NCBI RefSeq assembly: GCF_036322805.1
Contig: NZ_AP027272.1
Location: 2,976,001-3,040,000 of the forward strand
Direction: 5' to 3'
DNA: 64,000 nucleotides
DNA from: Planctobacterium marinum
GTDB taxonomy: Bacteria > Pseudomonadota > Gammaproteobacteria > Enterobacterales > Alteromonadaceae
Below, one piece after another: positions 1 to 64,000 of this stretch. A model generated the notes under the pieces. It made no database searches and was not told the origin of the DNA. It was given only the letters and a program-made list of their open reading frames with translations. The translations under genes and the position numbers were made by a program. The first letter of the stretch is position 1. Each line of letters opens with the position of its first letter.

Positions 1-231
1 AAAAAAGCATTCAGTTTTTGTGAACGTATTCACCACAGCTTAAAGCAAATTAAAATTGCCGATAATAAATTCATAACAGTCAGTATAGGTGGTGTTGAAC
101 TCAGACAAGAAATGCTTGCAGAACAAAACTTATTTGAAGTGTGTGTAAATCAGGCAGATATAGCCCTCTACCGGTCGAAAGAAACTGGCAGAAACAAAAG
201 TACGTTTTACGAACAAATTAAAACTGCCTGA
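1..231 (+). CDS. GGDEF-domain protein, C-terminal end (partial)
   Basis: An open frame enters from the left edge and ends at the TGA at 229-231, leaving 76 residues. They match the last part of a GGDEF (diguanylate cyclase) domain: a VSIGG strand followed by the ADIALYRSKETGRN signature, which is the usual ADxALYxAKxxGRN close of this fold. The GGDEF motif itself and any sensor domain lie outside the window, so whether it is active cannot be judged. c-di-GMP synthesis is the likely role, in keeping with the EAL and HD-GYP proteins nearby. Confidence 0.85.
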   Translation, partial: KKAFSFCERIHHSLKQIKIADNKFITVSIGGVELRQEMLAEQNLFEVCVNQADIALYRSKETGRNKSTFYEQIKTA

Positions 232-438
232 CCGTGCGCTCTTGGCACAAATCGGCCCCCTGTAACTCACCCATTGAGCGTCAGCAAAGTGGTGTAGCAG
301 TCAGTGAGCTAGCACAAAATGACTGACCTCTTTCTTAAACAATCAGACTGTCATTGTCATATTAGATACTGTCCTTGATTTTGTGAAAGACAGGTCGAAC
401 GCCGATTTAATCAAATCAGCCGATAAGAAGTTAGCCTC

Positions 439-476
439 AAAAAAGTGTACACCACCATAATCTCATATGGTGGTGT
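439..476 (-). terminator. Rho-independent terminator of the MerR-family gene
   Basis: Perfect 10-base arms (ACACCACCAT at 449-458 and its complement at 467-476) enclose an 8-base loop. Read on the minus strand, the stem is followed after a few bases by a run of six T (439-444). It lies 24 bases beyond the stop codon of the minus-strand regulator. Confidence 0.8.
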
Positions 477-499
477 GCTTCCATGACTGATAGTTAAAT

Positions 500-1297
500 T
501 TAACTCTCTTTTAGCTGCTTTTCAGCAAAGTAGATCATGGCTTGCCTTGCGTGCTCTGCGTACCCTTCGCCATAATGTTCGCAGAGTTCGTGAACATCTT
601 GCTCGTCGACGCTATCTGCCATGGCTTTGTAATCTTCATACCCCAGGTCGGGTAACTCGGTCTCCCCTTGCGCTTTTTGCACCAGTTGCAGCATTTTATT
701 GGCCAGTTGATAGTGCTCTTTGGTTAACTGCTGTACAAAATCTGATTCAATGGGTTGCCCTATTGTTTGGGCAAAGGCGATGGTGATCCTGTCGCTTTCT
801 TCTTTAAGGCTGCGCATGTCTGTTTCAGCAATACCCGCAAATGCTCCCATGCTTTGAGCCATTTGCTCATCTCCCATCCGCTCGCGGGCCATGTTATCCC
901 AGCGTTCAGTTTTCTCCTTGGGAATATCTTCAAATAAAATATCGAAAATTTGCTTACCTTTAATGCCGTCCATTGTTACCTCCAGCGTATTAATCATTTT
1001 GCTTATGGTTCGCTGACGTTCTAACAACAGAGATTTTTGCGACGCTAGTAACTGCAGAACACTGTGCTCTTCTGCATTCAACAGGGATTTAATCTCATCA
1101 ACACCAAAATCCAGTTCTCGATAGATCAGAATTTGCTGAAGCCGGATAAGGTGAGATTCAGTATAGATACGGTAGCCATTTGATGGCTGGCGAAATGGCA
1201 CTAAAAGCTGTTTCTCGTGGTAATAGTGTAGTGCTTTTACGCTTACGCCAGTCATTTCACTAACCTGACTTACGGTATAGGCTTTATCTTCGATCAT
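500..1297 (-). CDS. MerR-family regulator with TipAS-like C-terminal domain
   Basis: A 265-residue protein. Residues about 7-75 are a MerR winged helix (YTVSQVSEMTGVSVKALHYYHEKQLL, then the NGYRIYTESHLIRLQQI wing), followed by a coiled-coil dimerisation helix. Residues about 140-260 form a helical domain like the TipAS drug-recognition domain (the SMGAFAGIAE region and the GYAEHARQAM end). Proteins of this design activate promoters with an overlong spacer when a ligand binds; TipA itself senses thiopeptides. The ligand here is unknown. The gene stands alone with its own terminator, and the upstream promoter has the MerR-type 19-base spacer, so it probably controls itself. Confidence 0.85.
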   Translation of the reverse strand: MIEDKAYTVSQVSEMTGVSVKALHYYHEKQLLVPFRQPSNGYRIYTESHLIRLQQILIYRELDFGVDEIKSLLNAEEHSVLQLLASQKSLLLERQRTISKMINTLEVTMDGIKGKQIFDILFEDIPKEKTERWDNMARERMGDEQMAQSMGAFAGIAETDMRSLKEESDRITIAFAQTIGQPIESDFVQQLTKEHYQLANKMLQLVQKAQGETELPDLGYEDYKAMADSVDEQDVHELCEHYGEGYAEHARQAMIYFAEKQLKES

Positions 1298-1320
1298 CTA
1301 AGCTCCAAAGATCACGGGTA

Positions 1321-1368
1321 GAACATCAACTAAGGTGATGTTCAGCTCTCCCCCCGGGTAAGGGTCAA
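1321..1368 (-). promoter_or_regulatory. MerR-type promoter and leader dyad
   Basis: On the minus strand a -35 TTGACC (plus strand 1363-1368) and a weak -10 GAACAT (1338-1343) are 19 bases apart, the long spacer typical of MerR-controlled promoters. An imperfect dyad (CTTACCC / GGGAGAG) sits between them. A second, separate inverted repeat (GAACATCA at 1321-1328, TGATGTTC at 1336-1343) overlaps the -10 and the start of the leader. Binding by the adjacent MerR protein is inferred. Confidence 0.5.
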
Positions 1369-1396
1369 GTGTATTTTCAGTCTGATTGAAATTTTT

Positions 1397-1813
1397 TCAA
1401 GCTTGTGAGATGCGTTTCTTGATCAGCGCTTTGAAATAGTCTGATTTTTTATTTTTGAGTGCCCATAAATAATAGCTCTCATAATCTTCTCTGAACTCTT
1501 TGTAACTTGATACTTTTTGCGCCACTTCCCGAACTTGCTCAAATGTGGGTTCAGCTTTTCTGACTCGCCCTTGCTGGCTCTCCATGTGAGCACAGCACTG
1601 CCCCATCCAGCCGTTGTAAACGGCTTTGTTATAAGCAGCATAGTTGCCTTCCTTCCAGGCATTACGAGATTTGTACTTTGATGCATCCTGCTTGCATTCA
1701 TTGAGCGTCCACACAGCACCTTGCTGGTATTTTTTATACTTCATTTTCTTCCTGATGAAACGCGCATGTGCTTGCTGCTCCTTTATCAAAGACTGCATAC
1801 TTAACACCGTCAT
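1397..1813 (-). CDS. Small basic protein with two helical repeats, function unknown
   Basis: 138 residues, rich in Lys, Tyr and Trp, with no signal peptide or membrane segment. Two copies of one pattern can be seen: WTLNECKQDASKYKSRNAWK (about residues 35-54) continuing into YNGWMGQC, and a weaker second copy beginning TFEQVREVAQKVSSYKEF (about 89-106). Similar tandem helical modules occur in phage and endonuclease-associated proteins, usually as putative nucleic-acid-binding elements; that link is from memory and weak. The start at 1813 has a GGAG directly against the ATG; an internal ATG at 1798 is possible. Confidence 0.55.
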   Translation of the reverse strand: MTVLSMQSLIKEQQAHARFIRKKMKYKKYQQGAVWTLNECKQDASKYKSRNAWKEGNYAAYNKAVYNGWMGQCCAHMESQQGRVRKAEPTFEQVREVAQKVSSYKEFREDYESYYLWALKNKKSDYFKALIKKRISQA

Positions 1814-1978
1814 CTCCAGAACATACTACCAAAATCAGTATTTTGTATTGCTTGAATAGTAAAAAAGATCACACCTTTAAACAGTTGTTTAAAACATAGA
1901 TGCGCGCTGTAAAAACGAGTTTAATCCATTCTTAAAACAGCCACGTATCGGTAGTAAGATTTTTATGAGGATTAAGTT

Positions 1979-3049
1979 ATGTGGTGTGCAGATTGCGAAG
2001 CGATACAGCGATACTTTTTTGATGATACGCGTTTTTTCTTTTTCGTTCCCACTCTGGAGACAAAGGCGAAACTGGAAAAACTGTTCACATCACTGGATTT
2101 TGATCACCAGATTCTGGACAGTCATTGCATCACAGCCATATGTGATCACAGTCGAGTGGAAATGTTGCTGATGGGGGTTTTCGGCGAATTTAACGGCCCT
2201 GAACAATCTAATACAAAAATCACCACGACCCCGGGCACAATGCAACTGGACTACGATGCTATTGGTAGATTAATCAGTGCTGATGTTTTTATTAATCGTT
2301 ATAAAAGCATCTGGATCGTCGACTCTGTAGAGCAAAATCGCTACGAAAGCTGGTTTCAGCCAATCATTTATGCCGCAGATGCCCTGAAAGACAACCCCAG
2401 GATTTTCGCCCATGAGGCTTTGTTCCGCATAAGAGACGCCGACGATACCATCATCCCACCCGGCTATGTGTTCTCCGTGGCGGACAAGTCAGATTTGCTG
2501 TTTTCTCTGGATCTCACTGCCAGACGCTCCGCTATTGAGCACGCCGCTGTCGCCAACTTAAACAGTAAGGTGTTTGTCAATTTCGACCCTTCCAGTATTT
2601 ACGACCCTTCCTATTGCCTGCGTTCAACGGCTGCAGCCATTGCCAAAGCAGGGTTAAAAGCCAGTGACGTAGTATTTGAAGTCACAGAAACGCATAAAGT
2701 GCGCAACATGGCTCACCTCAAAGGAGTGCTTAACTTTTATCGCAACGCCGGGTTTAGAGTGGCTCTAGATGATGTGGGTGCAGGATGGTCGGGCCTGAAT
2801 TTGCTCAACGAACTAATGCCGGATTTTGCGAAGATTGACATGGAACTGATCCGCGATATTGATACCCTGCCCTCAAAACAAAAAATCGTTAAACACCTGA
2901 TTGCCGGGGCCAAGGAAAACGGTATTAAGATCATCGCTGAAGGCATTGAAACCCTGGAAGAGGCAAGATGCTTGGCAGAGTTCGGCCCAGATTATTTGCA
3001 AGGTTATTTGTATGGCAGACCTGAACTAAAAGGGAGCCTCAACAAATAA
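1979..3049 (+). CDS. EAL-domain cyclic-di-GMP phosphodiesterase
   Basis: 356 residues, soluble. About 120 N-terminal residues match nothing I recognise. The rest is a complete EAL domain: E146-A-L in HEALFR, the Asn of VFVNFDPSS, the Glu of FEVTET, the metal pair in ALDDVGAG, KID, the Lys of KIVKHL, AEGIE and LQGY. With all these catalytic and metal-binding residues present, hydrolysis of c-di-GMP to pGpG is expected. The start has a GAGG eight bases upstream. The N-terminal part may sense a signal or bind a partner. It is monocistronic by spacing. Confidence 0.88.
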   Translation: MWCADCEAIQRYFFDDTRFFFFVPTLETKAKLEKLFTSLDFDHQILDSHCITAICDHSRVEMLLMGVFGEFNGPEQSNTKITTTPGTMQLDYDAIGRLISADVFINRYKSIWIVDSVEQNRYESWFQPIIYAADALKDNPRIFAHEALFRIRDADDTIIPPGYVFSVADKSDLLFSLDLTARRSAIEHAAVANLNSKVFVNFDPSSIYDPSYCLRSTAAAIAKAGLKASDVVFEVTETHKVRNMAHLKGVLNFYRNAGFRVALDDVGAGWSGLNLLNELMPDFAKIDMELIRDIDTLPSKQKIVKHLIAGAKENGIKIIAEGIETLEEARCLAEFGPDYLQGYLYGRPELKGSLNK

Positions 3050-3144
3050 TCTCACACATTATTTTACAACTTCTTCCCCAGTCTTTTGCTTTGCCTCAAC
3101 TACACTGACTTACACCGACAGTCATTGATTTTTGAGGCTTGGCA

Positions 3145-3540
3145 ATGGGATTTCTTAGACTTGTTTTTCTGCTATGGGCGTTCAGTACAGCCAGCTTTGC
3201 CATGGCAGCGATGAGCACCATAGATTTTGTGCAGGTGCTAAATGGTAATAGCACAGAGGCCGATTATTACTACAGGGAAAATTGGCAAGCGCTGCGCAAA
3301 AAAGCGCAAAAAAGAGGATATATTCAATCCTGGCAACTGCTGAATGTTACCTATACAGAGCAAACCCCCTATCACTACATGCTTATTACCACCTACGCTG
3401 ATGCACAGCAGTTTGAGCAGCGGGAATCTAACTTTCAAAAGCTCATTGAAGAACAAGGAACAATTAAACTGCTTAACCACATCAAGCCCACAGATTTTCG
3501 AAAAACTGTCAATACCACTAATGCTATCAGTCTGAGGTAA
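3145..3540 (+). CDS. Small exported protein, function unknown
   Basis: 131 residues from ATG 3145, chosen over an in-frame TTG at 3139 because GAGG at 3134-3137 is correctly spaced only for the ATG. A signal peptide ends near residue 21 (ASFAMA). The mature part (IDFVQVLNGNSTEADYYYRE... NWQALRKKAQKRGYIQSW) resembles small ferredoxin-like alpha/beta-barrel proteins, but I cannot name a family. Probably periplasmic. Confidence 0.65.
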   Translation: MGFLRLVFLLWAFSTASFAMAAMSTIDFVQVLNGNSTEADYYYRENWQALRKKAQKRGYIQSWQLLNVTYTEQTPYHYMLITTYADAQQFEQRESNFQKLIEEQGTIKLLNHIKPTDFRKTVNTTNAISLR

Positions 3541-3738
3541 TGCCCCATAAATATTGAATGAAATCGCCTCTCCATCGGCAGCTAAAGCTTTCACAAAATA
3601 ATCATTAATTCTTCTCTTAAGTGTAAAGCTCTACCTTCACTATGGCGCCGTTTTTTAAGGCTCATAATCACACAAATCGGTTATTGGTCTTATCAATATG
3701 TTTATTAGCCGAATAGTTGTAGTTGTTGGGGAAGTTCG

Positions 3739-3954
3739 ATGCTAAAAATTAATTCACCTGAAGATAAACCGGAAAACGCAATGGAAATTGCATTGATGAG
3801 TAAACGCAATCAGGTGCTCAGAAAGTGGTTGCAGGAGCGCATTAACCCAAAAAACGAAGAAGATTTTCAGCAGGTTTGCCTGGAAATGAGTCGCCTTGCC
3901 CACCAACGCCGGAAATCCTTCACGGCTCACGAGCATCCATCGACTACAGAATAA
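3739..3954 (+). CDS. Small hypothetical protein
   Basis: 71 residues, charged and helical, without cysteines or membrane segments. A GGGGAAG ribosome site five or so bases before the ATG supports translation. It is followed after 16 bases by another small gene with a good ribosome site, and both share leucine/arginine-rich helices with LARLxxxR-like wording (MSRLAHQRR here, LLEFSRLRKE there). They look like a co-transcribed pair. No function is proposed. Confidence 0.55.
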   Translation: MLKINSPEDKPENAMEIALMSKRNQVLRKWLQERINPKNEEDFQQVCLEMSRLAHQRRKSFTAHEHPSTTE

Positions 3955-3970
3955 ATTAATGAGGTGAGAT

Positions 3971-4141
3971 ATGACCGCAGCAGAAGCCCAATACACGATG
4001 GATTGCCTGATTGCGAAAACCAGAGCCGCATTGGACTTGTGGTTAAACGAACCCGGTAATATGGCGTTGCAACAAGAGTTCAAAGAGGCTAATCAGGCAT
4101 TACTGGAATTTTCGCGCTTGCGAAAAGAACCAAATCGCTAA
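3971..4141 (+). CDS. Very small hypothetical protein (56 residues)
   Basis: The ATG at 3971 follows a strong ribosome site (GAGGTGAG at 3961-3968), and the frame is open to the TAA at 4139-4141. The 56-residue product begins MTAAEAQYTMDCLIAK and is predicted to be two amphipathic helices. It lies 16 bases behind the 71-residue gene, so the two are probably one transcript. Function unknown. Confidence 0.5.
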   Translation: MTAAEAQYTMDCLIAKTRAALDLWLNEPGNMALQQEFKEANQALLEFSRLRKEPNR

Positions 4142-4237
4142 ACTTCACCGGTTTTACCCGTTGCAAATCTATGGTGATCAATACCGCCATAAACAGCGTA
4201 CCAACTCGCATTCGTTCCTTATTTGCAACTATCGCCC

Positions 4238-4768
4238 ATGACAAGCATAAAACTAAAAATCACTGCGCTGTTGTTATTAGCTCTTATGGTTTCGGCCTGC
4301 TCTACCACTTACCCTAATAAAAACCCCATTAACCAGCGTTTTCCTGATGTAGTTGGTACATCCTTAGATGACCAAACAATGAATATTCCCCAAGATTTAC
4401 CTCAGGAAAAGGTGTTGCTGTTGCTGGGTTATGTGCAAGACAGTCAATTTGACATAGACCGCTGGTTAATCGGCCTGGATATGACGCAAACTCAAGTTGC
4501 GGCGTTTGAACTTCCCACTATTCAAGGCATGTTTCCCAGAATGTTTCAAACACAAATAGACAACGGTATGCGCCGGGGGATCCCCAAAGAACTATGGGGA
4601 GGCGTGATCACCATCTACGCCGATGGCGACCAGATACAGCAGTTTACCGGTAATCAAAACCCCAACAATGCTCGTGTTATCTTGCTTAATGAAAACCGAG
4701 AAATTATATACTTTTACGATCGTGGCTTTGCTGTTGCCGCATTGAATGAGGTACGCAACCTGCTCTGA
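4238..4768 (+). CDS. Lipoprotein with thioredoxin-like fold lacking CXXC
   Basis: 176 residues from ATG 4238 (an in-frame TTG at 4223 would lengthen the N-terminus). A signal with lipobox LMVSAC places Cys near residue 21. The mature part reads like a degenerate thioredoxin/peroxiredoxin fold: FPDVVGTSLDDQ, then VLLLLGYVQDSQFDIDRW, and a closing NREIIYFYDRGFA segment. There is no CXXC or peroxidatic cysteine, so a redox reaction is unlikely. No clear ribosome site was found. Membrane-anchored, exact role unknown. Confidence 0.65.
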   Translation: MTSIKLKITALLLLALMVSACSTTYPNKNPINQRFPDVVGTSLDDQTMNIPQDLPQEKVLLLLGYVQDSQFDIDRWLIGLDMTQTQVAAFELPTIQGMFPRMFQTQIDNGMRRGIPKELWGGVITIYADGDQIQQFTGNQNPNNARVILLNENREIIYFYDRGFAVAALNEVRNLL

Positions 4769-4770
4769 GT

Positions 4771-4953
4771 TCAGTGCAGGTAATGACAGTCACTTGGTTG
4801 TTCGAAATCAGCAATCAGGTCATGGCTGATTTTCTTGGCTTCATCCACCATAACGGTCATGGCATCCATAATATCCAGAAATTGCACCAGTTGTTTTTCT
4901 GACAGTGTTTCGGATAACGCTTCGATATTGATGATAAGTTGTCTGGTTGACAT
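4771..4953 (-). CDS. Small hypothetical protein
   Basis: 60 residues; the ATG has an AGGAG six bases upstream, which is the main reason for accepting it. The sequence is a probable helical hairpin (SEKQLVQFLDIMDAMTVMVDEAK). It converges on the preceding lipoprotein with only two bases between stops. Function unknown. Confidence 0.55.
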   Translation of the reverse strand: MSTRQLIINIEALSETLSEKQLVQFLDIMDAMTVMVDEAKKISHDLIADFEQPSDCHYLH

Positions 4954-5062
4954 AACTGACTCCTGATTTCGTCAACAATTTGGCATACGACGGTAAAACG
5001 CGCCGGGTTATCAGGAGTTAATCAAGCTTCGTGCCAATAGAAAAAATGACACGAAAAAATTG

Positions 5063-5581
5063 CTAGTTCAACATTTTCGCCAGGTCTGCCGCTAAACTCA
5101 CCTTGGGCTTTTCTATAATACGCCCCAGCTCATTTTCGCCGGATTTCAATACAATGGTTGGCGTGTACTTGAGTCGCCACTGCTCGGCCTTGCCAGTGGG
5201 TTCCCGTTTGTTTCTGTCTACCGCCAATAGCGTTAAAGCTTCCAGCTTTACTCCGCTTTCATCTAGCAGTTTAAGTAATATCGGGATTTCACGTTCGCTG
5301 TCATGGCACCAGGTACCAAACATCACCAACAACTCCCGGTTTTCGATTTTTCCCATGAGCGCCAGTTCTTTTTCATCGGGAGTGTATTCTTCGTAATTTT
5401 TTCGGAAATCGGGGTAATGAGTCAAAATATCGGACACCTGCACATAGCCCACTGAATCCGGCACATCGGAAGTGGCGCCCCACCCCAGCGGAGCATGAAA
5501 ACACAGTAGAATAGCTAAGCATCTAAGTGCTGTTATCGTTCCGCGCAACACGCTTAAATCCTTGTTTATTTTGCAAAACAT
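5063..5581 (-). CDS. Exported thioredoxin-family protein
   Basis: 172 residues. The ATG has AAGGA seven bases upstream. A hydrophobic N-terminal segment (ALRCLAILLCFHAPLGWG) looks like a signal peptide. The mature part is a thioredoxin fold with MFGTWCHDSEREIP as the active site: one catalytic Cys followed by HDS in place of the second Cys. YTPTIVL carries the cis-proline. Single-Cys WCxDS proteins of this type are usually annotated as thioredoxin family without a known substrate. It is divergent from the porin gene downstream. Confidence 0.75.
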   Translation of the reverse strand: MFCKINKDLSVLRGTITALRCLAILLCFHAPLGWGATSDVPDSVGYVQVSDILTHYPDFRKNYEEYTPDEKELALMGKIENRELLVMFGTWCHDSEREIPILLKLLDESGVKLEALTLLAVDRNKREPTGKAEQWRLKYTPTIVLKSGENELGRIIEKPKVSLAADLAKMLN

Positions 5582-5740
5582 TTACAATTCCTTAATACAC
5601 ATGACTTATAATTTGATAGAAGATACTAAAATTGACGTATACAGGAAGGAACATTAACGCCTTTTCAATGTCTTTCCTACAGTATTTATGAGTTAGTGAA
5701 TAAGCTTACCCGTGATTTGAAAACCAGTAAGAGCATACGC

Positions 5741-7105
5741 ATGTCATTAAACACACGGCAATTCAGCATTGCCCGTCGAATTCGGCACATCATCAGCATT
5801 GCAGTTTTATTGCTTATAAGTGGTCATTTGTCCGCTGATGAGTCCACCACAGACAAACTATCTTCCACACTTTCAGATGTGCTGGACAATAACTGGAAAG
5901 TCACGGGTTTTTTAACCTTGGGTTATACCCAAGCAGATAAATACGACGATCGTTTATTCCGCCGCAACATTACCCAGGAAGGTATTCGCTTATCTGACAA
6001 CGGCTTTTTAGTGGACTCTCGTCTCGGTCTGCAGCTCAGCGGGGAGCTTTCCGATCATTGGGAAGTCGCATTTCAAGGAGTATATAAGCATCAATATGCC
6101 ACCAATTGGAACGATTATATCGACGTCGCTTTTGCCCGGTATCGCGCCAGTAATGAGTGGCAGTTTACCTTGGGTCGCCAACCATTTGACCTGTTCATAC
6201 TGTCAGACCATATTAATGTGGGTTATTCCTACGATTTTGTGCGTCCCCCAACAGAGTTCTATGGCAGCATTCCTTATGAGTCTTTCGATGGCATTAGCGT
6301 TAGCCGCCATTGGGGAGACTTCGACAACGAATGGAGTTGGGACTTTTCCGTTGGTTTTATTGAAGGAGAGTTTGAAACTGACGCCTTTGATGAAGATGAT
6401 CCTGAAGATGTAGATGAGCCAGGTGATGACGTAACGCGGGCCGAACCCATTTATAATATGGCTCTCAACTGGCGTAGCGGCAACTGGCACGTGCGCGCTA
6501 ATTATGCCTGGTTGGAATTTAAACAGGAGTTGGACGACGCCCGGGAACTGGACGAATTCGTTGAAGTATTTACGCCACTTTGGCCAGAATTACCTCGCAT
6601 TAAAGAAGACTTTATTGCCAGCACGGTAATGCGTTATGCCTCTGCAGGAGCCACCTGGCAATCGGGAAACTGGAAAATCCAATCTGAGATCAGCAATATT
6701 GACGCAGATTTTGTGCACTATAATGGGTTGCGAGCTTATCTGCACGTCAGCCATCGTTTTGGCGATTGGTTACCCTATGCAACGTTCGGCTATGCCCGAG
6801 ATGACTCCAGTAAAGATTATCAGCCAGTAGACGAACTCGGCCTGCCAGATGACTTTATCTTCCTTGATTTATTTAAAGAGTTAGAAGAAGACATTAATGA
6901 GGAAGTCACGAGTGTCAGAGCCAATCAGCGTAGCTTAGCACTTGGCGTACGCTGGGATTTTTCCTCACGCAAAGCGTTAAAAATGCAATGTGATTATTAC
7001 AAATTTGATGCCGGCTCAGGCAGTATTCACGGTCGAGTAGATCAAAATTATCCAAACGATGAATCTCGCTCTTGGTGTTCCTTGAATCTGGACATGGTGT
7101 TTTGA
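5741..7105 (+). CDS. Outer-membrane beta-barrel (porin-like) protein
   Basis: 454 residues from ATG 5741; a GTG at 5696 is possible, but the ATG has AAGAG upstream and gives a compact signal peptide ending GHLSA. The rest is alternating aromatic/polar strands (FLTLGYTQADKYDD, FTLGRQPFDLFI, VSRHWGDFDNEWSWDFS) ending LNLDMVF, with the terminal Phe typical of outer-membrane barrels. One loop is very acidic (about residues 215-235). It begins a four-gene unit: its TGA overlaps the next ATG. By context it may bring an anion or small solute to the PstS-like protein. Substrate unknown. Confidence 0.8.
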   Translation: MSLNTRQFSIARRIRHIISIAVLLLISGHLSADESTTDKLSSTLSDVLDNNWKVTGFLTLGYTQADKYDDRLFRRNITQEGIRLSDNGFLVDSRLGLQLSGELSDHWEVAFQGVYKHQYATNWNDYIDVAFARYRASNEWQFTLGRQPFDLFILSDHINVGYSYDFVRPPTEFYGSIPYESFDGISVSRHWGDFDNEWSWDFSVGFIEGEFETDAFDEDDPEDVDEPGDDVTRAEPIYNMALNWRSGNWHVRANYAWLEFKQELDDARELDEFVEVFTPLWPELPRIKEDFIASTVMRYASAGATWQSGNWKIQSEISNIDADFVHYNGLRAYLHVSHRFGDWLPYATFGYARDDSSKDYQPVDELGLPDDFIFLDLFKELEEDINEEVTSVRANQRSLALGVRWDFSSRKALKMQCDYYKFDAGSGSIHGRVDQNYPNDESRSWCSLNLDMVF

Positions 7106-7548
7106 TGAGGATCTTACGAGGCTTGTTATTACTGCTGGCACTTCTGCCTTCAGCCATGTTTGCGCAAGGCGAACGCGCGCAGTGGTTGGTGGTAGTCAGT
7201 GCCCAGTCAAGCGTGGCGCAACTATCACAAAAACAGGTAATGGGATTGTTTTTAGGAAGAGCTAAATTTTTGCCCGATGGCGACAGGGTCAAAGCCCTGG
7301 ATCACCCCCTGGAGTCTGAAAATCGCGCTGAATTTTACCAGGCGCTAACGGGGAAAAACATCTCAGATATTGACGCCTATTGGGCCAGATTAAAGTATTC
7401 AGGCCGAGCGAATCCACCGGTCCCCATAGAGAGCAGTGAGCAAATCATCCAGTTGTTGAGCAGAGAGGCCGGTATTATCGCTTATTTGCCTGCAACCTAT
7501 AGCGCCGTTCTCAAAGAACGAGGCATAACCCCTGTGCTCAGTATCTGA
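7105..7548 (+). CDS. Short PstS-like periplasmic binding protein
   Basis: 147 residues starting at ATG 7105, one base into the porin stop codon, which implies translational coupling. The signal peptide ends near SAMFA. The mature part has the phosphate-binding-like pattern of small PstS relatives: VVVSAQSSVAQLSQKQV, LFLGRAKFLPDGDRVKALD, FYQALTGKNISDIDAYWARLKYSG and SREAGIIAYLP. It is about half the length of true PstS and has no ABC transporter genes beside it. It sits directly before a sensor kinase with a periplasmic domain, so it is more likely a sensory ligand carrier than a transport part. Confidence 0.8.
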   Translation: MRILRGLLLLLALLPSAMFAQGERAQWLVVVSAQSSVAQLSQKQVMGLFLGRAKFLPDGDRVKALDHPLESENRAEFYQALTGKNISDIDAYWARLKYSGRANPPVPIESSEQIIQLLSREAGIIAYLPATYSAVLKERGITPVLSI

Positions 7549-7568
7549 TAGTCAAGGAATCAGCTTAA

Positions 7569-10064
7569 ATGAAACTCAAACAGCTAGACCATTTTATCTT
7601 TTACATTATGGCCGGTTGTGCCCTGCTGCTGTCAGTGCTGTTCAGTATCCTTGTTTATTTCTGGAGCCAAAACCAGGCGCTGAAAGAGAGCTATCGACTC
7701 ACCGAAAACCTGATGAATACTGTCAGTACATCAGCCTCAGCTGCCGCTTATGCCGGCGATGAAATCGTCGGTCAGGATGCCCTGAACGGTCTTCTAAGTA
7801 ATGATGTAGTGTACTCAGTAAAACTGGAAGCTTTCAAAGACGATGTCAATCCGGGCTTTGTCATCTCCGGCACGAATGCCATAGGGGGCAGCGAGCTTCA
7901 AGCCACCTCTTTGTCTCTCCTTTCACCGTTTGATGAACAAAAAATTGGTCAGCTTCTGGTTTCGCCCAATGGTAAATGGGTGCAAAAAGAAGCAGCGGAA
8001 AGCGCATGGACCATGATTATTGGCTTAGTCATTGTGGTGTTCAGCGCCTGTTTCTTGTCTGCTCAGCTGATCAAGTATTACATCTCACAACCTATAGTGC
8101 GTACGGTCGCTCAGATTGCCGATATCAAACCGGGTTCAGAGACTCGCTTAACGCTGCCAGAGCAACTGCAAAACAATGAAATCGGTGATCTTGTTACCAG
8201 TTTCAATGGTTTGCTGGACAGAGTAAATAAAGCGATACGGGTTGAACGGCATCTGCGCCAGGACATGCAAGCTGTGCAGATTCGACTTGAACAGGCCAAG
8301 GAAGAAGCAGAACAAGCAACGCAGGCCAAAAGTAACTTTTTAGCTACTATGAGCCATGAAATAAGAACGCCAATGAATTCTATCATTGGCTTTCTGGAAT
8401 TGGCCATTGAAGACAACTCGCTTGGCAAAGAAACCCGCAAGCACCTGCAAATCGCATTCAACTCAGCTAATTTCCTGTTGCAGCTTATCAGCGACATTTT
8501 AGACGTCAGTAAAATTGAAAGCGGTAAACTGGAGCTCGAATTACGCCCTTTTGACCTGAATGAACTGTTGCATGAAATTCGCGACTTGATGGAAATAAAA
8601 GCTCGCGAAAAACATTTAACTCTGAAGTTAAAAACACCTGAAACGCTGGCAGCAGCCTACCTTGGTGATCCCTACCGTCTGCGCCAGGTGTTATTGAATC
8701 TGATCGGCAACGCCATCAAATTTACTCACCAAGGTTCGGTCAAATTAGAAGTAAAAGAGCAAGGTCATCAGGATTTTTACTTCGCCATTAGCGATACCGG
8801 CATTGGCATCGCTGAGGATAAAATAAGTCAAATTCTTGAACCCTTTACTCAAGTGGATGCCTCCATCACCCGGCAATTTGGTGGTACTGGCCTTGGCACC
8901 ACCATTTCCTCAGAGTTAGTACATTTAATGGATGGGGAGTTAAAAATTGAAAGCCGACTGAATCACGGTAGTACATTTTATTTCACCATCCATCTACCCT
9001 CAACGCAGCTGGCATCTCACAACAGCAATACCGAAAAAGTATCAGGCCAATTAACCCCAATGCATATTTTGTTAGTAGATGATGTACAAGAAAACATCAC
9101 TCTGGCCAAGATACGCTTAGAAAAAGCTGGGCACCTCATTGATATTGCCCACGATGGTAAACAAGCGGTTAGCGCATGCCAGGAAAAAAACTACGATCTG
9201 GTATTAATGGATATTCAGATGCCGGAAATGAATGGCTACGAAGCTACCCAGGCCATCAGACAATTAAATACTTATTATCAAAGCAGTCCTGTAATCGCCA
9301 TGACGGCAAACGCGATGGCAAAAGAAGTAGAGGCCGCTCAAGCAGCCGGAATGAACGATGTTGTCACCAAACCCATCGACTTCAGGAAACTTTTTGCGGT
9401 GCTAGCCAAATACGGTAACGTTGCAACGAGCGCAATACCTGAATCCTCTTCATCGAAGAAGAATCTGGCCCTTATCGATTTCCCTGAAGCGCTGGCGCAA
9501 TGGCAAGATGAAGTTGAACTTTATCAGGCGCTACATCAATTTGCGGACAGCAACCGTTCGGTTTCACAGGATTTTACTGCCATGATCAGTGCCCAAAGCT
9601 ATGCAGCTGCTGCAGCCGTGGTACATCGAATCAGAGGTGCAGCGGCCAATATGTCACTCAACAAACTAGCTGCCAGTGGTGAGCAACTGGAAGCAAAACT
9701 CAATGCTGCACAAACTTCCGGATTAAATCAATTTGTCAGTGAGTTTCTGAAAACCTTAAAACTTACGGTCAGCGCCATAGATGGTCTCCCTGCCAGCCCT
9801 GTGCAACTGGCCTCAGCGCAACCTTCGTCGGCAGTCGACCTGGAGCACAGTCGCCCATTGCTGCATGAGTTAGCAGACGCTTGCCGGCAACATGATCCTG
9901 ACAAAGCCGAGTTGGCATTGGAATCACTGCAGGCCATCATTCCTGACAGTACACTGACTAAACTACAAAAATCCTTGCTACAATTTGATTTTGAGACAAT
10001 GCAAAGTATTGCACAGGAACTCTTGCAGACGTTGGAAAAGGAGCACAATTCAAATGACGGATAA
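7569..10064 (+). CDS. Hybrid sensor histidine kinase (HAMP-HisKA-HATPase-REC-HPt)
   Basis: 831 residues. Membrane helices at about 10-33 and 148-170 enclose a roughly 110-residue periplasmic sensor; HAMP follows. HisKA has H263 in [14 protein letters not shown]. The ATPase domain has [15 protein letters not shown] and FGGTGLG. The receiver's phospho-acceptor is D548 in [13 protein letters not shown], and the C-terminal HPt carries H686 in [12 protein letters not shown]. All phosphorelay residues are present. The gene follows the PstS-like gene by 20 bases, and its end overlaps the HD-GYP regulator by 11 bases, so that regulator is the obvious output. The periplasmic domain probably reads the ligand state of the PstS-like protein (inference). 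Confidence 0.92.
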
Positions 10065-11106
10065 GCAGCCCCAATGGCGTATTCTAATCGTTGATGATGA
10101 ACCTAATAATTTGCAGCTATTGCGGCAGATATTAAAAGGCAAGTATCAACTTTCCATGGCCACAAACGGCGCACAGGCGATTGAAATTGCGCAAAAAGTC
10201 AAACCAGATCTTATTCTGTTGGATATCATGATGCCCGAACTGGATGGCTATCAGACGTGTCAGAAACTTAAATCGTCACCCACCACTCACGAAATTCCCG
10301 TCATTTTTATTACTGCTAAAACCGATGTCGTCGATGAAAAGAAAGGCTTCGATGTAGGTGCAGTAGATTATATCACCAAGCCCGTATCCGGACCGATAGT
10401 GCAAGCACGGGTGGAGACCCACCTGTCTTTATATGATCAACAGCGGGCCATGCAAATCCAGGTAAATCTGCGCACCAAAGAGCTGGCAGAGAGCCAAAAG
10501 GCGGCAATACACATGTTGGGTGAAGCCGGTCATTACAATGATACCGATACTGGATTGCATATCTGGCGCATGGCAGCCTATGCTGGTTTGCTGGCGCAAA
10601 AGGCAGGCTGGAAAGTGAGTAAAGCCAAGCAACTGGAGTATGCCGCGCCGATGCATGATACCGGCAAAATCGGTATTCCTGACGCTATATTAAAAAAGCC
10701 AGGTAAGCTCAATAGTGAAGAATGGCAGATAATGAAAACCCATGCCCAGATTGGTTACGATATTCTGTCTAAGAGCCGAACCCCCTTATTTCAAATGGCC
10801 GCCGAAGTGGCCTTGTGTCATCACGAAAAATGGGATGGTACAGGTTACCCGGCGGGTTTATCTGAAACGGACATTCCCGAAAGCGCACGAATTGTCGCAA
10901 TTGCTGACGTGTTCGATGCACTGACCATGAAGCGCCCCTACAAGGAAGCCTGGCCAATTGCTAAAGCCTTTGAAGAATTAAAACTCGGCAGAGGTAAACA
11001 CTTTGATCCAAACCTGGTGGAATGCTTTTTTGATCATCAACTGGAATTCTTGCGGGTTAAGGAACAATGGGATGTTCGGGAACAAAATGGTGAAAAAGCA
11101 TTCTGA
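10054..11106 (+). CDS. REC-HD-GYP response regulator (c-di-GMP phosphodiesterase)
   Basis: 350 residues from ATG 10054, preceded by GGAG ten bases upstream inside the kinase gene. Residues 1-125 are a receiver with D57 in [13 protein letters not shown] and the conserved Lys in YITKPV. Residues about 160-340 are an HD-GYP domain with H201-D202 in [21 protein letters not shown] (G264-Y265-P266), and IADVFDALT. This is the RpfG layout. Such proteins hydrolyse c-di-GMP. It is coupled to the hybrid kinase by the 11-base overlap. Activity is likely but not proven. Confidence 0.92.
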
Positions 11107-11153
11107 TTTATCTTTCAGATGCTTTGTGCAAATGTAATAGAAACTAAGATGTA

Positions 11154-12589
11154 ATGAAAATTATCCAAGGTTGGTTTTTGGTTTGTTTGGTGTTTGCTTC
11201 AATGGTTACCTCAGCAAGCGCATCGGTAACCTTCGCGGGAGATGCAACACCAAACGGCAGTATTAATTTAACTCAGCATTGGTTGGGTTATGTGGTACTG
11301 GCCCTGTTCATTCTGGCCTATCTGCTTGTCATGCTGGAAGACAAAATTCACCTCAAAAAATCAAAACCCGTTTTAATGGTGGCCGGTATCATTTGGGCAA
11401 TCATTGCCTGGTATTATCACAACGAAGAAAAGAGCCACATGATTGCTCCGGCAATCAACGAATACTTCCTGGAATACACCCAGTTGTTTTTTTCCTGTTG
11501 GTGGCGATGACCTATATCAACTCCATGATGGAGCGGGATGTTTTCAATACCTTACGTCATTGGCTAACCAGCAAAGGATTTACCTATCGAAGTTTATTTT
11601 GGGTTACCGGCATTCTTGCCTTTGTTATATCCCCCATCGCAGATAACCTGACAACGGCGTTGATCTTATGTGCCGTTATCATGACCGTTGCATCCGACAG
11701 ACCGGGCTTCATCGTGCCCTGCTCCATTAACATCGTGGTGGCCGCCAATTCGGGAGGGGCGTTCAGTCCCTTCGGAGATATCACCACACTTATGGTGTGG
11801 CAGAAAGGCGTCGTGCCGTTTACCGAGTTTGGCGTCTTGTTTCTGCCATCTTTGGTGAATTATCTCGTGCCGGCGTTTATCATGCAGTTTGCCGTGCCGA
11901 TTGGCAGGCCACAAAAACAGGTGGTGCAAGAGAGCACAATCCAGCAAGGTGGTATGGAAATAGTGCTGTTGTTTTTATTAACCATCATCACGGCGATAGC
12001 CTTCCACCACTTACTGGCAATTCCGCCTGTTTATGGAATGCTTTTGGGCCTGGCCTACCTCAAGCTGTATGGTTTCTGGCTGCGGACTCACAGCAGTGAC
12101 TGGACCCACAAGACCGAAAACCCACCAGGCACTTCTGATGATCCATTGGATTTTGATGTCTTTGCTCAGATAGCCCATGCTGAATGGGATACCCTGTTCT
12201 TCTTTTACGGGGTAATCATGTCTGTAGGTGGTTTAACCTTCATTGGCTACATGGAGCTGCTTTCTGTCTTTATGTACCAGGATTTGGGAACGACACAGGC
12301 CAATATTCTTGTGGGTGTATTGTCGGCATTTGTAGACAATATCCCGGTGATGTTTTCGGTGCTCGCCATGGAACCTGAAATGTCCCAGGCACAATGGTTA
12401 TTGGTTACCTTAAGTGCCGGTGTCGGCGGAAGTATGCTGTCCATTGGTTCCGCGGCAGGTGTAGCATTGATGGGCCAAACCCGTGGCATCTATACCTTTT
12501 TATCCCACCTCAAATGGACACCAGTCATAGCATTGGGATTTGTGTGTAGCATTGCACTGCATATGTGGCTACATGATCTGCAGCTTTAG
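11154..12589 (+). pseudogene. nhaD: Na+/H+ antiporter NhaD, split by an apparent frameshift
   Basis: Two overlapping frames together encode one NhaD-type antiporter of about 478 residues, the normal family length. The first frame runs from ATG 11154 (signal-like start, then membrane helices) and stops at 11508-11510. The second carries the rest, including ISPIADNLTTALI and ANSGGAFSPFGD, which are typical of the ion-transport core. The break is in a T7 run at 11487-11493; eight T would restore QLFFFLLVAM. A -1 shift on this run would also give full-length protein. No other damage is visible in the remaining 365 residues. It is either a sequencing error, a recent null allele, or slippage-dependent expression. 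Confidence 0.8.
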
Positions 12590-12712
12590 TAGTTAGCAAT
12601 AAACCACGCAATCGATTTCTGGATTGTATCTGCATACAATTAGAATGTGGCTTTCTTTGAACTTTTAGAGAAACCTACCTATAGTTTTACAAACTATTGG
12701 TAAGTGTTTTGT

Positions 12713-15310
12713 ATGTCCGAAATACAGGCTATTGATGAAGAGCAAGAGCGCGTTAAAATTGTGCGCGATCTAGCTATACTTAATACACCCGCAGAGCCTG
12801 AATTCGATGAGGTTGTTCGCTTTGCCGGTGAATTATGTGAAACTCGTTATGTTTTTTTAACGCTGGTAGACTCAGAAAGGCTATGGTTTAAATCGAAATT
12901 AGGACTGGATATCTGTGAAATCCAACGTGAAATATCCATATGCAACCATACTTTGCTGAATAACTGCATTCTGGAAATTGAAGACGCCAGAAAACACCCC
13001 GTATTCTGCGACAATCCCTTGGTTAAAAGTGACTTGAGCATTCGCTTTTATGTCGGTATTCCCCTCCGCCTGAAATCTGACATCGCCATCGGCACCCTTT
13101 GCGTCATGGACGATAAGCCCAAAGTATTATCCGATGTCCAGAAAAAGGGACTGCTGCTGATGGCAAAGCAAATCGTGCATTTATTGGAAAGTCGCAGTAA
13201 TAAAAAGTTAGCTCAACTGGAAGTGGAGAAAAACCGGGAAACAGAGAAAATAATCAACGCCATTGCCTGCGTTAATCGTGATTACCTCAATGGCGTCTCT
13301 ACACGTGCATTGGTGTCCGACTTTTTAAAGGCATTTCTCACCATTACTGATAGTCAATTCGGCTTTATCGCTGAAGTGCTATCTGATAAAAACAAGCAGC
13401 CGTACCTCAAACACATTGCCCTTGCGGATGTATCAAAGGATAGTGATACAGCAGATTACTTTAACAGCAATCCCGATTCAGAACTTGAATTCCACAATCT
13501 CGATACGCTATTTGGCGCTGTTATTCGAACGGGTAAGGCACTGATAAGCAATGATGCAAAACACCACCCGCAATCTGGTGGCACTCCCTCAGGCCATCCC
13601 AGCCTAAAACAATTTGCCGGTTTTCCCCTATTCAGAGAGGGCGAAATGGTGGGTATGGTGGGTTTGGCCAATCGTGAATCGGGCTACGACGAACGGATAT
13701 TGCAGTTTGTCGAGCCACTGCTGGATAACTGCAGTCTGATTGTCAAAGCCTATCGTTCAGAAATGGAAAAAGACGCCTTTTTGAGTGCCCTTGAATCGGA
13801 AAAACAGGCTTTCAAAAAACTGTCCGATAAGTTTTCATCTCTCTATCACTCACTGGATGACGGTATCGTTGAATGCTCCGTGCCGGATGGAAAAATTCTG
13901 GATTGCAACCCAGCGTTTTGCAAGATGATCGGTTACGATAAACAAAGCCTATGCAATTTGACCATATTCGACATCACCGACAGCGCTTCTCTGCAACAGA
14001 GTGAAATAAAACTTGCTGAAAGTATTTCCGAAAAAGGCGAAAGCGAAGCGTTTGAGAAGCACTATATCCATAGTCATGGCCACCCTGTTCCAGCTCTGGT
14101 GAAAGTGTTTAAGGTGAATACCAACCCAGCTGAAACCCCACGGGCCTGGGGACTCATCAAGGATCTGAGTGTCCAGCAGAAACGCGAAATGCAAAGAGCT
14201 CAAAGAAAAAAAATGGAATCGTTAGGTACCCTTTCCGGTGGTATTGCTCATGATTTCAATAACATTTTGGCTATTATCTCTGGTAACGCTGAATTACTCA
14301 AAATGACTCAGGCCAACAAAGAGTTACTGCATCACACCTGTAAAATCCTGGATGCTTCTCAACGAGGGGCCGAGTTAGTGAAGCGTATTTTGGCCTTCAG
14401 TCGTAAAAATCCACAATCCCACAGTGCAATCGATCTTAAAAAAGCGATTGAACAGGCCCTGGAATTAATACAGCCCACTATCAGCACCAACATCAGTCTG
14501 CGAGTCGACCTCCAAGATTCGGGGATGATTTCTTCTGACGAAAGCAGTGTCACTCAGCTACTTATGAATCTGATTTCCAATGCCTGTCAGGCGATTGAAC
14601 CCAATACTGGCACTATCGAAATCAAGTTGTGTGAGATATCGGGGCATCATGCTGATCCTTTGCAATTGAGATTAACGGTATCTGATACCGGCCGAGGTAT
14701 GAGTCAATTGCAAACATCCCAGGCATTCGACCCTTTTTATACCACCAAAGAGAAAGGTCGTGGCACAGGCTTGGGCCTCGCGATAGTGCATGGCCTTGTG
14801 GAAGACATGAAAGCCCATATTCACATCGACAGTCAAGAGGGCATTGGCAGCAATGTCACCATCGACATTCCTGTCAGTCATCCCGGTATTGTGCATCAGG
14901 CACATCGCGCTGAATCCCCAGAGTTCGAAAGACACAAAGTTCTGGTGGTTGAAGACGAAACTGAAATTGCACAACTCTACATGGAAGCCCTGCAAGCTGA
15001 TGGCCATGAAGTCTTCACTGCCGAAAATGGTGAACAAGCCTGGCACCTGTTTGAACAGCACGACAACCAATTTGATATTGTGATCAGTGACGACCAAATG
15101 CCAATAATGCGTGGCATTGACCTGGCTAAGAGAATAAAAATGAAGTGTCCTGATATTCCCGTGGTACTGCTCAGTGGATTTATTTCACAATACATCGAAG
15201 AAGCGCAAGCCAAGGGAGATATTAATTTGATCCTCACCAAGCCCATTGCTCTGGATGAACTGCGTAATACGATTAAGCAATTTAAGGTAATAAAAACCCG
15301 CTGCTGTTAA
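12713..15310 (+). CDS. Hybrid histidine kinase with GAF-GAF-PAS sensor region
   Basis: 865 residues from ATG 12713 (a GTG at 12704 is in frame). No membrane helix. The first GAF (about 20-165) has the ILNTPAEPEFDEVV opening and IRFYVGIPL / GTLCVMD core. A second GAF (about 185-345) is followed by a PAS (about 360-480, KILDCNPAFCKMIGYD). HisKA has H513 in GGIAHDFNNIL. The ATPase domain has NLISNACQAIE, DTGRGM and GRGTGLGLA. A C-terminal receiver has D793 in VISDDQMP. There is no output regulator next to it, so it probably phosphorylates a partner encoded elsewhere. Cytosolic; signal unknown. Confidence 0.9.
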   Translation: MSEIQAIDEEQERVKIVRDLAILNTPAEPEFDEVVRFAGELCETRYVFLTLVDSERLWFKSKLGLDICEIQREISICNHTLLNNCILEIEDARKHPVFCDNPLVKSDLSIRFYVGIPLRLKSDIAIGTLCVMDDKPKVLSDVQKKGLLLMAKQIVHLLESRSNKKLAQLEVEKNRETEKIINAIACVNRDYLNGVSTRALVSDFLKAFLTITDSQFGFIAEVLSDKNKQPYLKHIALADVSKDSDTADYFNSNPDSELEFHNLDTLFGAVIRTGKALISNDAKHHPQSGGTPSGHPSLKQFAGFPLFREGEMVGMVGLANRESGYDERILQFVEPLLDNCSLIVKAYRSEMEKDAFLSALESEKQAFKKLSDKFSSLYHSLDDGIVECSVPDGKILDCNPAFCKMIGYDKQSLCNLTIFDITDSASLQQSEIKLAESISEKGESEAFEKHYIHSHGHPVPALVKVFKVNTNPAETPRAWGLIKDLSVQQKREMQRAQRKKMESLGTLSGGIAHDFNNILAIISGNAELLKMTQANKELLHHTCKILDASQRGAELVKRILAFSRKNPQSHSAIDLKKAIEQALELIQPTISTNISLRVDLQDSGMISSDESSVTQLLMNLISNACQAIEPNTGTIEIKLCEISGHHADPLQLRLTVSDTGRGMSQLQTSQAFDPFYTTKEKGRGTGLGLAIVHGLVEDMKAHIHIDSQEGIGSNVTIDIPVSHPGIVHQAHRAESPEFERHKVLVVEDETEIAQLYMEALQADGHEVFTAENGEQAWHLFEQHDNQFDIVISDDQMPIMRGIDLAKRIKMKCPDIPVVLLSGFISQYIEEAQAKGDINLILTKPIALDELRNTIKQFKVIKTRCC

Positions 15311-15331
15311 CGTTTATTGAGCCACAAGTAT

Positions 15332-16708
15332 TCAGCTTTGTGGCCGATTCAAATTTTCCGCTAACAAATGCTGATGTAATTCTCTTATCACACCCGTACT
15401 GTCTTCCTGGTCCACCAGGAAGGAAATATTGTGAGGATTAGCCCCATAGCTGATCATGCGAATGCGCACGGTTTCTAGTACCTCAAATATTTTTCCGGCA
15501 CCGCCGTGCTTGGCGTGTAAGTTGTTACCTACAATGGTGATCAGATCCAGGTTTGGCGTCACCTCAACAATGCAAATTTTTTCTAGTTCAGCCAACGCCC
15601 GAGAAGAGGCCTGCGCCAGATTGGTGGCGTGCCAGGCGTTAAATGTCAACGAGATAAAGGTCTCTGAGGTAGTGATCAAATCGATACTCAGACCAAACTG
15701 ATCCAGTATGTTAAAGACCTTGCCGATAAATTGACTGGAGCGTTCCATTTTGGGCGTATGCAAGGTTACAAGCTGCTGCTCTTTGCGACGTGTAATCGCG
15801 CGAAATGTTGGTTCGAATTGGCAATCTTTAACTATGGTTGTGCCGCCCAGCTCTGGTGCTCTGGTACTACCTACAAAGACCGGAATATTATTCCTTAAGG
15901 TCGGGGCAAGCGTTGCCGGATGCAGTACTTTGGCACCAAAATTGGCCATCTCAGCAGCCTCATCGTAACTTAACTCGGGAATGGGATAGGCTTTATCATC
16001 AATCCTGGGATCCGTACTAAACACCCCTGCTACGTCAGTCCAAATCTCGCAGCGATTGGCGGACAATGCCTCGGATAAAAGCGCAGCCGTATAGTCTGAA
16101 CCACCACGACCTAGCGTTGTGGTATCGCCCCAAGCGGTTTTCCCAATAAATCCTTGGGTAATAATAATGTGGTTGCCTAAAAGTGGCTTCAGCTGTTTTT
16201 CTGATTTTTCCGCCAGTTGCTCAAGTTCTGGTACGGCTGAACCGAAATTATCATCTGTTAGCATAATCTCACGCACATCAAACTCCAGCGCATCAGCCCC
16301 AGCTTGTACAAAACACGCCGTCAGTAAAACTGAAGCCAGTCTTTCCCCAAATGACAAAAGTTCATCCTGCAACATGGGACTTTCGTTGATGCCATCGGCA
16401 TAGACAACTTTTTGTATTCCGGTAAATAAGGCATCCAGTTTATTTTTGACACTACTTTTATCTACGAGTTGTTCATGAATATCGAAGACCTGTTGCTTAA
16501 TGAGGTCCAGAATAACTTCTTTATCTTCCTCCGGCATGGGGGTTTTACCCAACTCAACCAAGTGATTAGTTATTCCGGCAGGAGCGCTGGTTACCACTAA
16601 TTTGCATTGAGGATTTGCCGTCACGATTTTTACGCAATTTTGCATGGCCTCGAAATTTGCCACACTAGTGCCACCAAATTTGGCAATAACTAAAGATAAA
16701 CTTTCCAT
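15332..16708 (-). CDS. lysC: Aspartate kinase (aspartokinase III-like)
   Basis: 458 residues from the ATG at 16708, preferred over a TTG at 16726 because AAAGG lies seven bases before it. The kinase domain opens with VIAKFGGTSVANFEAM, and GRGGSDYTAALL and EIWTDVAGVFSTDPR are present. Two ACT regulatory domains follow (FIGKVFNILDQFGLSIDLITTSE and LDLITIVGNNLHAKHGG). It phosphorylates aspartate in the first step of lysine, threonine and methionine synthesis; the single-function length fits the lysine-inhibited LysC class. I did not recognise a lysine riboswitch in the 240 bases upstream. It converges on the kinase gene with 21 bases between stops, and a 7-base inverted repeat (GCCACAA) spans its stop codon. 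Confidence 0.88.
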   Translation of the reverse strand: MESLSLVIAKFGGTSVANFEAMQNCVKIVTANPQCKLVVTSAPAGITNHLVELGKTPMPEEDKEVILDLIKQQVFDIHEQLVDKSSVKNKLDALFTGIQKVVYADGINESPMLQDELLSFGERLASVLLTACFVQAGADALEFDVREIMLTDDNFGSAVPELEQLAEKSEKQLKPLLGNHIIITQGFIGKTAWGDTTTLGRGGSDYTAALLSEALSANRCEIWTDVAGVFSTDPRIDDKAYPIPELSYDEAAEMANFGAKVLHPATLAPTLRNNIPVFVGSTRAPELGGTTIVKDCQFEPTFRAITRRKEQQLVTLHTPKMERSSQFIGKVFNILDQFGLSIDLITTSETFISLTFNAWHATNLAQASSRALAELEKICIVEVTPNLDLITIVGNNLHAKHGGAGKIFEVLETVRIRMISYGANPHNISFLVDQEDSTGVIRELHQHLLAENLNRPQS

Positions 16709-16860
16709 CAAACAACCTTTAAACAATTACTACTACCATCATAGCGACTCAATAAGAAAGTGTAGAGTTTTTTATCAACTTATGATTGTAACATTGACCG
16801 ATATAGAACAATTCGCTCTACTACCTTTGTCTAATTTAAATTAGGCATTGAGTTGCCGAT

Positions 16861-16891
16861 AATGAAAATGAAGCAAAGAAATATTGCTTCA
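16861..16891 (-). terminator. Probable terminator after the 17.0-17.6 kb gene
   Basis: Perfect arms TGAAGCAA (16869-16876) and TTGCTTCA (16884-16891) with a 7-base loop; on the minus strand they are followed by ATTTTCATT. A second, GC-rich hairpin (GGCGCCT at 16919-16925, AGGCGCC at 16947-16953) begins right at the stop codon of the upstream gene but lacks a T run. Together they probably end that transcript before lysC. Confidence 0.5.
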
Positions 16892-16952
16892 CAAAAATAC
16901 CTTTTCGACGTTAAAGGCGGCGCCTCAGGTGTCCGCCTGTTTTTCAAGGCGC

Positions 16953-17591
16953 CTATTTTGAAAAGCGACTTTGATATTCTTCAGACGCCAACCCGTAATT
17001 CCCTAATTTAAGTGCCCCTTTCTCGACACTGAGATAGCGATTATCCTGTAATTGTTGACTGATGCTCACCAAATAGGCTTCTATTTGAGGATCTGCTATA
17101 TCCTCATTTTTTAACTGTTGCGCATAATCTCTGGCACTCACCCGCTCACTTAATTCAGAGAGCATTACCACTTTTTCCATACGCTCGCTCAGTCTGGTAT
17201 CGCGATTTAAATAGTTGAGAAAATTTGTTAGTGACTTATCGTCCGAATTGTCTGAAGCAAAATGCCATTTATCCTCTGTATTTTGCAGTGGCGGTATGTT
17301 GGCGAGATTCAAGTCATCAGTGATGGACTTTAACTCGTTTTTTACCTGCTTGAAGTAAAAGTCCAACATATCATTGACTTTGTCCCCGGTGACACTGCTC
17401 TCACCACTAATAATCTGATCCACCATGTCATCGATGGATTGCACATTGACCAGACTATTTTGGATAGAATCAACATCCTTACTATTGGTATTGGTGGTTA
17501 ACGACTGCATGTCGCTAATAAATTGGGAATTGGAACGCTGATCATCTATGTATTGAAACAGAGATGTCGCGTTGGCAGCGGTAGTGTACAT
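16953..17591 (-). CDS. Hypothetical helical protein
   Basis: 212 residues, polar and largely helical, with many Asn, Asp and Gln and no cysteine. No signal peptide or membrane helix is visible. It begins MYTTAANATSLFQYIDDQR, and the middle has short acidic helices (SIDDMVDQIISGESS). I recognise no family. It is flanked by its own hairpins and is probably monocistronic. Confidence 0.6.
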   Translation of the reverse strand: MYTTAANATSLFQYIDDQRSNSQFISDMQSLTTNTNSKDVDSIQNSLVNVQSIDDMVDQIISGESSVTGDKVNDMLDFYFKQVKNELKSITDDLNLANIPPLQNTEDKWHFASDNSDDKSLTNFLNYLNRDTRLSERMEKVVMLSELSERVSARDYAQQLKNEDIADPQIEAYLVSISQQLQDNRYLSVEKGALKLGNYGLASEEYQSRFSK

Positions 17592-17672
17592 AGATATGTG
17601 TCAGAAAATCGTTGTAATGAATCAGCTAGACTCATTACAGCAATTAACGCACCACATTTAATAGCATTTTAC

Positions 17673-17710
17673 GAAAAGCGCCCGGGCAGTCTGTTAGCTG
17701 CCAGAGCGCT
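17673..17710 (-). terminator. Terminator of the ScsB/redoxin operon
   Basis: A stem with outer arms AGCGC (17677-17681) / GCGCT (17706-17710) and inner GGCAG / CTGCC is followed on the minus strand by CTTTTCG. It lies about 45 bases beyond the redoxin stop codon. Confidence 0.65.
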
Positions 17711-17752
17711 ATCACCTCTTGATGTCGAGACGACAATGTCGCGGTTTAAAAG

Positions 17753-18370
17753 CTAGCCTTTGTATTTAATGGTACAACCATAAGGGACAGTCATTTTTTC
17801 TGATACTGGCTGCCCGGCTAACAATTGCATCATGCTCTGATCGAGATAATTAGTGGCTTTGGCAATGTCGGCTGGGTTGGCAGATTTTATACTGTCGATT
17901 GCACCTGCATAACGCAACATCCCTTGTGGGTCGATTACATACATGTGGGGCGTGGTTTTCGCATTATACTGCTTGCCCGTTGTGCCTTCCGGATCAAACA
18001 AAACAGCAGTGGGTGCAGCGCCCCGTTCGGTTGTTAAGCTGTCAGCTTTATCGCCATCAATATGGCCCTGTTTGCCCGGAGCAGACGAGATAATCGATAA
18101 CCAAACCACATCTTGCTCAGTGTATTTGTTTTGTAATCCTTGCATATTGCCGCCGCTATAATGCTTTTGCACATAGGGACAAAGGTGATTAGTCCACTCG
18201 AGGACTACGTATTGACCTCGATAATCAGAAAGTTTGACCTGTTCACCTTGCGTATTCAGCAATACAAAATCTGGCGCGGGCGCATCTACTTTTGCGGCAG
18301 AGAGCAAATTCGGTAAAATCAACAGCGTGACAGCAATACTGCGTTTAACGTAACTGACAAATTTTTTCAT
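17753..18370 (-). CDS. Exported redoxin (AhpC/TSA-like) protein
   Basis: 205 residues with an N-terminal signal peptide ending around NLLSAA. The fold is peroxiredoxin-like: APDFVLLNTQGEQVKLSDYRGQYVVLEW, then TNHLCPYVQKHY with the likely active Cys, TTPHMYVIDPQGMLRYAG, and a C-terminal YGCTIKYKG carrying a second Cys. This CP-V-KHY form is a known periplasmic redoxin subgroup. The ATG overlaps the stop of the ScsB/DsbD-like gene by four bases, so it is probably kept reduced by that protein (inference). Confidence 0.82.
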   Translation of the reverse strand: MKKFVSYVKRSIAVTLLILPNLLSAAKVDAPAPDFVLLNTQGEQVKLSDYRGQYVVLEWTNHLCPYVQKHYSGGNMQGLQNKYTEQDVVWLSIISSAPGKQGHIDGDKADSLTTERGAAPTAVLFDPEGTTGKQYNAKTTPHMYVIDPQGMLRYAGAIDSIKSANPADIAKATNYLDQSMMQLLAGQPVSEKMTVPYGCTIKYKG

Positions 18371-20406
18371 AAAGCCTCCTGAGCTTCCACAATGGCTGAT
18401 TTAAGTATCTGCGGTGTAAGTATTTGTGGTAATACTCGTTTAAATTCCCGCCCGGCATATAACACATATAGAGGTACGCCAACCCTTTGATAACGGTTCA
18501 GATATTGTAAAATTTCATCGTTTTTGTTGGTCCAATCCCCTACCAGATAATGCACATCTTGTTGCGCCAACAGTTGTCGCACTGTTTCGTATTCAAAGGC
18601 CACCTGCTCATTAACTTTGCAGGTAATGCACCAGTCTGCCGTCATGTTTACCAAGACTACCTGATTGTTGTTTCTCAACTGAGCCAGGCGTTGTTCAGAC
18701 CATGTTGCTGCGATATCGACACCATGAGTTTCTGAGAACTCAGATTTGGGTTGCGCAAACCAAAATAGCGCGCCGGATAACAGCCCACAAACGATATACA
18801 AACTAATAATACCTTTGGTTTTTGCCCAAAAGGTAAGCGCAAACAACACCAAACAGGTGCTTAGCAGCAGTTGTGCCTGATTTCCTGCCTGACCAGAAAA
18901 CACCCACAGCAACCAGATTAGCGTCCCCAGCATTGGAAACACCAGGAACTGCTTGAAGGTTTCCATCCAGATGCCGGGCTTAGGTAATAATCGAGCCAGC
19001 GCAGGAAACATGTGTAGCAGTGTCATAGGCAAAGCGAAGCCAAAACCCAGACTGAAAAAAATCAAGACAGTATGTAAGGGTGGACTCACCATCGCCGCTC
19101 CCATCGCCACCCCCATAAATGGCGCAGTACAAGGTGATGCCACAAGCACCGCCAAAACACCGGTGAGGAAGTGATGTTGAAACTGATTTTTCGCTGTCAG
19201 ATTTTGCCCTACCCCCATTAATGCTTCTGTGCCCGGTGCAATGTCCAGCAGCATCAAGATGATATAGGTAAACAACAGACATAGTGCCATGAGTACCAAA
19301 GGCTCCTGCATATGAAAGCCCCAGCCAATATTTTGCCCCGCTTGTTTCACGGCCAATATCAACAAAGCAAACAGCAAAAAGCTGCAAATCACACCAAGCA
19401 TATATGCAAATTTAACGCTTCTGCCCTCTGACTGATTCGTCAAACTCAAGCCTTTGATAGCCAAAACCGGCAATACACAAGGCATAAGATTTAAAATCAA
19501 TCCGCCGGTAAAAGCGAATATCACCATCAACAACAAAGACGAATTGGAATTAGAATTGGAACTGAATTGAGCAGCGGTATTGAGTTTCGCGCTGAGCCAA
19601 TAGCCCTGTTTACCATCAGAGACCAGCAACCGAACTGGCTCATTCGATCCGGAAAAATACTCTGATTTTTCCAATACAAAAGCGCTTGTGCCATCTATTT
19701 CAATTCGCTGTTGAACAGCATTGTGTTTGATAAGGTCCGAGCGCTCTGGAAATAGAAAAAGCGCATTTTGCAACCTACTTACCTGCTCAGGCATAGCAAC
19801 TGTAAGGTGTTGCTCAGTGAGTTCGTACTGAGCGGATAACGTTGTGTCGGCAGGCCATTGTTGGCGGGTAGATTGAAACAACAACTGCTCTGGAGTGGCA
19901 ATTTGCTGTTCCGATACTACCCGTTCAATCGTTAACGTAGCCCAACCGGGTATACAGTCCTCTTTGCACACTAACCATGAAAGTTCTGCCTGAATTTGTA
20001 TTTTATCGCCTGGCTTAGTGGTCTGAGCCACCGCTACAGGCAGCATGAGCAAATGCGCCTCGCTGTAGCCGAAGTTCACCAAATGGGCTACCGGAATGCG
20101 CTCTGGAACAGGCCAATGGATTTCACCAAATTGAACTTGCCCTCCTTCATCAGGCTCTCCGTTTATGAAAGCTGTCCATTTAACTTGTGGTGCCTCTCCT
20201 GAATCTCCAGGGTTTAACCAGTAGGTATGCCATTGTGATTCTGGTTGCAAATACACGCCAATCCAATTTTCAGAGGCAGTAGTAAAGGATTGATTTTCAG
20301 CTAACAAATCCACCCGGATGTGGGGTCCGGTAGCCCATGTACCCGCCTTAACAGCAGTGGTTACAAGTAAAAAGACCAAACCGATAAGCAGGTTATACAC
20401 AGACAC
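18367..20406 (-). CDS. DsbD/ScsB-type thiol-disulfide reductase
   Basis: 679 residues. The exported N-terminal domain (about 22-290) has the paired cysteines LVCKEDCIPG seen in ScsB-like proteins. Then come about eight membrane helices with the electron-carrying cysteines in NLMPCVLPVLAIKG and SPCTAPFMG, and a C-terminal thioredoxin domain with TADWCITCK. All six redox Cys are present, so electrons can pass from cytoplasmic thioredoxin to the periplasm. The likely client is the overlapping redoxin. The start is GTG at 20406; a second GTG at 20400 has better spacing (8 bases) from AAAGGA. Confidence 0.88.
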   Translation of the reverse strand: MSVYNLLIGLVFLLVTTAVKAGTWATGPHIRVDLLAENQSFTTASENWIGVYLQPESQWHTYWLNPGDSGEAPQVKWTAFINGEPDEGGQVQFGEIHWPVPERIPVAHLVNFGYSEAHLLMLPVAVAQTTKPGDKIQIQAELSWLVCKEDCIPGWATLTIERVVSEQQIATPEQLLFQSTRQQWPADTTLSAQYELTEQHLTVAMPEQVSRLQNALFLFPERSDLIKHNAVQQRIEIDGTSAFVLEKSEYFSGSNEPVRLLVSDGKQGYWLSAKLNTAAQFSSNSNSNSSLLLMVIFAFTGGLILNLMPCVLPVLAIKGLSLTNQSEGRSVKFAYMLGVICSFLLFALLILAVKQAGQNIGWGFHMQEPLVLMALCLLFTYIILMLLDIAPGTEALMGVGQNLTAKNQFQHHFLTGVLAVLVASPCTAPFMGVAMGAAMVSPPLHTVLIFFSLGFGFALPMTLLHMFPALARLLPKPGIWMETFKQFLVFPMLGTLIWLLWVFSGQAGNQAQLLLSTCLVLFALTFWAKTKGIISLYIVCGLLSGALFWFAQPKSEFSETHGVDIAATWSEQRLAQLRNNNQVVLVNMTADWCITCKVNEQVAFEYETVRQLLAQQDVHYLVGDWTNKNDEILQYLNRYQRVGVPLYVLYAGREFKRVLPQILTPQILKSAIVEAQEAL

Positions 20407-20512
20407 TTTCCTTTATCTAAGGTTTCTTTAAGAGCAAAACCAGTCGCAACTAAACTGTTTTTTAAAGACACACGTAAGCTTAAAAATATTTCCAGCGCAA
20501 TGTAAACACGCA

Positions 20513-20980
20513 ATGATAAATACGCCTGTTACGGTGCCTTTGTTCACTGTCTTACTGTTATTTTTTACCCAAAGCACGGCCACTACAATTCACAGTGAAG
20601 CAACTTATAGCCAAGAAGATCCAATACCAGAGATGACCTCCCTGCGTTGGCAAAATCGTCTGATACTGGTTAAGCCCGTACAACCTGAACATCACAAGCA
20701 AATTCAGCGTTTTCACCGCGAGTTTATTGCAGAAATCGAAGCGCGGAAGGTGTTACTATTTCAGCAAATACATAAGAATGTATTCAAACCCATAGCCACG
20801 CCTTTGGCAGAGCCCTTATTTTACAAGGCACACTATAAGGTCCCTCCCGGAGAAGCATTACTGATTGGGCTAGATGGCGAAGTTAAAGCGCGCTCTTCAC
20901 TGACAATACCTGAACTTGCGGAATTACTTTGGAAAATAGACACTATGCCGATACGCAAGCGTGAACTTGAACAGCGTTGA
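20513..20980 (+). CDS. DUF4174-like exported protein
   Basis: 155 residues with a signal peptide ending near STA. The mature part (LRWQNRLILVKPVQPEH, LIGLDGEVKARSS, ELLWKIDTMPIRKRELEQR) matches the DUF4174 pattern, a thioredoxin-like fold without active cysteines that ends in IDxMPMRxxE. Function unknown. It is divergent from the ScsB/DsbD-like gene across a 106-base region and may share its envelope-stress theme. Confidence 0.72.
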   Translation: MINTPVTVPLFTVLLLFFTQSTATTIHSEATYSQEDPIPEMTSLRWQNRLILVKPVQPEHHKQIQRFHREFIAEIEARKVLLFQQIHKNVFKPIATPLAEPLFYKAHYKVPPGEALLIGLDGEVKARSSLTIPELAELLWKIDTMPIRKRELEQR

Positions 20981-21036
20981 GACCTTCCGCTATGGCTAAC
21001 GCGTTGAAACAATGAGATAGAAAAGGATTAAAGACC

Positions 21037-22227
21037 ATGTCTAAATGGATTGTTGGGTTGCTCACTGCTGCAATTGCAGTGATTGCATTCGTTTATGTGA
21101 ATCTTGACGCAGATATGCGACGGCTTCTCAAAGCACTGCCCACTGATACCAATATTTTGTTCTGGTCTATCGAGCAACGCGATGCCGGATTTCGCACCAT
21201 CGATAGAGTTCCGCTTCTGGTAAAATCCAGTCCTGTTAAAGCGGGCAGCAAGGTACGTGAATTAGCTACAGGTGCCCCACTTAAGTTAAAAATAGATGTA
21301 GAGCAGTACATGCAAAGCCAACGCTCTGCGGGCATGGTTATCATTCACAATGGTGTGGTGAGATTAGAGCGCTATGGTTTAGATTTTAATAGTACAGGCC
21401 GCTGGACAAGCTTTTCTGTGGCGAAATCCTTTACCTCAACGTTAGTGGGAATCGCCATTAAAGACGGTTATATCAGCAGCATTGACGACAAGGTGTCGGA
21501 TTACATCAGCGATCTCAAAGGCTCTGTTTACGATGATGTGTCCATTGCACAGTTACTTACCATGACGTCAGGGGTAAAATGGAATGAGGACTATGAGGAT
21601 CCCAACAGTGATGTGGCCCAGCTTAACCTGCATGTTCCCGTCGAAGGCATGGACTCTACAGTCAGTTACATGCGTAACCTTGAACGCGAGGCTCCCGCAG
21701 GTAGTAAATGGCTTTATAAAACCGGGGAAACCAATCTGATTGGGGTATTGGTGAGCGCTGCCACTGGCAAAACACTGTCAGCATATCTGTCAGAGAAAAT
21801 CTGGGTCCCCTTTGGCATGCAGCAAGATGCCAGCTGGCTATTGGGTGTAACCGGCCACGAAATCAGTGGCTGTTGTGTTCAGGCCGCCATTCGTGACTTC
21901 GCCAGAATGGGGCTGTTCTTTTTAGAAGAGGGAAAAATAGCTGGCAATGCTATTCTGCCGCCAGATTGGATCGCCGTTGCCACCAGCAAACAAGCGGATA
22001 TTGGCACACCCGGTAAAGGCTATGGTTATCAGTGGTGGACCTACGACGATGGCAGCTATGCCGCCAGAGGGATATTTGGCCAGGGTATTTTTATCGATCC
22101 AAACAGAAACCTGGTAATTGCTTCAAATGCCAATTGGCCCAGAGCAAGCATGAAAACAACCTTAGGAGCAGAAAGAGAAGCCTTTTATCGCGCCGTGCAA
22201 CAGGCGATTGACGCTGAAAACAACTGA
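21037..22227 (+). CDS. Serine hydrolase, beta-lactamase class C family
   Basis: 396 residues with one N-terminal membrane segment (WIVGLLTAAIAVIAFVYV), so it is anchored in or secreted past the inner membrane. The SxxK catalytic motif is S127-V-A-K130 in SFSVAKSFTSTLVG. LLTMTSGVKWNE and YGYQWWTYDDG are typical of the family, and GIFGQGIFIDP replaces the KTG-like strand. Relatives include esterases, peptidases and aminohydrolases; the substrate cannot be told. A ribosome site AAGGA lies ten bases before the ATG. Confidence 0.85.
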   Translation: MSKWIVGLLTAAIAVIAFVYVNLDADMRRLLKALPTDTNILFWSIEQRDAGFRTIDRVPLLVKSSPVKAGSKVRELATGAPLKLKIDVEQYMQSQRSAGMVIIHNGVVRLERYGLDFNSTGRWTSFSVAKSFTSTLVGIAIKDGYISSIDDKVSDYISDLKGSVYDDVSIAQLLTMTSGVKWNEDYEDPNSDVAQLNLHVPVEGMDSTVSYMRNLEREAPAGSKWLYKTGETNLIGVLVSAATGKTLSAYLSEKIWVPFGMQQDASWLLGVTGHEISGCCVQAAIRDFARMGLFFLEEGKIAGNAILPPDWIAVATSKQADIGTPGKGYGYQWWTYDDGSYAARGIFGQGIFIDPNRNLVIASNANWPRASMKTTLGAEREAFYRAVQQAIDAENN

Positions 22228-22559
22228 AATAATCAAAAGCACAACATCTGAATCACGCAGACTTACTGACTGAACAAGCTGCAATCTCAGCACCTGGTCT
22301 TCCCTAAAAGGGGATGAATCAGGCTTCCACTGCGTTTTTACGTACCAATACATATCAGATAGCCTGACTGATTGCGTCTTTTTTAAAAATGTAGATATTT
22401 CCACATCGCAAGCTTCGCCTTGCCTGATCATCTAAAACCTGACCATACGGTTATAAAGCATTGATAAGTTTCATAATTTTGTAGCCAACCTGTCACAAAC
22501 CGTCTTTTTAATAGCGTCCTTTTAAACCTCGAACTCGCGACTTAAAAATAGGATCTAAC
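22228..22559. other. 332-base intergenic region
   Basis: No convincing gene. It must hold the promoter of the lipoprotein at 22560, but I see no clear -35/-10 pair. A partial match to half a Pho box (CTGTCAC at 22490-22496) was considered and not accepted. Confidence 0.4.
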
Positions 22560-24377
22560 ATGAAACGTACTCTTTTATCACTGGCGGTTTTAGCCGTACT
22601 TGCAGGTTGCTCTGGCGACGATGGCGAACAAGGCGCAACCGGACCACAAGGTCCCCAAGGTGACACCGGCTCAGCAGGTACACCCGGTCAAGATGCCTCT
22701 TTAGGTGTAAGCATGGGTGTAGTGGGACGCGCGCTACTCAATCCCGAAGACCCGGAAGGGGCAGCGGAAATTGTACAGTATCATGTAGCAACACAAACGG
22801 TCTTCGCCATTAACAGTGCCGCAGATGTCCCCACCGTTGAGATGATTGATATCTCTGGCTTAACAGCAGATGAGTTATCCAATCCTCTTTCCGATACTAA
22901 CCTGACTTCAAGCGCCTTATTACTGGAAACCGAAGCCAATAGCATCACCCTGGGCAGTCCTAATAGCATTGCCGTTGCAGGTGACTGGATGGCCGTTGCT
23001 GTGGCGGCTGATGCCCATGCCGATAACGGCGTAGTTCTGTTTTACAATGGTTTAGATGCCGGCACACCTGCTTATGTAAAAGCGGTAACTGTAGGTAATC
23101 TGCCTGATATGGTGACCTTCACTCCTGATGGCAGCAAAGTGCTGGTAGCCAATGAAGGTGAGCCTGCTGACGATTATTCAGTAGATCCTGAAGGCTCCAT
23201 TGCGGTTATCGATATCATTGATGACATGCCAGCTGATACCGCAACTATCATCGACTTTAGCGCTTACAATGGAATGCAGGCCACTCTTGAAGCACAGGGC
23301 ATGCACTTCCCTAACCCGTCAGGTCGCACTATCAATGGCAACCTGATTGACATCAGCGTAGCGCAAGACCTGGAGCCCGAATACATCACTGCGACCAACG
23401 AAGTGGCTTTTGTTGCTCTGCAGGAAAACAACGGTTTAGCCATTGTCGATTTAACGGATAACAGCGTTGAAGTTGTTGGCCTGGGCTTCAAAGACTGGAG
23501 CGGACTGATGATTGACGGCATGGAAGACGGTGGCGTGAGCTTCGGTACTTATGAAAACCTGTACGGTATGTACCAGCCAGATACCATCGCTTCTTATAGT
23601 TGGAATGGCGCAAATTTCATCGTTACTGCTAACGAAGGTGATGCGCGTGAGTATTTCTTCGACACGTTGGATGCCGATGGCAATCAGGATGAAGCGCTTT
23701 GTGAAGCGGCAGGTGGCCAGGACTTTGATGAGGATGATGGCTGCTTGTCTTATACAGACGAGACTCAGGCACGTCGTCTTGATTACGCCGCAGGCTCAGC
23801 CCTGGAAACGGCAGCGGGTGACGATCCCAGAGATTTTGATTTCAGCGCCTTCCCCATTGGTCGCCTGAATGTTACTTCAGAATTAGGTGATAGCGATAAC
23901 GACGGTATATACGAAAACATCTATGCGTACGGCGCGCGCTCTTTCACTATCTGGGATACAAATGGCCTGGTAGTTTTCGATTCAGGAGACGACTTTGAGC
24001 GCATTACCGCATCGGTACACGGTGATGAATTCAATAACAACGATGATGAAAACGAAGGGGATTCCCGCTCCGCTAATAAAGGGCCAGAGCCTGAAGCCTT
24101 AACCATAGGCATGGTGGGCGATCGCACTTATGCCTTCATTGGCCTTGAGCGTATGGGTGGTATCTTCGTTTACGACATCACTAACCCTTACAACACGCAA
24201 TTTGTAGATTACGTAATCAACCGTGATACTACCGAAGGGGCTGACCTGGCAGGCGACTTAGCTCCTGAAGGCATGGTGTTTATTGCCGCAGAAAACAGCC
24301 CTACAGGCAACGCCTTAGTTGTCGTCGGTAATGAAATCAGCGGAACAGTTACCCTGTGGCAGGTGACTGAAAACTAA
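22560..24377 (+). CDS. Choice-of-anchor-I-like lipoprotein with short collagen-like stretch
   Basis: 605 residues. The lipobox LAGC gives Cys18. Right after it is a short Gly-X-Y stretch (GATGPQGPQGDTG), a flexible spacer from the membrane. The remainder is a beta-propeller-like domain of the choice-of-anchor-I type: LPDMVTFTPDGSKVLVANEGEP, IVTANEGDAREY, GPEPEALTIG and DLAPEGMVFIAAE. Such domains are often annotated near alkaline phosphatases or esterases, but no catalytic residues can be assigned with confidence. It is monocistronic with a strong terminator. Confidence 0.78.
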   Translation: MKRTLLSLAVLAVLAGCSGDDGEQGATGPQGPQGDTGSAGTPGQDASLGVSMGVVGRALLNPEDPEGAAEIVQYHVATQTVFAINSAADVPTVEMIDISGLTADELSNPLSDTNLTSSALLLETEANSITLGSPNSIAVAGDWMAVAVAADAHADNGVVLFYNGLDAGTPAYVKAVTVGNLPDMVTFTPDGSKVLVANEGEPADDYSVDPEGSIAVIDIIDDMPADTATIIDFSAYNGMQATLEAQGMHFPNPSGRTINGNLIDISVAQDLEPEYITATNEVAFVALQENNGLAIVDLTDNSVEVVGLGFKDWSGLMIDGMEDGGVSFGTYENLYGMYQPDTIASYSWNGANFIVTANEGDAREYFFDTLDADGNQDEALCEAAGGQDFDEDDGCLSYTDETQARRLDYAAGSALETAAGDDPRDFDFSAFPIGRLNVTSELGDSDNDGIYENIYAYGARSFTIWDTNGLVVFDSGDDFERITASVHGDEFNNNDDENEGDSRSANKGPEPEALTIGMVGDRTYAFIGLERMGGIFVYDITNPYNTQFVDYVINRDTTEGADLAGDLAPEGMVFIAAENSPTGNALVVVGNEISGTVTLWQVTEN

Positions 24378-24403
24378 GGGCATTGTTTATTCAGGCTTAC
24401 TCA

Positions 24404-24427
24404 GGGCGCTTCGGCGCCCCTTTTTTT
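24404..24427 (+). terminator. Strong Rho-independent terminator
   Basis: GGGCGC-TTCG-GCGCCC (24404-24419), a stable UUCG tetraloop hairpin, is followed by C and seven T. It ends the lipoprotein transcript 26 bases past its stop. Confidence 0.95.
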
Positions 24428-24468
24428 GGGCGTGCTAAACCTGACCAGACAATGAGCAGTTAAATGAG

Positions 24469-24480
24469 GTTAACGCTTTA
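24469..24480. promoter_or_regulatory. Candidate LacI-family operator upstream of the regulator gene
   Basis: GTTAACGCTTTA, about 70 bases before the LacI-type gene, has the central CG and flanking AA/TT usual for LacI-family sites. It matches GTAAACGCTTAC at 53004 in 9 of 12 bases. Autoregulation is inferred. Confidence 0.4.
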
Positions 24481-24552
24481 AGATTTGACAATCCCGGCGA
24501 AGCTGAGAATATAAAGAAAATATCTATCTCGTTGAGTTTTAAAAACTAATTC

Positions 24553-25551
24553 ATGGCAACCATCAAGCAGGTTTCGGAACTGGCCGGTGTTTCTCTGGCG
24601 ACAGTATCACGAGTCATTAACAACACCGATCAGGTTAAACCAGGAACCAAAGCCAAAGTCGAAGACGCTATGAAAACCTTGGGCTATCGCCCTAATTTTA
24701 TCGCCCAGTCCTTAGCCTCCAATAAAAGTAACACGGTTGGCTACGTAGTGCCTGAACTGCATGGCTCCTTTTTTGGCGACCTGCTATCGGGAACCGAACG
24801 GCTATTAAAACAAGCCAATAAACACTTGTTTATTGCTGCCGGTCACAGTAACGAAGTAGATGAAGTTAAAGCCATTGAGTCGTTGTTAAGTCGCCGCTGC
24901 GATGCCCTTATCCTGCACCTTGAAGCCGTATCTAACGATTACCTTGTGCAACTGGCCAAGGATAACGTGGATTTTGTGGTGGTTAACCGGTTTATCGCCG
25001 AGATTTCCGAACGCTGTGTCACTCTGGATAACGTCAAAGGCGGTTACATCGCCACACAGGCACTAATAGACAACGGCCACAAAAGCATTGCTTACATTAC
25101 GGGCTCATTATGGAAAGCTGATGCCGAGGATCGCTTTACCGGCCATAAAGCGGCATTGCAAGAAGCCGGTATTGCCTTGCGTCCTGAGCTGGTGTTCGAA
25201 GGAGATTTTCAGGCTGATTCTGGCTATAAAGGTATGAGCCAATTACTAAACTCAGGCGAGACAATCACAGCAGTTTGTTGTGGCAATGATGAGATGGCTT
25301 ATGGTGCAGCCGAGGCCATTCGGGAAAAAGGATTGCGCATCCCTGACGACATTTCACTGGTGGGCTTCGACGACATCGAATTTTCACGCTTTTTACAACC
25401 TAAACTCAGCACAGTGAAATACCCCATGAGAGATATTGGGGAAACCGCAGCCAAGATGATACTGCAAAAAATATATAACAAGGATTTTAGTGTCAAACAC
25501 CACATTTTTGACCCTGTTATGATTTCCCGTAACAGTATAAAAACCCTCTAA
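24553..25551 (+). CDS. LacI-family transcriptional regulator of the laminarin locus
   Basis: 332 residues. The N-terminal helix-turn-helix and hinge are textbook (IKQVSELAGVSLATVSRVIN, then GYRPNFIAQSLAS). Residues 60-332 are the periplasmic-binding-like effector domain (TVGYVVPELHGSFFGDLLSG, CCGNDEMAYGAAEAI, ISLVGFDDIEFSRFLQP). It sits directly before the MFS-GH3-GH16 operon in the same direction, so control of beta-glucan use is the natural inference. The effector is probably a glucose or laminari-oligosaccharide. Confidence 0.9.
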   Translation: MATIKQVSELAGVSLATVSRVINNTDQVKPGTKAKVEDAMKTLGYRPNFIAQSLASNKSNTVGYVVPELHGSFFGDLLSGTERLLKQANKHLFIAAGHSNEVDEVKAIESLLSRRCDALILHLEAVSNDYLVQLAKDNVDFVVVNRFIAEISERCVTLDNVKGGYIATQALIDNGHKSIAYITGSLWKADAEDRFTGHKAALQEAGIALRPELVFEGDFQADSGYKGMSQLLNSGETITAVCCGNDEMAYGAAEAIREKGLRIPDDISLVGFDDIEFSRFLQPKLSTVKYPMRDIGETAAKMILQKIYNKDFSVKHHIFDPVMISRNSIKTL

Positions 25552-25710
25552 AAAAATCTCCCCTCCCCACAGAAATAGCACAAGACCGCAGTGATTTCGA
25601 TGAAAGGGATCACAGAAGCGGTAAAACCTCCCTGTGCGACTCGACACCTCTAGCCTGAAACATTAGGGTTATTAATAGCAATTAATAACAATAACTTTGG
25701 GCAAACTTTT

Positions 25711-26961
25711 ATGGCTGGAAACTTTAGTGGCGGAGCCGCGACCAATCAAAGCAATGGGGCACATATTAATAATCAATTTGCTTTGATTTCTCTTACCTCA
25801 CTATTTTTCATTTGGGGACTTATCACCTCCCTTAACGATATTCTTATCCCGCATTTAAAAGGGGTTTTCGAATTGAGTTATACCCAGGCAATGCTGGTGC
25901 AGTTTTGCTTTTTCAGTGCCTACTTTCTGATTTCCATCCCCGCGGGTAAGTTAATTCAAAAATCGGGCTATCAGAAAGGCATTGTTATTGGCCTTGTTAC
26001 TGCTGCATTGGGATGCTTGATATTCATCCCGTCAGCAAAACTAACGGCGTACTGGATGTTTCTGGGCGCACTGTTCATACTCGCGTCGGGTATCACTATT
26101 TTACAAGTGGCGGCTAATCCGCTGGTAACACTGATGGGCAAGCCTGAAACCGCTTCTGCCAGGCTTAATATGACCCAGGCGTTTAACTCACTTGGCGCCA
26201 CGGCTGGGCCTATTGTTGGCGGCATGCTGATTTTTGGCGGTAGTCATGGTGCAGAAGCATCCGTAGACAAAGTCATCCTTCCCTACTTTACATTGGCATT
26301 AATACTGGTTGTTTTGGGCCTTTATTTTAAACGCATTCACATTCCGGATACCCATACCACAGAGGCGTCCGAAGACGTGGTTGAAACCACAGAATCAGCT
26401 TGGAAATACAAACATCTGGTGCTGGGTGCCATCGGCATATTCACCTACGTGGGCGCAGAGGTCTCCATTGGTAGCTTCTTGGTAAACTATATTTCAGATG
26501 AAAATATCGGTGCCATGACCCAAGGTGAAGCCGCCAATTATGTCGCTTACTTTTGGGGAGGCGCACTCATCGGACGCTTTATTGGCGCGCTGATAATGAA
26601 CTATATAAAAGCTAACAAAATATTGGCTTTTAATAGTGTAATGGCCATTTTACTGTTAATCACCACCATTACCACGTCGGGCAAAATCGCCATGTGGAGT
26701 GTTATTTTGGTTGGCCTGTTTAACTCTATTATGTTTCCTACCATTTTCAGTCTGGCCATTAAAAACCTGGGTAAAGCCACAAGCCAGGGTTCGGGGATTT
26801 TGTGCCTGGCCATCGTTGGCGGCGCGATAATCCCACTTTTGCAGGGCGTTTTAGCCGACTCTATTGGCGTGCAACTGTCTTTCATTTTACCCCTGGTGTG
26901 CTATGTCTATATATCATTCTATGGCGTTGCAGGCTTTAAGCCGCAAAAAATGGCGCAATAA
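25711..26961 (+). CDS. MFS sugar transporter, FucP/GluP family
   Basis: 416 residues with about 12 membrane helices. Family signatures: [20 protein letters not shown] near the start, QAANPL-like [30 protein letters not shown] and [14 protein letters not shown]. FucP/GluP members import glucose, galactose or fucose with protons or Na+. First gene of an operon: the lipoprotein GH3 starts 11 bases after its stop. It probably takes up glucose released in the periplasm. Confidence 0.88.
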
Positions 26962-26972
26962 AGGAGACAGAT

Positions 26973-29534
26973 ATGAAGCTATTCAATCGACTCAAAAATA
27001 GCAGGTCTGCTTTTTACCCACTGCTGTTAACCAGTGTTATTTTAGGCTGTTCTCCTGCCGACAAAACGCCTGCAACTCACTCCGAGGAAACAGAAGCACC
27101 AGACAGCCTGGCTATCTGGCCTGAGCTGAAAATAGAGATACAGCGAGACGAAGAGACAGAGGCCAGAGTCAAGCAACTATTGGCTACCATGACTCTGGAA
27201 CAAAAGGTTGCCCAGATTATTCAACCGGAAATTCGGGATATTACCGTTGAAGACATGCGTAAGTATGGTTTCGGCTCATACCTTAATGGTGGTGGTGGCT
27301 TCCCCAACAATAACAAACACTCAAGCATTGCCGATTGGGTGACGCTAGCCGAACAAATGTATCAAGCTTCGGTAGACGACAGCTTAGATGGCAGCTCCAT
27401 TCCCACCATGTGGGGAACCGATGCGGTACACGGTCATAACAATGTTATTGGCGCCACAATATTTCCACACAATATTGGCCTGGGAGCGGCGAACGATCCG
27501 GGACTTATCAAACGCATTGCCGCAGCCACTTCTATTGAGGTGCAAGCGACGGGTATCGATTGGATTTTTGCACCAACCGTTGCTGCCGCCAGAAATGACC
27601 GCTGGGGAAGAACCTATGAAAGTTATTCAGAAGATCCTGAAATCATCGGCGCTTACTCAAGAGCCATAGTAGAAGGGCTTCAAGGTGATAAAAACCAAGG
27701 CTTTTTTGCTGACGATAAAGTCATTTCCACGGTAAAACACTTTATTGGTGATGGCGGTACGGTTGACGGTGATGACCAGGGAAATAACATCGATTCAGAG
27801 CAGGAATTGTTTGATATTCACGCTCAGGGCTATGTTCATGGACTCACCGCCGGTTCGCAATCAGTCATGGCCTCTTTTAATAGTTGGCATGGTAAAAAGA
27901 TCCACGGCAGTGAGTATCTGTTAACCAAAGTGTTAAAAGAAAAAATGGGCTTCGACGGCTTTGTAGTGGGTGACTGGAATGGTCATGGCCAGATACAAGG
28001 ATGCACCAATGACAATTGCCCGGCGGCTATCAATGCCGGTCTGGACATTTATATGGTGCCCACTCAAGCCTGGAAACCGCTGTATGAAAACCTGATTAAA
28101 CAAGTTAAATCTGGAGAGATTTTGCAGTCCAGGCTTGACGATGCCGTTACCCGAGTTTTAAGAGTAAAAGCGAGAGCAGGCATTCTGGATAAACCCTCCC
28201 CCGCGAATAGAAAATATGCCGGCAAAGCAAAGTTGATTGGTGCTCAGGCGCATCGAGATATCGCCAGAGAAGCCGTTAGAAAATCGCTTGTGCTATTAAA
28301 AAACAACAATCAGCTTTTGCCCCTGGCTCCGACACAAAAAATACTGGTGGCCGGTGATGGTGCCGATAATATCGGTAAACAGTCCGGTGGCTGGAGCATT
28401 ACCTGGCAAGGTACTGGTAACACTAATGAAGATTTTCCCGGCGGTAGCTCTATCTATCAAGGTATCGAAGCTGCCGTGAGTCAAGCTGGCGGCCAGGTAG
28501 AACTTGCTGTTGATGGCAAGTACCAGGAAAAACCCGATGTGGCAATTGTGGTCTTTGGTGAGGAGCCTTATGCCGAGGGCAATGGTGACGTTGACAATGT
28601 TGAGTATCAACGCGGTAGCAAATCAGATCTGGCGCTGCTTAAAAAGCTAAAAGCACAAGATATCCCAGTCGTGTCTTTATTCATTAGCGGCCGCCCTATG
28701 TGGGTTAATGCAGAAATCAATCACAGTGATGCGTTTGTTGCGGTATGGCTGCCCGGTACCGAAGCACAAGGGATTGCCGACGTGCTATTTACCGATCCAC
28801 AAGGCGAAGTGCAATATGACTTCGAAGGTCGTTTGTCCTTTTCCTGGCCGGCCTCGCCAGACCAACAAGCAAATCGCCATGATGGCCAGTCGCCACTGTT
28901 TGCTTATGGCTATGGCCTGAGTTACGACACTGCCCCCCAAAACCTGCCGTTACTCAACGAAGAGGTAGAGGAAAACAACAACGAACTACCGGTATTCGCT
29001 TTGTATCAAGGCTCCGTGAAGGCACCTTGGGAATTGCTGGCCATCACAGACAATTCGCGCATTCAAATGACATCAAGCGTGCTGGACAGCGCCGAACTAA
29101 CCATCAAGACGCGAGACCGCAGAATTCAGGAAGACGCTTTACAGTTAACCTGGCAGGCGCCAGCCTCAATGATGATATTCAAGCCCTTCCCTGAAGACTT
29201 CTTACGTTATCTTGAAAATGACGCCAGTCTGTTTTTCGACGTTAATATCCAGAGTTTAGGCTCATCAGTGGCATTAAACATGATTTGCATGGACCCGTGT
29301 GACAATAACCTGGACTTAACCCCCTCTCTTAGCCAGCTTACTGAGAATGAGTGGCATACCCTGCAAGTGCCGTTTAGCTGTTTAAAACAACGCGGTGTTA
29401 ACTTCAGTAAATTGATGGCGCCGTTTGAGTTGAGTTCATCGACAGGAACGCAAATGCTGGTTTCGGATATTGTGATTGCACGAACTGAAGATTACCAATC
29501 CGGGCAAATCCCCCAAATATGTGATGGAGAATAA
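26973..29534 (+). CDS. GH3 exo-beta-glucosidase lipoprotein (ExoP type)
   Basis: 853 residues. A signal with ILGC lipobox anchors it in a membrane. The GH3 barrel and second domain follow the ExoP/barley-exoglucanase plan: MWGTDAVHGHNNV, GATIFPHNIGLG, WIFAPTVAAARNDRWGRTYESY and KHFIGDGGT. The nucleophile is D334 in GFVVGDWNGH. The last 170 or so residues are a beta-sandwich like the ExoP C-terminal galactose-binding-like domain, related in type to the repeated modules of the GH16 at 53 kb. It would release glucose from beta-1,3 (and perhaps 1,6) oligomers in the periplasm. AAGGAG precedes the ATG. Confidence 0.92.
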   Translation: MKLFNRLKNSRSAFYPLLLTSVILGCSPADKTPATHSEETEAPDSLAIWPELKIEIQRDEETEARVKQLLATMTLEQKVAQIIQPEIRDITVEDMRKYGFGSYLNGGGGFPNNNKHSSIADWVTLAEQMYQASVDDSLDGSSIPTMWGTDAVHGHNNVIGATIFPHNIGLGAANDPGLIKRIAAATSIEVQATGIDWIFAPTVAAARNDRWGRTYESYSEDPEIIGAYSRAIVEGLQGDKNQGFFADDKVISTVKHFIGDGGTVDGDDQGNNIDSEQELFDIHAQGYVHGLTAGSQSVMASFNSWHGKKIHGSEYLLTKVLKEKMGFDGFVVGDWNGHGQIQGCTNDNCPAAINAGLDIYMVPTQAWKPLYENLIKQVKSGEILQSRLDDAVTRVLRVKARAGILDKPSPANRKYAGKAKLIGAQAHRDIAREAVRKSLVLLKNNNQLLPLAPTQKILVAGDGADNIGKQSGGWSITWQGTGNTNEDFPGGSSIYQGIEAAVSQAGGQVELAVDGKYQEKPDVAIVVFGEEPYAEGNGDVDNVEYQRGSKSDLALLKKLKAQDIPVVSLFISGRPMWVNAEINHSDAFVAVWLPGTEAQGIADVLFTDPQGEVQYDFEGRLSFSWPASPDQQANRHDGQSPLFAYGYGLSYDTAPQNLPLLNEEVEENNNELPVFALYQGSVKAPWELLAITDNSRIQMTSSVLDSAELTIKTRDRRIQEDALQLTWQAPASMMIFKPFPEDFLRYLENDASLFFDVNIQSLGSSVALNMICMDPCDNNLDLTPSLSQLTENEWHTLQVPFSCLKQRGVNFSKLMAPFELSSSTGTQMLVSDIVIARTEDYQSGQIPQICDGE

Positions 29535-29538
29535 AACT

Positions 29539-30624
29539 ATGCCATTAAATCTTTCCCACAAAGGCTACAGCGCATTGAGTAAGTTAGCGTTAGCGTCACT
29601 AGCAGTATGCTCATTTACAACAGCAGCAAATGAACTAGGCAAATCCGCTGAATCCCAAGCCAGTGAAAAAATAAACTGGCGAGACAAAGGCTGGGAGTTA
29701 GTCTGGCAAGACGAGTTTAACGATGCCAAGCTGGACAGAAGCAAATGGAATGTTGTGGTGAATTGCTGGGGCGGTGGTAATAATGAGCAGCAGTGTTATG
29801 TGGACAAGCCGGATAATTTCGAATTCGAAAATGGCAAGTTACATATTGTAGCGCGCAAAGAGGAACACACCGGGCCTGCTGAGCGAGAACGCTCGCCCAA
29901 TTACGACCCCAACAACACCAAAACCCTGCCCTACACTTCAGGTCGCATCCGCACTAATAACAAAGGCGATTGGAAATACGGCCGCTTTGAAGCACGAATG
30001 AAGCTGCCTTATGGGCAAGGTACGTGGCCAGCGTTCTGGATGCTACCCACCGACGAAGACTATGGTGGTTGGGCTGCCTCTGGCGAAATTGATATTATGG
30101 AAGCAGTTAACATCGGTGCCAAAACTGACGCCAACGGCAAACTCAGTGACGCACCAGAAACCCGCATTCACGGTACCTTACATTATGGCGCAGCCTGGCC
30201 AAACAATGTTTACACAGGTACAGCCTATAAACCACCTGGCGGCTTCAGCCCGGCAACCGGTTATCACACTTACGCAGTAGAATGGGAAGAAGGCGAAATC
30301 CGCTGGTACATGGATGACGTACATTACGCCACGCAAACCGCAGAAGGCTGGTATTCAGAATACACCGATGAAGCCGGAAACAAAGTACGCCGCCCGCAAC
30401 CCGCTCCTTTTGATAAGCGTTATCACTTGATCTTCAACAACGCCGTTGGTGGTGCCTGGGCATCAAACGTCAATGAAAAAGGCATCGATCCAGACATTTT
30501 CCCGCAGCGCCTGAGTATCGATTATGTCAGGGTATACCAGTGCAGCAAGGACCCTGAAACAGGTAAAGGCTGCGCTTCCATTAGCGAAGGCGCGAAACTA
30601 GTTAAGCCCGGTGATGGCCACTAG
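29539..30624 (+). CDS. GH16 endo-beta-1,3-glucanase (laminarinase)
   Basis: 361 residues from ATG 29539. GGAGA eight bases upstream overlaps the end of the GH3 gene and decides against the earlier ATG at 29524. A signal peptide ends near CSFTTAA. One GH16 domain: ELVWQDEFNDAKLD, YTSGRIRTNNKGDWKYGRFEARMKLP split by strands, and the catalytic GEIDIMEA with E183 (nucleophile), D185 and E188 (acid/base). The form with the extra Met is the laminarinase type. There is no binding module. It cuts internal beta-1,3 bonds of laminarin outside the cytoplasm. Third gene of the operon. Confidence 0.93.
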   Translation: MPLNLSHKGYSALSKLALASLAVCSFTTAANELGKSAESQASEKINWRDKGWELVWQDEFNDAKLDRSKWNVVVNCWGGGNNEQQCYVDKPDNFEFENGKLHIVARKEEHTGPAERERSPNYDPNNTKTLPYTSGRIRTNNKGDWKYGRFEARMKLPYGQGTWPAFWMLPTDEDYGGWAASGEIDIMEAVNIGAKTDANGKLSDAPETRIHGTLHYGAAWPNNVYTGTAYKPPGGFSPATGYHTYAVEWEEGEIRWYMDDVHYATQTAEGWYSEYTDEAGNKVRRPQPAPFDKRYHLIFNNAVGGAWASNVNEKGIDPDIFPQRLSIDYVRVYQCSKDPETGKGCASISEGAKLVKPGDGH

Positions 30625-30638
30625 CACTCACTATCTCA

Positions 30639-30671
30639 TCAGCAGTGTGTGCATCCGCCATGCACTGCTGA
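30639..30671 (+). terminator. Possible terminator after the GH16 gene
   Basis: TCAGCAG (30639-30645) pairs with CTGCTGA (30665-30671), and TGCAT with ATGCA inside, giving a bulged stem. Only CTTTCC follows, so a Rho-independent stop is uncertain. Confidence 0.3.
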
Positions 30672-30722
30672 CTTTCCATTCAATTCAATAAATCGGCATT
30701 CGTTCTGCCATCCACAAATGCG

Positions 30723-30833
30723 GAACAACATTCAGCCTTGTGCGAAACATTAAACTTCAGTGTTCTGATGTGTTTTCTTCTTAGGGGCTCTCCCCTAAAA
30801 CCCCCTTCAGCCCATGCCGCGAGAAAGCATAAG
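30723..30833 (-). repeat. Repeat R1a (first 111-base copy)
   Basis: It is matched by R1b 183 bases further on, with about 7 differences in 111 bases. It contains the hairpin TTAGGGG-CTCT-CCCCTAA (30781-30798) and ends with CGCGAGAAAGCATAAG, which is one side of the stem of the structured element at 30993-31141. It is equivalent, in opposite orientation, to the repeats at 36979-37268. A reading frame runs through both copies on the plus strand but is best explained by the repeat. Confidence 0.85.
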
Positions 30834-30905
30834 TCGAATGGGTCGAATTTTAGCGCCGACGTCCGACTAGCCGTTGAAATGTTCGCGACATATACGGCAT
30901 TCACC

Positions 30906-31016
30906 GAACAACACTCAGTCTTGTGCGAAACATTAAACTTCAGTGTTTTGATGTGCTTTCTTCTTAGGGGCGCTCCCCTAAAACCCCCTTCTGCCCATGG
31001 CGCGAGAAAGCATAAG
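30906..31016 (-). repeat. Repeat R1b (second 111-base copy)
   Basis: Second copy of R1a. Its end overlaps the outer stem of the structured element. The hairpin TTAGGGG-CGCT-CCCCTAA is at 30964-30981. The stem differs from the 37 kb copies by paired changes (TTAGGGG/CCCCTAA here, GAAGGGG/CCCCTTC there). Confidence 0.85.
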
Positions 31017-31141
31017 CCTCAATCGCAGAACCTGAAGACCGTCAATGATGGCGCGTCCCTGCGCCAGCATTGACTTGGGCAACGTCCCTGTTGCCAATCT
31101 CCAGGTTTGATCTGCTCTTTCAGCTTATCTCGCGAATGGGC
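30993..31141 (-). ncRNA. Candidate structured RNA element, copy 1
   Basis: On the minus strand this stretch folds into a multi-branched structure. The outer stem is GCCCAT/ATGGGC plus CGCGAGA/TCTCGCG. An inner stem is AACCTGGAGA/TCTTCAGGTT. Two hairpins follow: GGCAAC-AGGGAC-GTTGCC, and GTCAATGCTGGCGC-AGGGAC with its complementary side. Copy 2 at 36852 is about 90% alike over a 130-base core, and its differences keep the stems paired. That argues for a selected fold (RNA, or single-stranded DNA). The two AGGGA loops resemble CsrA/RsmA-type GGA loops. Expression and function are unknown. Confidence 0.55.
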
Positions 31142-31362
31142 AAAAATACTCACGGACTTCGAACTAAATAAAGGGGAGCTTTCAGCGAGCCTGACCCCAC
31201 AGAAGCATTTCGTGCTAGCTCACTGACTGCTCACACACCAAAGCGGATCATCGGTATTGATGACAGGACTTACTGCATTTTAAATGTTTGGAAATGTTCA
31301 TTGCTAAATAGTTTAATAGAGTCCTATAGCAGCCACACAAGCTAAGGCAATCATTAAATAGG

Positions 31363-31403
31363 TAAAAACAACTCCAGTGTCCAGAGACGCGCTGGAGTTG
31401 TTT
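31363..31403 (-). terminator. Terminator of the FG-GAP-like protein gene
   Basis: Perfect 12-base arms (AAACAACTCCAG at 31366-31377, complement at 31392-31403) enclose a 14-base loop; the minus strand continues with two more T of a T5 run. It is nine bases beyond the stop codon. Confidence 0.85.
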
Positions 31404-31411
31404 AAAAAGAA

Positions 31412-34400
31412 TCAGAAATTTGCAGTATTTTCCACAGAAACTGAAAACCCGAACTCGCTACGAGTGATCACATCAACCATCGGTTTTTCATCTTCTGTCT
31501 TCGGGAACAGCTCTTGGCTACCACTTGCCCAGTTCATGCGTGTGGTAACAGGTGCGGCCAGTGGAATATCATCCGCATTTCGGCCAAACTGTATCCGCTG
31601 TATCTGATTGTCAGAACTATTTAAAATATACTGCAAATAGGTAGATGGACGTCTGACTGCCACATCAACTTTACCATCGCCGTCATAATCAGCAGGTATA
31701 GGGATATCACCGGGGTCTCTTCCGAAGGTAATACGCTGTATCTCACTATCGCTGGAGTTGCGGATATACCAAGTTTGATTGCCCGGCCTTCTGACCGCAA
31801 TGTCTGCTTTTCCATCGCCGTCATAATCCGCTGGCACCGGAATATCGGTGGATTGCAGGCCAAAATTAACTCGTGATATACCATCTGTATTGCCAGTAAG
31901 CGCATCTGCTCCAGAAGAATTCAGGATATACCACGTCTGGTTTGAGGGACGTCTGACGGCAACATCAGCCTTGCCATCACCATCATAATCGGCGGGAACA
32001 GGCACGTCTTCTTTACGCAGTCCGAAATTGATACGCTGAATTTCACCGTCTGAAGAATTTTTGATATACCACATTTGGTTTGAAGGCCGTCTGACGGCAA
32101 CATCAGTGATACCATCGCCATCATAATCAGCAGGCACCGGGATATCCTCTGACTGCAACCCAAAACTAATACGCTGTATTTCACCATCTGAAGAATTGAG
32201 CACATACCACATCTGATTTGACGGGCGTCTGACTGCGACATCAGCGATTCTGTCACCATCGAAGTCGCCCGAAACCGGAATATCCTGCTCATTCAAACCA
32301 AACCGGATACGATCGATTTCACCATCCGAAGAACGAGTAATATACTGAAGTGCGGTGGATGGGCGTCTGACAGCTATATCGGCGATACCGTCACCATCAA
32401 AATCATTCGCAACAAAATTTCCTTCGTTTTCACTGGACACTTCAAAAGTCAGGTTATCAATCCAGACACCATCTGCACCACTGCTCTCACTGCCGTTCTT
32501 TTGATACTCAAAAGTGACCACTTTACCGCCACTGGTAAGTGGGATGGTCTGAGTCTCCCAGTTGATAAAACCTGATAACTCTAGCACTGGCTCGTAATCC
32601 ACATAAACAATGAGTTTGTCGTTATTCTGCTCGGTATCAACATAGGTATCAAAACTTAGTTCACCTGCGTTTGACACATTCACGAAGAATTTGATCTGCT
32701 GAGTTGCATTATCACTAATCCTGGCGATTGCAAGACTTTGTTCACCGTCAGAGCTGCGTCTGGATGACAAAGACCAAAGTTGATTTTGCCAGGGGTATCC
32801 CAGTGATTCCACCTCAAAAGAACCATACTGTGCGATGAATTGGTTGATTTCAGGTAAATCCACCGAATCGGAGCGCAAGTAATCTAACTGGTCCGCAACC
32901 CCGTTTTCGTTGGCGTCAAAAAAAGCATCAATTGGACTTAATGGATCCAGCCCCAATGCGGTCTCGTAATTATCAGGCATAAAGTCGCCATCTGCATCGG
33001 TGTCTGCATTGTCTCCAATGCCATCAAAATCTATATCCATACTCTCGGTTGAATCACTCGGGAAAATATCGAACATGTCCTTGATGCCATCGTTGTCCGT
33101 GTCTGGCAGCTGATAACCGTCATCATAAGCAATGCGAATAAGTGGAGTTCCGTTATTGGTAATGTTCAACCCCTGTGATGGAAGTCCTTTGATGTCGGAA
33201 GTTTCATACAAAATATGCTTCCCATTTTTAGCAAATATCACTTCATTCAACGTGTTTGCAGGAAGATAGACGCCGTGCTCATTTTGTAACATCAAATGCC
33301 ATTCGTCGGCTTCGCTGTCTTTTTCAGCATCCCGGCGATAGACACTGGCCGGGTTACCACCTAGCGTCAGCCTGTGCTCTACATCGGTGGCCGTGTATAT
33401 CTCATCAAGACTTTCTGTTGTTTGAAAATAGCGAATGTTATCGCGAACACCCGATATAAAAAATTCTGGTAGCAACTCGTCACAACATTCTTCCCCTTCA
33501 GGTAGCGGTCGAATCAGTTGTGCCAGAGAAGTAGTAAAATTGACCAGGTCCCGACGATAAGCTGGGCTTGACTGCTCAGTGCCCGGACTGTAAACCAGCC
33601 CTTGTCCACCATAATAGCGACGTTGCCCGGCAAAGATCACCTCATTACCATCCCGACTAATTGCAAGGAGATTTTCATTAGTGCCTGATACAATGCCTCC
33701 GTTGATAGCAATATTGACTAAATCGACTTTGCCCGTCACCCGATCTTTGCGGTAGATATTCTGGATACCCGCTGCTTCAGGCGTCAGCTGTTTCTCAGTA
33801 TTTATGGCGATGTAACGCCCATCAGCACTGTACAAACCAGTACCACGTGTATCCGAGGCGCTGGAGAGGCCGTAACTGTTTGTATCGTCTTGGGTTATCT
33901 CCCCAGTGATGGTGTCATAAGTGTATAGGTGGATACCACTTTCCTGTGATACTGGCTGGTTATCTACAATGAGTAGATTGACTCTGGTTCTGAAGTTGAT
34001 AAATCTGCCATTATCGCTGATGTCAACCTGCCTTATTCTCGCCCATGTGGGCAACGATTCGGGATCATCTATCGCGTCAGGAATTTGTTCGAGAAATCTG
34101 TCGTTATACAATGCCAGAATATCTACGGTTTCTTGTGTCTCTATGTCGTACAAATAAATACTGCCCAGATGCTCATTGGTATTATCCACCTCTCGTAAAA
34201 CATAAACGGCATATTTTCCATTGCCCGACAAATGAGCGTCTCTGACAAAACTGCCATTGGGCGCCTCTACAATAAGGTGTGAAAAGCCCTCTTCCATATT
34301 TCGATAGTAAAGCATGTTGAGGTCTTGTGCGTATATCACATGCTGTCCGTCAGCGGATATATCAAAGTGTTCGAAATTACCATTTATCACCTCGCCATCA

Positions 34401-35098
34401 GGTGTCAAACTTACAATATCAACCTGATTATTGGTGGATACTCGAGTTCCGGCACTAACAGGGGAGCGCCATCCTATCGCCTCAACGGTATAGGTTTTTC
34501 CCCGGTCTCCTTCCAAAAATAAATTCAGTGACTGACTTTGTTGCGATTGTATATCGTACTCCATTGTGATGGTTTGATTACCTTCTGCAAGATCATAACA
34601 GCAGCCACTACCATCAAGGCCAAACCCGGCACCACCTGTTGCTCTCATCACAATCATTATTTGAGAGAAGGAAATACCTTCAAATCTGAGGTTGACCTGG
34701 CTATTGCCTTCAGCGGTAAACAGGTAGGCAACCTCGTCAGGAAAAATGGCCGAGGGAACACTTTCCTGATTGTAGTTTTCTCCCTCTATTGTCAGGTAAT
34801 TCAGTAGTGCCTCACCTGTGACCATATTTTGATGATACTCTGGCTTGCTTCTGGGATCATCGGGCAGGCTGTCACCTATGAACTCTTCGATATTCACAAA
34901 TCCGTCGTTGTCCATATCCAGCTCAGAGTCGTCAATGCCCACAACCAGGCCATAGGTTTCTTCCCATGTGTCGTCCATGCCGTCATTGTCAACATCTATG
35001 GTCTGTGCCGATGTACTGGCCATGCAATACAACAATGCCATCACAATCAACAGATTGAAAAGAGACGGGGATAATATGTTAATACGCTGGGATTTCAT
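31412..35098 (-). CDS. Large exported Ca-binding/FG-GAP-repeat protein
   Basis: 1228 residues with a signal peptide ending around STSAQT. Near the N-terminus is a thrombospondin-3-like Ca motif (DVDNDGMDDTWEE). Residues about 230-690 form a propeller-like region with Tolb/WD-type wording (DGQHVIYAQD, NGRFINFRTR). A second Ca cluster follows (DTDNDGIKDMFDIFPSD, DFDGIGDNADTDADGD). About 760-890 is a jelly-roll, probably carbohydrate- or adhesion-type. Then come six repeats of about 46 residues around ADYDGDGKADVAVRRPSNQ, the VCBS/FG-GAP calcium-binding style; the fourth has an insertion. No enzyme motif or surface anchor is visible. An extracellular adhesion or binding role is inferred. Confidence 0.82.
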   Translation of the reverse strand: MKSQRINILSPSLFNLLIVMALLYCMASTSAQTIDVDNDGMDDTWEETYGLVVGIDDSELDMDNDGFVNIEEFIGDSLPDDPRSKPEYHQNMVTGEALLNYLTIEGENYNQESVPSAIFPDEVAYLFTAEGNSQVNLRFEGISFSQIMIVMRATGGAGFGLDGSGCCYDLAEGNQTITMEYDIQSQQSQSLNLFLEGDRGKTYTVEAIGWRSPVSAGTRVSTNNQVDIVSLTPDGEVINGNFEHFDISADGQHVIYAQDLNMLYYRNMEEGFSHLIVEAPNGSFVRDAHLSGNGKYAVYVLREVDNTNEHLGSIYLYDIETQETVDILALYNDRFLEQIPDAIDDPESLPTWARIRQVDISDNGRFINFRTRVNLLIVDNQPVSQESGIHLYTYDTITGEITQDDTNSYGLSSASDTRGTGLYSADGRYIAINTEKQLTPEAAGIQNIYRKDRVTGKVDLVNIAINGGIVSGTNENLLAISRDGNEVIFAGQRRYYGGQGLVYSPGTEQSSPAYRRDLVNFTTSLAQLIRPLPEGEECCDELLPEFFISGVRDNIRYFQTTESLDEIYTATDVEHRLTLGGNPASVYRRDAEKDSEADEWHLMLQNEHGVYLPANTLNEVIFAKNGKHILYETSDIKGLPSQGLNITNNGTPLIRIAYDDGYQLPDTDNDGIKDMFDIFPSDSTESMDIDFDGIGDNADTDADGDFMPDNYETALGLDPLSPIDAFFDANENGVADQLDYLRSDSVDLPEINQFIAQYGSFEVESLGYPWQNQLWSLSSRRSSDGEQSLAIARISDNATQQIKFFVNVSNAGELSFDTYVDTEQNNDKLIVYVDYEPVLELSGFINWETQTIPLTSGGKVVTFEYQKNGSESSGADGVWIDNLTFEVSSENEGNFVANDFDGDGIADIAVRRPSTALQYITRSSDGEIDRIRFGLNEQDIPVSGDFDGDRIADVAVRRPSNQMWYVLNSSDGEIQRISFGLQSEDIPVPADYDGDGITDVAVRRPSNQMWYIKNSSDGEIQRINFGLRKEDVPVPADYDGDGKADVAVRRPSNQTWYILNSSGADALTGNTDGISRVNFGLQSTDIPVPADYDGDGKADIAVRRPGNQTWYIRNSSDSEIQRITFGRDPGDIPIPADYDGDGKVDVAVRRPSTYLQYILNSSDNQIQRIQFGRNADDIPLAAPVTTRMNWASGSQELFPKTEDEKPMVDVITRSEFGFSVSVENTANF

Positions 35099-35459
35099 TT
35101 TAAAACCTTGAACAACCTTAAAATACCGATTTATACCAGCCTCGCACTGTGCGAGTCATGGCATAACCACGGGGCAAAATAAAAGCGGTGAAATTTTGAG
35201 CTGCGGGATGTTACAGATTTGCTTTTAATTTGTCCAGATTTTAGATGCAAAGTGCCGACAAGGGAGAAGGGAAGATGTGCCGACAAGGGAGAAGGGAAGA
35301 TTTTAACATCAAAGCTTGTACGTCCGTAATTGGCACAAATTGGCCCTTAACATTCGCCAATCAAACGTGCGCAAACGGTCAATCATGTCGACCACTTCGC
35401 TCAAATTTCAAGAGGTTTTAAGATGGTTATAACCAAGTCCGGAAGGGTAAAAATAGTGG
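35099..35459. other. 361-base region upstream of the FG-GAP-like gene
   Basis: It should hold the promoter of the minus-strand 1228-residue gene. The only clear structure is the perfect 25-base tandem duplication at 35252-35301. No gene was seen. Confidence 0.5.
35252..35301. repeat. Perfect tandem repeat, 2 x 25 bases
   Basis: The unit begins GTGCCGACAAGGGAGAAGGG; the two copies (35252-35276 and 35277-35301) are identical. It is purine-rich and lies about 155-200 bases upstream of the FG-GAP-like gene. It may be a variable-number repeat. Confidence 0.9.
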
Positions 35460-35825
35460 CTACAGATATTTGATATTCAACTCTTCAGCGAGTTTTGAAA
35501 GTCGTTTGTCTAAGGTCCATAATTTTGTGCTGTTTGACAATAATGCAGATGCAAGTAAAGCGATATCAATATATCCACAACCTTTGCCGTAAAGTGCCCG
35601 TTCTTCGATAAAGGCCAGGACTTCTCGCATGGTGGCAATAGTGACTGTTCTTAAAAGAGATAAATCTTTCAACGTCTTACTTCGTGGTTCTGGTGGAGTT
35701 CCACAGGTGAGCTCAGCAATTCTCAGTGGATGGCAGCACACTTCGTCTGTGTTCAATAAATCGATTAAGGTGTCATTTGAACCTTTGAAATGAGCTACCC
35801 AAACTGAAGTGTCAACCAAAACCAC
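35460..35825 (-). CDS. vapC: VapC-like PIN-domain toxin
   Basis: 121 residues with a GTG start. The PIN-domain acidic residues are all in place: D5 in VLVDTSVW, E38 in IAELTCG, D87 in GYIDIALLAS and D106 in LWTLDKRL. Such toxins are Mg-dependent RNases that cut tRNA or rRNA. Three bases separate it from the antitoxin gene, so the pair is co-translated. Confidence 0.92.
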   Translation of the reverse strand: MVLVDTSVWVAHFKGSNDTLIDLLNTDEVCCHPLRIAELTCGTPPEPRSKTLKDLSLLRTVTIATMREVLAFIEERALYGKGCGYIDIALLASALLSNSTKLWTLDKRLSKLAEELNIKYL

Positions 35826-35828
35826 AAT

Positions 35829-36020
35829 TTAACCTTTTCGTCTTGGTATATCTTCAATCTCTGGATTTGCTCCTCCAAGGGTCGCCAGGCGTTTTGCCGC
35901 CTTCAATCTCACAAACGTTTGCATTGCTTCTCGAATAACGCTTGCCTTGTCACTACCTGGAGGGCAAAACTGTGCGGCTTGTTCAAAGAGTTCATCTTCT
36001 ATAGTAATTATGGTTCTCAT
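35829..36020 (-). CDS. vapB: VapB-like antitoxin
   Basis: 63 residues from the ATG at 36020, chosen because GGAGAGG lies just before it; a longer frame to 36074 adds an unlikely Cys/His-rich leader. The N-terminus MRTIITIEDELFEQA is a ribbon-helix-helix DNA-binding unit and the C-terminal third would wrap the toxin. It should neutralise VapC and repress the pair. Confidence 0.88.
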   Translation of the reverse strand: MRTIITIEDELFEQAAQFCPPGSDKASVIREAMQTFVRLKAAKRLATLGGANPEIEDIPRRKG

Positions 36021-36166
36021 GCACACCTCTCCATGCATCGTATCTGATGCTTTTTTACATCCTGAATGACACAATCAATATAATCAATTTATTTTAACTA
36101 AAGGGTCAGATTCTCCTGAAAATTATCGCTTCAATATTTACCCTCGTTGATCGTTGACCAAACCAT

Positions 36167-36463
36167 TCAGTTTGAAAAATGCATGGCGTATTTTATTTGT
36201 TGGTGGAGTACCCTGACAACCAAAATGTTGTCGTTGATTTTTTTGTAGAAGACCATGTGCTTTTGCACCGGAAACTGAAAATAATTTGCTCTGATGTCCT
36301 CTGCAGAGGTGCCCAAATTTGGCGATTCGGCTAGCATAGACAGGGCTTCGTGAAGGGCGACAAGATAAGCCTCAGCTTGGATGTCACTGTGAGTATTGGC
36401 GCTGTATTCGTAAATATCAGCGATATCTTCCTCTGCTTTGTTTGAGAGAATATAGCGATTCAT
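36167..36463 (-). CDS. parE: ParE/RelE-superfamily toxin
   Basis: 98 residues with the ParE fold pattern: YILSNKAEEDIADIYEYS at the start, ALSMLAESPNLGTSAEDIR in the middle, HMVFYKK and ILVVRVLHQ near the end. ParE toxins block DNA gyrase; a RelE-type RNase role cannot be excluded. It follows the antitoxin gene by eight bases. Confidence 0.9.
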   Translation of the reverse strand: MNRYILSNKAEEDIADIYEYSANTHSDIQAEAYLVALHEALSMLAESPNLGTSAEDIRANYFQFPVQKHMVFYKKINDNILVVRVLHQQIKYAMHFSN

Positions 36464-36471
36464 ATTGCGGC

Positions 36472-36696
36472 TTAACGCTCATTTCTTTTTTCTTTAAGAA
36501 TATCCAAAACATTCTTTGAGCTTTTACCGCTAAGCTCCCCTTCAATCAAAGCAAGATTGATGGCTTCTCGCTCACTCTGATTGCGACGAACCAGATCGCG
36601 GATATAGTCACTGGCATTGGCAAACTTTCCAGACTTAACTTGCTCATCAATCCACTTACGCATTTCCTCTGGCAGCGATACATTCAACGAGGCCAT
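36472..36696 (-). CDS. parD: ParD antitoxin
   Basis: 74 residues: MASLNVSLPEEMRKWIDEQVKSGK split by the ribbon and first helix, then NASDYIRDLVRRNQ, a typical CopG/ParD ribbon-helix-helix, with an acidic tail that binds the toxin. It is first in the pair, with a matching dyad upstream. Confidence 0.92.
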   Translation of the reverse strand: MASLNVSLPEEMRKWIDEQVKSGKFANASDYIRDLVRRNQSEREAINLALIEGELSGKSSKNVLDILKEKRNER

Positions 36697-36737
36697 TTGT
36701 AACTCCCAACAACGAGTATTTGTTAAACATGATGGCA

Positions 36738-36762
36738 GATAATGGCAAAGATTGCCATTATC
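36738..36762 (-). promoter_or_regulatory. Likely ParD operator (perfect inverted repeat)
   Basis: GATAATGGCA (36738-36747) and TGCCATTATC (36753-36762) with a 5-base spacer, 42 bases before the parD start. Ribbon-helix-helix antitoxins bind such dyads to repress their own operon. Binding is inferred. Confidence 0.65.
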
Positions 36763-36851
36763 TAGATTTAGAATTTTATTAGTTATATCCGCCTAAAATA
36801 ATCAATTCAATTAAATCCTCCCCCATCGTTAGTTCGAAGTCCCGGTATTTC

Positions 36852-37005
36852 TTGGCCCTTTCGCGAGATAAGCGGAAAGAGCAGATCAAACCTGAAGATT
36901 GGCAGCAGGGACGCTGCCCAAGTCAATGCTGGCACAGGGAAGTGCCATCATTGACGGTCTTCTGGTTCTGCGATGGACGCTTATGTTGTCTCGCGTCCGG
37001 GCCAA
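36852..37005 (+). ncRNA. Candidate structured RNA element, copy 2
   Basis: Plus-strand counterpart of 30993-31141. Stems: TTGGCCC/GGGCCAA, CGCGAGA/TCTCGCG, ATAAGC/GCTTAT, AACCTGAAGA/TCTTCTGGTT, GGCAGC-AGGGAC-GCTGCC, and GTCAATG...GGCAC-AGGGAA-GTGCC...CATTGAC. Relative to copy 1 the changed pairs are G:C for A:T and A:T for G:C in the two hairpins, and the outermost stem is different in sequence yet still paired. Both copies read outward from the segment that contains the FG-GAP-like protein and the toxin-antitoxin genes. Confidence 0.55.
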
Positions 37006-37099
37006 AAGAGGGTTGAAGGGGATCTCCCCTTCGAAGAAGTAACATCGAAGGACCAAATTTAAAGTTTCGTGTTTCGCTTCAAATCGACATCAATTGATA
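36979..37099 (+). repeat. Repeat R2a (121 bases)
   Basis: Starts at GCTTATGTTGTCTCGCG inside the structured element and ends at CAATTGATA. It holds the hairpin GAAGGGG-ATCT-CCCCTTC (37015-37032). It is homologous to R1a/R1b in inverted orientation and to R2b 170 bases later. Confidence 0.82.
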
Positions 37100-37148
37100 C
37101 ATGTGTCACCTGGTCAGTGATCAACGGCTTTCAGTTTCAGCGATTAAA

Positions 37149-37268
37149 GCCTATGTTGTCTCGCGTCCGGACCAAAAGGGGGTTGAAGGGGATTCCCCTT
37201 CGAAGAAGTCACATCGAAGAACCAAATTTAAATTGTCGTGTGCAGCTTCAAGTCAACATCAATTGATA
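37149..37268 (+). repeat. Repeat R2b (120 bases)
   Basis: Second copy of R2a, more than 80% alike, with the hairpin GAAGGGG-ATT-CCCCTTC at 37185-37201. As on the left side, this copy lacks the full multi-branched core and keeps only one flank of its outer stem. Confidence 0.82.
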
Positions 37269-37279
37269 AGTAGAAGGAC

Positions 37280-37307
37280 AATCGGGGCAAACAATGTTGC
37301 CCCGATT
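37280..37307 (-). terminator. Hairpin after the GPH transporter gene
   Basis: Arms AATCGGGGCAA (37280-37290) and TTGCCCCGATT (37297-37307), a perfect 11-base stem with a 6-base loop, lie 20 bases past the stop. The minus-strand tail GTCCTTCT is a weak T run, so termination is likely but not certain. Confidence 0.55.
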
Positions 37308-37327
37308 CAATAGATAGATATTGCGAG

Positions 37328-38761
37328 TTAAACCTTCACACCCCTGCGCGCTTCCAACTCTTCTCTGATCTGATGCGCCTTCTCTTCCGTGATGGGATAT
37401 AAATACACCATAAATATGGCGATGAGTGAAAAAATCATCGGTAAGAATGCATCAAAGAAACGCATCCAGAACAGTGCCTGTTCCGTTTGGGCACTGCCCA
37501 GTTCAACATCAAAACCACTGCCGGTAAGCAACACCCCACCCATGGCTAGAGCGGCTGCCATGCCAAGCTTGACTACCCACCAGAAAATTGAGCCAAACAT
37601 GCCTTCGCGACGCTCGCCTCTTTCCAGTTCATCCATATCGCACACATCAGCAATCATTGAACCCATTAATGCAAATAGCGGCCCCAATCCAAAGGCCAAT
37701 AGCGGCATGGGTACCAGTAACAACCATGGAATCTCGGGATTGTAACAAAACCACTTCAGTCCATAGCCTACCGCAGATACGCCGATGGCCCAGAAGAACG
37801 CTCGACGTTTACCTATTTTGGTGGCCAGCCAACTGGTAATGGCAATGGAAAAGAAGGTTGCTGCAGCCGATAATGTACCGGCGTAGCCTGTGTATTCAGA
37901 GCCTAATGCTTGATCGCCACCAAAAACGTAATAGATAATCACATAGGCCTGAAAGTTTGACACCATCATAAAGCCATTGAACACCAGAAATGTCGCAGCA
38001 CACAAACACAAGAAAGGTTTAAATTTAATGGTGGCAAGAAAGCCAGAGAAAAAGTCCTTGATGCCCATCGACTTGGACTCCTGAGGAGTTAATCCTACAG
38101 GTGCGGTAATCTTCTCCTTCAAGAATATCGCCGGTAAGATCCCCACAAAGATCGCAAATGCCCCCACGATCATGGCAAGGCTTGCGGCACCCTCCATGAT
38201 ATTGTCAAACCATGCGTCGTTTTGCATAAACCACAAAACCCAGGGGGTCACCATGTATACCGAATAGCCCATGAAGCTTTGCACCCCCATTAAACGGGTA
38301 CGTTCGTGGTAATCTGGTGTTAATTCATAGCCCAAAGCGACCCAAGGCGTAGCGAAAATAGTATAGGCAAGGTAAAAAACGATGGAGCCCGCTAGAAATA
38401 CCCAAAAATAGTAATCTTCTGATTCGCCCTCAGGCAACAACTGCCAGAGTACTGCAAACACGATCCCCACCAAGATAGCACCAATGAAAATGTAAGGCCG
38501 TCTCCTGCCCCAGCGAGACTTGGTATTGTCTGAAATGTAACCCATAAGCGGATCTGTCAAGGCATCCAATAATCTCGGCAATGCCCCCAATAACCCTGCA
38601 AGTGTTGGGCTCATTCCCAAGCCGAGGTTCAAAACGATCATCATGCGTCCCATAGCATCAGCGAGCGCGTTATTCACCAGCGCTCCAAATCCATATATTA
38701 TTTTTTTGTGTAACGGGATCTTGTCTTGTTCCGCCGTTTCATAGTGTATTTGATCTGACAT
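37328..38761 (-). CDS. GPH-family (MelB-like) sugar:cation symporter
   Basis: 477 residues with about 12 membrane helices. Family marks: IIYGFGALVNNALADAMG near the start, LLDALTDPLMGYISDNTKSRWGRRRPY split at the cytoplasmic loop, and ELTPDYHERTRLMG. GPH carriers import glycosides with Na+ or H+. It is divergent from the cytoplasmic GH3 pair, so uptake of short beta-glucosides for those enzymes is likely. Confidence 0.9.
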   Translation of the reverse strand: MSDQIHYETAEQDKIPLHKKIIYGFGALVNNALADAMGRMMIVLNLGLGMSPTLAGLLGALPRLLDALTDPLMGYISDNTKSRWGRRRPYIFIGAILVGIVFAVLWQLLPEGESEDYYFWVFLAGSIVFYLAYTIFATPWVALGYELTPDYHERTRLMGVQSFMGYSVYMVTPWVLWFMQNDAWFDNIMEGAASLAMIVGAFAIFVGILPAIFLKEKITAPVGLTPQESKSMGIKDFFSGFLATIKFKPFLCLCAATFLVFNGFMMVSNFQAYVIIYYVFGGDQALGSEYTGYAGTLSAAATFFSIAITSWLATKIGKRRAFFWAIGVSAVGYGLKWFCYNPEIPWLLLVPMPLLAFGLGPLFALMGSMIADVCDMDELERGERREGMFGSIFWWVVKLGMAAALAMGGVLLTGSGFDVELGSAQTEQALFWMRFFDAFLPMIFSLIAIFMVYLYPITEEKAHQIREELEARRGVKV

Positions 38762-39028
38762 CTATTTTCTCTTGTGTGTGCCTGTTTGCCGTAGTTAACA
38801 TTAATAGTTACAAAGGTTAAAACAATGTAAATACGATAAGACGCTCCCATTGCAGAGGTAAGATGGGCATAAGTCCCCCATCGCATGACGTATACCCTTT
38901 CTCAAATCACGCCCTGGCTGCAAATTTCCAGGTTCCCATTTCCCTACGAACTTGTGACAGGTCCATTTGGTCTTTTTTACATAGAAAGTTAGCGCTCTTT
39001 CGATAATGTAAATATTCGCACAGTGACG
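38762..39028. promoter_or_regulatory. Divergent promoter region with a motif shared with 52.9 kb
   Basis: 267 bases between the GPH transporter and the GH3 gene. AGAGGTAAGATGG (38854-38866), followed by ATAAGTCC (38869-38876), recurs in the other divergent promoter region of the locus at 52904-52936. A common activator site is inferred. Confidence 0.45.
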
Positions 39029-41287
39029 ATGTCCCTTTTACGGCGGCAACAAAAATTAAAATCATCAACAAAGATGTTCAAAAACCCAATGCAAACTAAT
39101 AGCAATACAACAGAAGATATAAAACAGCGAGTGGAGAATCTTCTCGGCCAAATGACCCTTGAGGAAAAAGTCGGTCAATTGAATCAATTATCAGGCGCTG
39201 AAGGACATATTCCCGAGCATTTAAGAGTCGCTATTCAACAAGGTAAGGCAGGCTCTGTGATTAATGAAAATCACCCGGAAACGGTGAATCAACTGCAGCA
39301 TATTGCTATCAATGAAAGTCGATTGGGTATTCCGTTATTAATTGGACGGGATGTCATTCACGGTTTTAAAACCATTTTCCCAATACCGCTAGGCCAGGCT
39401 GCAAGCTGGTCGCCTGAGGTTGTCAAAAAAGGCGCGCAAATAGCAGCAACCGAAGCTAAGGTCACCGGCATAAACTGGACCTTTGCCCCTATGATAGACA
39501 TTAGCAGAGATCCCCGCTGGGGACGCATTGCCGAGAGCCTCGGAGAAGATCCCTACTTATGCGCCGAACTGGGTAAAGCAATGGTGTCAGGATTTCAGGG
39601 CGATAACTTTAGCCAACCTTTTGCGATTGCGGCATGCGCCAAGCACTTCTGCGGTTATGGCGCAGCAGAGAGTGGACGCGATTACTGCACCACCAACATT
39701 CCAGAAAATGAATTGCGCAACGTTTACCTGGAGCCTTTTAAGGCTGCATCCGAGGCCAACGTTGCCACAATAATGACGTCTTTTAGTGACCTTGACGGCA
39801 TTCCTGCATCGGGGAATCGCTGGTTACTGGACGAAGTATTGCATCAAGAGTGGGATTTTCAGGGGTTTGTTGCCAGTGATTGGGAGTCCATCTCGCAACT
39901 CACCATACATGGTCTATGTGAGGACAGTTATGCCTGCGCGGAAACCGCATTCGACGCCGGTGTTGCAATGGAAATGGTCAGCACAACCTATCGCGACCAC
40001 CTGGCAGGCATAGTTGCTAATTCCAAAACCCACGAAGATAAACTGGATGATATGGTGCGGCGTATACTGACTTTGAAGTTTCGCCTGGGTCTGTTTGACA
40101 GCCCCCCTGTCGAGGCGCATGCCTATCTAGAGGAACTACCACAAGCGCATCTCAATACTGCCAAAGACGCCGCGATTCAGAGCTGTGTTTTGCTCAAAAA
40201 CGACAATAAAACCTTACCTCTGTGTGCAGAACAAACCAATACGTTAACCTTAATTGGCCCCCTTGCCGACGATGGATATGAGCAGTTGGGTACATGGATC
40301 TTTGATGGCGAAGAAAAACACTCCACGACGATTTTACAGGGAATTTACAGCGAATTTGATGGCACCGTACATTATCACCGTGCCATGGATACCTCCCGCA
40401 GCCACCAGATAAATGAGCTGGAAAACATTAAACGGGATATCAGCCAAAGCGATGCCGTGGTTTTAGTTTTGGGTGAAGAAGCGATTCTGTCAGGTGAGGC
40501 TCATTGCCGTGCCGAACTGAATTTACCCGGTTGCCAGGAAGAGCTTATTAAGGAACTAGTCAGTTGCGGTAAGTCATTAATTCTGGTGATTCTGGCAGGA
40601 CGCCCGCTGACGCTTGGTTCGGTTATTCCTGATGTCGACGCGCTGTTATTCTGTTGGCATCCCGGCACTATGGCAGGTCCCGCGATTGCGGATTTACTGT
40701 TCGGTAAAGCCAACCCAAGTGGCAAATTGCCAGTTAGCTTCCCCCGCAAGGTAGGTCAGATCCCTATTTATTACAGTCAAAAAACCTCCGGTAAACCAGT
40801 GACCGAAGATAATTTTGTGCACCTGGATGATATCCCGGTAAGGGCTGCACAAACCTCACTTGGTATGGCCGCATCGCACCTGGATACCCACTTTACGCCG
40901 CAATTTCCTTTCGGTTTTGGGTTGTCCTACAGTCAGTTTAATTACCACTCAATGAGTCTTTCTGATTCGGAACTTAATACCGGAAAAACACTCGAAGCTA
41001 GGGTGCAAATACACAACGACAGCGATGTTGCTGGCTTTGAAATCGTACAGCTTTATATTCAGGATTTATTTGGCAGCATTACCCGCCCACCAAAAGAATT
41101 GAAAGGTTTTCAAAAAGTGTATTTTGCGGCGGGTGAGAGTAAAACTGTCAGCTTCGTCATCCACCATGAAATGCTGGCATTTTATGGCAAAGATAAGATA
41201 AAACGCGCAGAACCCGGCGAGTTTAAAGTCTGGATTGGTGCGGATTCCACCAGTGGTAGTGGAGCCAGCTTCAGGCTGGTTTCCTGA
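39029..41287 (+). CDS. Cytoplasmic GH3 beta-glucosidase (BglX-like)
   Basis: 752 residues from ATG 39029; a GTG at 39023 and ATGs at 39074 and 39089 are other options, as no strong ribosome site is visible. No signal peptide. Full GH3 layout: TLEEKVGQLNQLSG, LLIGRDVIHGFKTIFPIPLG, FAPMIDISRDPRWGRIAES and KHFCGYGAAESGRDY. The nucleophile is D284 in GFVASDWESI. The C-terminal fibronectin-III-like domain is present (VAGFEIVQLYIQD, RPPKELKGFQKV). It likely hydrolyses beta-glucosides to glucose in the cytosol. Another GH3 gene follows after 43 bases. Confidence 0.9.
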   Translation: MSLLRRQQKLKSSTKMFKNPMQTNSNTTEDIKQRVENLLGQMTLEEKVGQLNQLSGAEGHIPEHLRVAIQQGKAGSVINENHPETVNQLQHIAINESRLGIPLLIGRDVIHGFKTIFPIPLGQAASWSPEVVKKGAQIAATEAKVTGINWTFAPMIDISRDPRWGRIAESLGEDPYLCAELGKAMVSGFQGDNFSQPFAIAACAKHFCGYGAAESGRDYCTTNIPENELRNVYLEPFKAASEANVATIMTSFSDLDGIPASGNRWLLDEVLHQEWDFQGFVASDWESISQLTIHGLCEDSYACAETAFDAGVAMEMVSTTYRDHLAGIVANSKTHEDKLDDMVRRILTLKFRLGLFDSPPVEAHAYLEELPQAHLNTAKDAAIQSCVLLKNDNKTLPLCAEQTNTLTLIGPLADDGYEQLGTWIFDGEEKHSTTILQGIYSEFDGTVHYHRAMDTSRSHQINELENIKRDISQSDAVVLVLGEEAILSGEAHCRAELNLPGCQEELIKELVSCGKSLILVILAGRPLTLGSVIPDVDALLFCWHPGTMAGPAIADLLFGKANPSGKLPVSFPRKVGQIPIYYSQKTSGKPVTEDNFVHLDDIPVRAAQTSLGMAASHLDTHFTPQFPFGFGLSYSQFNYHSMSLSDSELNTGKTLEARVQIHNDSDVAGFEIVQLYIQDLFGSITRPPKELKGFQKVYFAAGESKTVSFVIHHEMLAFYGKDKIKRAEPGEFKVWIGADSTSGSGASFRLVS

Positions 41288-41330
41288 ATATTTGAGTGGG
41301 GCTCAATTATAAAGCCATGATGAATAAACC

Positions 41331-43217
41331 ATGACGACAAAGCCAATTACTGACAGGGTGAAGAACAAAGCCGCGGAAATTCTTTCGAGAATGAGTCTCG
41401 CGCAAAAAATTGGCCAGATGACGCAAGCCGACAGAATGACCTGTACGCCAGATGACGTTTACCAGTACAGTTTAGGCTCGGTGCTCAGTAGTGCTGGTTC
41501 GTGCCCGGAAGATAACTCCCCTGCAGGTTGGCTGGCCATGTGTGACAGCTATTGGAGTGCATCAATGCAACCTCGAGGAGACTTGCCGCGGATCCCGATA
41601 ATCTATGGTGTAGATGCGATTCATGGCCATAACAACGCACTCGGCGCGACACTTTTTCCCCATAATATTGGCATGGGATGCACGCGCAATCCTGACCTCA
41701 TAAAATCTATTCATACCGTCACCCGACATGAGGTGCAGTCCTGCGGTATAGATTGGGTGTTTGGCCCAAACCTCGCGGTGGCCAGCAATCTGCATTGGGG
41801 CAGAACCTATGAAAGTTTTTCTGAGGATCATGAATTAGTCAGCTTGTTTGGCAAATATGCGACAGAAGGCTTACAGAATAGCTTTCACATGGACTCTGTT
41901 ATTGCTTGTGGAAAACATTGGCTTGGTGATGGTGGAACCGCAGGCGGTATCGACCAAGGGGATACCAGGATGTCACAGCAAGAACTGCAGCAAATCCACG
42001 CAGCACCCTACGCCGCTGCGATCGAATCAGGCCTCCTCACTATCATGGCTTCTTTCAGTAGCTGGAATGGCTTTAAGTGCCATGCCCATCAATTCCTGCT
42101 AACAGAACTACTCAAAAAACAAATGGGCTTTGATGGCTTTGTGGTATCCGACATGCAAGGCATTGAATACGTCAACGATGATTTTTACCTGGCAATTGGT
42201 GAATGTGTTAATGCCGGTATCGATATGTTTATGGTGCCTGAAAACTGGATGTTATTTCTGGAGCACTTGCGCAATCACGTGGAAATGGGCACGGTTCCAC
42301 TCAGCAGAATAAACGAAGCGGTGAAGCGCATTTTGTGTGTCAAACTTGCCGCCGGCATTTTTGACAAACCCAGTCCCAAACATCGCCTCTGGGCAGCCAA
42401 CAAACATTTTGCCGCCCAAGAGCACAAAGCACTGGCCAGACAGGCGGTACAAGAATCACTGGTTCTGCTGAAGAACGAACACAGTGCCCTGCCACTTCAC
42501 AAAGAGGCTAACATTCTGGTTTGCGGTAAAAATGCTCATAACCTGGGTCATCAATGTGGTGGTTTTACCCTGAATTGGCAGGGCGTGTCGGGCAACGATG
42601 AAATCGTCGGAGATTCAATTTGGGATGGCATAAAACACTATAGTGGCAACGCGGTATTAGATAAAGCTACGACGGGTAATATTCCTGATACTGAGGTGAG
42701 TTTAGACACAAGTGAATTCGATATCGCCGTTGTAGTTATCGGCGAAACCCCGTACGCAGAGGGTATGGGCGATATTGGTATTTCAGAGCAAGACATCACC
42801 ACCATGGGCAATCAGATAAACGGCTTTATCAATGTGCGGGAAAGTAACGGTGCAAACCTTGATATAGCCGAACTCTATCCCGATGACGTTGCTTTAGTTG
42901 ACTACCTGCACTCCCGCAATATTCCCATAGTCACTGTTTTGGTATCAGGTAGACCCATGGTAGCCCGCGAAGTAATCGCCAAATCTGATGCTTTTATCGC
43001 GGCCTGGTTACCAGGCTCTGAGGGCAAAGGTGTAGCCGACGTTTTGTTTGGCGAGTCCGATTTCACCGGCAAGTTATCATTTTCTTGGCCTGAGCTCAGA
43101 AACACCAGCAAGCCATTACAAGAAGTGGCTGCCGAGGAAGCGCTTTATAAAACGGTATTCTCGCCAGGCTACGGACTCAACTACCGGGAAACCTTACCCG
43201 GCAAAAAAGCGATTTGA
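41331..43217 (+). CDS. Cytoplasmic GH3 exo-beta-glucanase (ExoP type, no export signal)
   Basis: 628 residues without signal peptide. Same subtype as the lipoprotein at 27 kb: YGVDAIHGHNNALGATLFP, HWGRTYESFSEDHE and KHWLGDGGTAGGIDQGD. The nucleophile is D274 in GFVVSDMQGIE. It lacks the C-terminal binding domain of the lipoprotein. Probably removes glucose from beta-1,3/1,6 oligomers inside the cell. Co-transcribed with the GH3 before it. Confidence 0.9.
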   Translation: MTTKPITDRVKNKAAEILSRMSLAQKIGQMTQADRMTCTPDDVYQYSLGSVLSSAGSCPEDNSPAGWLAMCDSYWSASMQPRGDLPRIPIIYGVDAIHGHNNALGATLFPHNIGMGCTRNPDLIKSIHTVTRHEVQSCGIDWVFGPNLAVASNLHWGRTYESFSEDHELVSLFGKYATEGLQNSFHMDSVIACGKHWLGDGGTAGGIDQGDTRMSQQELQQIHAAPYAAAIESGLLTIMASFSSWNGFKCHAHQFLLTELLKKQMGFDGFVVSDMQGIEYVNDDFYLAIGECVNAGIDMFMVPENWMLFLEHLRNHVEMGTVPLSRINEAVKRILCVKLAAGIFDKPSPKHRLWAANKHFAAQEHKALARQAVQESLVLLKNEHSALPLHKEANILVCGKNAHNLGHQCGGFTLNWQGVSGNDEIVGDSIWDGIKHYSGNAVLDKATTGNIPDTEVSLDTSEFDIAVVVIGETPYAEGMGDIGISEQDITTMGNQINGFINVRESNGANLDIAELYPDDVALVDYLHSRNIPIVTVLVSGRPMVAREVIAKSDAFIAAWLPGSEGKGVADVLFGESDFTGKLSFSWPELRNTSKPLQEVAAEEALYKTVFSPGYGLNYRETLPGKKAI

Positions 43218-43235
43218 GAGACTAGCGCTTTTTGC
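43201..43235. terminator. Bidirectional hairpin spanning the GH3 stop codon
   Basis: GCAAAAAAGCG (43201-43211) pairs with CGCTTTTTGC (43226-43235) with one bulged A; the GH3 TGA (43215-43217) is in the loop. T runs on both strands suit the convergent GH3 and response-regulator genes, which have only 23 bases between stops. Confidence 0.6.
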
Positions 43236-43240
43236 TCTAA

Positions 43241-44071
43241 TTATTCAGCCAAAAAGGCTTTGATCACATCGCGATAATTACGACTCACTTTAATGCGGTC
43301 CATATCACCCAGCTCCAGAAAAAACTCCCCTTTGGTGTGCGGGATAACTTTCTCTATAAAATCCAGGTTGACGATGGTGGAGCGATGCACCCGTTTGAAA
43401 CGCATAGGATCAAGATCATCCAGTAGGTTTTTCAGTGTGGTGCGCTTGATATGCGTATCTCCCTCTGCATGTAAGCAACAATAATCACCCGCGGCGTCTA
43501 CCCAGGCAATCGTCTCTTGCTTCAATAATGTGATCTCATCTCTTTCTTTGATCACAATTTTTTTATCTTTATTGCTTACCTGAGGAGTAGCATCTGATGC
43601 GGAGTCTTCGGCCGCAGCAACACCCGATTCAAATTCTTTAATCTCATCCAGGGCACTCATGATGTTGGTTTTGATGGTGGGTCGAGGTTGCTCCTCGGTA
43701 TCACTCTTTAATCTCTTTTGTGCTCTGTTAACCGCCAACTCAATTCTTTCCTGGTCAATCGGTTTCAGCACATAATCAACCGCATGTACTTCAAATGCAT
43801 CAATCGCATACTGCTCATAAGCGGTGGTGAATATGATCAATGGAATGATATCCGACTGCAATTTTTTAATGACATCAAAGCCATTGAGTCCAGGCATCTG
43901 AATATCCATAAACACCAGATCAGGACCGAGCTCCGTTATTTTACTGACGGCTTCTCTGCCATTTTGACACTCAGCGATAATATCTACGTTGCCCAACTTC
44001 CCTAGTTTGGAGCGTAAAATACTCAACGCTAAGGGTTCGTCATCTACAATTATACTTCTTATTTTGCTCAT
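43241..44071 (-). CDS. LytTR response regulator
   Basis: 276 residues. The receiver (1-120) has D56 in LVFMDIQMPGLNG and the Lys in YVLKPI. A 60-residue low-complexity linker follows. The LytTR DNA-binding domain (about 175-276) shows EITLLKQETIAWVDAAGDYC, RFKRVHRSTIVNLDFIEKV and DRIKVSRNYRDVIKAFL. It is downstream of its kinase by 20 bases. Relatives such as BtsR and YpdB control a transporter in answer to an outside nutrient. Confidence 0.92.
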   Translation of the reverse strand: MSKIRSIIVDDEPLALSILRSKLGKLGNVDIIAECQNGREAVSKITELGPDLVFMDIQMPGLNGFDVIKKLQSDIIPLIIFTTAYEQYAIDAFEVHAVDYVLKPIDQERIELAVNRAQKRLKSDTEEQPRPTIKTNIMSALDEIKEFESGVAAAEDSASDATPQVSNKDKKIVIKERDEITLLKQETIAWVDAAGDYCCLHAEGDTHIKRTTLKNLLDDLDPMRFKRVHRSTIVNLDFIEKVIPHTKGEFFLELGDMDRIKVSRNYRDVIKAFLAE

Positions 44072-44091
44072 TCAACTTTTTAGCCTGTTCA

Positions 44092-45219
44092 TCAGGCAGC
44101 CTTTTCAAAAGGAATTACAATGGTAGTTCGAAGTCCACCGGATGGGTCAATACTAACATTGAAGCTGTACAATCCACCATAGAGTGTTTTTAATCGTTCT
44201 CCGGTATTGCGAAGTCCGACACCTCTCCCGGTTACACTCTGCATTTTTGTTTTTGCGATCTTGGTACCACTGCCCGTATCATATAATTCTAATTTGAGAG
44301 AGTCCTCATAAATCCCCGCCTTGAAACCGATCAATCCTCCCGACTCACTCTTTGCAATTGCGTGTTTCATGGAGTTCTCAATGATGGGTTGCACAAGTAA
44401 ACTAGGCACCAAAGCATGCAGTGCATCATCTTCAATATCAAACGCCAAAGAAAGCCTGTCGCCAAAACGAGTTTTTTCAATATCCAGATACAAGTTGATG
44501 GCCCTCAGTTCGTGCTCCAGGGCAATCTTAGTATCGGGATTATTATCTAAAGAGTAGCGCAAGAACTTACTCAATTTCACTGTCATTTGTTGCGCTTGTT
44601 CCGTCATTTCTGCTTCCACTAATGCATTGATAGCATTTAAGGTATTGCACAAAAAATGCGGGTTGAGTTGATAACGCAACATTTTTAGCTGTGCGTCGCG
44701 AGCGATGGCCTGAGCATTAATGCGTTGCAATTGGGCATCACGAGCTTCAGCTTCTGCGTCCAGCATAACCTTGTGCTCAGCTTCAAGGAGCTTGTAGTAA
44801 CGAATACCGTGAAACATACCCGCCCAACACAAAAAGATAAAGACACTGCCAAAATACCAACCGCCGAAATCAGCCCATATATTGATTTCATCGGTTAGCC
44901 ACAGGAAGGCTTGTATACGACCTGCTGTCCACACCAGTGCAGCAACCAAAACCAGAAAAAAGCCCAGTAACAAGCGAATGAAAATCCTTTTTTGCCATAT
45001 CGCTTTAAACGCAACATAGAGAACCTGGGTCAACAGAAAACCGAAAACCGCCTGCGCGATTGTGTGCAACGTGTAGTGCCATTCAAATTGCTCATACCAG
45101 ACAGTAAGCGAAAAAAAACTCACCAAGCTTACTAAAATCCAGAAACCAATCTGCCAAAGCCAAAACAAATAACGGGTGTCTTGCGCCATCCTGTGTTTAA
45201 CGCGCTCAAGATACTTCAC
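44092..45219 (-). CDS. LytS/YehU-type sensor histidine kinase
   Basis: 375 residues, GTG start with AGGGAG nine bases upstream. About four membrane helices fill residues 18-145 with almost no periplasmic domain; a short coiled coil precedes the His_kinase box with H188 in QLNPHFLCNTLNAINALV. The ATPase part has PSLLVQPIIENSMKHAI and GRGVGLRNTGERL. It is the partner of the LytTR regulator. Divergent from the sugar-porter gene, which is the probable target. Confidence 0.92.
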   Translation of the reverse strand: MKYLERVKHRMAQDTRYLFWLWQIGFWILVSLVSFFSLTVWYEQFEWHYTLHTIAQAVFGFLLTQVLYVAFKAIWQKRIFIRLLLGFFLVLVAALVWTAGRIQAFLWLTDEINIWADFGGWYFGSVFIFLCWAGMFHGIRYYKLLEAEHKVMLDAEAEARDAQLQRINAQAIARDAQLKMLRYQLNPHFLCNTLNAINALVEAEMTEQAQQMTVKLSKFLRYSLDNNPDTKIALEHELRAINLYLDIEKTRFGDRLSLAFDIEDDALHALVPSLLVQPIIENSMKHAIAKSESGGLIGFKAGIYEDSLKLELYDTGSGTKIAKTKMQSVTGRGVGLRNTGERLKTLYGGLYSFNVSIDPSGGLRTTIVIPFEKAA

Positions 45220-45605
45220 CCCATCTCACTCCCTAAAACTTTATTTATCTAATGCAAGTCAATAATTGTTATTGTACTTAGTGGGATTTGAAACGCATTT
45301 CGTTGCAAAATCCCTATTACTCAGCAGCTTTGCAGGCCTCTAACTTATGATGCTAAGGACGTGCAGAGCGAACACATATTACTACTAATTGTTATAAAAC
45401 AAACTAGTCTTATATTTAACAATTCACAAGCCGAATGAGTATAAATTATCGCAATGATTCCACTACACCTTGCACTGACCCCCGTCCATCTCATTTTAAC
45501 AGACGACCGAAAATAGGCTGTTATAAAGAGTTTAATTTAGTAACCCAATGCCGTAGTGTCATACAACAAACGACATTACTAGACTTCCAAGCGTAGAACA
45601 CAACT
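45220..45605. promoter_or_regulatory. Divergent intergenic region, kinase / sugar porter
   Basis: 386 bases, no gene. A palindrome CAATAA-TTG-TTATTG (45260-45274) lies near the kinase start, and TGTTATAAA occurs twice (45390-45398 and 45519-45527). These could be LytTR sites, but they do not closely match a known consensus. Confidence 0.35.
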
Positions 45606-47189
45606 ATGACAAATAAAGCTTACACAGTACAAACCGCGCAAATCGCACTTATCGTTGCATTGGGCGGTTTTTTAATGGGATTTGATGCTTCGGTAATTTC
45701 CGGAGTAGTAAAATTTATCGAGGCCGAGTTTGCGCTGACCAAAATACAGTTGGGTTGGGCCGTTGCGTCACTCACGCTCACCGCGACGCTGGGTATGATG
45801 GTCTCGGGTCCGTTGAGTGACAAATTTGGCCGCAAGCCCGTTTTAAAAGGCGCGGCACTATTGTTCTTTGTATCTGCGTTAGGCTCAGCTTTTGCACCTG
45901 ATTACACTACGCTAGTGATAGCGCGTATGGTGGGTGGCCTTGGTGTCGGCGCAGCCCTCATCATTGCTCCGATGTATATTGCCGAAGTCTCCCCTGCCCA
46001 CCTTCGAGGTCGCCTGGTTTCAATGAATCAACTGAATATCGTAATAGGTATCTCAGTGGCATTTTTCAGTAATTATTTAATTCTCAAATTAGGTAGTTCA
46101 GAGTCAAGTTGGGTTGCCACACTGGGTCTGGAAAAATGGCAGTGGCGCTGGATGTTAGGTATCGAAGCACTGCCAGCATTGCTGTATTTCATTTTCCTGT
46201 TTAGGGTACCGGAAAGCCCGAGATGGTTAGTAGCACAAGGCCGCCAGAGTGAAGCTAAACAAACACTAAGCCGCATTAACAGTGATGAAGACGCAGAGAG
46301 AGAGTTATTGCAAATTGAAGAGCACCTTAAAAAGGACGAAAAGGAAAGCAATGTCTCACTCGTTGAAAAACTTAAAAACTTATTGCATCCACGCTTGCGC
46401 TTTGTACTTTTCATTGGTCTGAGCGTTTCTGTCATTCAACAATTAACCGGTATCAATGCCGTTTTCTTTTATGCCCCAATGATTTTTGAGCAATCCGGTA
46501 TTGGCACCGATGCATCGTTTTTGCAAGCAATCGCGGTGGGATTAACCAACCTTGTTTTCACCTTTGTGGCTATTTATCTCATTGATAAAGTCGGCCGTAA
46601 GCTTCTGCTTGTTGTGGGCTTGGCCGGCATTGCTATCTCTATGTTTAGCCTGTCTCACGGTTTTGGTTCCGCGACCTACCAAATTACGCCCGAAACATAT
46701 CAGACGTTACCCAACGAAATTAAAATACCAGAGATTCAAGCCCTTCAAGGTGAGGTCTTTGACAACGATTTGGCATTCAAATCGAAACTGCGGGAAACCC
46801 TGGGCGAAGCTCGTTTCATTCAATACGAATCCGCTCTGTTAACCGCGGCCATTACCATGAATAAAAACCAGATTTTGTTTAGCATTATCGGCTTTGTGGC
46901 CTGCTTCGCGTTTTCGCTGGGGCCAATTATGTGGGTATTGTTTTCAGAGTTATTCCCCAATTATATTCGTGGTGTGGCCATTTCCTTCGTAGGACTGGTG
47001 AATTCTGGAGTGAGCTTTGGTGTTCAGCTTATCTTCCCTTGGGAGTTGGCAAACCTTGGCAATGCAATGACCTTCTTACTCTATGGTATGGTTGCAGTTA
47101 TTGGGTTGGGTATCATTATTAAGTGGTTACCAGAAACCAAAGGCTTGTCACTGGAAGAGCTGGAAGATCACCTTGTAAATAACCGCTGA
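45606..47189 (+). CDS. MFS sugar-porter family transporter
   Basis: 527 residues, 12 helices. Sugar-porter signatures: GGFLMGFDASVISGV, GPLSDKFGRKPVL, RMVGGLGVGAALIIAPMYIAEVSP split over helix 4, VPESPRWLVAQGR, QQLTGINAVFFYAP and PETKGLSLEELE. Between helices 9 and 10 there is an insertion of some 65 residues (about 360-420), longer than in XylE or GalP. It probably imports glucose or a short oligomer with H+. Confidence 0.9.
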   Translation: MTNKAYTVQTAQIALIVALGGFLMGFDASVISGVVKFIEAEFALTKIQLGWAVASLTLTATLGMMVSGPLSDKFGRKPVLKGAALLFFVSALGSAFAPDYTTLVIARMVGGLGVGAALIIAPMYIAEVSPAHLRGRLVSMNQLNIVIGISVAFFSNYLILKLGSSESSWVATLGLEKWQWRWMLGIEALPALLYFIFLFRVPESPRWLVAQGRQSEAKQTLSRINSDEDAERELLQIEEHLKKDEKESNVSLVEKLKNLLHPRLRFVLFIGLSVSVIQQLTGINAVFFYAPMIFEQSGIGTDASFLQAIAVGLTNLVFTFVAIYLIDKVGRKLLLVVGLAGIAISMFSLSHGFGSATYQITPETYQTLPNEIKIPEIQALQGEVFDNDLAFKSKLRETLGEARFIQYESALLTAAITMNKNQILFSIIGFVACFAFSLGPIMWVLFSELFPNYIRGVAISFVGLVNSGVSFGVQLIFPWELANLGNAMTFLLYGMVAVIGLGIIIKWLPETKGLSLEELEDHLVNNR

Positions 47190-47217
47190 TGGGGTTTGAA
47201 AAAAAACGGTAAAACTG

Positions 47218-47246
47218 AAAAAAGGTGACTGTAAGTCACCTTTTTT
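47218..47246. terminator. Bidirectional terminator between sugar porter and GH17
   Basis: AAAAAAGGTGACT (47218-47230), loop GTA, AGTCACCTTTTTT (47234-47246): perfect, with T runs in both directions. Just after it an 11-base sequence CAGTTTTTGAG occurs twice (47251-47261 and 47267-47277). Confidence 0.93.
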
Positions 47247-47283
47247 ATTTCAGTTTTTGAGGTTTTCAGTTTTTGAGTTGTGG

Positions 47284-48213
47284 TTATTTTTGCAATGCCG
47301 CCACAACGGGCTTTGGCGTCCTGTCTACACGGTACAGGCCCCAATGTTTCTCAGGCTCAGCGGGGTCTTCTGAGCCCTTCCAGGGTTCATCAAATGCTTC
47401 AAACACAAAACAAGTAATGCCCTCTTCTTTACACCAGTCCAATAACTCTGGCACATAGCGCGCCTGAAGTGATTCGCTGGCATTGTGAGGCTCCATCCCA
47501 CGGCCATTGGACATAGTTGTCCAGCCCGCTTCTGTGATCACAATCGGTACCCCGGGGTTAGTGTCACGTACCGATAACAAATTTTCTTTGGTGTAATTCA
47601 GCGCATTATCAATAGACTGGTACTCCCAAACTGGATAAGTGTGTACTGAAATAAAATCCAGATGGGGTGTTAAGGGCTGCAGCTTTTCTTGCCATGGCAC
47701 GTAATTTTCACAAAAGGTAACTGGTTGTTCCACAGCGCTTTTTACACGCTTTGCATAGGCCACCAGTTGCTCAACCGGAACCAGGTGATCAGTCCAGTCG
47801 ACGCTTGCTTCGTTACCAATAGACACCGCGATCACCAGGTTCGGGTAAGAATTAGCCAGAGCAATCATATCATTGATGTTTTTATTATTATTGTCGCGAT
47901 TTTGCTGCAAAACAGCATCCGAGTACTCGGCTCCCCAAGGACAATTTGGATTGCTCACCTCAGCCCCAAGATCGGCTCCCAGCATCACTTTAAAATCCAG
48001 CTCTTCGGTGGCGATCACCTCTAAGACGGTATGTGCATGCTGACTACAATCGTATAGTCGCAACAGTGACCAATTACCCTGTAGTATCAACAGATCCTGT
48101 TTAATCTGTTCGTAGTCAGGAAAAACACCAGTCCTTGGGTCCTGCCCTTCTCTATAACCTGAATAACATATTGCGTTGCCTGCACCTGCAGGCAAAAATC
48201 CTCTTGGAAACAT
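47284..48213 (-). CDS. GH17 beta-1,3-glucanase family protein, cytoplasmic
   Basis: 309 residues, no signal peptide. The GH17 barrel runs from ICYSGYREGQDP; the acid/base is E135 in VSIGNEASVDW and the nucleophile E228 in VITEAGWTT. VHTYPVWEY and FEAFDEPWKG are also typical. GH17 enzymes cut or transfer beta-1,3-glucan chains. Being intracellular, it should act on imported oligomers. Last gene of the phosphorylase-GH17-GH17 unit, 97 bases after the second GH17. Confidence 0.88.
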   Translation of the reverse strand: MFPRGFLPAGAGNAICYSGYREGQDPRTGVFPDYEQIKQDLLILQGNWSLLRLYDCSQHAHTVLEVIATEELDFKVMLGADLGAEVSNPNCPWGAEYSDAVLQQNRDNNNKNINDMIALANSYPNLVIAVSIGNEASVDWTDHLVPVEQLVAYAKRVKSAVEQPVTFCENYVPWQEKLQPLTPHLDFISVHTYPVWEYQSIDNALNYTKENLLSVRDTNPGVPIVITEAGWTTMSNGRGMEPHNASESLQARYVPELLDWCKEEGITCFVFEAFDEPWKGSEDPAEPEKHWGLYRVDRTPKPVVAALQK

Positions 48214-48310
48214 GATATTTATTCCTCACTTGATAGCGTTAGTGTGCACCTGAACGGTTGACGCGCATCACTCTGGAAACTGCACGCCAATAAGACTGTT
48301 GGCTGGGCTA

Positions 48311-49201
48311 TCACCAATATTTTGGTTTTCCGTCTTTATCCCAGAGCCCCCAATAGGCACCCACATCCCCTTCATCTGCCACTTTCCATGCTTCATCAAA
48401 TGATGAAAAATAAAACATATCGATATTTTGCTCTGCCACCCAATTGCAGGCATTAATAAAGTATCTAACTGCGTTTTCAAAACCCGGTTCAGCAGCGCCC
48501 TCGGCAGTGCCTAAATTGGGCCATCCAGTTTCACTGATAACGACCGGTTTGCCTTTACCTGCGGCCTTTGCGCGATAGACCATATCTTTCATGTAAACTA
48601 ATGCATGCTCGGCGGGATAGCCTTCCCAAAACGGGTAGCAGTTGGCAAAAATAACATCGCAGGCATCGGCCACATTTTGGTGGTCTTCGAATTCATAATA
48701 GGCATCGACGTAGCCCACCGGGATATCGAGTGCAAACTCCTTGGCCGCATTGATATAGGCAATAAGCTCATCTGGTGGTATTTCACCGCGCAAAAGCACT
48801 TCATTGCCAACCCCCAGCATGTCCACCACGCCGGCATCCACCAGCTCTTTGGCACCCTGCATTTCTGCATCGTTGTTTTCTCTATCGCCATCCAGCCAAA
48901 CCCCAACAAGAGTTTTTAAGCCGAACTCTTTGGCGATTGCGGGTACTTTTTCATTGCCCTCTGTACAGGAAAAGGTTCTTATCCAGTTAACGTAAGGCGC
49001 AATAATGGTGAGCCTTTCCCGAATTTGCTGATCGCTGATCTCGCTTCCAGGCTCTTGTCCCTCGACATAAGGGCTAAATGAAATGCCATGAATCTTATTG
49101 TTCAATAACTTCGCAACTAAACTACGCAGTTCATCAGCTGAATAGCGCGAAATGTCTAGTCCACCAAGTTGGCGGCTTTTATAAGGAATAGTACGACTCA
49201 T
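48311..49201 (-). CDS. Second GH17 family protein, cytoplasmic
   Basis: 296 residues, no signal peptide; GAGGAG six bases before the ATG. The N-terminus GGLDISRYSADELRSLV leads into HGISFSPYVEGQ. Catalytic pair: E134 in LGVGNEVLLRG and E224 in VISETGWPNLG; FSSFDEAWKV closes the barrel. It is only distantly like its neighbour, so the two probably differ in job, for example hydrolysis and transglycosylation, or different chain lengths. Ten bases downstream of the phosphorylase gene. Confidence 0.88.
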   Translation of the reverse strand: MSRTIPYKSRQLGGLDISRYSADELRSLVAKLLNNKIHGISFSPYVEGQEPGSEISDQQIRERLTIIAPYVNWIRTFSCTEGNEKVPAIAKEFGLKTLVGVWLDGDRENNDAEMQGAKELVDAGVVDMLGVGNEVLLRGEIPPDELIAYINAAKEFALDIPVGYVDAYYEFEDHQNVADACDVIFANCYPFWEGYPAEHALVYMKDMVYRAKAAGKGKPVVISETGWPNLGTAEGAAEPGFENAVRYFINACNWVAEQNIDMFYFSSFDEAWKVADEGDVGAYWGLWDKDGKPKYW

Positions 49202-49211
49202 GTTCAGCTCC

Positions 49212-52200
49212 TCACCCTTGAAACAAAGATTCGCCAGACAGGCTTAGTTTGATGGACTTGATTCTGCCATCGCGTTTAAACAAGTGTTCGCTGTCAGTTT
49301 GAGACAGTTTCAGATTTTCCGCTTGGTGTTGTGAACCATCATCGTAATGAACGGTCAATACAGGTGTCTCCGCATCCGCTATTTCATAGACGACAGGAAC
49401 CTGACACCAGGTAAAGCCCAAGCTATTTGCTGCAAGCGGCAAGGACTGCCATTGCTCGTTTACATCCAGATACTTGAAGCTAAAGGCTTCTTTACTGAAC
49501 TCTTGAGGACGGATCAGCACGGGATTAAAGGACGCACATCCCCCTTCTACCTTGACCCCAAGTTCAATAAACCGACTGATGACTTCTTCTTTAACTTGGC
49601 CGGTCATACCGGGTTGCTGCGCCCCGGCGTGTTTAGGCGTATGAGAGTATGGGTCGGTTGGTATAGCGCCGTATTGACCTGGGGTTTTATTGAAGCCAAT
49701 ACCGCTTCGTACTCGATAATAGAGCTTCCCTAGCCTTTGCAGGTGTTGCTGTTCAGCACCGGAGTATACCGCACGCTCAAAGTTTTCAGCCACCGCCAGC
49801 AATAATTTAGACACCATGTGCCAATAGACACAACCCAACCCTTCAAACCCGAACATTCCGCCTGAACGTCCAGTAAAGGATTTGTGATTGAATACCTTCT
49901 CATACAGCGACTTACAGGCCGCCAATTGTGCGTCATCCACGGTGTCGATAGCTTTCAGGCGTGCAACTAACTCGCCGGCATTAGTGATTGCTGAATTGAA
50001 ACGTACAACATTGGATTTGTCTTTCACTACGATGCGCGTGTCGTTATTCGCTATCATTAACGCAAGTAGAGGAATACTGTTGGCGTCGCTTTCAGAAATT
50101 GTATTTTTCTGCAAAAACGGGGTTTGTGCTCTATCTGGATACAACATAAAGGTATCGATGTCATGCCTGTAAACGTCGCTATCAAACAGCTTCTCCAGGA
50201 CATCACATGCGACGTCAAAATCGATATTACCTGTACTCAACGCGGATACTTGTCCTTCAAGCATTGGGTATAAGTAGGCCACCGAGCAGCTTTCACCATT
50301 AAATTCAATTAAGTTGTAAGCGTGATACAAACCGTCATCTGCACGGTTAGTGGCAATACAGTGATCGACTGCTGTTAACGCGTTGCGCAGTAGCAATATC
50401 ACATCGTCCATCTGTTTCTCAGTCTTACCGGAAAAACCGCCATTTTGATACACGGTTGCACGGTAGTCGCACGCCGCCTTACCCAGTGCACTTAATACTT
50501 CAAAGCGATATTCATCGCTGACCTGCTCGCCATTCAAGGCTGGCGCAACATCAGCAAGTGTCTGATTAGTGGCATCTAGCCAGGTCGCAACCTCTGCTGA
50601 CAGACTAAAGGCCTGCGACTTGCTCTCCAATAAATCGGTTAAGAATGCGATATAGCGGCGCATGTAATACAAGGTCACCATAGATAAGCCTTGGCCTACA
50701 AGCGCGTTATTGGCGTCATTCCATTCTGGTCTTTGGGTATTCAACCAGATACCGCCATCCAATACCAGATTACTCAGCTTAGTGAGTAATGGCACCAGCA
50801 GTTTTTCCACTAGATTAACCTGGTAAACTTCATTGCCAGCGCAAACCATCTTGCCATCTGATCCCATGTCTGCGACGCGATGCTCAATCTGTTGTGCCAA
50901 TGCTTCGTCGTAATACACCGTATCCTTGGCGTTACTGACCAGTTCCTCAAAGGTTTTTATTTTGTATGGCACATTGGCGTAACAAAAGATGTCTTGATAG
51001 AGCAACTCTCCCAGTTTATCAGGGCCAAACTTTTGCGACACTTCCAACAATTTTTGCAGGTATATGATTTGATGATCACCCCAATAACCAATGTAGCTCC
51101 AGGGATCATCTGGCTCTTCAACTTCCCAATCAATGCCCTCTTTGGTGATCCGGTAAGGGTTGTAACCGTCCATCGTTGAGGCGTTCACAAATTTAGCTAT
51201 CATTGCCTCGGCAAATTCAGGATAGCTGTATGCCAGGGCCTCCCAGTTTTGGAAAATATCACGCCAGTTGCCTTGGTAAGACAACAAGCTATTGCCGTCT
51301 TCGTCCTTCAGATTAATGGCGAACTGGTTCCAGGGACGGCTAGGATCACCGTGACGACGCCCAAAGGTGATAGGCAAGTATTCCTGCACTAATCTTTGTA
51401 ACTGTTTGTCTTGTTGATGGGCCACCAGACGAACAAGTTCCACAAACTCAAGCGTCTCGGGAAGCTCATTTAAGAATTGCGCGTTTTTGGCGAACACAGC
51501 ACTGTTAAACATGCTTATGGTTTTGAGCAGGTCGTGCTTTGTGACTGTGTATTGCTGATCGAAAATACCGCCGCGAAGTACGTTATAGAGCACATTTGCG
51601 TAATGGTGTTCAGCAACATTTTCTTCACCAGTGGCTTGAAAACCGTCTGCAGAAGCCATAATACGCGCCAGTCTGTCTGAGCCATCATCAATTGAATCAG
51701 CGATTCGTTGCTGCAATGCGGCTGAGCCCTCTTTTATCTCATGCAGTAACTTAACGGCGTCGCTTTGAGTCAGATCGATATCAGTTATGGTTTGCCACGT
51801 TGTGCTGGCTTCACCAGCAAGTTCAATGTCCTGATGCACCAGGTAAGCGCCGCGTATGCCACGACGATAATCCTCTTGCTCTACGTTGCCACCGCGACGG
51901 AAATGACCAACTTGCTCGCTACTTAACAATATTTTTGGATTCTCAGCCCCTAAAACAAAAGTGGTATTAACATTAAGCGATTCACAAGGCTCTGCTCTGT
52001 CTGTAATACCGGAGTACAGTGTGAACATGGCAAGCCCGGTGCTTGAATCTAGTTCAGTCCATTTGTATGCATCAACAAGATTACTGGAGTTGGTTTGGGT
52101 AAAGCGCGGCGTTCCGGAAGGCAGCAGGTTTTGCAAACCGTCTAGCACCTGCAAAGATTTACTCTCAGAATTTTGATTTATTAATTCACAAGTCCTGGAA

Positions 52201-52670
52201 AAACCATAGGTTTCTGAGGTCTCCCATGTATATTTGAAAACAAGTCCCAGTGTCTTATTTATCTCTTCAAAACAAATCTTGTTACCCAAGGTACTGCGGT
52301 ACAAATTGCGTTGAATGTCATACAGGGTATAACACTCTATATTGAAGGGCTCCCAGTAAACCAAACCATTATCAGTCTCAAGTCTGATGATAGTTTTAGG
52401 GCCTGTGTGATTCCCACTTTCATGAATACGATCCACTGTAATGTAGGGAAATAGTGCGGTTTCTGGGGAAACACGCCCCGCCGTCAGCCCGCCTGTAGAA
52501 GATGCAAATAACCAATGGTCATCTGGGGAAATAATACTGATAAAAAACGGCGCCATGCTATCTACATTGCGCACCGCATAATAACGCTCATTATTCAACG
52601 TTACGAATTCACCGCTAACATTGGAGTTTAAATTTTTTTCACTAACTACGTTGTTCATTGAGTTTTTCAT
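49212..52670 (-). CDS. Probable GH149 beta-1,3-glucan phosphorylase
   Basis: 1152 residues, no signal peptide, length right for GH149. The N-terminal sandwich has AVRNVDSMAPFFISIISPDDHWLF-type wording, then GGLTAGRVSPETALFPY. The (alpha/alpha)6 barrel region includes RRHGDPSRPWNQFAI, YQGNWRDIFQNWEAL, IDWEVEEPDDPWSYIGYWGD and GGMFGFEGLGCVYWHM. Such enzymes split beta-1,3-glucans with phosphate to give alpha-glucose 1-phosphate, saving ATP. Family assignment is from memory of GH149 sequences; GH94 or GH161 relatives are alternatives. First in the phosphorylase-GH17-GH17 operon and divergent from the GH16-TonB receptor operon. Confidence 0.75.
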   Translation of the reverse strand: MKNSMNNVVSEKNLNSNVSGEFVTLNNERYYAVRNVDSMAPFFISIISPDDHWLFASSTGGLTAGRVSPETALFPYITVDRIHESGNHTGPKTIIRLETDNGLVYWEPFNIECYTLYDIQRNLYRSTLGNKICFEEINKTLGLVFKYTWETSETYGFSRTCELINQNSESKSLQVLDGLQNLLPSGTPRFTQTNSSNLVDAYKWTELDSSTGLAMFTLYSGITDRAEPCESLNVNTTFVLGAENPKILLSSEQVGHFRRGGNVEQEDYRRGIRGAYLVHQDIELAGEASTTWQTITDIDLTQSDAVKLLHEIKEGSAALQQRIADSIDDGSDRLARIMASADGFQATGEENVAEHHYANVLYNVLRGGIFDQQYTVTKHDLLKTISMFNSAVFAKNAQFLNELPETLEFVELVRLVAHQQDKQLQRLVQEYLPITFGRRHGDPSRPWNQFAINLKDEDGNSLLSYQGNWRDIFQNWEALAYSYPEFAEAMIAKFVNASTMDGYNPYRITKEGIDWEVEEPDDPWSYIGYWGDHQIIYLQKLLEVSQKFGPDKLGELLYQDIFCYANVPYKIKTFEELVSNAKDTVYYDEALAQQIEHRVADMGSDGKMVCAGNEVYQVNLVEKLLVPLLTKLSNLVLDGGIWLNTQRPEWNDANNALVGQGLSMVTLYYMRRYIAFLTDLLESKSQAFSLSAEVATWLDATNQTLADVAPALNGEQVSDEYRFEVLSALGKAACDYRATVYQNGGFSGKTEKQMDDVILLLRNALTAVDHCIATNRADDGLYHAYNLIEFNGESCSVAYLYPMLEGQVSALSTGNIDFDVACDVLEKLFDSDVYRHDIDTFMLYPDRAQTPFLQKNTISESDANSIPLLALMIANNDTRIVVKDKSNVVRFNSAITNAGELVARLKAIDTVDDAQLAACKSLYEKVFNHKSFTGRSGGMFGFEGLGCVYWHMVSKLLLAVAENFERAVYSGAEQQHLQRLGKLYYRVRSGIGFNKTPGQYGAIPTDPYSHTPKHAGAQQPGMTGQVKEEVISRFIELGVKVEGGCASFNPVLIRPQEFSKEAFSFKYLDVNEQWQSLPLAANSLGFTWCQVPVVYEIADAETPVLTVHYDDGSQHQAENLKLSQTDSEHLFKRDGRIKSIKLSLSGESLFQG

Positions 52671-53240
52671 GGCAATTACTTTCTAATTAAAAATTTCAAG
52701 TCAGAACAGTTGCAACCTTTTGTTTTTAACTGCTCCAGGCCTGCCAGCTTTGAATTGCACACGGAGTCATTCTTCTGTACAGGAAATTGCGCCTATCACC
52801 CAGGTTCATTATCAGCAGGAGCTGACTTACCGACGACCAGCAAAGATTATTTTTGTTTTTAACCACAAAACATTAAAGAACTGATCATCGAAGGCAAATC
52901 AAAAGAGGTAAGATGGACTTTCACTGCGATAAGTCCGACTCAAAGCTGAAATCAAATGCAGGCACCGTGAAATAAGCTATTCACCCTACATTGCCACCAA
53001 AATGTAAACGCTTACTTTTTAAAATCTATGAAGTGTCCTATTTAACTTCTACAGAAACCAACTCAACGCATTTAACCCCATCGAATTTAACGTTTGTGTT
53101 ACATATTTTGAGAGGCATTTACATTTGCTTGGTGGTGGTGTTGCTCATTTCTGATGGAATCAGCCTCTTTTGACCAAGGACACAAACGACACAACCAAGC
53201 CTAGAGGACACACAACTTGGAAATCTTCTCGGAGAAAACT
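52671..53240. promoter_or_regulatory. 570-base divergent promoter region, phosphorylase / GH16
   Basis: No gene. It contains AGAGGTAAGATGG (52904-52916) with ATAAGTCC (52929-52936), the motif shared with 38.85 kb, and the LacI-like site at 53004. Both facing operons could be controlled from here. Confidence 0.5.
53004..53015. promoter_or_regulatory. Candidate LacI-family operator before the GH16-TonB operon
   Basis: GTAAACGCTTAC is a near-perfect palindrome with central CG, about 226 bases before the GH16 start. It resembles the site upstream of the LacI gene (24469). Binding by that regulator is inferred. Confidence 0.55.
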
Positions 53241-56200
53241 ATGGTAATTAAAAGCACACTCGGAATGAAGAGGATACTTGCGCTATCCCTTCTGTCCGTT
53301 GGTTTGTTTGGCTGCGGTGGTGGTAGCGAGACCAACACCGTTATCGACCCGACAATCGCAACGCCCCCCGTTACGGCTGTAGAACAACCTGATAGCGACT
53401 GGACACTTGTCTGGAGTGACGAATTTGATGGCTCCGCCATTGACACCAACAAATGGACATTAGACGTTAACTGTGACGGCGGCGGTAACTTTGAACAGCA
53501 ATGTTACACTGACGATCCCAGCAACGCTTTCGTCTCAAACGGGGTACTCAACATTGTCGCGATGCCAGCCCCCGAAGAAGCTGGCTTACCTCTCCCCTAT
53601 ACTTCGGCGAAGTTAACCACCAAGAACAAAGGCGACTTTACTTATGGTCGTTTTGAAATGCGCGCCAAAATGCCACAAGGTTTAGGCACCTGGCCAGCGT
53701 TCTGGATGTTACCTACTGACAACGTCTATGGTGAATGGCCAAAATCCGGTGAAATCGACATCATGGAAGCAACCAATCTGAACACCACCGCGGTGTGGGG
53801 GTCAAATGTTGACTTTGTCTTCGGTACGCTGCACTACGGTGATGATTGGCCCGGCAACATTTCTTCAGGAAACAATGTTGTTCCTGCGGCTAACCCGGCT
53901 GAAAACTTCAATGTTTACGCCATTGAATGGCAAGAAGGCGAAATACGCTGGTATATCAACGATTATTTATATGCCACCCAACGCCAATCTGATCCGCTTT
54001 TAACTCCTGATGGTGTGCCATTCGGACTCAGACACAGAGGCTGGGCATTCACTCAGTTTGACCCTCTGACTGGCGAAAAAGGCTGGGTATACGACGAAAG
54101 ACCCTTCGATCAGGATTTCTATCTAATTTTAAACCTTGCGGTAGGTGGTAACCTTCCTGCGGGCTTTTCTGGTTTGGCGCCTGACACCGCAATTGACCCG
54201 GAAGTATTCGCAGAAGGAGAAGCATTCGAAATCGATTACGTAAGAGTATATGAGTGCTCCGCTGATCCAGACACTGGCAGAGGCTGTGAGTCAGTAAGAC
54301 AAGGTTACGACCAACCAGAAACTCTGGACATTGATTTGGCTGAAGGTCAAACCGGTGAAAACGCGGGTGCCTTGGTAGAAGGTACTGCTCCGATCCCTAC
54401 ACTGCCAGCTCCTGAAACCAATGAAACACTGGTTATTTTCGGTGATGGCGAAGCAAATTCAGATTGGAACTTCTGGGATTGTTGCGGTGGCACAGAGCCA
54501 CAGCTCGTGGAAGATGATGAGCGCGGCAACGTCGTAGAATTTGAAATCCTTGACAACAACGGCACCGTTTTGGGCTTTAATGCTCGTGATAATGGTGCAT
54601 CTTTCAACGCCGTAGGCATGGTAGAAAACGGTACACTGAGCTTTGATATGAAAGTTGTCAGCGCCCCTGCGGCCGGTACTCCTTGGCTGTTGAAAGTTGA
54701 AGCCAATGGCACCGGTTCTACTGGGTTTGCTGAAATTAACCTTAATACCAGCTCTGAAGGTGTCGACCCTGTGGCAGGCGAATGGCAAACCTTTACCTTC
54801 CCTCTTTCATACCTACAAGAGCAAGGCCTTGACGTTACAGGCATCGACATCATCATGATCTTCCCTGCCTGGGGCTCTGGTGAAGGTGCGGTATACCGTA
54901 TCGACAACTTAGAAATCGGTGAACCTGGCGCAGGTAGCTCTCCAAGCCTGACTATCTTTGAAGGCGGTACAAACCCCGAATGGCCACTGTGGGATTGCTG
55001 TGGTGGTACAGTACCGATGGAAGTAGAAGACGAAGAGCAAGGCACTGTTGCAGAGTTTGAGATTCTGAATAACGACGGTACCGTGATGGGATTCTTCGGT
55101 CGTGATACGGCAACACCATTTAATGCTGTCGCACTAGTGAATGAAGGTGTACTGCAGTTTGATATGAAAGTGGTGAGCGCACCGGCTGCAGGTACTCCTT
55201 GGTTAATGAAGGTTGAAGCGAACGGTGATGGCAGTGTTGGCTTTGCAGAAGTAAACCTGAATACCAGCACTGAAGGCGCTGATCCGGCAACTGGCGTATG
55301 GCAAACCTATACCTTCCCGATTAGCGACCTACAGGCAGCGGGCCTTGACGTTACAGGTATCGATATCGTCATGATATTCCCTGCCTGGGGTTCTGGTGAA
55401 GGTGCGGTGTACCGCGTCAATAACCTTAAGATTTACAACCCGAATGACAATGGCAACTTAACTGGCCCACTACTCAATGTCTTCTCAGACGGCGTTAATG
55501 ATGCATGGCCGCTATGGGATTGCTGTGGCGGTACAGTACCCACTGTTGAAATGGACGATGCCGAACACGGTGAAGTAGCCGAATTCCGTATCAATGACAA
55601 CAACGGTACCGTGATGGGTTTCTTTGGCCGCGACACTGCGACTCCATTTGATGCTTCATCCATAGTTGCAAACGGTGTTCTACAATTCGAGATGAAAGTA
55701 GAAAACGCACCGGCTACCGACACCTGGCTGTTAAAAGTTGAGGCGAACGGTGATGGCAGTGTGGGCTTTGCTGAAGTACCACTAAACAGCAGCCTTGAAG
55801 CCATGGACCCACAAACCGGCGAATGGCAGACCTACACCTTCCCGCTTCAGGATCTTCTGAATGCAGGTCTGGACGTCACCGGCTTGGACATCATCATGAT
55901 CTTCCCGGCTTGGGGCTCAGGTGAAGGCGCAGTCTATCGAGTTGACAATGTATTCGTAGGTAACCCTGGCGACATCGACACTGTCCTGAATGGCAGCGGT
56001 GGCAGCGGTGGTGGCGCATCAGACGCTGCCTACACCATCTTTGCTGATGAAGCGAATGCCGGTTGGCCACTGTGGGACTGCTGCGGCGGCACAGTTCCCA
56101 CAGTAGAAATGGATGATGCTGAACACGGCGCAGTTGCGGAGTTTGTGATCGAAAACAACAACGGCACAGTGCTGGGCTTTTTCAGCAGAGACGACGGCCA

Positions 56201-56531
56201 GCCGTTTGACGCATCAGCGATTTTTGCGACTGGTAAGTTTCAGTTCGAAATGAAAGTAGTATCACCACCCAGTCAATCTACCAATTGGTTACTAAAGATT
56301 GAGTCAAATGGCGATGGTTCAACCGGATTCGCTGAAGTGGATTTAACCACCAGCAATGAAGGTGCAGCTCCTGTGGTTGGCGAATGGCAAACCTATACGT
56401 TTGATTTGGTTGACCTGGCGGCTGCCGGGCTGGATATCACAGCGATTGACGTCGTGATGGTATTCCCGGCTTGGGCAACCGGAGAAGGTGCGGTTTATCG
56501 TATCGATAATGTTGTATTTCTAGAAAATTAA
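53241..56531 (+). CDS. GH16 laminarinase lipoprotein with four C-terminal repeat modules
   Basis: 1096 residues from ATG 53241, set by GGAGA six bases upstream; an ATG at 53265 is also possible. The lipobox GLFGC anchors it to a membrane, probably at the surface. The GH16 domain (about 45-360) has GEIDIMEA with E171, D173 and E176. After a linker come four modules of about 165 residues (roughly 54423-54926, 54945-55443, 55462-55970 and 56025-56531). Each has WPLWDCCGGT, a Gly-rich NNGTVxGFF, SxGFAEVxLN, WQTYTFPL and FPAWGSGEGAVYRxDN. They resemble the ExoP C-terminal galactose-binding-like domain and are likely beta-glucan-binding. First gene before the TonB receptor. Confidence 0.92.
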   Translation: MVIKSTLGMKRILALSLLSVGLFGCGGGSETNTVIDPTIATPPVTAVEQPDSDWTLVWSDEFDGSAIDTNKWTLDVNCDGGGNFEQQCYTDDPSNAFVSNGVLNIVAMPAPEEAGLPLPYTSAKLTTKNKGDFTYGRFEMRAKMPQGLGTWPAFWMLPTDNVYGEWPKSGEIDIMEATNLNTTAVWGSNVDFVFGTLHYGDDWPGNISSGNNVVPAANPAENFNVYAIEWQEGEIRWYINDYLYATQRQSDPLLTPDGVPFGLRHRGWAFTQFDPLTGEKGWVYDERPFDQDFYLILNLAVGGNLPAGFSGLAPDTAIDPEVFAEGEAFEIDYVRVYECSADPDTGRGCESVRQGYDQPETLDIDLAEGQTGENAGALVEGTAPIPTLPAPETNETLVIFGDGEANSDWNFWDCCGGTEPQLVEDDERGNVVEFEILDNNGTVLGFNARDNGASFNAVGMVENGTLSFDMKVVSAPAAGTPWLLKVEANGTGSTGFAEINLNTSSEGVDPVAGEWQTFTFPLSYLQEQGLDVTGIDIIMIFPAWGSGEGAVYRIDNLEIGEPGAGSSPSLTIFEGGTNPEWPLWDCCGGTVPMEVEDEEQGTVAEFEILNNDGTVMGFFGRDTATPFNAVALVNEGVLQFDMKVVSAPAAGTPWLMKVEANGDGSVGFAEVNLNTSTEGADPATGVWQTYTFPISDLQAAGLDVTGIDIVMIFPAWGSGEGAVYRVNNLKIYNPNDNGNLTGPLLNVFSDGVNDAWPLWDCCGGTVPTVEMDDAEHGEVAEFRINDNNGTVMGFFGRDTATPFDASSIVANGVLQFEMKVENAPATDTWLLKVEANGDGSVGFAEVPLNSSLEAMDPQTGEWQTYTFPLQDLLNAGLDVTGLDIIMIFPAWGSGEGAVYRVDNVFVGNPGDIDTVLNGSGGSGGGASDAAYTIFADEANAGWPLWDCCGGTVPTVEMDDAEHGAVAEFVIENNNGTVLGFFSRDDGQPFDASAIFATGKFQFEMKVVSPPSQSTNWLLKIESNGDGSTGFAEVDLTTSNEGAAPVVGEWQTYTFDLVDLAAAGLDITAIDVVMVFPAWATGEGAVYRIDNVVFLEN

Positions 56532-56555
56532 CAGGAACACAAATTAACGCGTCTC

Positions 56556-56595
56556 GCAGCCTGAAATAAGCACTCATTTATGGCTTTCAGGCTGC
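56556..56595 (+). other. Intercistronic hairpin between GH16 and TonB receptor genes
   Basis: GCAGCCTGAAA (56556-56566) and TTTCAGGCTGC (56585-56595) are a perfect 11-base stem with an 18-base loop. No T run follows, so it is not a simple terminator; it may set the mRNA stability of the two genes differently. Confidence 0.6.
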
Positions 56596-56628
56596 CAAGT
56601 AAGCATACGAATTAAAAGTAGGACAACT

Positions 56629-59541
56629 ATGAAACAGACCAAATTCTTTAAAACCAGGTTGTCGGTAGCCATCTCAATGCTATTGGGTGCAACAACCGTA
56701 GCGCCAGTTATGGCGCAGGAAGCAGATACAGATGCTGCCAATGATAATGTGGAAATAATCGAGGTATCGGGTATTCGCGGCAGTTTGGCCCGTTCACAAG
56801 ATATCAAACGCGATTCAGCAGGTGTTGTTGATGCGATATCTGCAGAAGAAATGGGTAAATTTCCCGATACCAACCTGGCTGAATCACTGCAACGTATTAC
56901 CGGCGTGAGCGTCAGTCGCTCCAATGGTGAAGGTAGTGAAATTACCGTGCGTGGTTTTGGCCCCGGGTTTAACCTGGTCACCTTAAACGGTCGTCAAATG
57001 CCGGGCACGGGTTATACCCGCTCCTATGATTTGGCCAACCTGTCATCTGAAGGCGTCTCGACTCTGGAAGTGCACAAGACCGCTAAATCCTATCTACCAA
57101 GTGGTGGATTGGGTGCCACGGTTAACATTATGACCACTAAACCCTTGAACAGTCCGGGTTTTAAATATTCCGCGTCCGCTAAAGGAATTTACGACGAGTC
57201 AAATGTTAAAGGCGATGATGTGACCCCTGAATTCGCTGCGGTCATTAGCAACACATTCCTGGATGATAACTTTGGCGTTGCCTTGTCATTTTCTCATCAG
57301 GAACGTGACTTTCAGCAACAATCTGCCAACATTCAGGGCTGGAAGGCGCAAAGCCTGTTCTCTGATAACAGCTTTGCCTCCAGAAGCGAAGAGCATGCGG
57401 CAAGAGAGGACTACGTAGGTAGCATTTTCCTGCCGCAAGATGTTAACTACGGCATCAATGATGTACAAAGAGAACGTACTAATGGGCAGTTAACACTTCA
57501 ATACGCCATTACTGACGACTTTATTGCCACAGTAGATTACACCGCGACCCGCGTTACAGTTGGTAGCGAGTACGTTGGCTGGGGCTTCTGGTATGGCGGT
57601 TTTGGTGGTGTTTCTTCGTTTGATTACAACGAAAACGGCACGGTTACCTATATGGATGTCAGAGCCGACGATGGTTCATTTACGGCCAACCGCGCAACCA
57701 CAGACGTGGAAGCCGACTCAATCGGGATAAACCTGGACTGGAATGTCAACGAAGACTTCAATGTCAGCTTTGATTATCACGACTCCTCCAACGGCGCCGA
57801 CAACGGAGCAGATCCTGGTTTGGGAAGTACAGGTCAGTTAATCTTTGGTTCCAATCTGGTTGACAGAACCACGTTTGATATTCGTGAAGGTGACATTCCT
57901 CAAATATTCGGTTACTGGCAAAACGGTGGCAATGAAATGCTGCCCAGTGAGATTGATCATAACTTTGACCAATTCATACACAGTCCGGGCGAAGCCACAG
58001 TTGAACAGTTCCAGTTAGATGTTGAGTGGGTCAATCCCTACGATTTCCCTCTGGTTAGTTTAAAAGTGGGCGCAGCCTACACTGAGAACTTCCTTGAAGG
58101 ATCAAATACCTGGAGTGGTCTGATGGGTGGTCCTGGCTTCAGTCCAAGCTACACTGCCCTTTTCCCGGACAACATGTTTGTGCGCAACAGCACAGCAGGT
58201 TTCCTGGATGAGTTCAGTGGTGGTGGTAATGATTTGGCCACAAACTACTACTACACCTTTGACTACGATGAGGCCATTTCACGTGCTGCGGCTAATATTC
58301 CGGGCTATGATCCGGATTTTGTCAGCACCCGGGGAGACGCATCCATCCTTGAAGAGACCACATCGTTCTACATCGCGTCACAATGGGATTTTGAAGTCAG
58401 TGAGTATCTGGTACAACTGAACGCTGGCGTTAGATATGAGGAAACCGACGTCACCAGTCGCGCACTACAGTTAATCCCGCTACAAGTTAACTGGGTAGCA
58501 GCAACTGAGTGGATTACTATCTTCTCTGATGATCAGCAATACTATGTAGACCAAGGTGAAAATGATGTATTTTTGCCATCCTTGGATTTGAAAGTAGACA
58601 TCACAGACGACCTGGTAGGACGTATTTCATGGGGTAAAACCATGGCTCGTCCAAATTTGGGTGATCTAGTGAGCATCCTCTCAGTTTCAGGTAGCCCAAA
58701 ACCAGGTGCCAGAACAGGTGGCCAAGGTAATACCAGTTTATTGCCATTTGAATCCACTAACCTGGATATCTCCTTAGAGTACTATTACGGCGAAGCCAGC
58801 TATGCTTCTATCGGTTACTTTAAAAAGGATGTTGAAAACTTCGTAGCTACATTACAAAGTGAAGAAACCTTTGAAGGTTTAAATGACATCCAAAACAGTG
58901 CTCGCTGGAACGACGCCGTGAGTGCGCTGGAAGGTATGGGCATGCAAGCCAATGAGACCAATATCTACAACTATCTGGTAGAGAACGGTTTTGCCAACGC
59001 CGATGGTGCCATTGAGCCTCTACCAGGCGATCCACAAATCGTGTGGACTATCAGCAAACCTCAAAACCTGGATGAGAAATCTGTAGATGGTTTCGAAATA
59101 GCAGTGCAGCACATGTTTGGTGAAACTGGCTTTGGTGCAGCGGTTAACGCCACCTTTGTTGACGGTGACGTAGAATTTGATCCTACGAGTTTTGCAATCC
59201 AATCGCCCTTAAATGGCTTGAGTGATTCTGCAAACGTACAGGCTTTCTATGAAGATGACGAACTGTCAGTGAAATTCACGTACGCATGGCGTGATTCCTA
59301 CTACGCAGGTGGTGGTCAAGGACAGGGTTCTGCAGGCGAGCCAACCCAAACCAAAGAATTCGGTCAGTTAGACTTGAGCATCAACTATGATATCGATGAG
59401 AACCTGACAGTATTCTTTGAGGGCATTAACCTGACTAACGAAGTTGAAGAGAATTATGGTCGCTTTGAAGAGCAATTTCTCTCAGCTCGTCAATACGGTA
59501 CCCGTTACGTCTTGGGTGCGCGTTACTCGTTCTCTGACTAG
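56629..59541 (+). CDS. TonB-dependent receptor for beta-glucan oligomers
   Basis: 970 residues. The signal peptide ends at VMAQ. A TonB-box-like VEIIEVSGIRGSL is followed by the plug (DAISAEEMGKFPDTNLAESLQRITGVSVSR in two strands, ITVRGFGPGFNLVTLNGRQMPG) and a 22-strand-type barrel ending VLGARYSFSD, with Phe third from the end. This is the carbohydrate-type TonB receptor common in Alteromonadales. Its position behind the GH16 lipoprotein gene makes laminari-oligosaccharides the probable substrate. AGGA precedes the ATG by five bases. Confidence 0.92.
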   Translation: MKQTKFFKTRLSVAISMLLGATTVAPVMAQEADTDAANDNVEIIEVSGIRGSLARSQDIKRDSAGVVDAISAEEMGKFPDTNLAESLQRITGVSVSRSNGEGSEITVRGFGPGFNLVTLNGRQMPGTGYTRSYDLANLSSEGVSTLEVHKTAKSYLPSGGLGATVNIMTTKPLNSPGFKYSASAKGIYDESNVKGDDVTPEFAAVISNTFLDDNFGVALSFSHQERDFQQQSANIQGWKAQSLFSDNSFASRSEEHAAREDYVGSIFLPQDVNYGINDVQRERTNGQLTLQYAITDDFIATVDYTATRVTVGSEYVGWGFWYGGFGGVSSFDYNENGTVTYMDVRADDGSFTANRATTDVEADSIGINLDWNVNEDFNVSFDYHDSSNGADNGADPGLGSTGQLIFGSNLVDRTTFDIREGDIPQIFGYWQNGGNEMLPSEIDHNFDQFIHSPGEATVEQFQLDVEWVNPYDFPLVSLKVGAAYTENFLEGSNTWSGLMGGPGFSPSYTALFPDNMFVRNSTAGFLDEFSGGGNDLATNYYYTFDYDEAISRAAANIPGYDPDFVSTRGDASILEETTSFYIASQWDFEVSEYLVQLNAGVRYEETDVTSRALQLIPLQVNWVAATEWITIFSDDQQYYVDQGENDVFLPSLDLKVDITDDLVGRISWGKTMARPNLGDLVSILSVSGSPKPGARTGGQGNTSLLPFESTNLDISLEYYYGEASYASIGYFKKDVENFVATLQSEETFEGLNDIQNSARWNDAVSALEGMGMQANETNIYNYLVENGFANADGAIEPLPGDPQIVWTISKPQNLDEKSVDGFEIAVQHMFGETGFGAAVNATFVDGDVEFDPTSFAIQSPLNGLSDSANVQAFYEDDELSVKFTYAWRDSYYAGGGQGQGSAGEPTQTKEFGQLDLSINYDIDENLTVFFEGINLTNEVEENYGRFEEQFLSARQYGTRYVLGARYSFSD

Positions 59542-59565
59542 TAACACAACAAACCAATAATGCTC

Positions 59566-59600
59566 ATCGGTAACTTGCACTGCAAGTTACCGATTTTTTA
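59566..59600 (+). terminator. Terminator of the GH16-TonB receptor operon
   Basis: Perfect 14-base arms ATCGGTAACTTGCA (59566-59579) and complement (59581-59594) are followed by TTTTTATTT. Confidence 0.93.
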
Positions 59601-59996
59601 TTTAATGACTCCCCACTAAATTAATCTGCAAAGCATATCCTTTATCGTTTTGTTAGCGGCTTGCAGTCGTATCAACATTTCCCCCTCTTGCAAAAGCTAA
59701 ACCAGTATAAAAAGGAGCGCTTGATTGCACAGTTGACCCAAACATCGAACTGCGGATATTTTTTCAACCTAAACAAAGACTTGTTAGTTTTTTGTAGTCG
59801 ATCTCTTACAAGCTTAGGGGAAATACACCAATAGTCATACTAAGGTCTAATACCGGACAATGGCATGATAGTTTTCCGGGCAGAGCGGCAATAATCGCTG
59901 TTTCTTTTTTTAGCTCGGGAGATGGACTTAGAAGTGTCGCCACATACGGCAAGGTGAACTTCTTGCTTTAGCCATTTTTGTATCGACATAAGCACA
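59601..59996. other. About 400 bases without a gene
   Basis: AT-rich upstream region of the solute-binding protein gene. No convincing promoter, RNA or small gene was found. Confidence 0.4.
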
Positions 59997-60848
59997 ATGA
60001 ATAACAACCCGAAATCCAAATTCAATTCAGAGAAACTGCTCAATTATGTTACTCATCTACTTATTTGTAGCGGTATCTTCTTACTATTAATGCTAGTGAG
60101 CCACTCGGTCATCGCGCAATCAGACGAAGATAATCAGATTACTATTGCCGTATTTGAAGACCACAGAGAGCAAGTTGTCTCTTCTCTACCTTACGGTTTG
60201 TCATGGAAGTTAATCGAAAAGGCGGCACAGGCTGAGGGCCTGGATTTGATTAAAATTGCCACCAACTGGCAGTCAGCCATCAATCGTCTCAAGGACCAAC
60301 GTCTTGATGTCGTTTTTGGTGCGTTCAAAACACCAGAGCGAGCACAATGGGCCGACTTCACTCTCCCTTTGGCATCCGATGCCTCAGTATTGTTCAACAG
60401 TCCTGAAAGCCCAATACTGCATCTTGAAGATGTAGATTTCGAGCAGGAAGTTGTCGGAGTAATCTCTAACTCTACCCAGGAAAAGCTCGCTCAGAAATTA
60501 GGCTTTAAACACATATATCCAGCCAGCGAACGCAAAAACCTGGTAAAACTTTTAGAGTCAGGTCGAATCAATTATGTCATGATTGGTGAAAGCATCAGTA
60601 AACTCTATTGCGATTACACAACCCCTTGTTTACAACAGGTGGGACATCCCCTCGCCAACCAGCACAGTCGTGCCATGTCTGCAAAAGCCAACAACAAAGC
60701 CTCAAGCAAGCTTGAGCGGTTAAATCGAGGCTTGGCCCAAATCTACAGCAGTCGAGAAACACTATTGCTATTTCAAGAATACAGCTACTCACAAGACTAC
60801 TTTGACGCCTGGAAAGGTAAAGTCGAGAACGAACTCGCTAGTCGATAA
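59997..60848 (+). CDS. Family-3 type periplasmic solute-binding protein (orphan)
   Basis: 283 residues with a long N-terminus and a signal segment ending VIAQ. The mature part is SBP_bac_3-like: ITIAVFEDHREQVVSS, LSWKLIEKAAQAEGLDL, RLKDQRLDVVFGAFKTPERAQWADFTLPL and GVISNSTQEKLAQKLG. There are no ABC permease or ATPase genes near, so it may feed a sensor or act alone. A second gene of the same type follows. Confidence 0.78.
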   Translation: MNNNPKSKFNSEKLLNYVTHLLICSGIFLLLMLVSHSVIAQSDEDNQITIAVFEDHREQVVSSLPYGLSWKLIEKAAQAEGLDLIKIATNWQSAINRLKDQRLDVVFGAFKTPERAQWADFTLPLASDASVLFNSPESPILHLEDVDFEQEVVGVISNSTQEKLAQKLGFKHIYPASERKNLVKLLESGRINYVMIGESISKLYCDYTTPCLQQVGHPLANQHSRAMSAKANNKASSKLERLNRGLAQIYSSRETLLLFQEYSYSQDYFDAWKGKVENELASR

Positions 60849-61069
60849 GCACCCGCACCTAAGTCGACAACCACAGTTATTGCATTCTTCGTTCTGTACT
60901 GTAGTGCATAAACTCACCGCCCCGTTTCACTGGCCCAACTGTTTCTCGCAGCCAATGTTAAAGTTGAGCAGTGCACTGCAGCAAACGCTTGTTGCTTTCG
61001 CTATTGTCAAATGGGCAAAAACTAAGCTAAGCTCATCATACCAGTACAATATTTCATCGGATAATTTAC

Positions 61070-61762
61070 ATGGCATTGCGCACCATAATTTTAGTTTTGC
61101 TCAGTTTATCTTTCATTACTGCCACTCAGGCAGCAGAAAAAATGAAGCTGGCGGCCCCCTTTTTCCCACCCTACACCTATTTCGATGTGGACGGTAATCT
61201 GGATGGTTTATGGATAAAACAACTGAACCCGGTGCTTCAAGATGCAGGTATCGAATTTATTGCCGTCAACACCCGTATGTCCCGTTTTTACTCATCCATC
61301 GCCACTGGCAAAGTACAATTAAGCGCAATCCCCAAAGGCGTACCTGGCATGGACAATGTCCTATTCAGTGAGCAACCCTTTGCTCGTTTTGACTTACGGG
61401 TATTCTGGCTGGACGACAGACCTGATATCGCCAATGTAAAACAACTAGCAAACCAACGTGTTGTGCTCACTAGAGGCTATAACTATGGCGGTTTTCTGGA
61501 AGAGGCTTTGTCTGAACAAGCGCGTCAAAATTTCCTGCAAGCCAAAACTAAAACCGAAGCCATTGAGTTACTTTTAAAAGGTGAAGCGGACTATGTGTTA
61601 GGTTACTGGGCGTTGATGGATTATCTGCAGAAAAACATGCCTGATGTGCAATTAAACAATAAAAAGATATCGGAAATCCCTATCTATTTTGTTATTCACA
61701 ACAGTGCCGAAAATGCTGATGAGCTTATCAAACAATACGATAGTGCGTTTGCCAGGCAATAA
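61070..61762 (+). CDS. Second family-3 type solute-binding protein (orphan)
   Basis: 230 residues; signal peptide ends at ATQA. Starts MKLAAPFFPPYTYFDVDGNLDGLWI after cleavage-like EK, close to the amino-acid-binding pattern, with FYSSIATGKVQLSAIPKG and EAIELLLKGEADYVLGYW. It is the same general type as the protein 220 bases upstream but not a recent duplicate. No transporter genes adjoin. Ligand unknown. Confidence 0.78.
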   Translation: MALRTIILVLLSLSFITATQAAEKMKLAAPFFPPYTYFDVDGNLDGLWIKQLNPVLQDAGIEFIAVNTRMSRFYSSIATGKVQLSAIPKGVPGMDNVLFSEQPFARFDLRVFWLDDRPDIANVKQLANQRVVLTRGYNYGGFLEEALSEQARQNFLQAKTKTEAIELLLKGEADYVLGYWALMDYLQKNMPDVQLNNKKISEIPIYFVIHNSAENADELIKQYDSAFARQ

Positions 61763-61772
61763 CAGGTTGTTT

Positions 61773-61802
61773 AAAAACCAGGGCTAAATTGCCCTGGTTT
61801 TT
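61773..61802. terminator. Bidirectional terminator
   Basis: AAAAACCAGGGC (61773-61784), loop TAAATT, GCCCTGGTTTTT (61791-61802), between two convergent genes; T runs on both strands. Confidence 0.93.
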
Positions 61803-61826
61803 AGTGAATTAAATCGAATTCAGGAT

Positions 61827-62495
61827 TTATCGCGGCGGATCAACGCGGTCATGGTGAGAGCCATTGACTCTAAACCAGCCAGCAATTGAAATTCGTTCTC
61901 TTTTGGCAGGCAGTACCTCATGGGGAAAGTCCTCGCTGAGAAATGCCACCACGGTTCCTAATCCCGGTATGACCTTGACACCCTCAACATCGTTTTCATT
62001 TGAGTACAACACCAGCTCTCCCCCGTCTTCATTTGTCCAGTTAGGATTCAAATATACCACCAAAGACAGGATCCGGTTTGAGTCACCTTTAAAGGCATCA
62101 ACATGGCGTTTATAAAAGTCGTTTTCACCATAAATGGCGAAATGACTCTCAAAGGAAAACAACCCCAGATAAAGTCGCCGATTTAGATAAGTTTGCAATG
62201 CACCAGCCCATTGCAACCACATCTGCTCCGCCGTTGTCTTACCTGATATCCAACTTATTTCATCTCTGCGCACAAAACGATTGAGATTGTGAGCATCATC
62301 TCGCCCTATCCCGGCCACTTCAAATGCGGCTTTTTGCATGGCACATACCTGTTCGTGTAAACAGCTGGTTAAAGGAACAGGTAACGCAAAAGGATTGATA
62401 CTAAACCCCTTTGTAGTGAGTTGTTGTGCAATCTGTTCAAACAATTCTTGGTTGGCTTCGCTCGCGTTAAAGCTTATTTCAAAGGCAGCACTCAT
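61827..62495 (-). CDS. 2OG-Fe(II) dioxygenase, prolyl-hydroxylase type
   Basis: 222 residues from the ATG at 62495, which has GGAAAG six bases upstream (a TTG two codons earlier lacks spacing). Iron ligands: H131 and D133 in YKRHVDAFKGD and H192 in DFPHEVLPA; R201 in KRERISIAGWF would hold 2-oxoglutarate. LSLVVYLNPNWTNEDGGEL is the usual core. This is the SM-20/PHD-like bacterial group, which hydroxylates prolines in proteins such as EF-Tu in some species. Substrate here unknown. Confidence 0.88.
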   Translation of the reverse strand: MSAAFEISFNASEANQELFEQIAQQLTTKGFSINPFALPVPLTSCLHEQVCAMQKAAFEVAGIGRDDAHNLNRFVRRDEISWISGKTTAEQMWLQWAGALQTYLNRRLYLGLFSFESHFAIYGENDFYKRHVDAFKGDSNRILSLVVYLNPNWTNEDGGELVLYSNENDVEGVKVIPGLGTVVAFLSEDFPHEVLPAKRERISIAGWFRVNGSHHDRVDPPR

Positions 62496-62566
62496 TTGCA
62501 ACTTTCCAGCACATACACAGATAAAGCGAAAACATCGCCAGAAAAAATTTTCATAGTGGTATTTGG

Positions 62567-62770
62567 CTAGTCTTTTCGGGCGGATTTAATATAGGACTTC
62601 ACCGCCTTCAGGCTAGGAAAAGGTGGATACCCTTCCGAGCTCATCTCATCATTAATGGCTAGCAAAATTTGCTTATCGCTGGCATCTGTATCTTGCATAG
62701 CATCCATACAATAATCGTAAGCATCTCTGACGATTTCGACGTCGGGTTTTTCTCGTGTCATGGTCTTCAT
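62567..62770 (-). CDS. Small conserved-looking hypothetical protein
   Basis: 67 residues from ATG 62770 (TTG at 62779 and ATG at 62761 are alternatives; no strong ribosome site). Acidic and helical: VEIVRDAYDYCMDAMQDTD, then GYPPFPSLKAVKSYIKSARKD. It lies behind the dioxygenase in the same orientation but upstream of it in transcription. Function unknown. Confidence 0.55.
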   Translation of the reverse strand: MKTMTREKPDVEIVRDAYDYCMDAMQDTDASDKQILLAINDEMSSEGYPPFPSLKAVKSYIKSARKD

Positions 62771-63044
62771 TTTTGACAATATATAACAAATAAAAATACC
62801 TCATCAGATGCCCCCGCCTTATGACAAGATACTGATGAATTTTCGCGAAACATAGATGGAATTAGCACATTTGAAAATCAAAAATTAATTGTGGTAACGA
62901 TGAAAAATTTTTGATGATGAAAACATTTGACCTCATTATTCATAGACCAGGCGAGTATTAAATGAAATCTGACTATTGTTAAGTGACTAAATATCAGGTT
63001 AACGTATGCCTGTTACACGAAATCGGGCACAATAAAATTTAACC

Positions 63045-64000
63045 ATGAAAATCGTTTTCACATTGTTATTGGTGCTTTCACTGTCTATCCCGACGTTAAC
63101 TGCAGCGAAAAGTTCCTCAGCCCAAAGTTCTCTGAAGGAACGTCTCAAAGAGGCTTTTGATTACCTGCATGTGAAACCCATCGTCGCGCTTGAAATCATC
63201 CAAAATGCCGAGGATGAACTGAGCACCGCGGACAAAGCTTTGCAATTTGATGCCTGGCATACCGGACTGTGGGCAGGCGCGTATCTGGCAGACAAACAGG
63301 TGCTGAAAACCTATAGCGAACGGATCACCAATGCTTTTAATGAGGCTCAATCACCGCAACAGCAAAGTAAAATATTAAGAGCCATCAGCGTTCGACTATG
63401 GCATCTTGGCGACTATCAAACCTCTTTTCACTTTTCCCTCTGTAGCCTGCACAAAGCAGACGATATAGAGCGTATTTATTCCAGCGTTTTATCCATGGGT
63501 TTAAACAAGCGCATTAGTGATCTGGAAGAGGCGACACAGCTCTATCTTCTGGCGCTTGAAAACACTCAAAAGTCGCCGCATAAACGCTTTGAAGCGCCAC
63601 TGAACAATAACCTTGGTGTTGTGGCATTGCAGCGAGACAAGTTTGCTGAGGCGTCATACTATTTTAGTAAGGCACTGACTATACGCGCTGAACAAAACCA
63701 TCTTTCAGGGCAACTCCTCTCAGGTTTAAATCTGATGTTAAGCAGTATGTTTTTGCAAGACTGGCTGTCATTTGAACGCTTATCAACAAGAATGGGACGC
63801 CTGCTGAAAGTGCACCCCAACGAATTATTGGAGACCTATTACCAATGGATGATGTGGGTATTTAACCAGCGCCATTTCGAAAGCTATAGTCCACAACAAA
63901 TGGCACAAAATGAGCGGCTCTTCAATAACATTGATAACGATTCATTGAAGACATCAGTAGCTAAAGCTGCCCGTTTTCTGGGATTTGTTCTGGACTACCA
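63045..64000 (+). CDS. Exported TPR-repeat protein, N-terminal part (partial)
   Basis: Open from ATG 63045 to the right edge (318 codons). The signal peptide MKIVFTLLLVLSLSIPTLTA is followed by helical repeats; NNNLGVVALQRDKFAEASYY is a clear TPR, with others suggested around it. The layout (exported TPR region, then probably a membrane helix) is common for GGDEF or histidine-kinase sensors in Alteromonadales, but the output domain is outside the window. Confidence 0.75.
   Translation, partial: MKIVFTLLLVLSLSIPTLTAAKSSSAQSSLKERLKEAFDYLHVKPIVALEIIQNAEDELSTADKALQFDAWHTGLWAGAYLADKQVLKTYSERITNAFNEAQSPQQQSKILRAISVRLWHLGDYQTSFHFSLCSLHKADDIERIYSSVLSMGLNKRISDLEEATQLYLLALENTQKSPHKRFEAPLNNNLGVVALQRDKFAEASYYFSKALTIRAEQNHLSGQLLSGLNLMLSSMFLQDWLSFERLSTRMGRLLKVHPNELLETYYQWMMWVFNQRHFESYSPQQMAQNERLFNNIDNDSLKTSVAKAARFLGFVLDY

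Follow-up and report, generated by a model that had tools for sequence, protein, structure and literature searches.

TwoAYGGAY repeats as apparent outward-facing borders of an accessory-gene cassette in Planctobacterium marinum

Introduction

TwoAYGGAY (Rfam RF01731) is an RNA family without established function, which shares the Rfam clan CL00106 with rsmX and for which binding of the regulator CsrA has been proposed earlier. The family is listed in the accessible part of PMC2864571. In the available extract of PMC7652899, the CsrA/RsmE site is an ANGGAN hexaloop, closed by a C-G pair and carried on a stem, a CsrA dimer can bridge sites 10–63 nt apart, and the ligands of CsrA selected by SELEX have mostly short stems. 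The CsrB/RsmX-type sRNAs carry GGA hexaloop hairpins at the spacing of a CsrA dimer. Integron attC sites share a single orientation and follow an integrase gene. Dispersed non-coding repeats include R200 of Pseudomonas, described as 320 bp long in PMC2718517.

How does a repeat found in Planctobacterium marinum compare with these systems? The window analyzed here is a stretch of 64,000 nt (contig NZ_AP027272.1, positions 2,976,001 to 3,040,000), in which the following features lie:

30691..30836, minus strand, 3'-end-only copy beyond copy 1 (nhmmer 86.7 bits, model positions 171-323)
30861..31187, minus strand, copy 1, entire repeat element (nhmmer profile match, 318 bits)
30993..31141, minus strand, copy 1 core, two-hairpin TwoAYGGAY on a long outer stem (fold and RF01731)
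31055..31060, minus strand, copy 1 loop 2, AGGGAC (29 nt from loop 1; fold)
31084..31089, minus strand, copy 1 loop 1, AGGGAC (pattern position and fold)
31412..35098, minus strand, 1228-aa protein with FG-GAP repeats (Pfam FG-GAP_3, 6.2e-25)
35460..35825, minus strand, PIN-domain (VapC-like) toxin (Pfam PIN, 8.4e-11)
35829..36074, minus strand, VapB-like antitoxin (Pfam VapB_antitoxin, 1.1e-6)
36167..36463, minus strand, ParE toxin (Pfam ParE_toxin, 6.9e-18)
36472..36696, minus strand, ParD antitoxin (Pfam ParD_antitoxin, 2.9e-7)
36808..37139, plus strand, copy 2, entire repeat element (nhmmer profile match, 319 bits)
36852..37005, plus strand, copy 2 core, two hairpins on a long outer stem (fold and RF01731)
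36907..36912, plus strand, copy 2 loop 1, AGGGAC (pattern position and fold)
36936..36941, plus strand, copy 2 loop 2, AGGGAA (pattern position and fold)
37124..37268, plus strand, 3'-end-only copy beyond copy 2 (nhmmer 93.8 bits, model positions 148-293)

On the best reading, copies 1 and 2 are the outward-facing borders of an accessory-gene cassette that lies between 31187 and 36808. The original prediction had placed the two cores correctly, on the strands given above; the enclosed genes and the two partial copies just outside had been overlooked.

Family membership and spread

The original prediction took the element to be undescribed. That is incorrect: the Rfam search it had proposed with both copies returned RF01731, with copy 1 scoring 44.0 bits (31009-31135), over the gathering score of 43 for the covariance model, and copy 2 scoring 42.4 bits (36895-36961, model positions 45-113), just below it. 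The window repeats are members of the TwoAYGGAY family, which they resemble in their full-length or core match to the model, their paired adjacent A.GGA hairpins and their long outer stem. They differ in having AGGGA(C/A) loops, with a purine as the second base where the family name has Y, so that AYGGAY is not matched to the letter.

Homologues are present elsewhere in the same genome and in many others. The own genome has nine RF01731 matches at E<=0.05 (five over the cut-off) and eight near-full copies, which makes the element a dispersed repeat. Matches at E<=0.001 occur in at least 55 of 197 genomes of the order sample, at least 41 of them over the cut-off, and RF01731 was found in at least 35 of 398 genomes of the phylum sample; these counts are lower bounds, with up to 13 and six candidates, respectively, scored per genome. 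In Psychromonas, 20 of 24 genomes have the element, with up to 38 matches in one genome. It occurs in several gammaproteobacterial groups. Searches of plasmids gave no match to copy 2 or to a Pseudomonas-like copy, searches of phages none to copy 1, and searches of viral contigs none to an exact own-type pattern. Family f30 is presumably Pseudomonas, judging by its repeat. R200 and the MITE-type repeats of Pseudomonas are likewise dispersed and non-coding, R200 being of similar size (PMC2718517, in the part available); identity of the TwoAYGGAY repeats with the R200 family is no more than a lead.

A selected structure

The two copies are 87% identical over about 165 nt (BLAST), close to the roughly 90% originally estimated for a 130-base core. 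The extent was underestimated, however: as an inverted repeat the copies have arms of 246 nt with 81% identity (30933-31178 and 36818-37063; inverted-repeat finder), and the repeat is therefore longer than first described. In alignments of oriented copies, the inner 5' end of copy 1, near 31164, has a conserved GTTCGAAGTCC, and its 3' part carries the palindrome AGGGG..CCCCT.

Folded as RNA, copy 1 reaches -79.3 kcal/mol (z -7.24) and copy 2 (36854-37002) reaches -73.8 kcal/mol (z -6.51), in neither case equaled by any of 200 shuffles. The opposite strand of each copy, also folded as RNA, has a z of -6.7, and copy 1 folded as DNA gives -6.5 and -8.0 for its two strands. Since both strands fold well, folding alone cannot pick RNA over single-stranded DNA.

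The compensatory stem changes that had been noticed between the two copies are visible in the folded sequences, and the pattern extends to relatives, where covariation had been proposed as a check. A3, an alignment across two species of the genus, has 20 copies, selected on their profile match without regard to the loops; these are 20 of 25 aligned copies, those left out being one without the first hairpin (L053:5537-5790), two from L054, L056:5727-5877 and one from L064. Its structure has 46 pairs, and 95.0% of 917 cells are paired, compared to 87.1% after shuffling. In 21 of the pairs, 77 cells are changed on both sides, compared to 23.7 ± 3.6 cells in shuffles (0/500 as high) and 5–9 when the partner is slid; the control here is shuffling, and the tool warns that kinship among sequences can itself exceed such shuffles. 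With folds better than shuffles and strong covariation among 20 related copies, the original view that this is a selected structure and not debris holds. None of the refuting outcomes named with the original prediction occurred: homologues lie outside this locus, the covariation is clear by the shuffling control, and no match to a known transposon end came up in searches that covered no transposon database.

Loops resembling CsrA sites

Each window copy carries two C(ANGGAN)G hexaloops with a spacing of 29 nt. In A3, loop 1 is A.GGA in 20/20 copies (one with an extra base) and loop 2 in 19/20, with a C-G closing pair in 19/20 for each loop. The base after the loop A varies freely: both window copies have G there, other copies sometimes A, C or T. 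In 57 cores of a second set (A2), preselected for a spacing of 20–48 nt, the loops are 24–31 nt apart. The A2 rows were chosen by a pattern containing A.GGA twice (61 unique hits, less four decoys), which makes their loop invariance circular, and loop conservation was therefore judged from A3 only. The genome has one csrA match (89.6 bits).

The loops look made for CsrA: the suggestion of Csr/Rsm-type GGA loops agrees with the ANGGAN and C-G closure of the CsrA/RsmE site, as far as the available text describes it, and with a clan that includes rsmX. As in CsrB/RsmX-type sRNAs, the GGA hexaloop hairpins have the spacing of a CsrA dimer, 29 nt lying within the 10–63 nt that it can bridge, and tandem arrays multiply the sites. 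Unlike these sRNAs, the repeat unit has two sites only and very stable stems, and it is dispersed and bounds genes; its stems also differ from the mostly short ones of the SELEX ligands (PMC7652899, available extract).

Outward-facing pairs and their cargo

Among the matches listed, opposite-orientation neighbors within 12 kb form 27 outward-facing ('-+') pairs and no inward-facing ('+-') pair, in 18 genomes. The sample comprises 357 distinct listed RF01731 matches in 66 genomes from the order, Psychromonas and phylum samples (G000 rows left out), with the order and Psychromonas samples represented by their best matches. Two '+-' cases with genes between (L166 and L167) appear once weak partial profile copies are counted. 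Many copies are single, including L017, L018, L019 and L020 of the own genome, for which no partner was found.

What do the pairs enclose? Many of the enclosed genes are anti-phage or toxin-antitoxin genes; the copies often, though not always, bracket small exchangeable gene sets in this outward-facing way, in several groups of gammaproteobacteria. PADLOC models match cargo in 12 of 21 gene-holding intervals; the other nine have no match at E<=1e-20. Fifteen of these intervals come from the 27 '-+' pairs, three from the own genome and two from G001, and the last is L182; left aside were 12 of the 27 pairs (mostly short, without a clear ORF), L056, L149 and also L167, because its gene (a weak match, 1.5e-7) sits in a '+-' interval. 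At E<=1e-20, PADLOC matches 16 of 53 cargo ORFs (mostly >=80 aa and not overlapping an element) and at most four of 63 flanking ORFs (Fisher p 7e-4), the flanking figure being derived from the order of the tally, with four one-member families at or below 1e-20. At E<=1e-5, flanking ORFs match 62 PADLOC families, a tally that counts families and not proteins. The orientation and cargo counts are not independent, because related species share loci. The window cargo (FG-GAP protein, VapBC and ParDE) had no PADLOC match. ORFs that match no family occur in several intervals.

In the accessible open-licence literature, no earlier report was found of a cassette-border role for TwoAYGGAY, and two papers, as far as accessible, do not mention dispersal, outward pairing or cargo. 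The genomic context, with dispersed elements in outward pairs and cargo between them, seems to be new.

Probable exchange of cargo at shared loci

At three loci the cargo differs between related genomes. The genes nrdD and nrdG were identified from Pfam; in 14 of 22 stretches, nrdG comes after nrdD at a distance of up to about 300 nt. In two Psychromonas species, the nrdD-nrdG interval holds a Ppl-like gene (G167) or a DUF2971 gene (G107), with the same left and right elements kept around the unrelated cargo; in this one aligned case, homology stops at the inner ends of the elements. Between bamD and chrR, G000 carries a DUF3800 gene and G001 four other ORFs; between purU and serA, G000 carries a gene pair and a 125-aa ORF, and G001 has a gap of about 60 nt. 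(The names purU, serA, bamD, chrR and ribB are our reading of the translations.)

In 10 Psychromonas intervals, one end is 0.52–0.83 identical to the other, with a mean of 0.675, compared to 0.625 across shuffled intervals (214/5000 shuffles as high). That ends are barely more alike than shuffled ones speaks against duplication of a single symmetric transposon together with its cargo. At nrdD-nrdG and purU-serA, where a near-identical empty site for comparison is lacking, no clean target-site duplication was seen. A simple symmetric transposon was accordingly rejected. The near-identical terminal repeats of a DNA transposon or MITE are absent, the window arms being 81% identical over 246 nt. 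Like integron gene cassettes, the intervals have structured, lineage-specific sites flanking exchangeable genes; however, the TwoAYGGAY pairs face outward in opposite orientation, which does not fit an attC array with its single orientation.

Model and alternatives

The TwoAYGGAY copies probably mark the boundaries of exchangeable cassettes, and transcripts leaving these would bring predicted CsrA sites with them. The model builds on the observed fold, covarying stems, near-fixed A.GGA loops, dispersal, outward orientation and differing cargo. Cargo would be swapped by recombination in or at the elements, either homologous between repeats or by a recombinase that recognizes the folded strand. 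Whichever side they leave the cassette from, transcripts would contain the element in its sense direction and would thus end in RNA with two predicted CsrA/RsmA sites, spaced for one dimer. Through such 3' ends foreign genes could fall under Csr control, and tandem arrays of elements could titrate CsrA.

Could the elements act purely as DNA? The fold would then be a single-stranded one recognized by a recombinase or an HUH/Y1-type transposase, like attC or the ends of IS200/IS605, and the GGA loops would be protein contacts in DNA, without a role for CsrA. The good folding of copy 1 as DNA on both strands, the dispersed, tandem and outward-facing copies, and cargo that differs right up to the inner end of the element all agree with this. 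It is nevertheless unlikely, since the loops conserve the letters of a CsrA/RsmE site and have the free position correctly placed, the two ends within an interval fall short of near-identity and target duplication was not seen at nrdD-nrdG or purU-serA. Nor is an associated enzyme known, such as a recombinase acting on the element ends, which bears on the favored model as well.

Conversely, the copies might act as RNA only, being sponge RNA genes of the Csr type or 3' UTR elements that have multiplied, with no exchange through them, and the enclosed genes would be those for whose transcripts a 3' end of this kind is an advantage. The sense strand would be read by transcripts leaving in either direction, the loops fit CsrA sites, and the nearest outer ORFs end towards the element in 29 of 40 cases (counted by eye; p 0.006). 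The unrelated cargo that the same element pair encloses at nrdD-nrdG, where homology stops at the inner ends, the differing cargo at bamD-chrR and the enrichment in defense genes make this account unlikely.

A neutral origin, in which miniature repeats persist preferentially in tail-to-tail intergenic regions, where foreign genes persist too, and the association with defense is incidental to shared genomic islands, is quite improbable. Other repeat families of Pseudomonas fluorescens do have a tail-repeat-tail bias (PMC2718517, in the part available), nine of the 21 intervals lack a strong PADLOC match and many copies are single, but the 27:0 orientation and the constraint on structure and loops would be left unexplained. 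The remnant of a HEARO/IscB-IsrB-type guide RNA originally suggested can be dismissed, since nothing beyond a structured and repeated element speaks for it and the window has no HEARO match at the gathering score or even at E<=0.1, with RF01731 found instead.

To return to the favored model of exchangeable cassettes, a wider version of it is tentative and somewhat doubtful: TwoAYGGAY may define a widespread class of cassettes for defense and toxin-antitoxin genes in Gammaproteobacteria, with outward-facing elements that are both boundaries for DNA exchange and, when transcribed, paired CsrA/RsmA sites. A structured-RNA family without an assigned function gains a testable genomic role, that of marking the borders of exchangeable gene sets. 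If the model is right, outward TwoAYGGAY pairs could serve as a tool for finding unknown defense genes, and acquired immunity genes would arrive pre-wired to the Csr system of the host, or else CsrA would be titrated by tandem arrays. The model would also link the way in which immunity genes spread to a global post-transcriptional regulator.

Identity and copies of the element

The inverted folded repeats that enclose the cargo genes of the window lie as follows, each with a partial copy just outside it:

30993-31141, minus strand: copy 1
36852-37005, plus strand: copy 2
30691-30836: partial 3'-end copy just outside copy 1 (profile match)
37124-37268: partial 3'-end copy just outside copy 2 (profile match)

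Both copies exist and fold strongly, as originally predicted (z scores of -7.24 and -6.51, with none of 200 dinucleotide shuffles as good for either). The prediction that the element was undescribed does not hold. Copy 1 is a TwoAYGGAY element (RF01731; 44.0 bits against the Rfam cut-off of 43), copy 2 reaches 42.4 bits across the two-hairpin core, below the cut-off, and nothing besides these two matches was found in an Rfam search of the window at E≤0.1. This motif has been tabulated for human gut, gamma-Proteobacteria and Clostridiales (PMC2864571); CsrA binding, too, had already been proposed in a motif study that describes validation as pending (PMC4333381). No reports of TwoAYGGAY dispersal, outward pairing or cargo were found in the open-licence literature. 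RF01731 shares clan CL00106 with rsmX.

The repeat exceeds the folded copies, the inverted arms in the window being 246 nt long with 81% identity. BLAST of the whole genome (4.87 Mb, a single contig) gave 14 repeat matches at E≤1, including several short ones, and RF01731 nine at E≤0.05, five over the cut-off. Relatives here and in the congener G001 reach up to 60.5 bits, some falling below the cut-off. In stretches fetched from the genome, a seven-copy profile detected eight near-full copies (two in each of the window, L015 and L016, and a single one in L017 and in L018), besides rearranged or partial ones. In two own-genome copies (L019:6450-6540 and L020:8061-8183), other sequence starting GTAGGTTCGA, palindromic in L019, replaces the hairpin tip, as if one repeat were nested in another. 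The same genome has a second repeat type (L016:7638-7668, L019:6874-6904, L065:6507-6537), whose hairpin-like A.GGA stretches contain AGGGAY and ATGGAC; in L016 and L019 it is found downstream of an element of the first type. A match to the Pseudomonas sRNA P9 (L026:2553-2635; Rfam, 53.9 bits, cut-off 43) adjoins G001 elements.

Covariation and loops

Twenty copies from this genome and G001, chosen by profile match and not by loop, were aligned. Their RNAalifold consensus comprises 46 pairs, and compensatory changes occur in 21 of them; 95.0% of cells are paired against 87.1% when shuffled, and the covariation score is 0.270 against 0.125 in the control. Double-change cells number 77, as opposed to 23.7 ± 3.6 in shuffles (0/500) and 5-9 in slid structures. 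The first loop reads A.GGA in all 20 copies (once with an extra base) and the second in 19, the remaining one being GGGGA; the base following the A is free (G, A, C or T). Outside this alignment, the copy at L053:5537-5790 lacks the first hairpin.

The CsrA SELEX consensus is RUACARGGAUGU, which in most cases sits in a hairpin with a six-base loop, its AC pairing with its GU; for RsmE the site is an ANGGAN hexaloop, and CsrA bridges sites 10 to 63 nt apart (PMC7652899). The loops of the window copies, C(AGGGAC)G or C(AGGGAA)G at a spacing of 29 nt, fit this description. Their stems, however, differ from the short ones of SELEX ligands, mostly ≤4 pairs (PMC7652899). The genome encodes csrA. Folding as DNA is seen for both strands as well, so it is the loop sequence that favours the RNA reading.

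Distribution and orientation

At E≤0.001, RF01731 occurs in at least 55/197 genomes of the order sample, at least 35/398 of the phylum sample and 20/24 Psychromonas genomes (up to 38 copies), and in 0/14 control genomes in each survey. By BLAST, copies of the window's own type were present in 2/59 genomes, its own and G001, and were not found in G002, the third genome of the genus. Another copy-rich group, family f30, has GC-rich element versions, which we take to resemble Pseudomonas repeats. The 320-bp R200 repeats of P. fluorescens (PMC2718517) may be the same thing as these elements in Pseudomonas.

Among the matches listed (357 distinct, 66 genomes), neighbours within 12 kb comprise 27 outward-facing pairs, spread over 18 genomes, no inward-facing pair and, in the same direction, 20 '++' and 26 '--' pairs; the other matches are solitary at that distance. 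Three further outward pairs lie in the window's genome (window, L015, L016) and three in G001 (L053, L060, L056), while L017-L020 of the former hold single elements. The 5' ends of outward pairs point inward, towards the enclosed sequence, and same-direction tandem copies can accompany one or both sides (e.g. L182, L169, L180). Counting weak partial copies by profile brings up inward-facing exceptions: in L167, a '+' copy and degenerate '-' copies flank a patatin gene, and in L166 partial '+' copies and one '-' copy enclose two ORFs.

Cargo

PADLOC matches at E≤1e-20 were obtained for 16/53 cargo ORFs, with at least one in 12 of 21 intervals. By batch, the counts were 9/10, 4/10, 2/10, 1/9 and 0/14; because the first batch was partly selected after Pfam matches, the count over all 53 ORFs gives the fairer measure. 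At most 4/63 flanking ORFs reach the same threshold (Fisher p 7e-4, taking four), and at a looser E≤1e-5, 62 PADLOC families match somewhere among these 63.

PADLOC matches in cargo include:
KAP PDC-S49
GmrSD-type NsnA/PD-T4-2
DUF2971 PDC-S31 (three)
Ppl-like (two)
PDC-M01AB
DUF3800 PDC-M04A
FRG PDC-S15
PDC-M11AB with a SLATT protein
L107:8402-10758: type I-B retron pair (RT and ATPase-Toprim), in a 9-kb interval between outward-facing elements

The retron's 9-kb interval also contains ordinary metabolic genes, and in L178 a NIPSNAP gene lies between paired elements of Pseudomonas-like type. The ORFs of the window interval (VapBC, ParDE, FG-GAP protein) gave no PADLOC match. The FG-GAP protein (31412-35098) also matches a TcdB middle/N-terminal model (1.9e-8), probably due only to its repeats; upstream of its gene is a perfect 25-bp tandem duplication (35252-35301).

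Probable exchange at fixed loci

The nrdD-nrdG site, its genes identified through Pfam, was examined in 22 Psychromonas stretches, two of them unjudged with nrdD outside the stretch. In 14, no more than about 300 nt separate nrdD from nrdG. In three, genes lie between two elements or blocks of elements (G167, Ppl-like; G107, DUF2971; G214), two carry a single element (G228, G230), and G226 has 4 kb of sequence but no element. When G167 and G107 are compared, the left element core is almost identical and the right element highly similar, the alignment stopping on both sides at the inner 5' terminus of the element; a blastn comparison of the two cargoes yielded nothing below E 0.35. Two otherwise empty sites (L148:7060-7350, L151:6720-7090) hold a short sequence with ends like outer element ends, those of L148 being TTCGTCTGTGCT / GCACTGACGAA.

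In the window's genus, the same neighbouring genes bamD and chrR flank a DUF3800 gene in P. marinum and four other ORFs in G001; between purU and serA, an element pair with a 125-aa ORF in P. marinum compares with about 60 nt in G001. G155 and G107 share a ribB neighbour with different cargo.

Together, the observations support the elements as boundaries of exchangeable cassettes. How might cargo be swapped? The two ends of any one interval are not matched to one another, and no target duplication turned up, which makes a simple transposon bounded by identical ends improbable. We infer a swap step, for which homologous recombination between repeats is a candidate route; alternatively, some enzyme could act on the folded strand. 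Since both elements of a cassette read outward, any transcript exiting the interval would include sense RNA with two putative CsrA sites, and a regulatory role through these predicted sites in outgoing transcripts is plausible.
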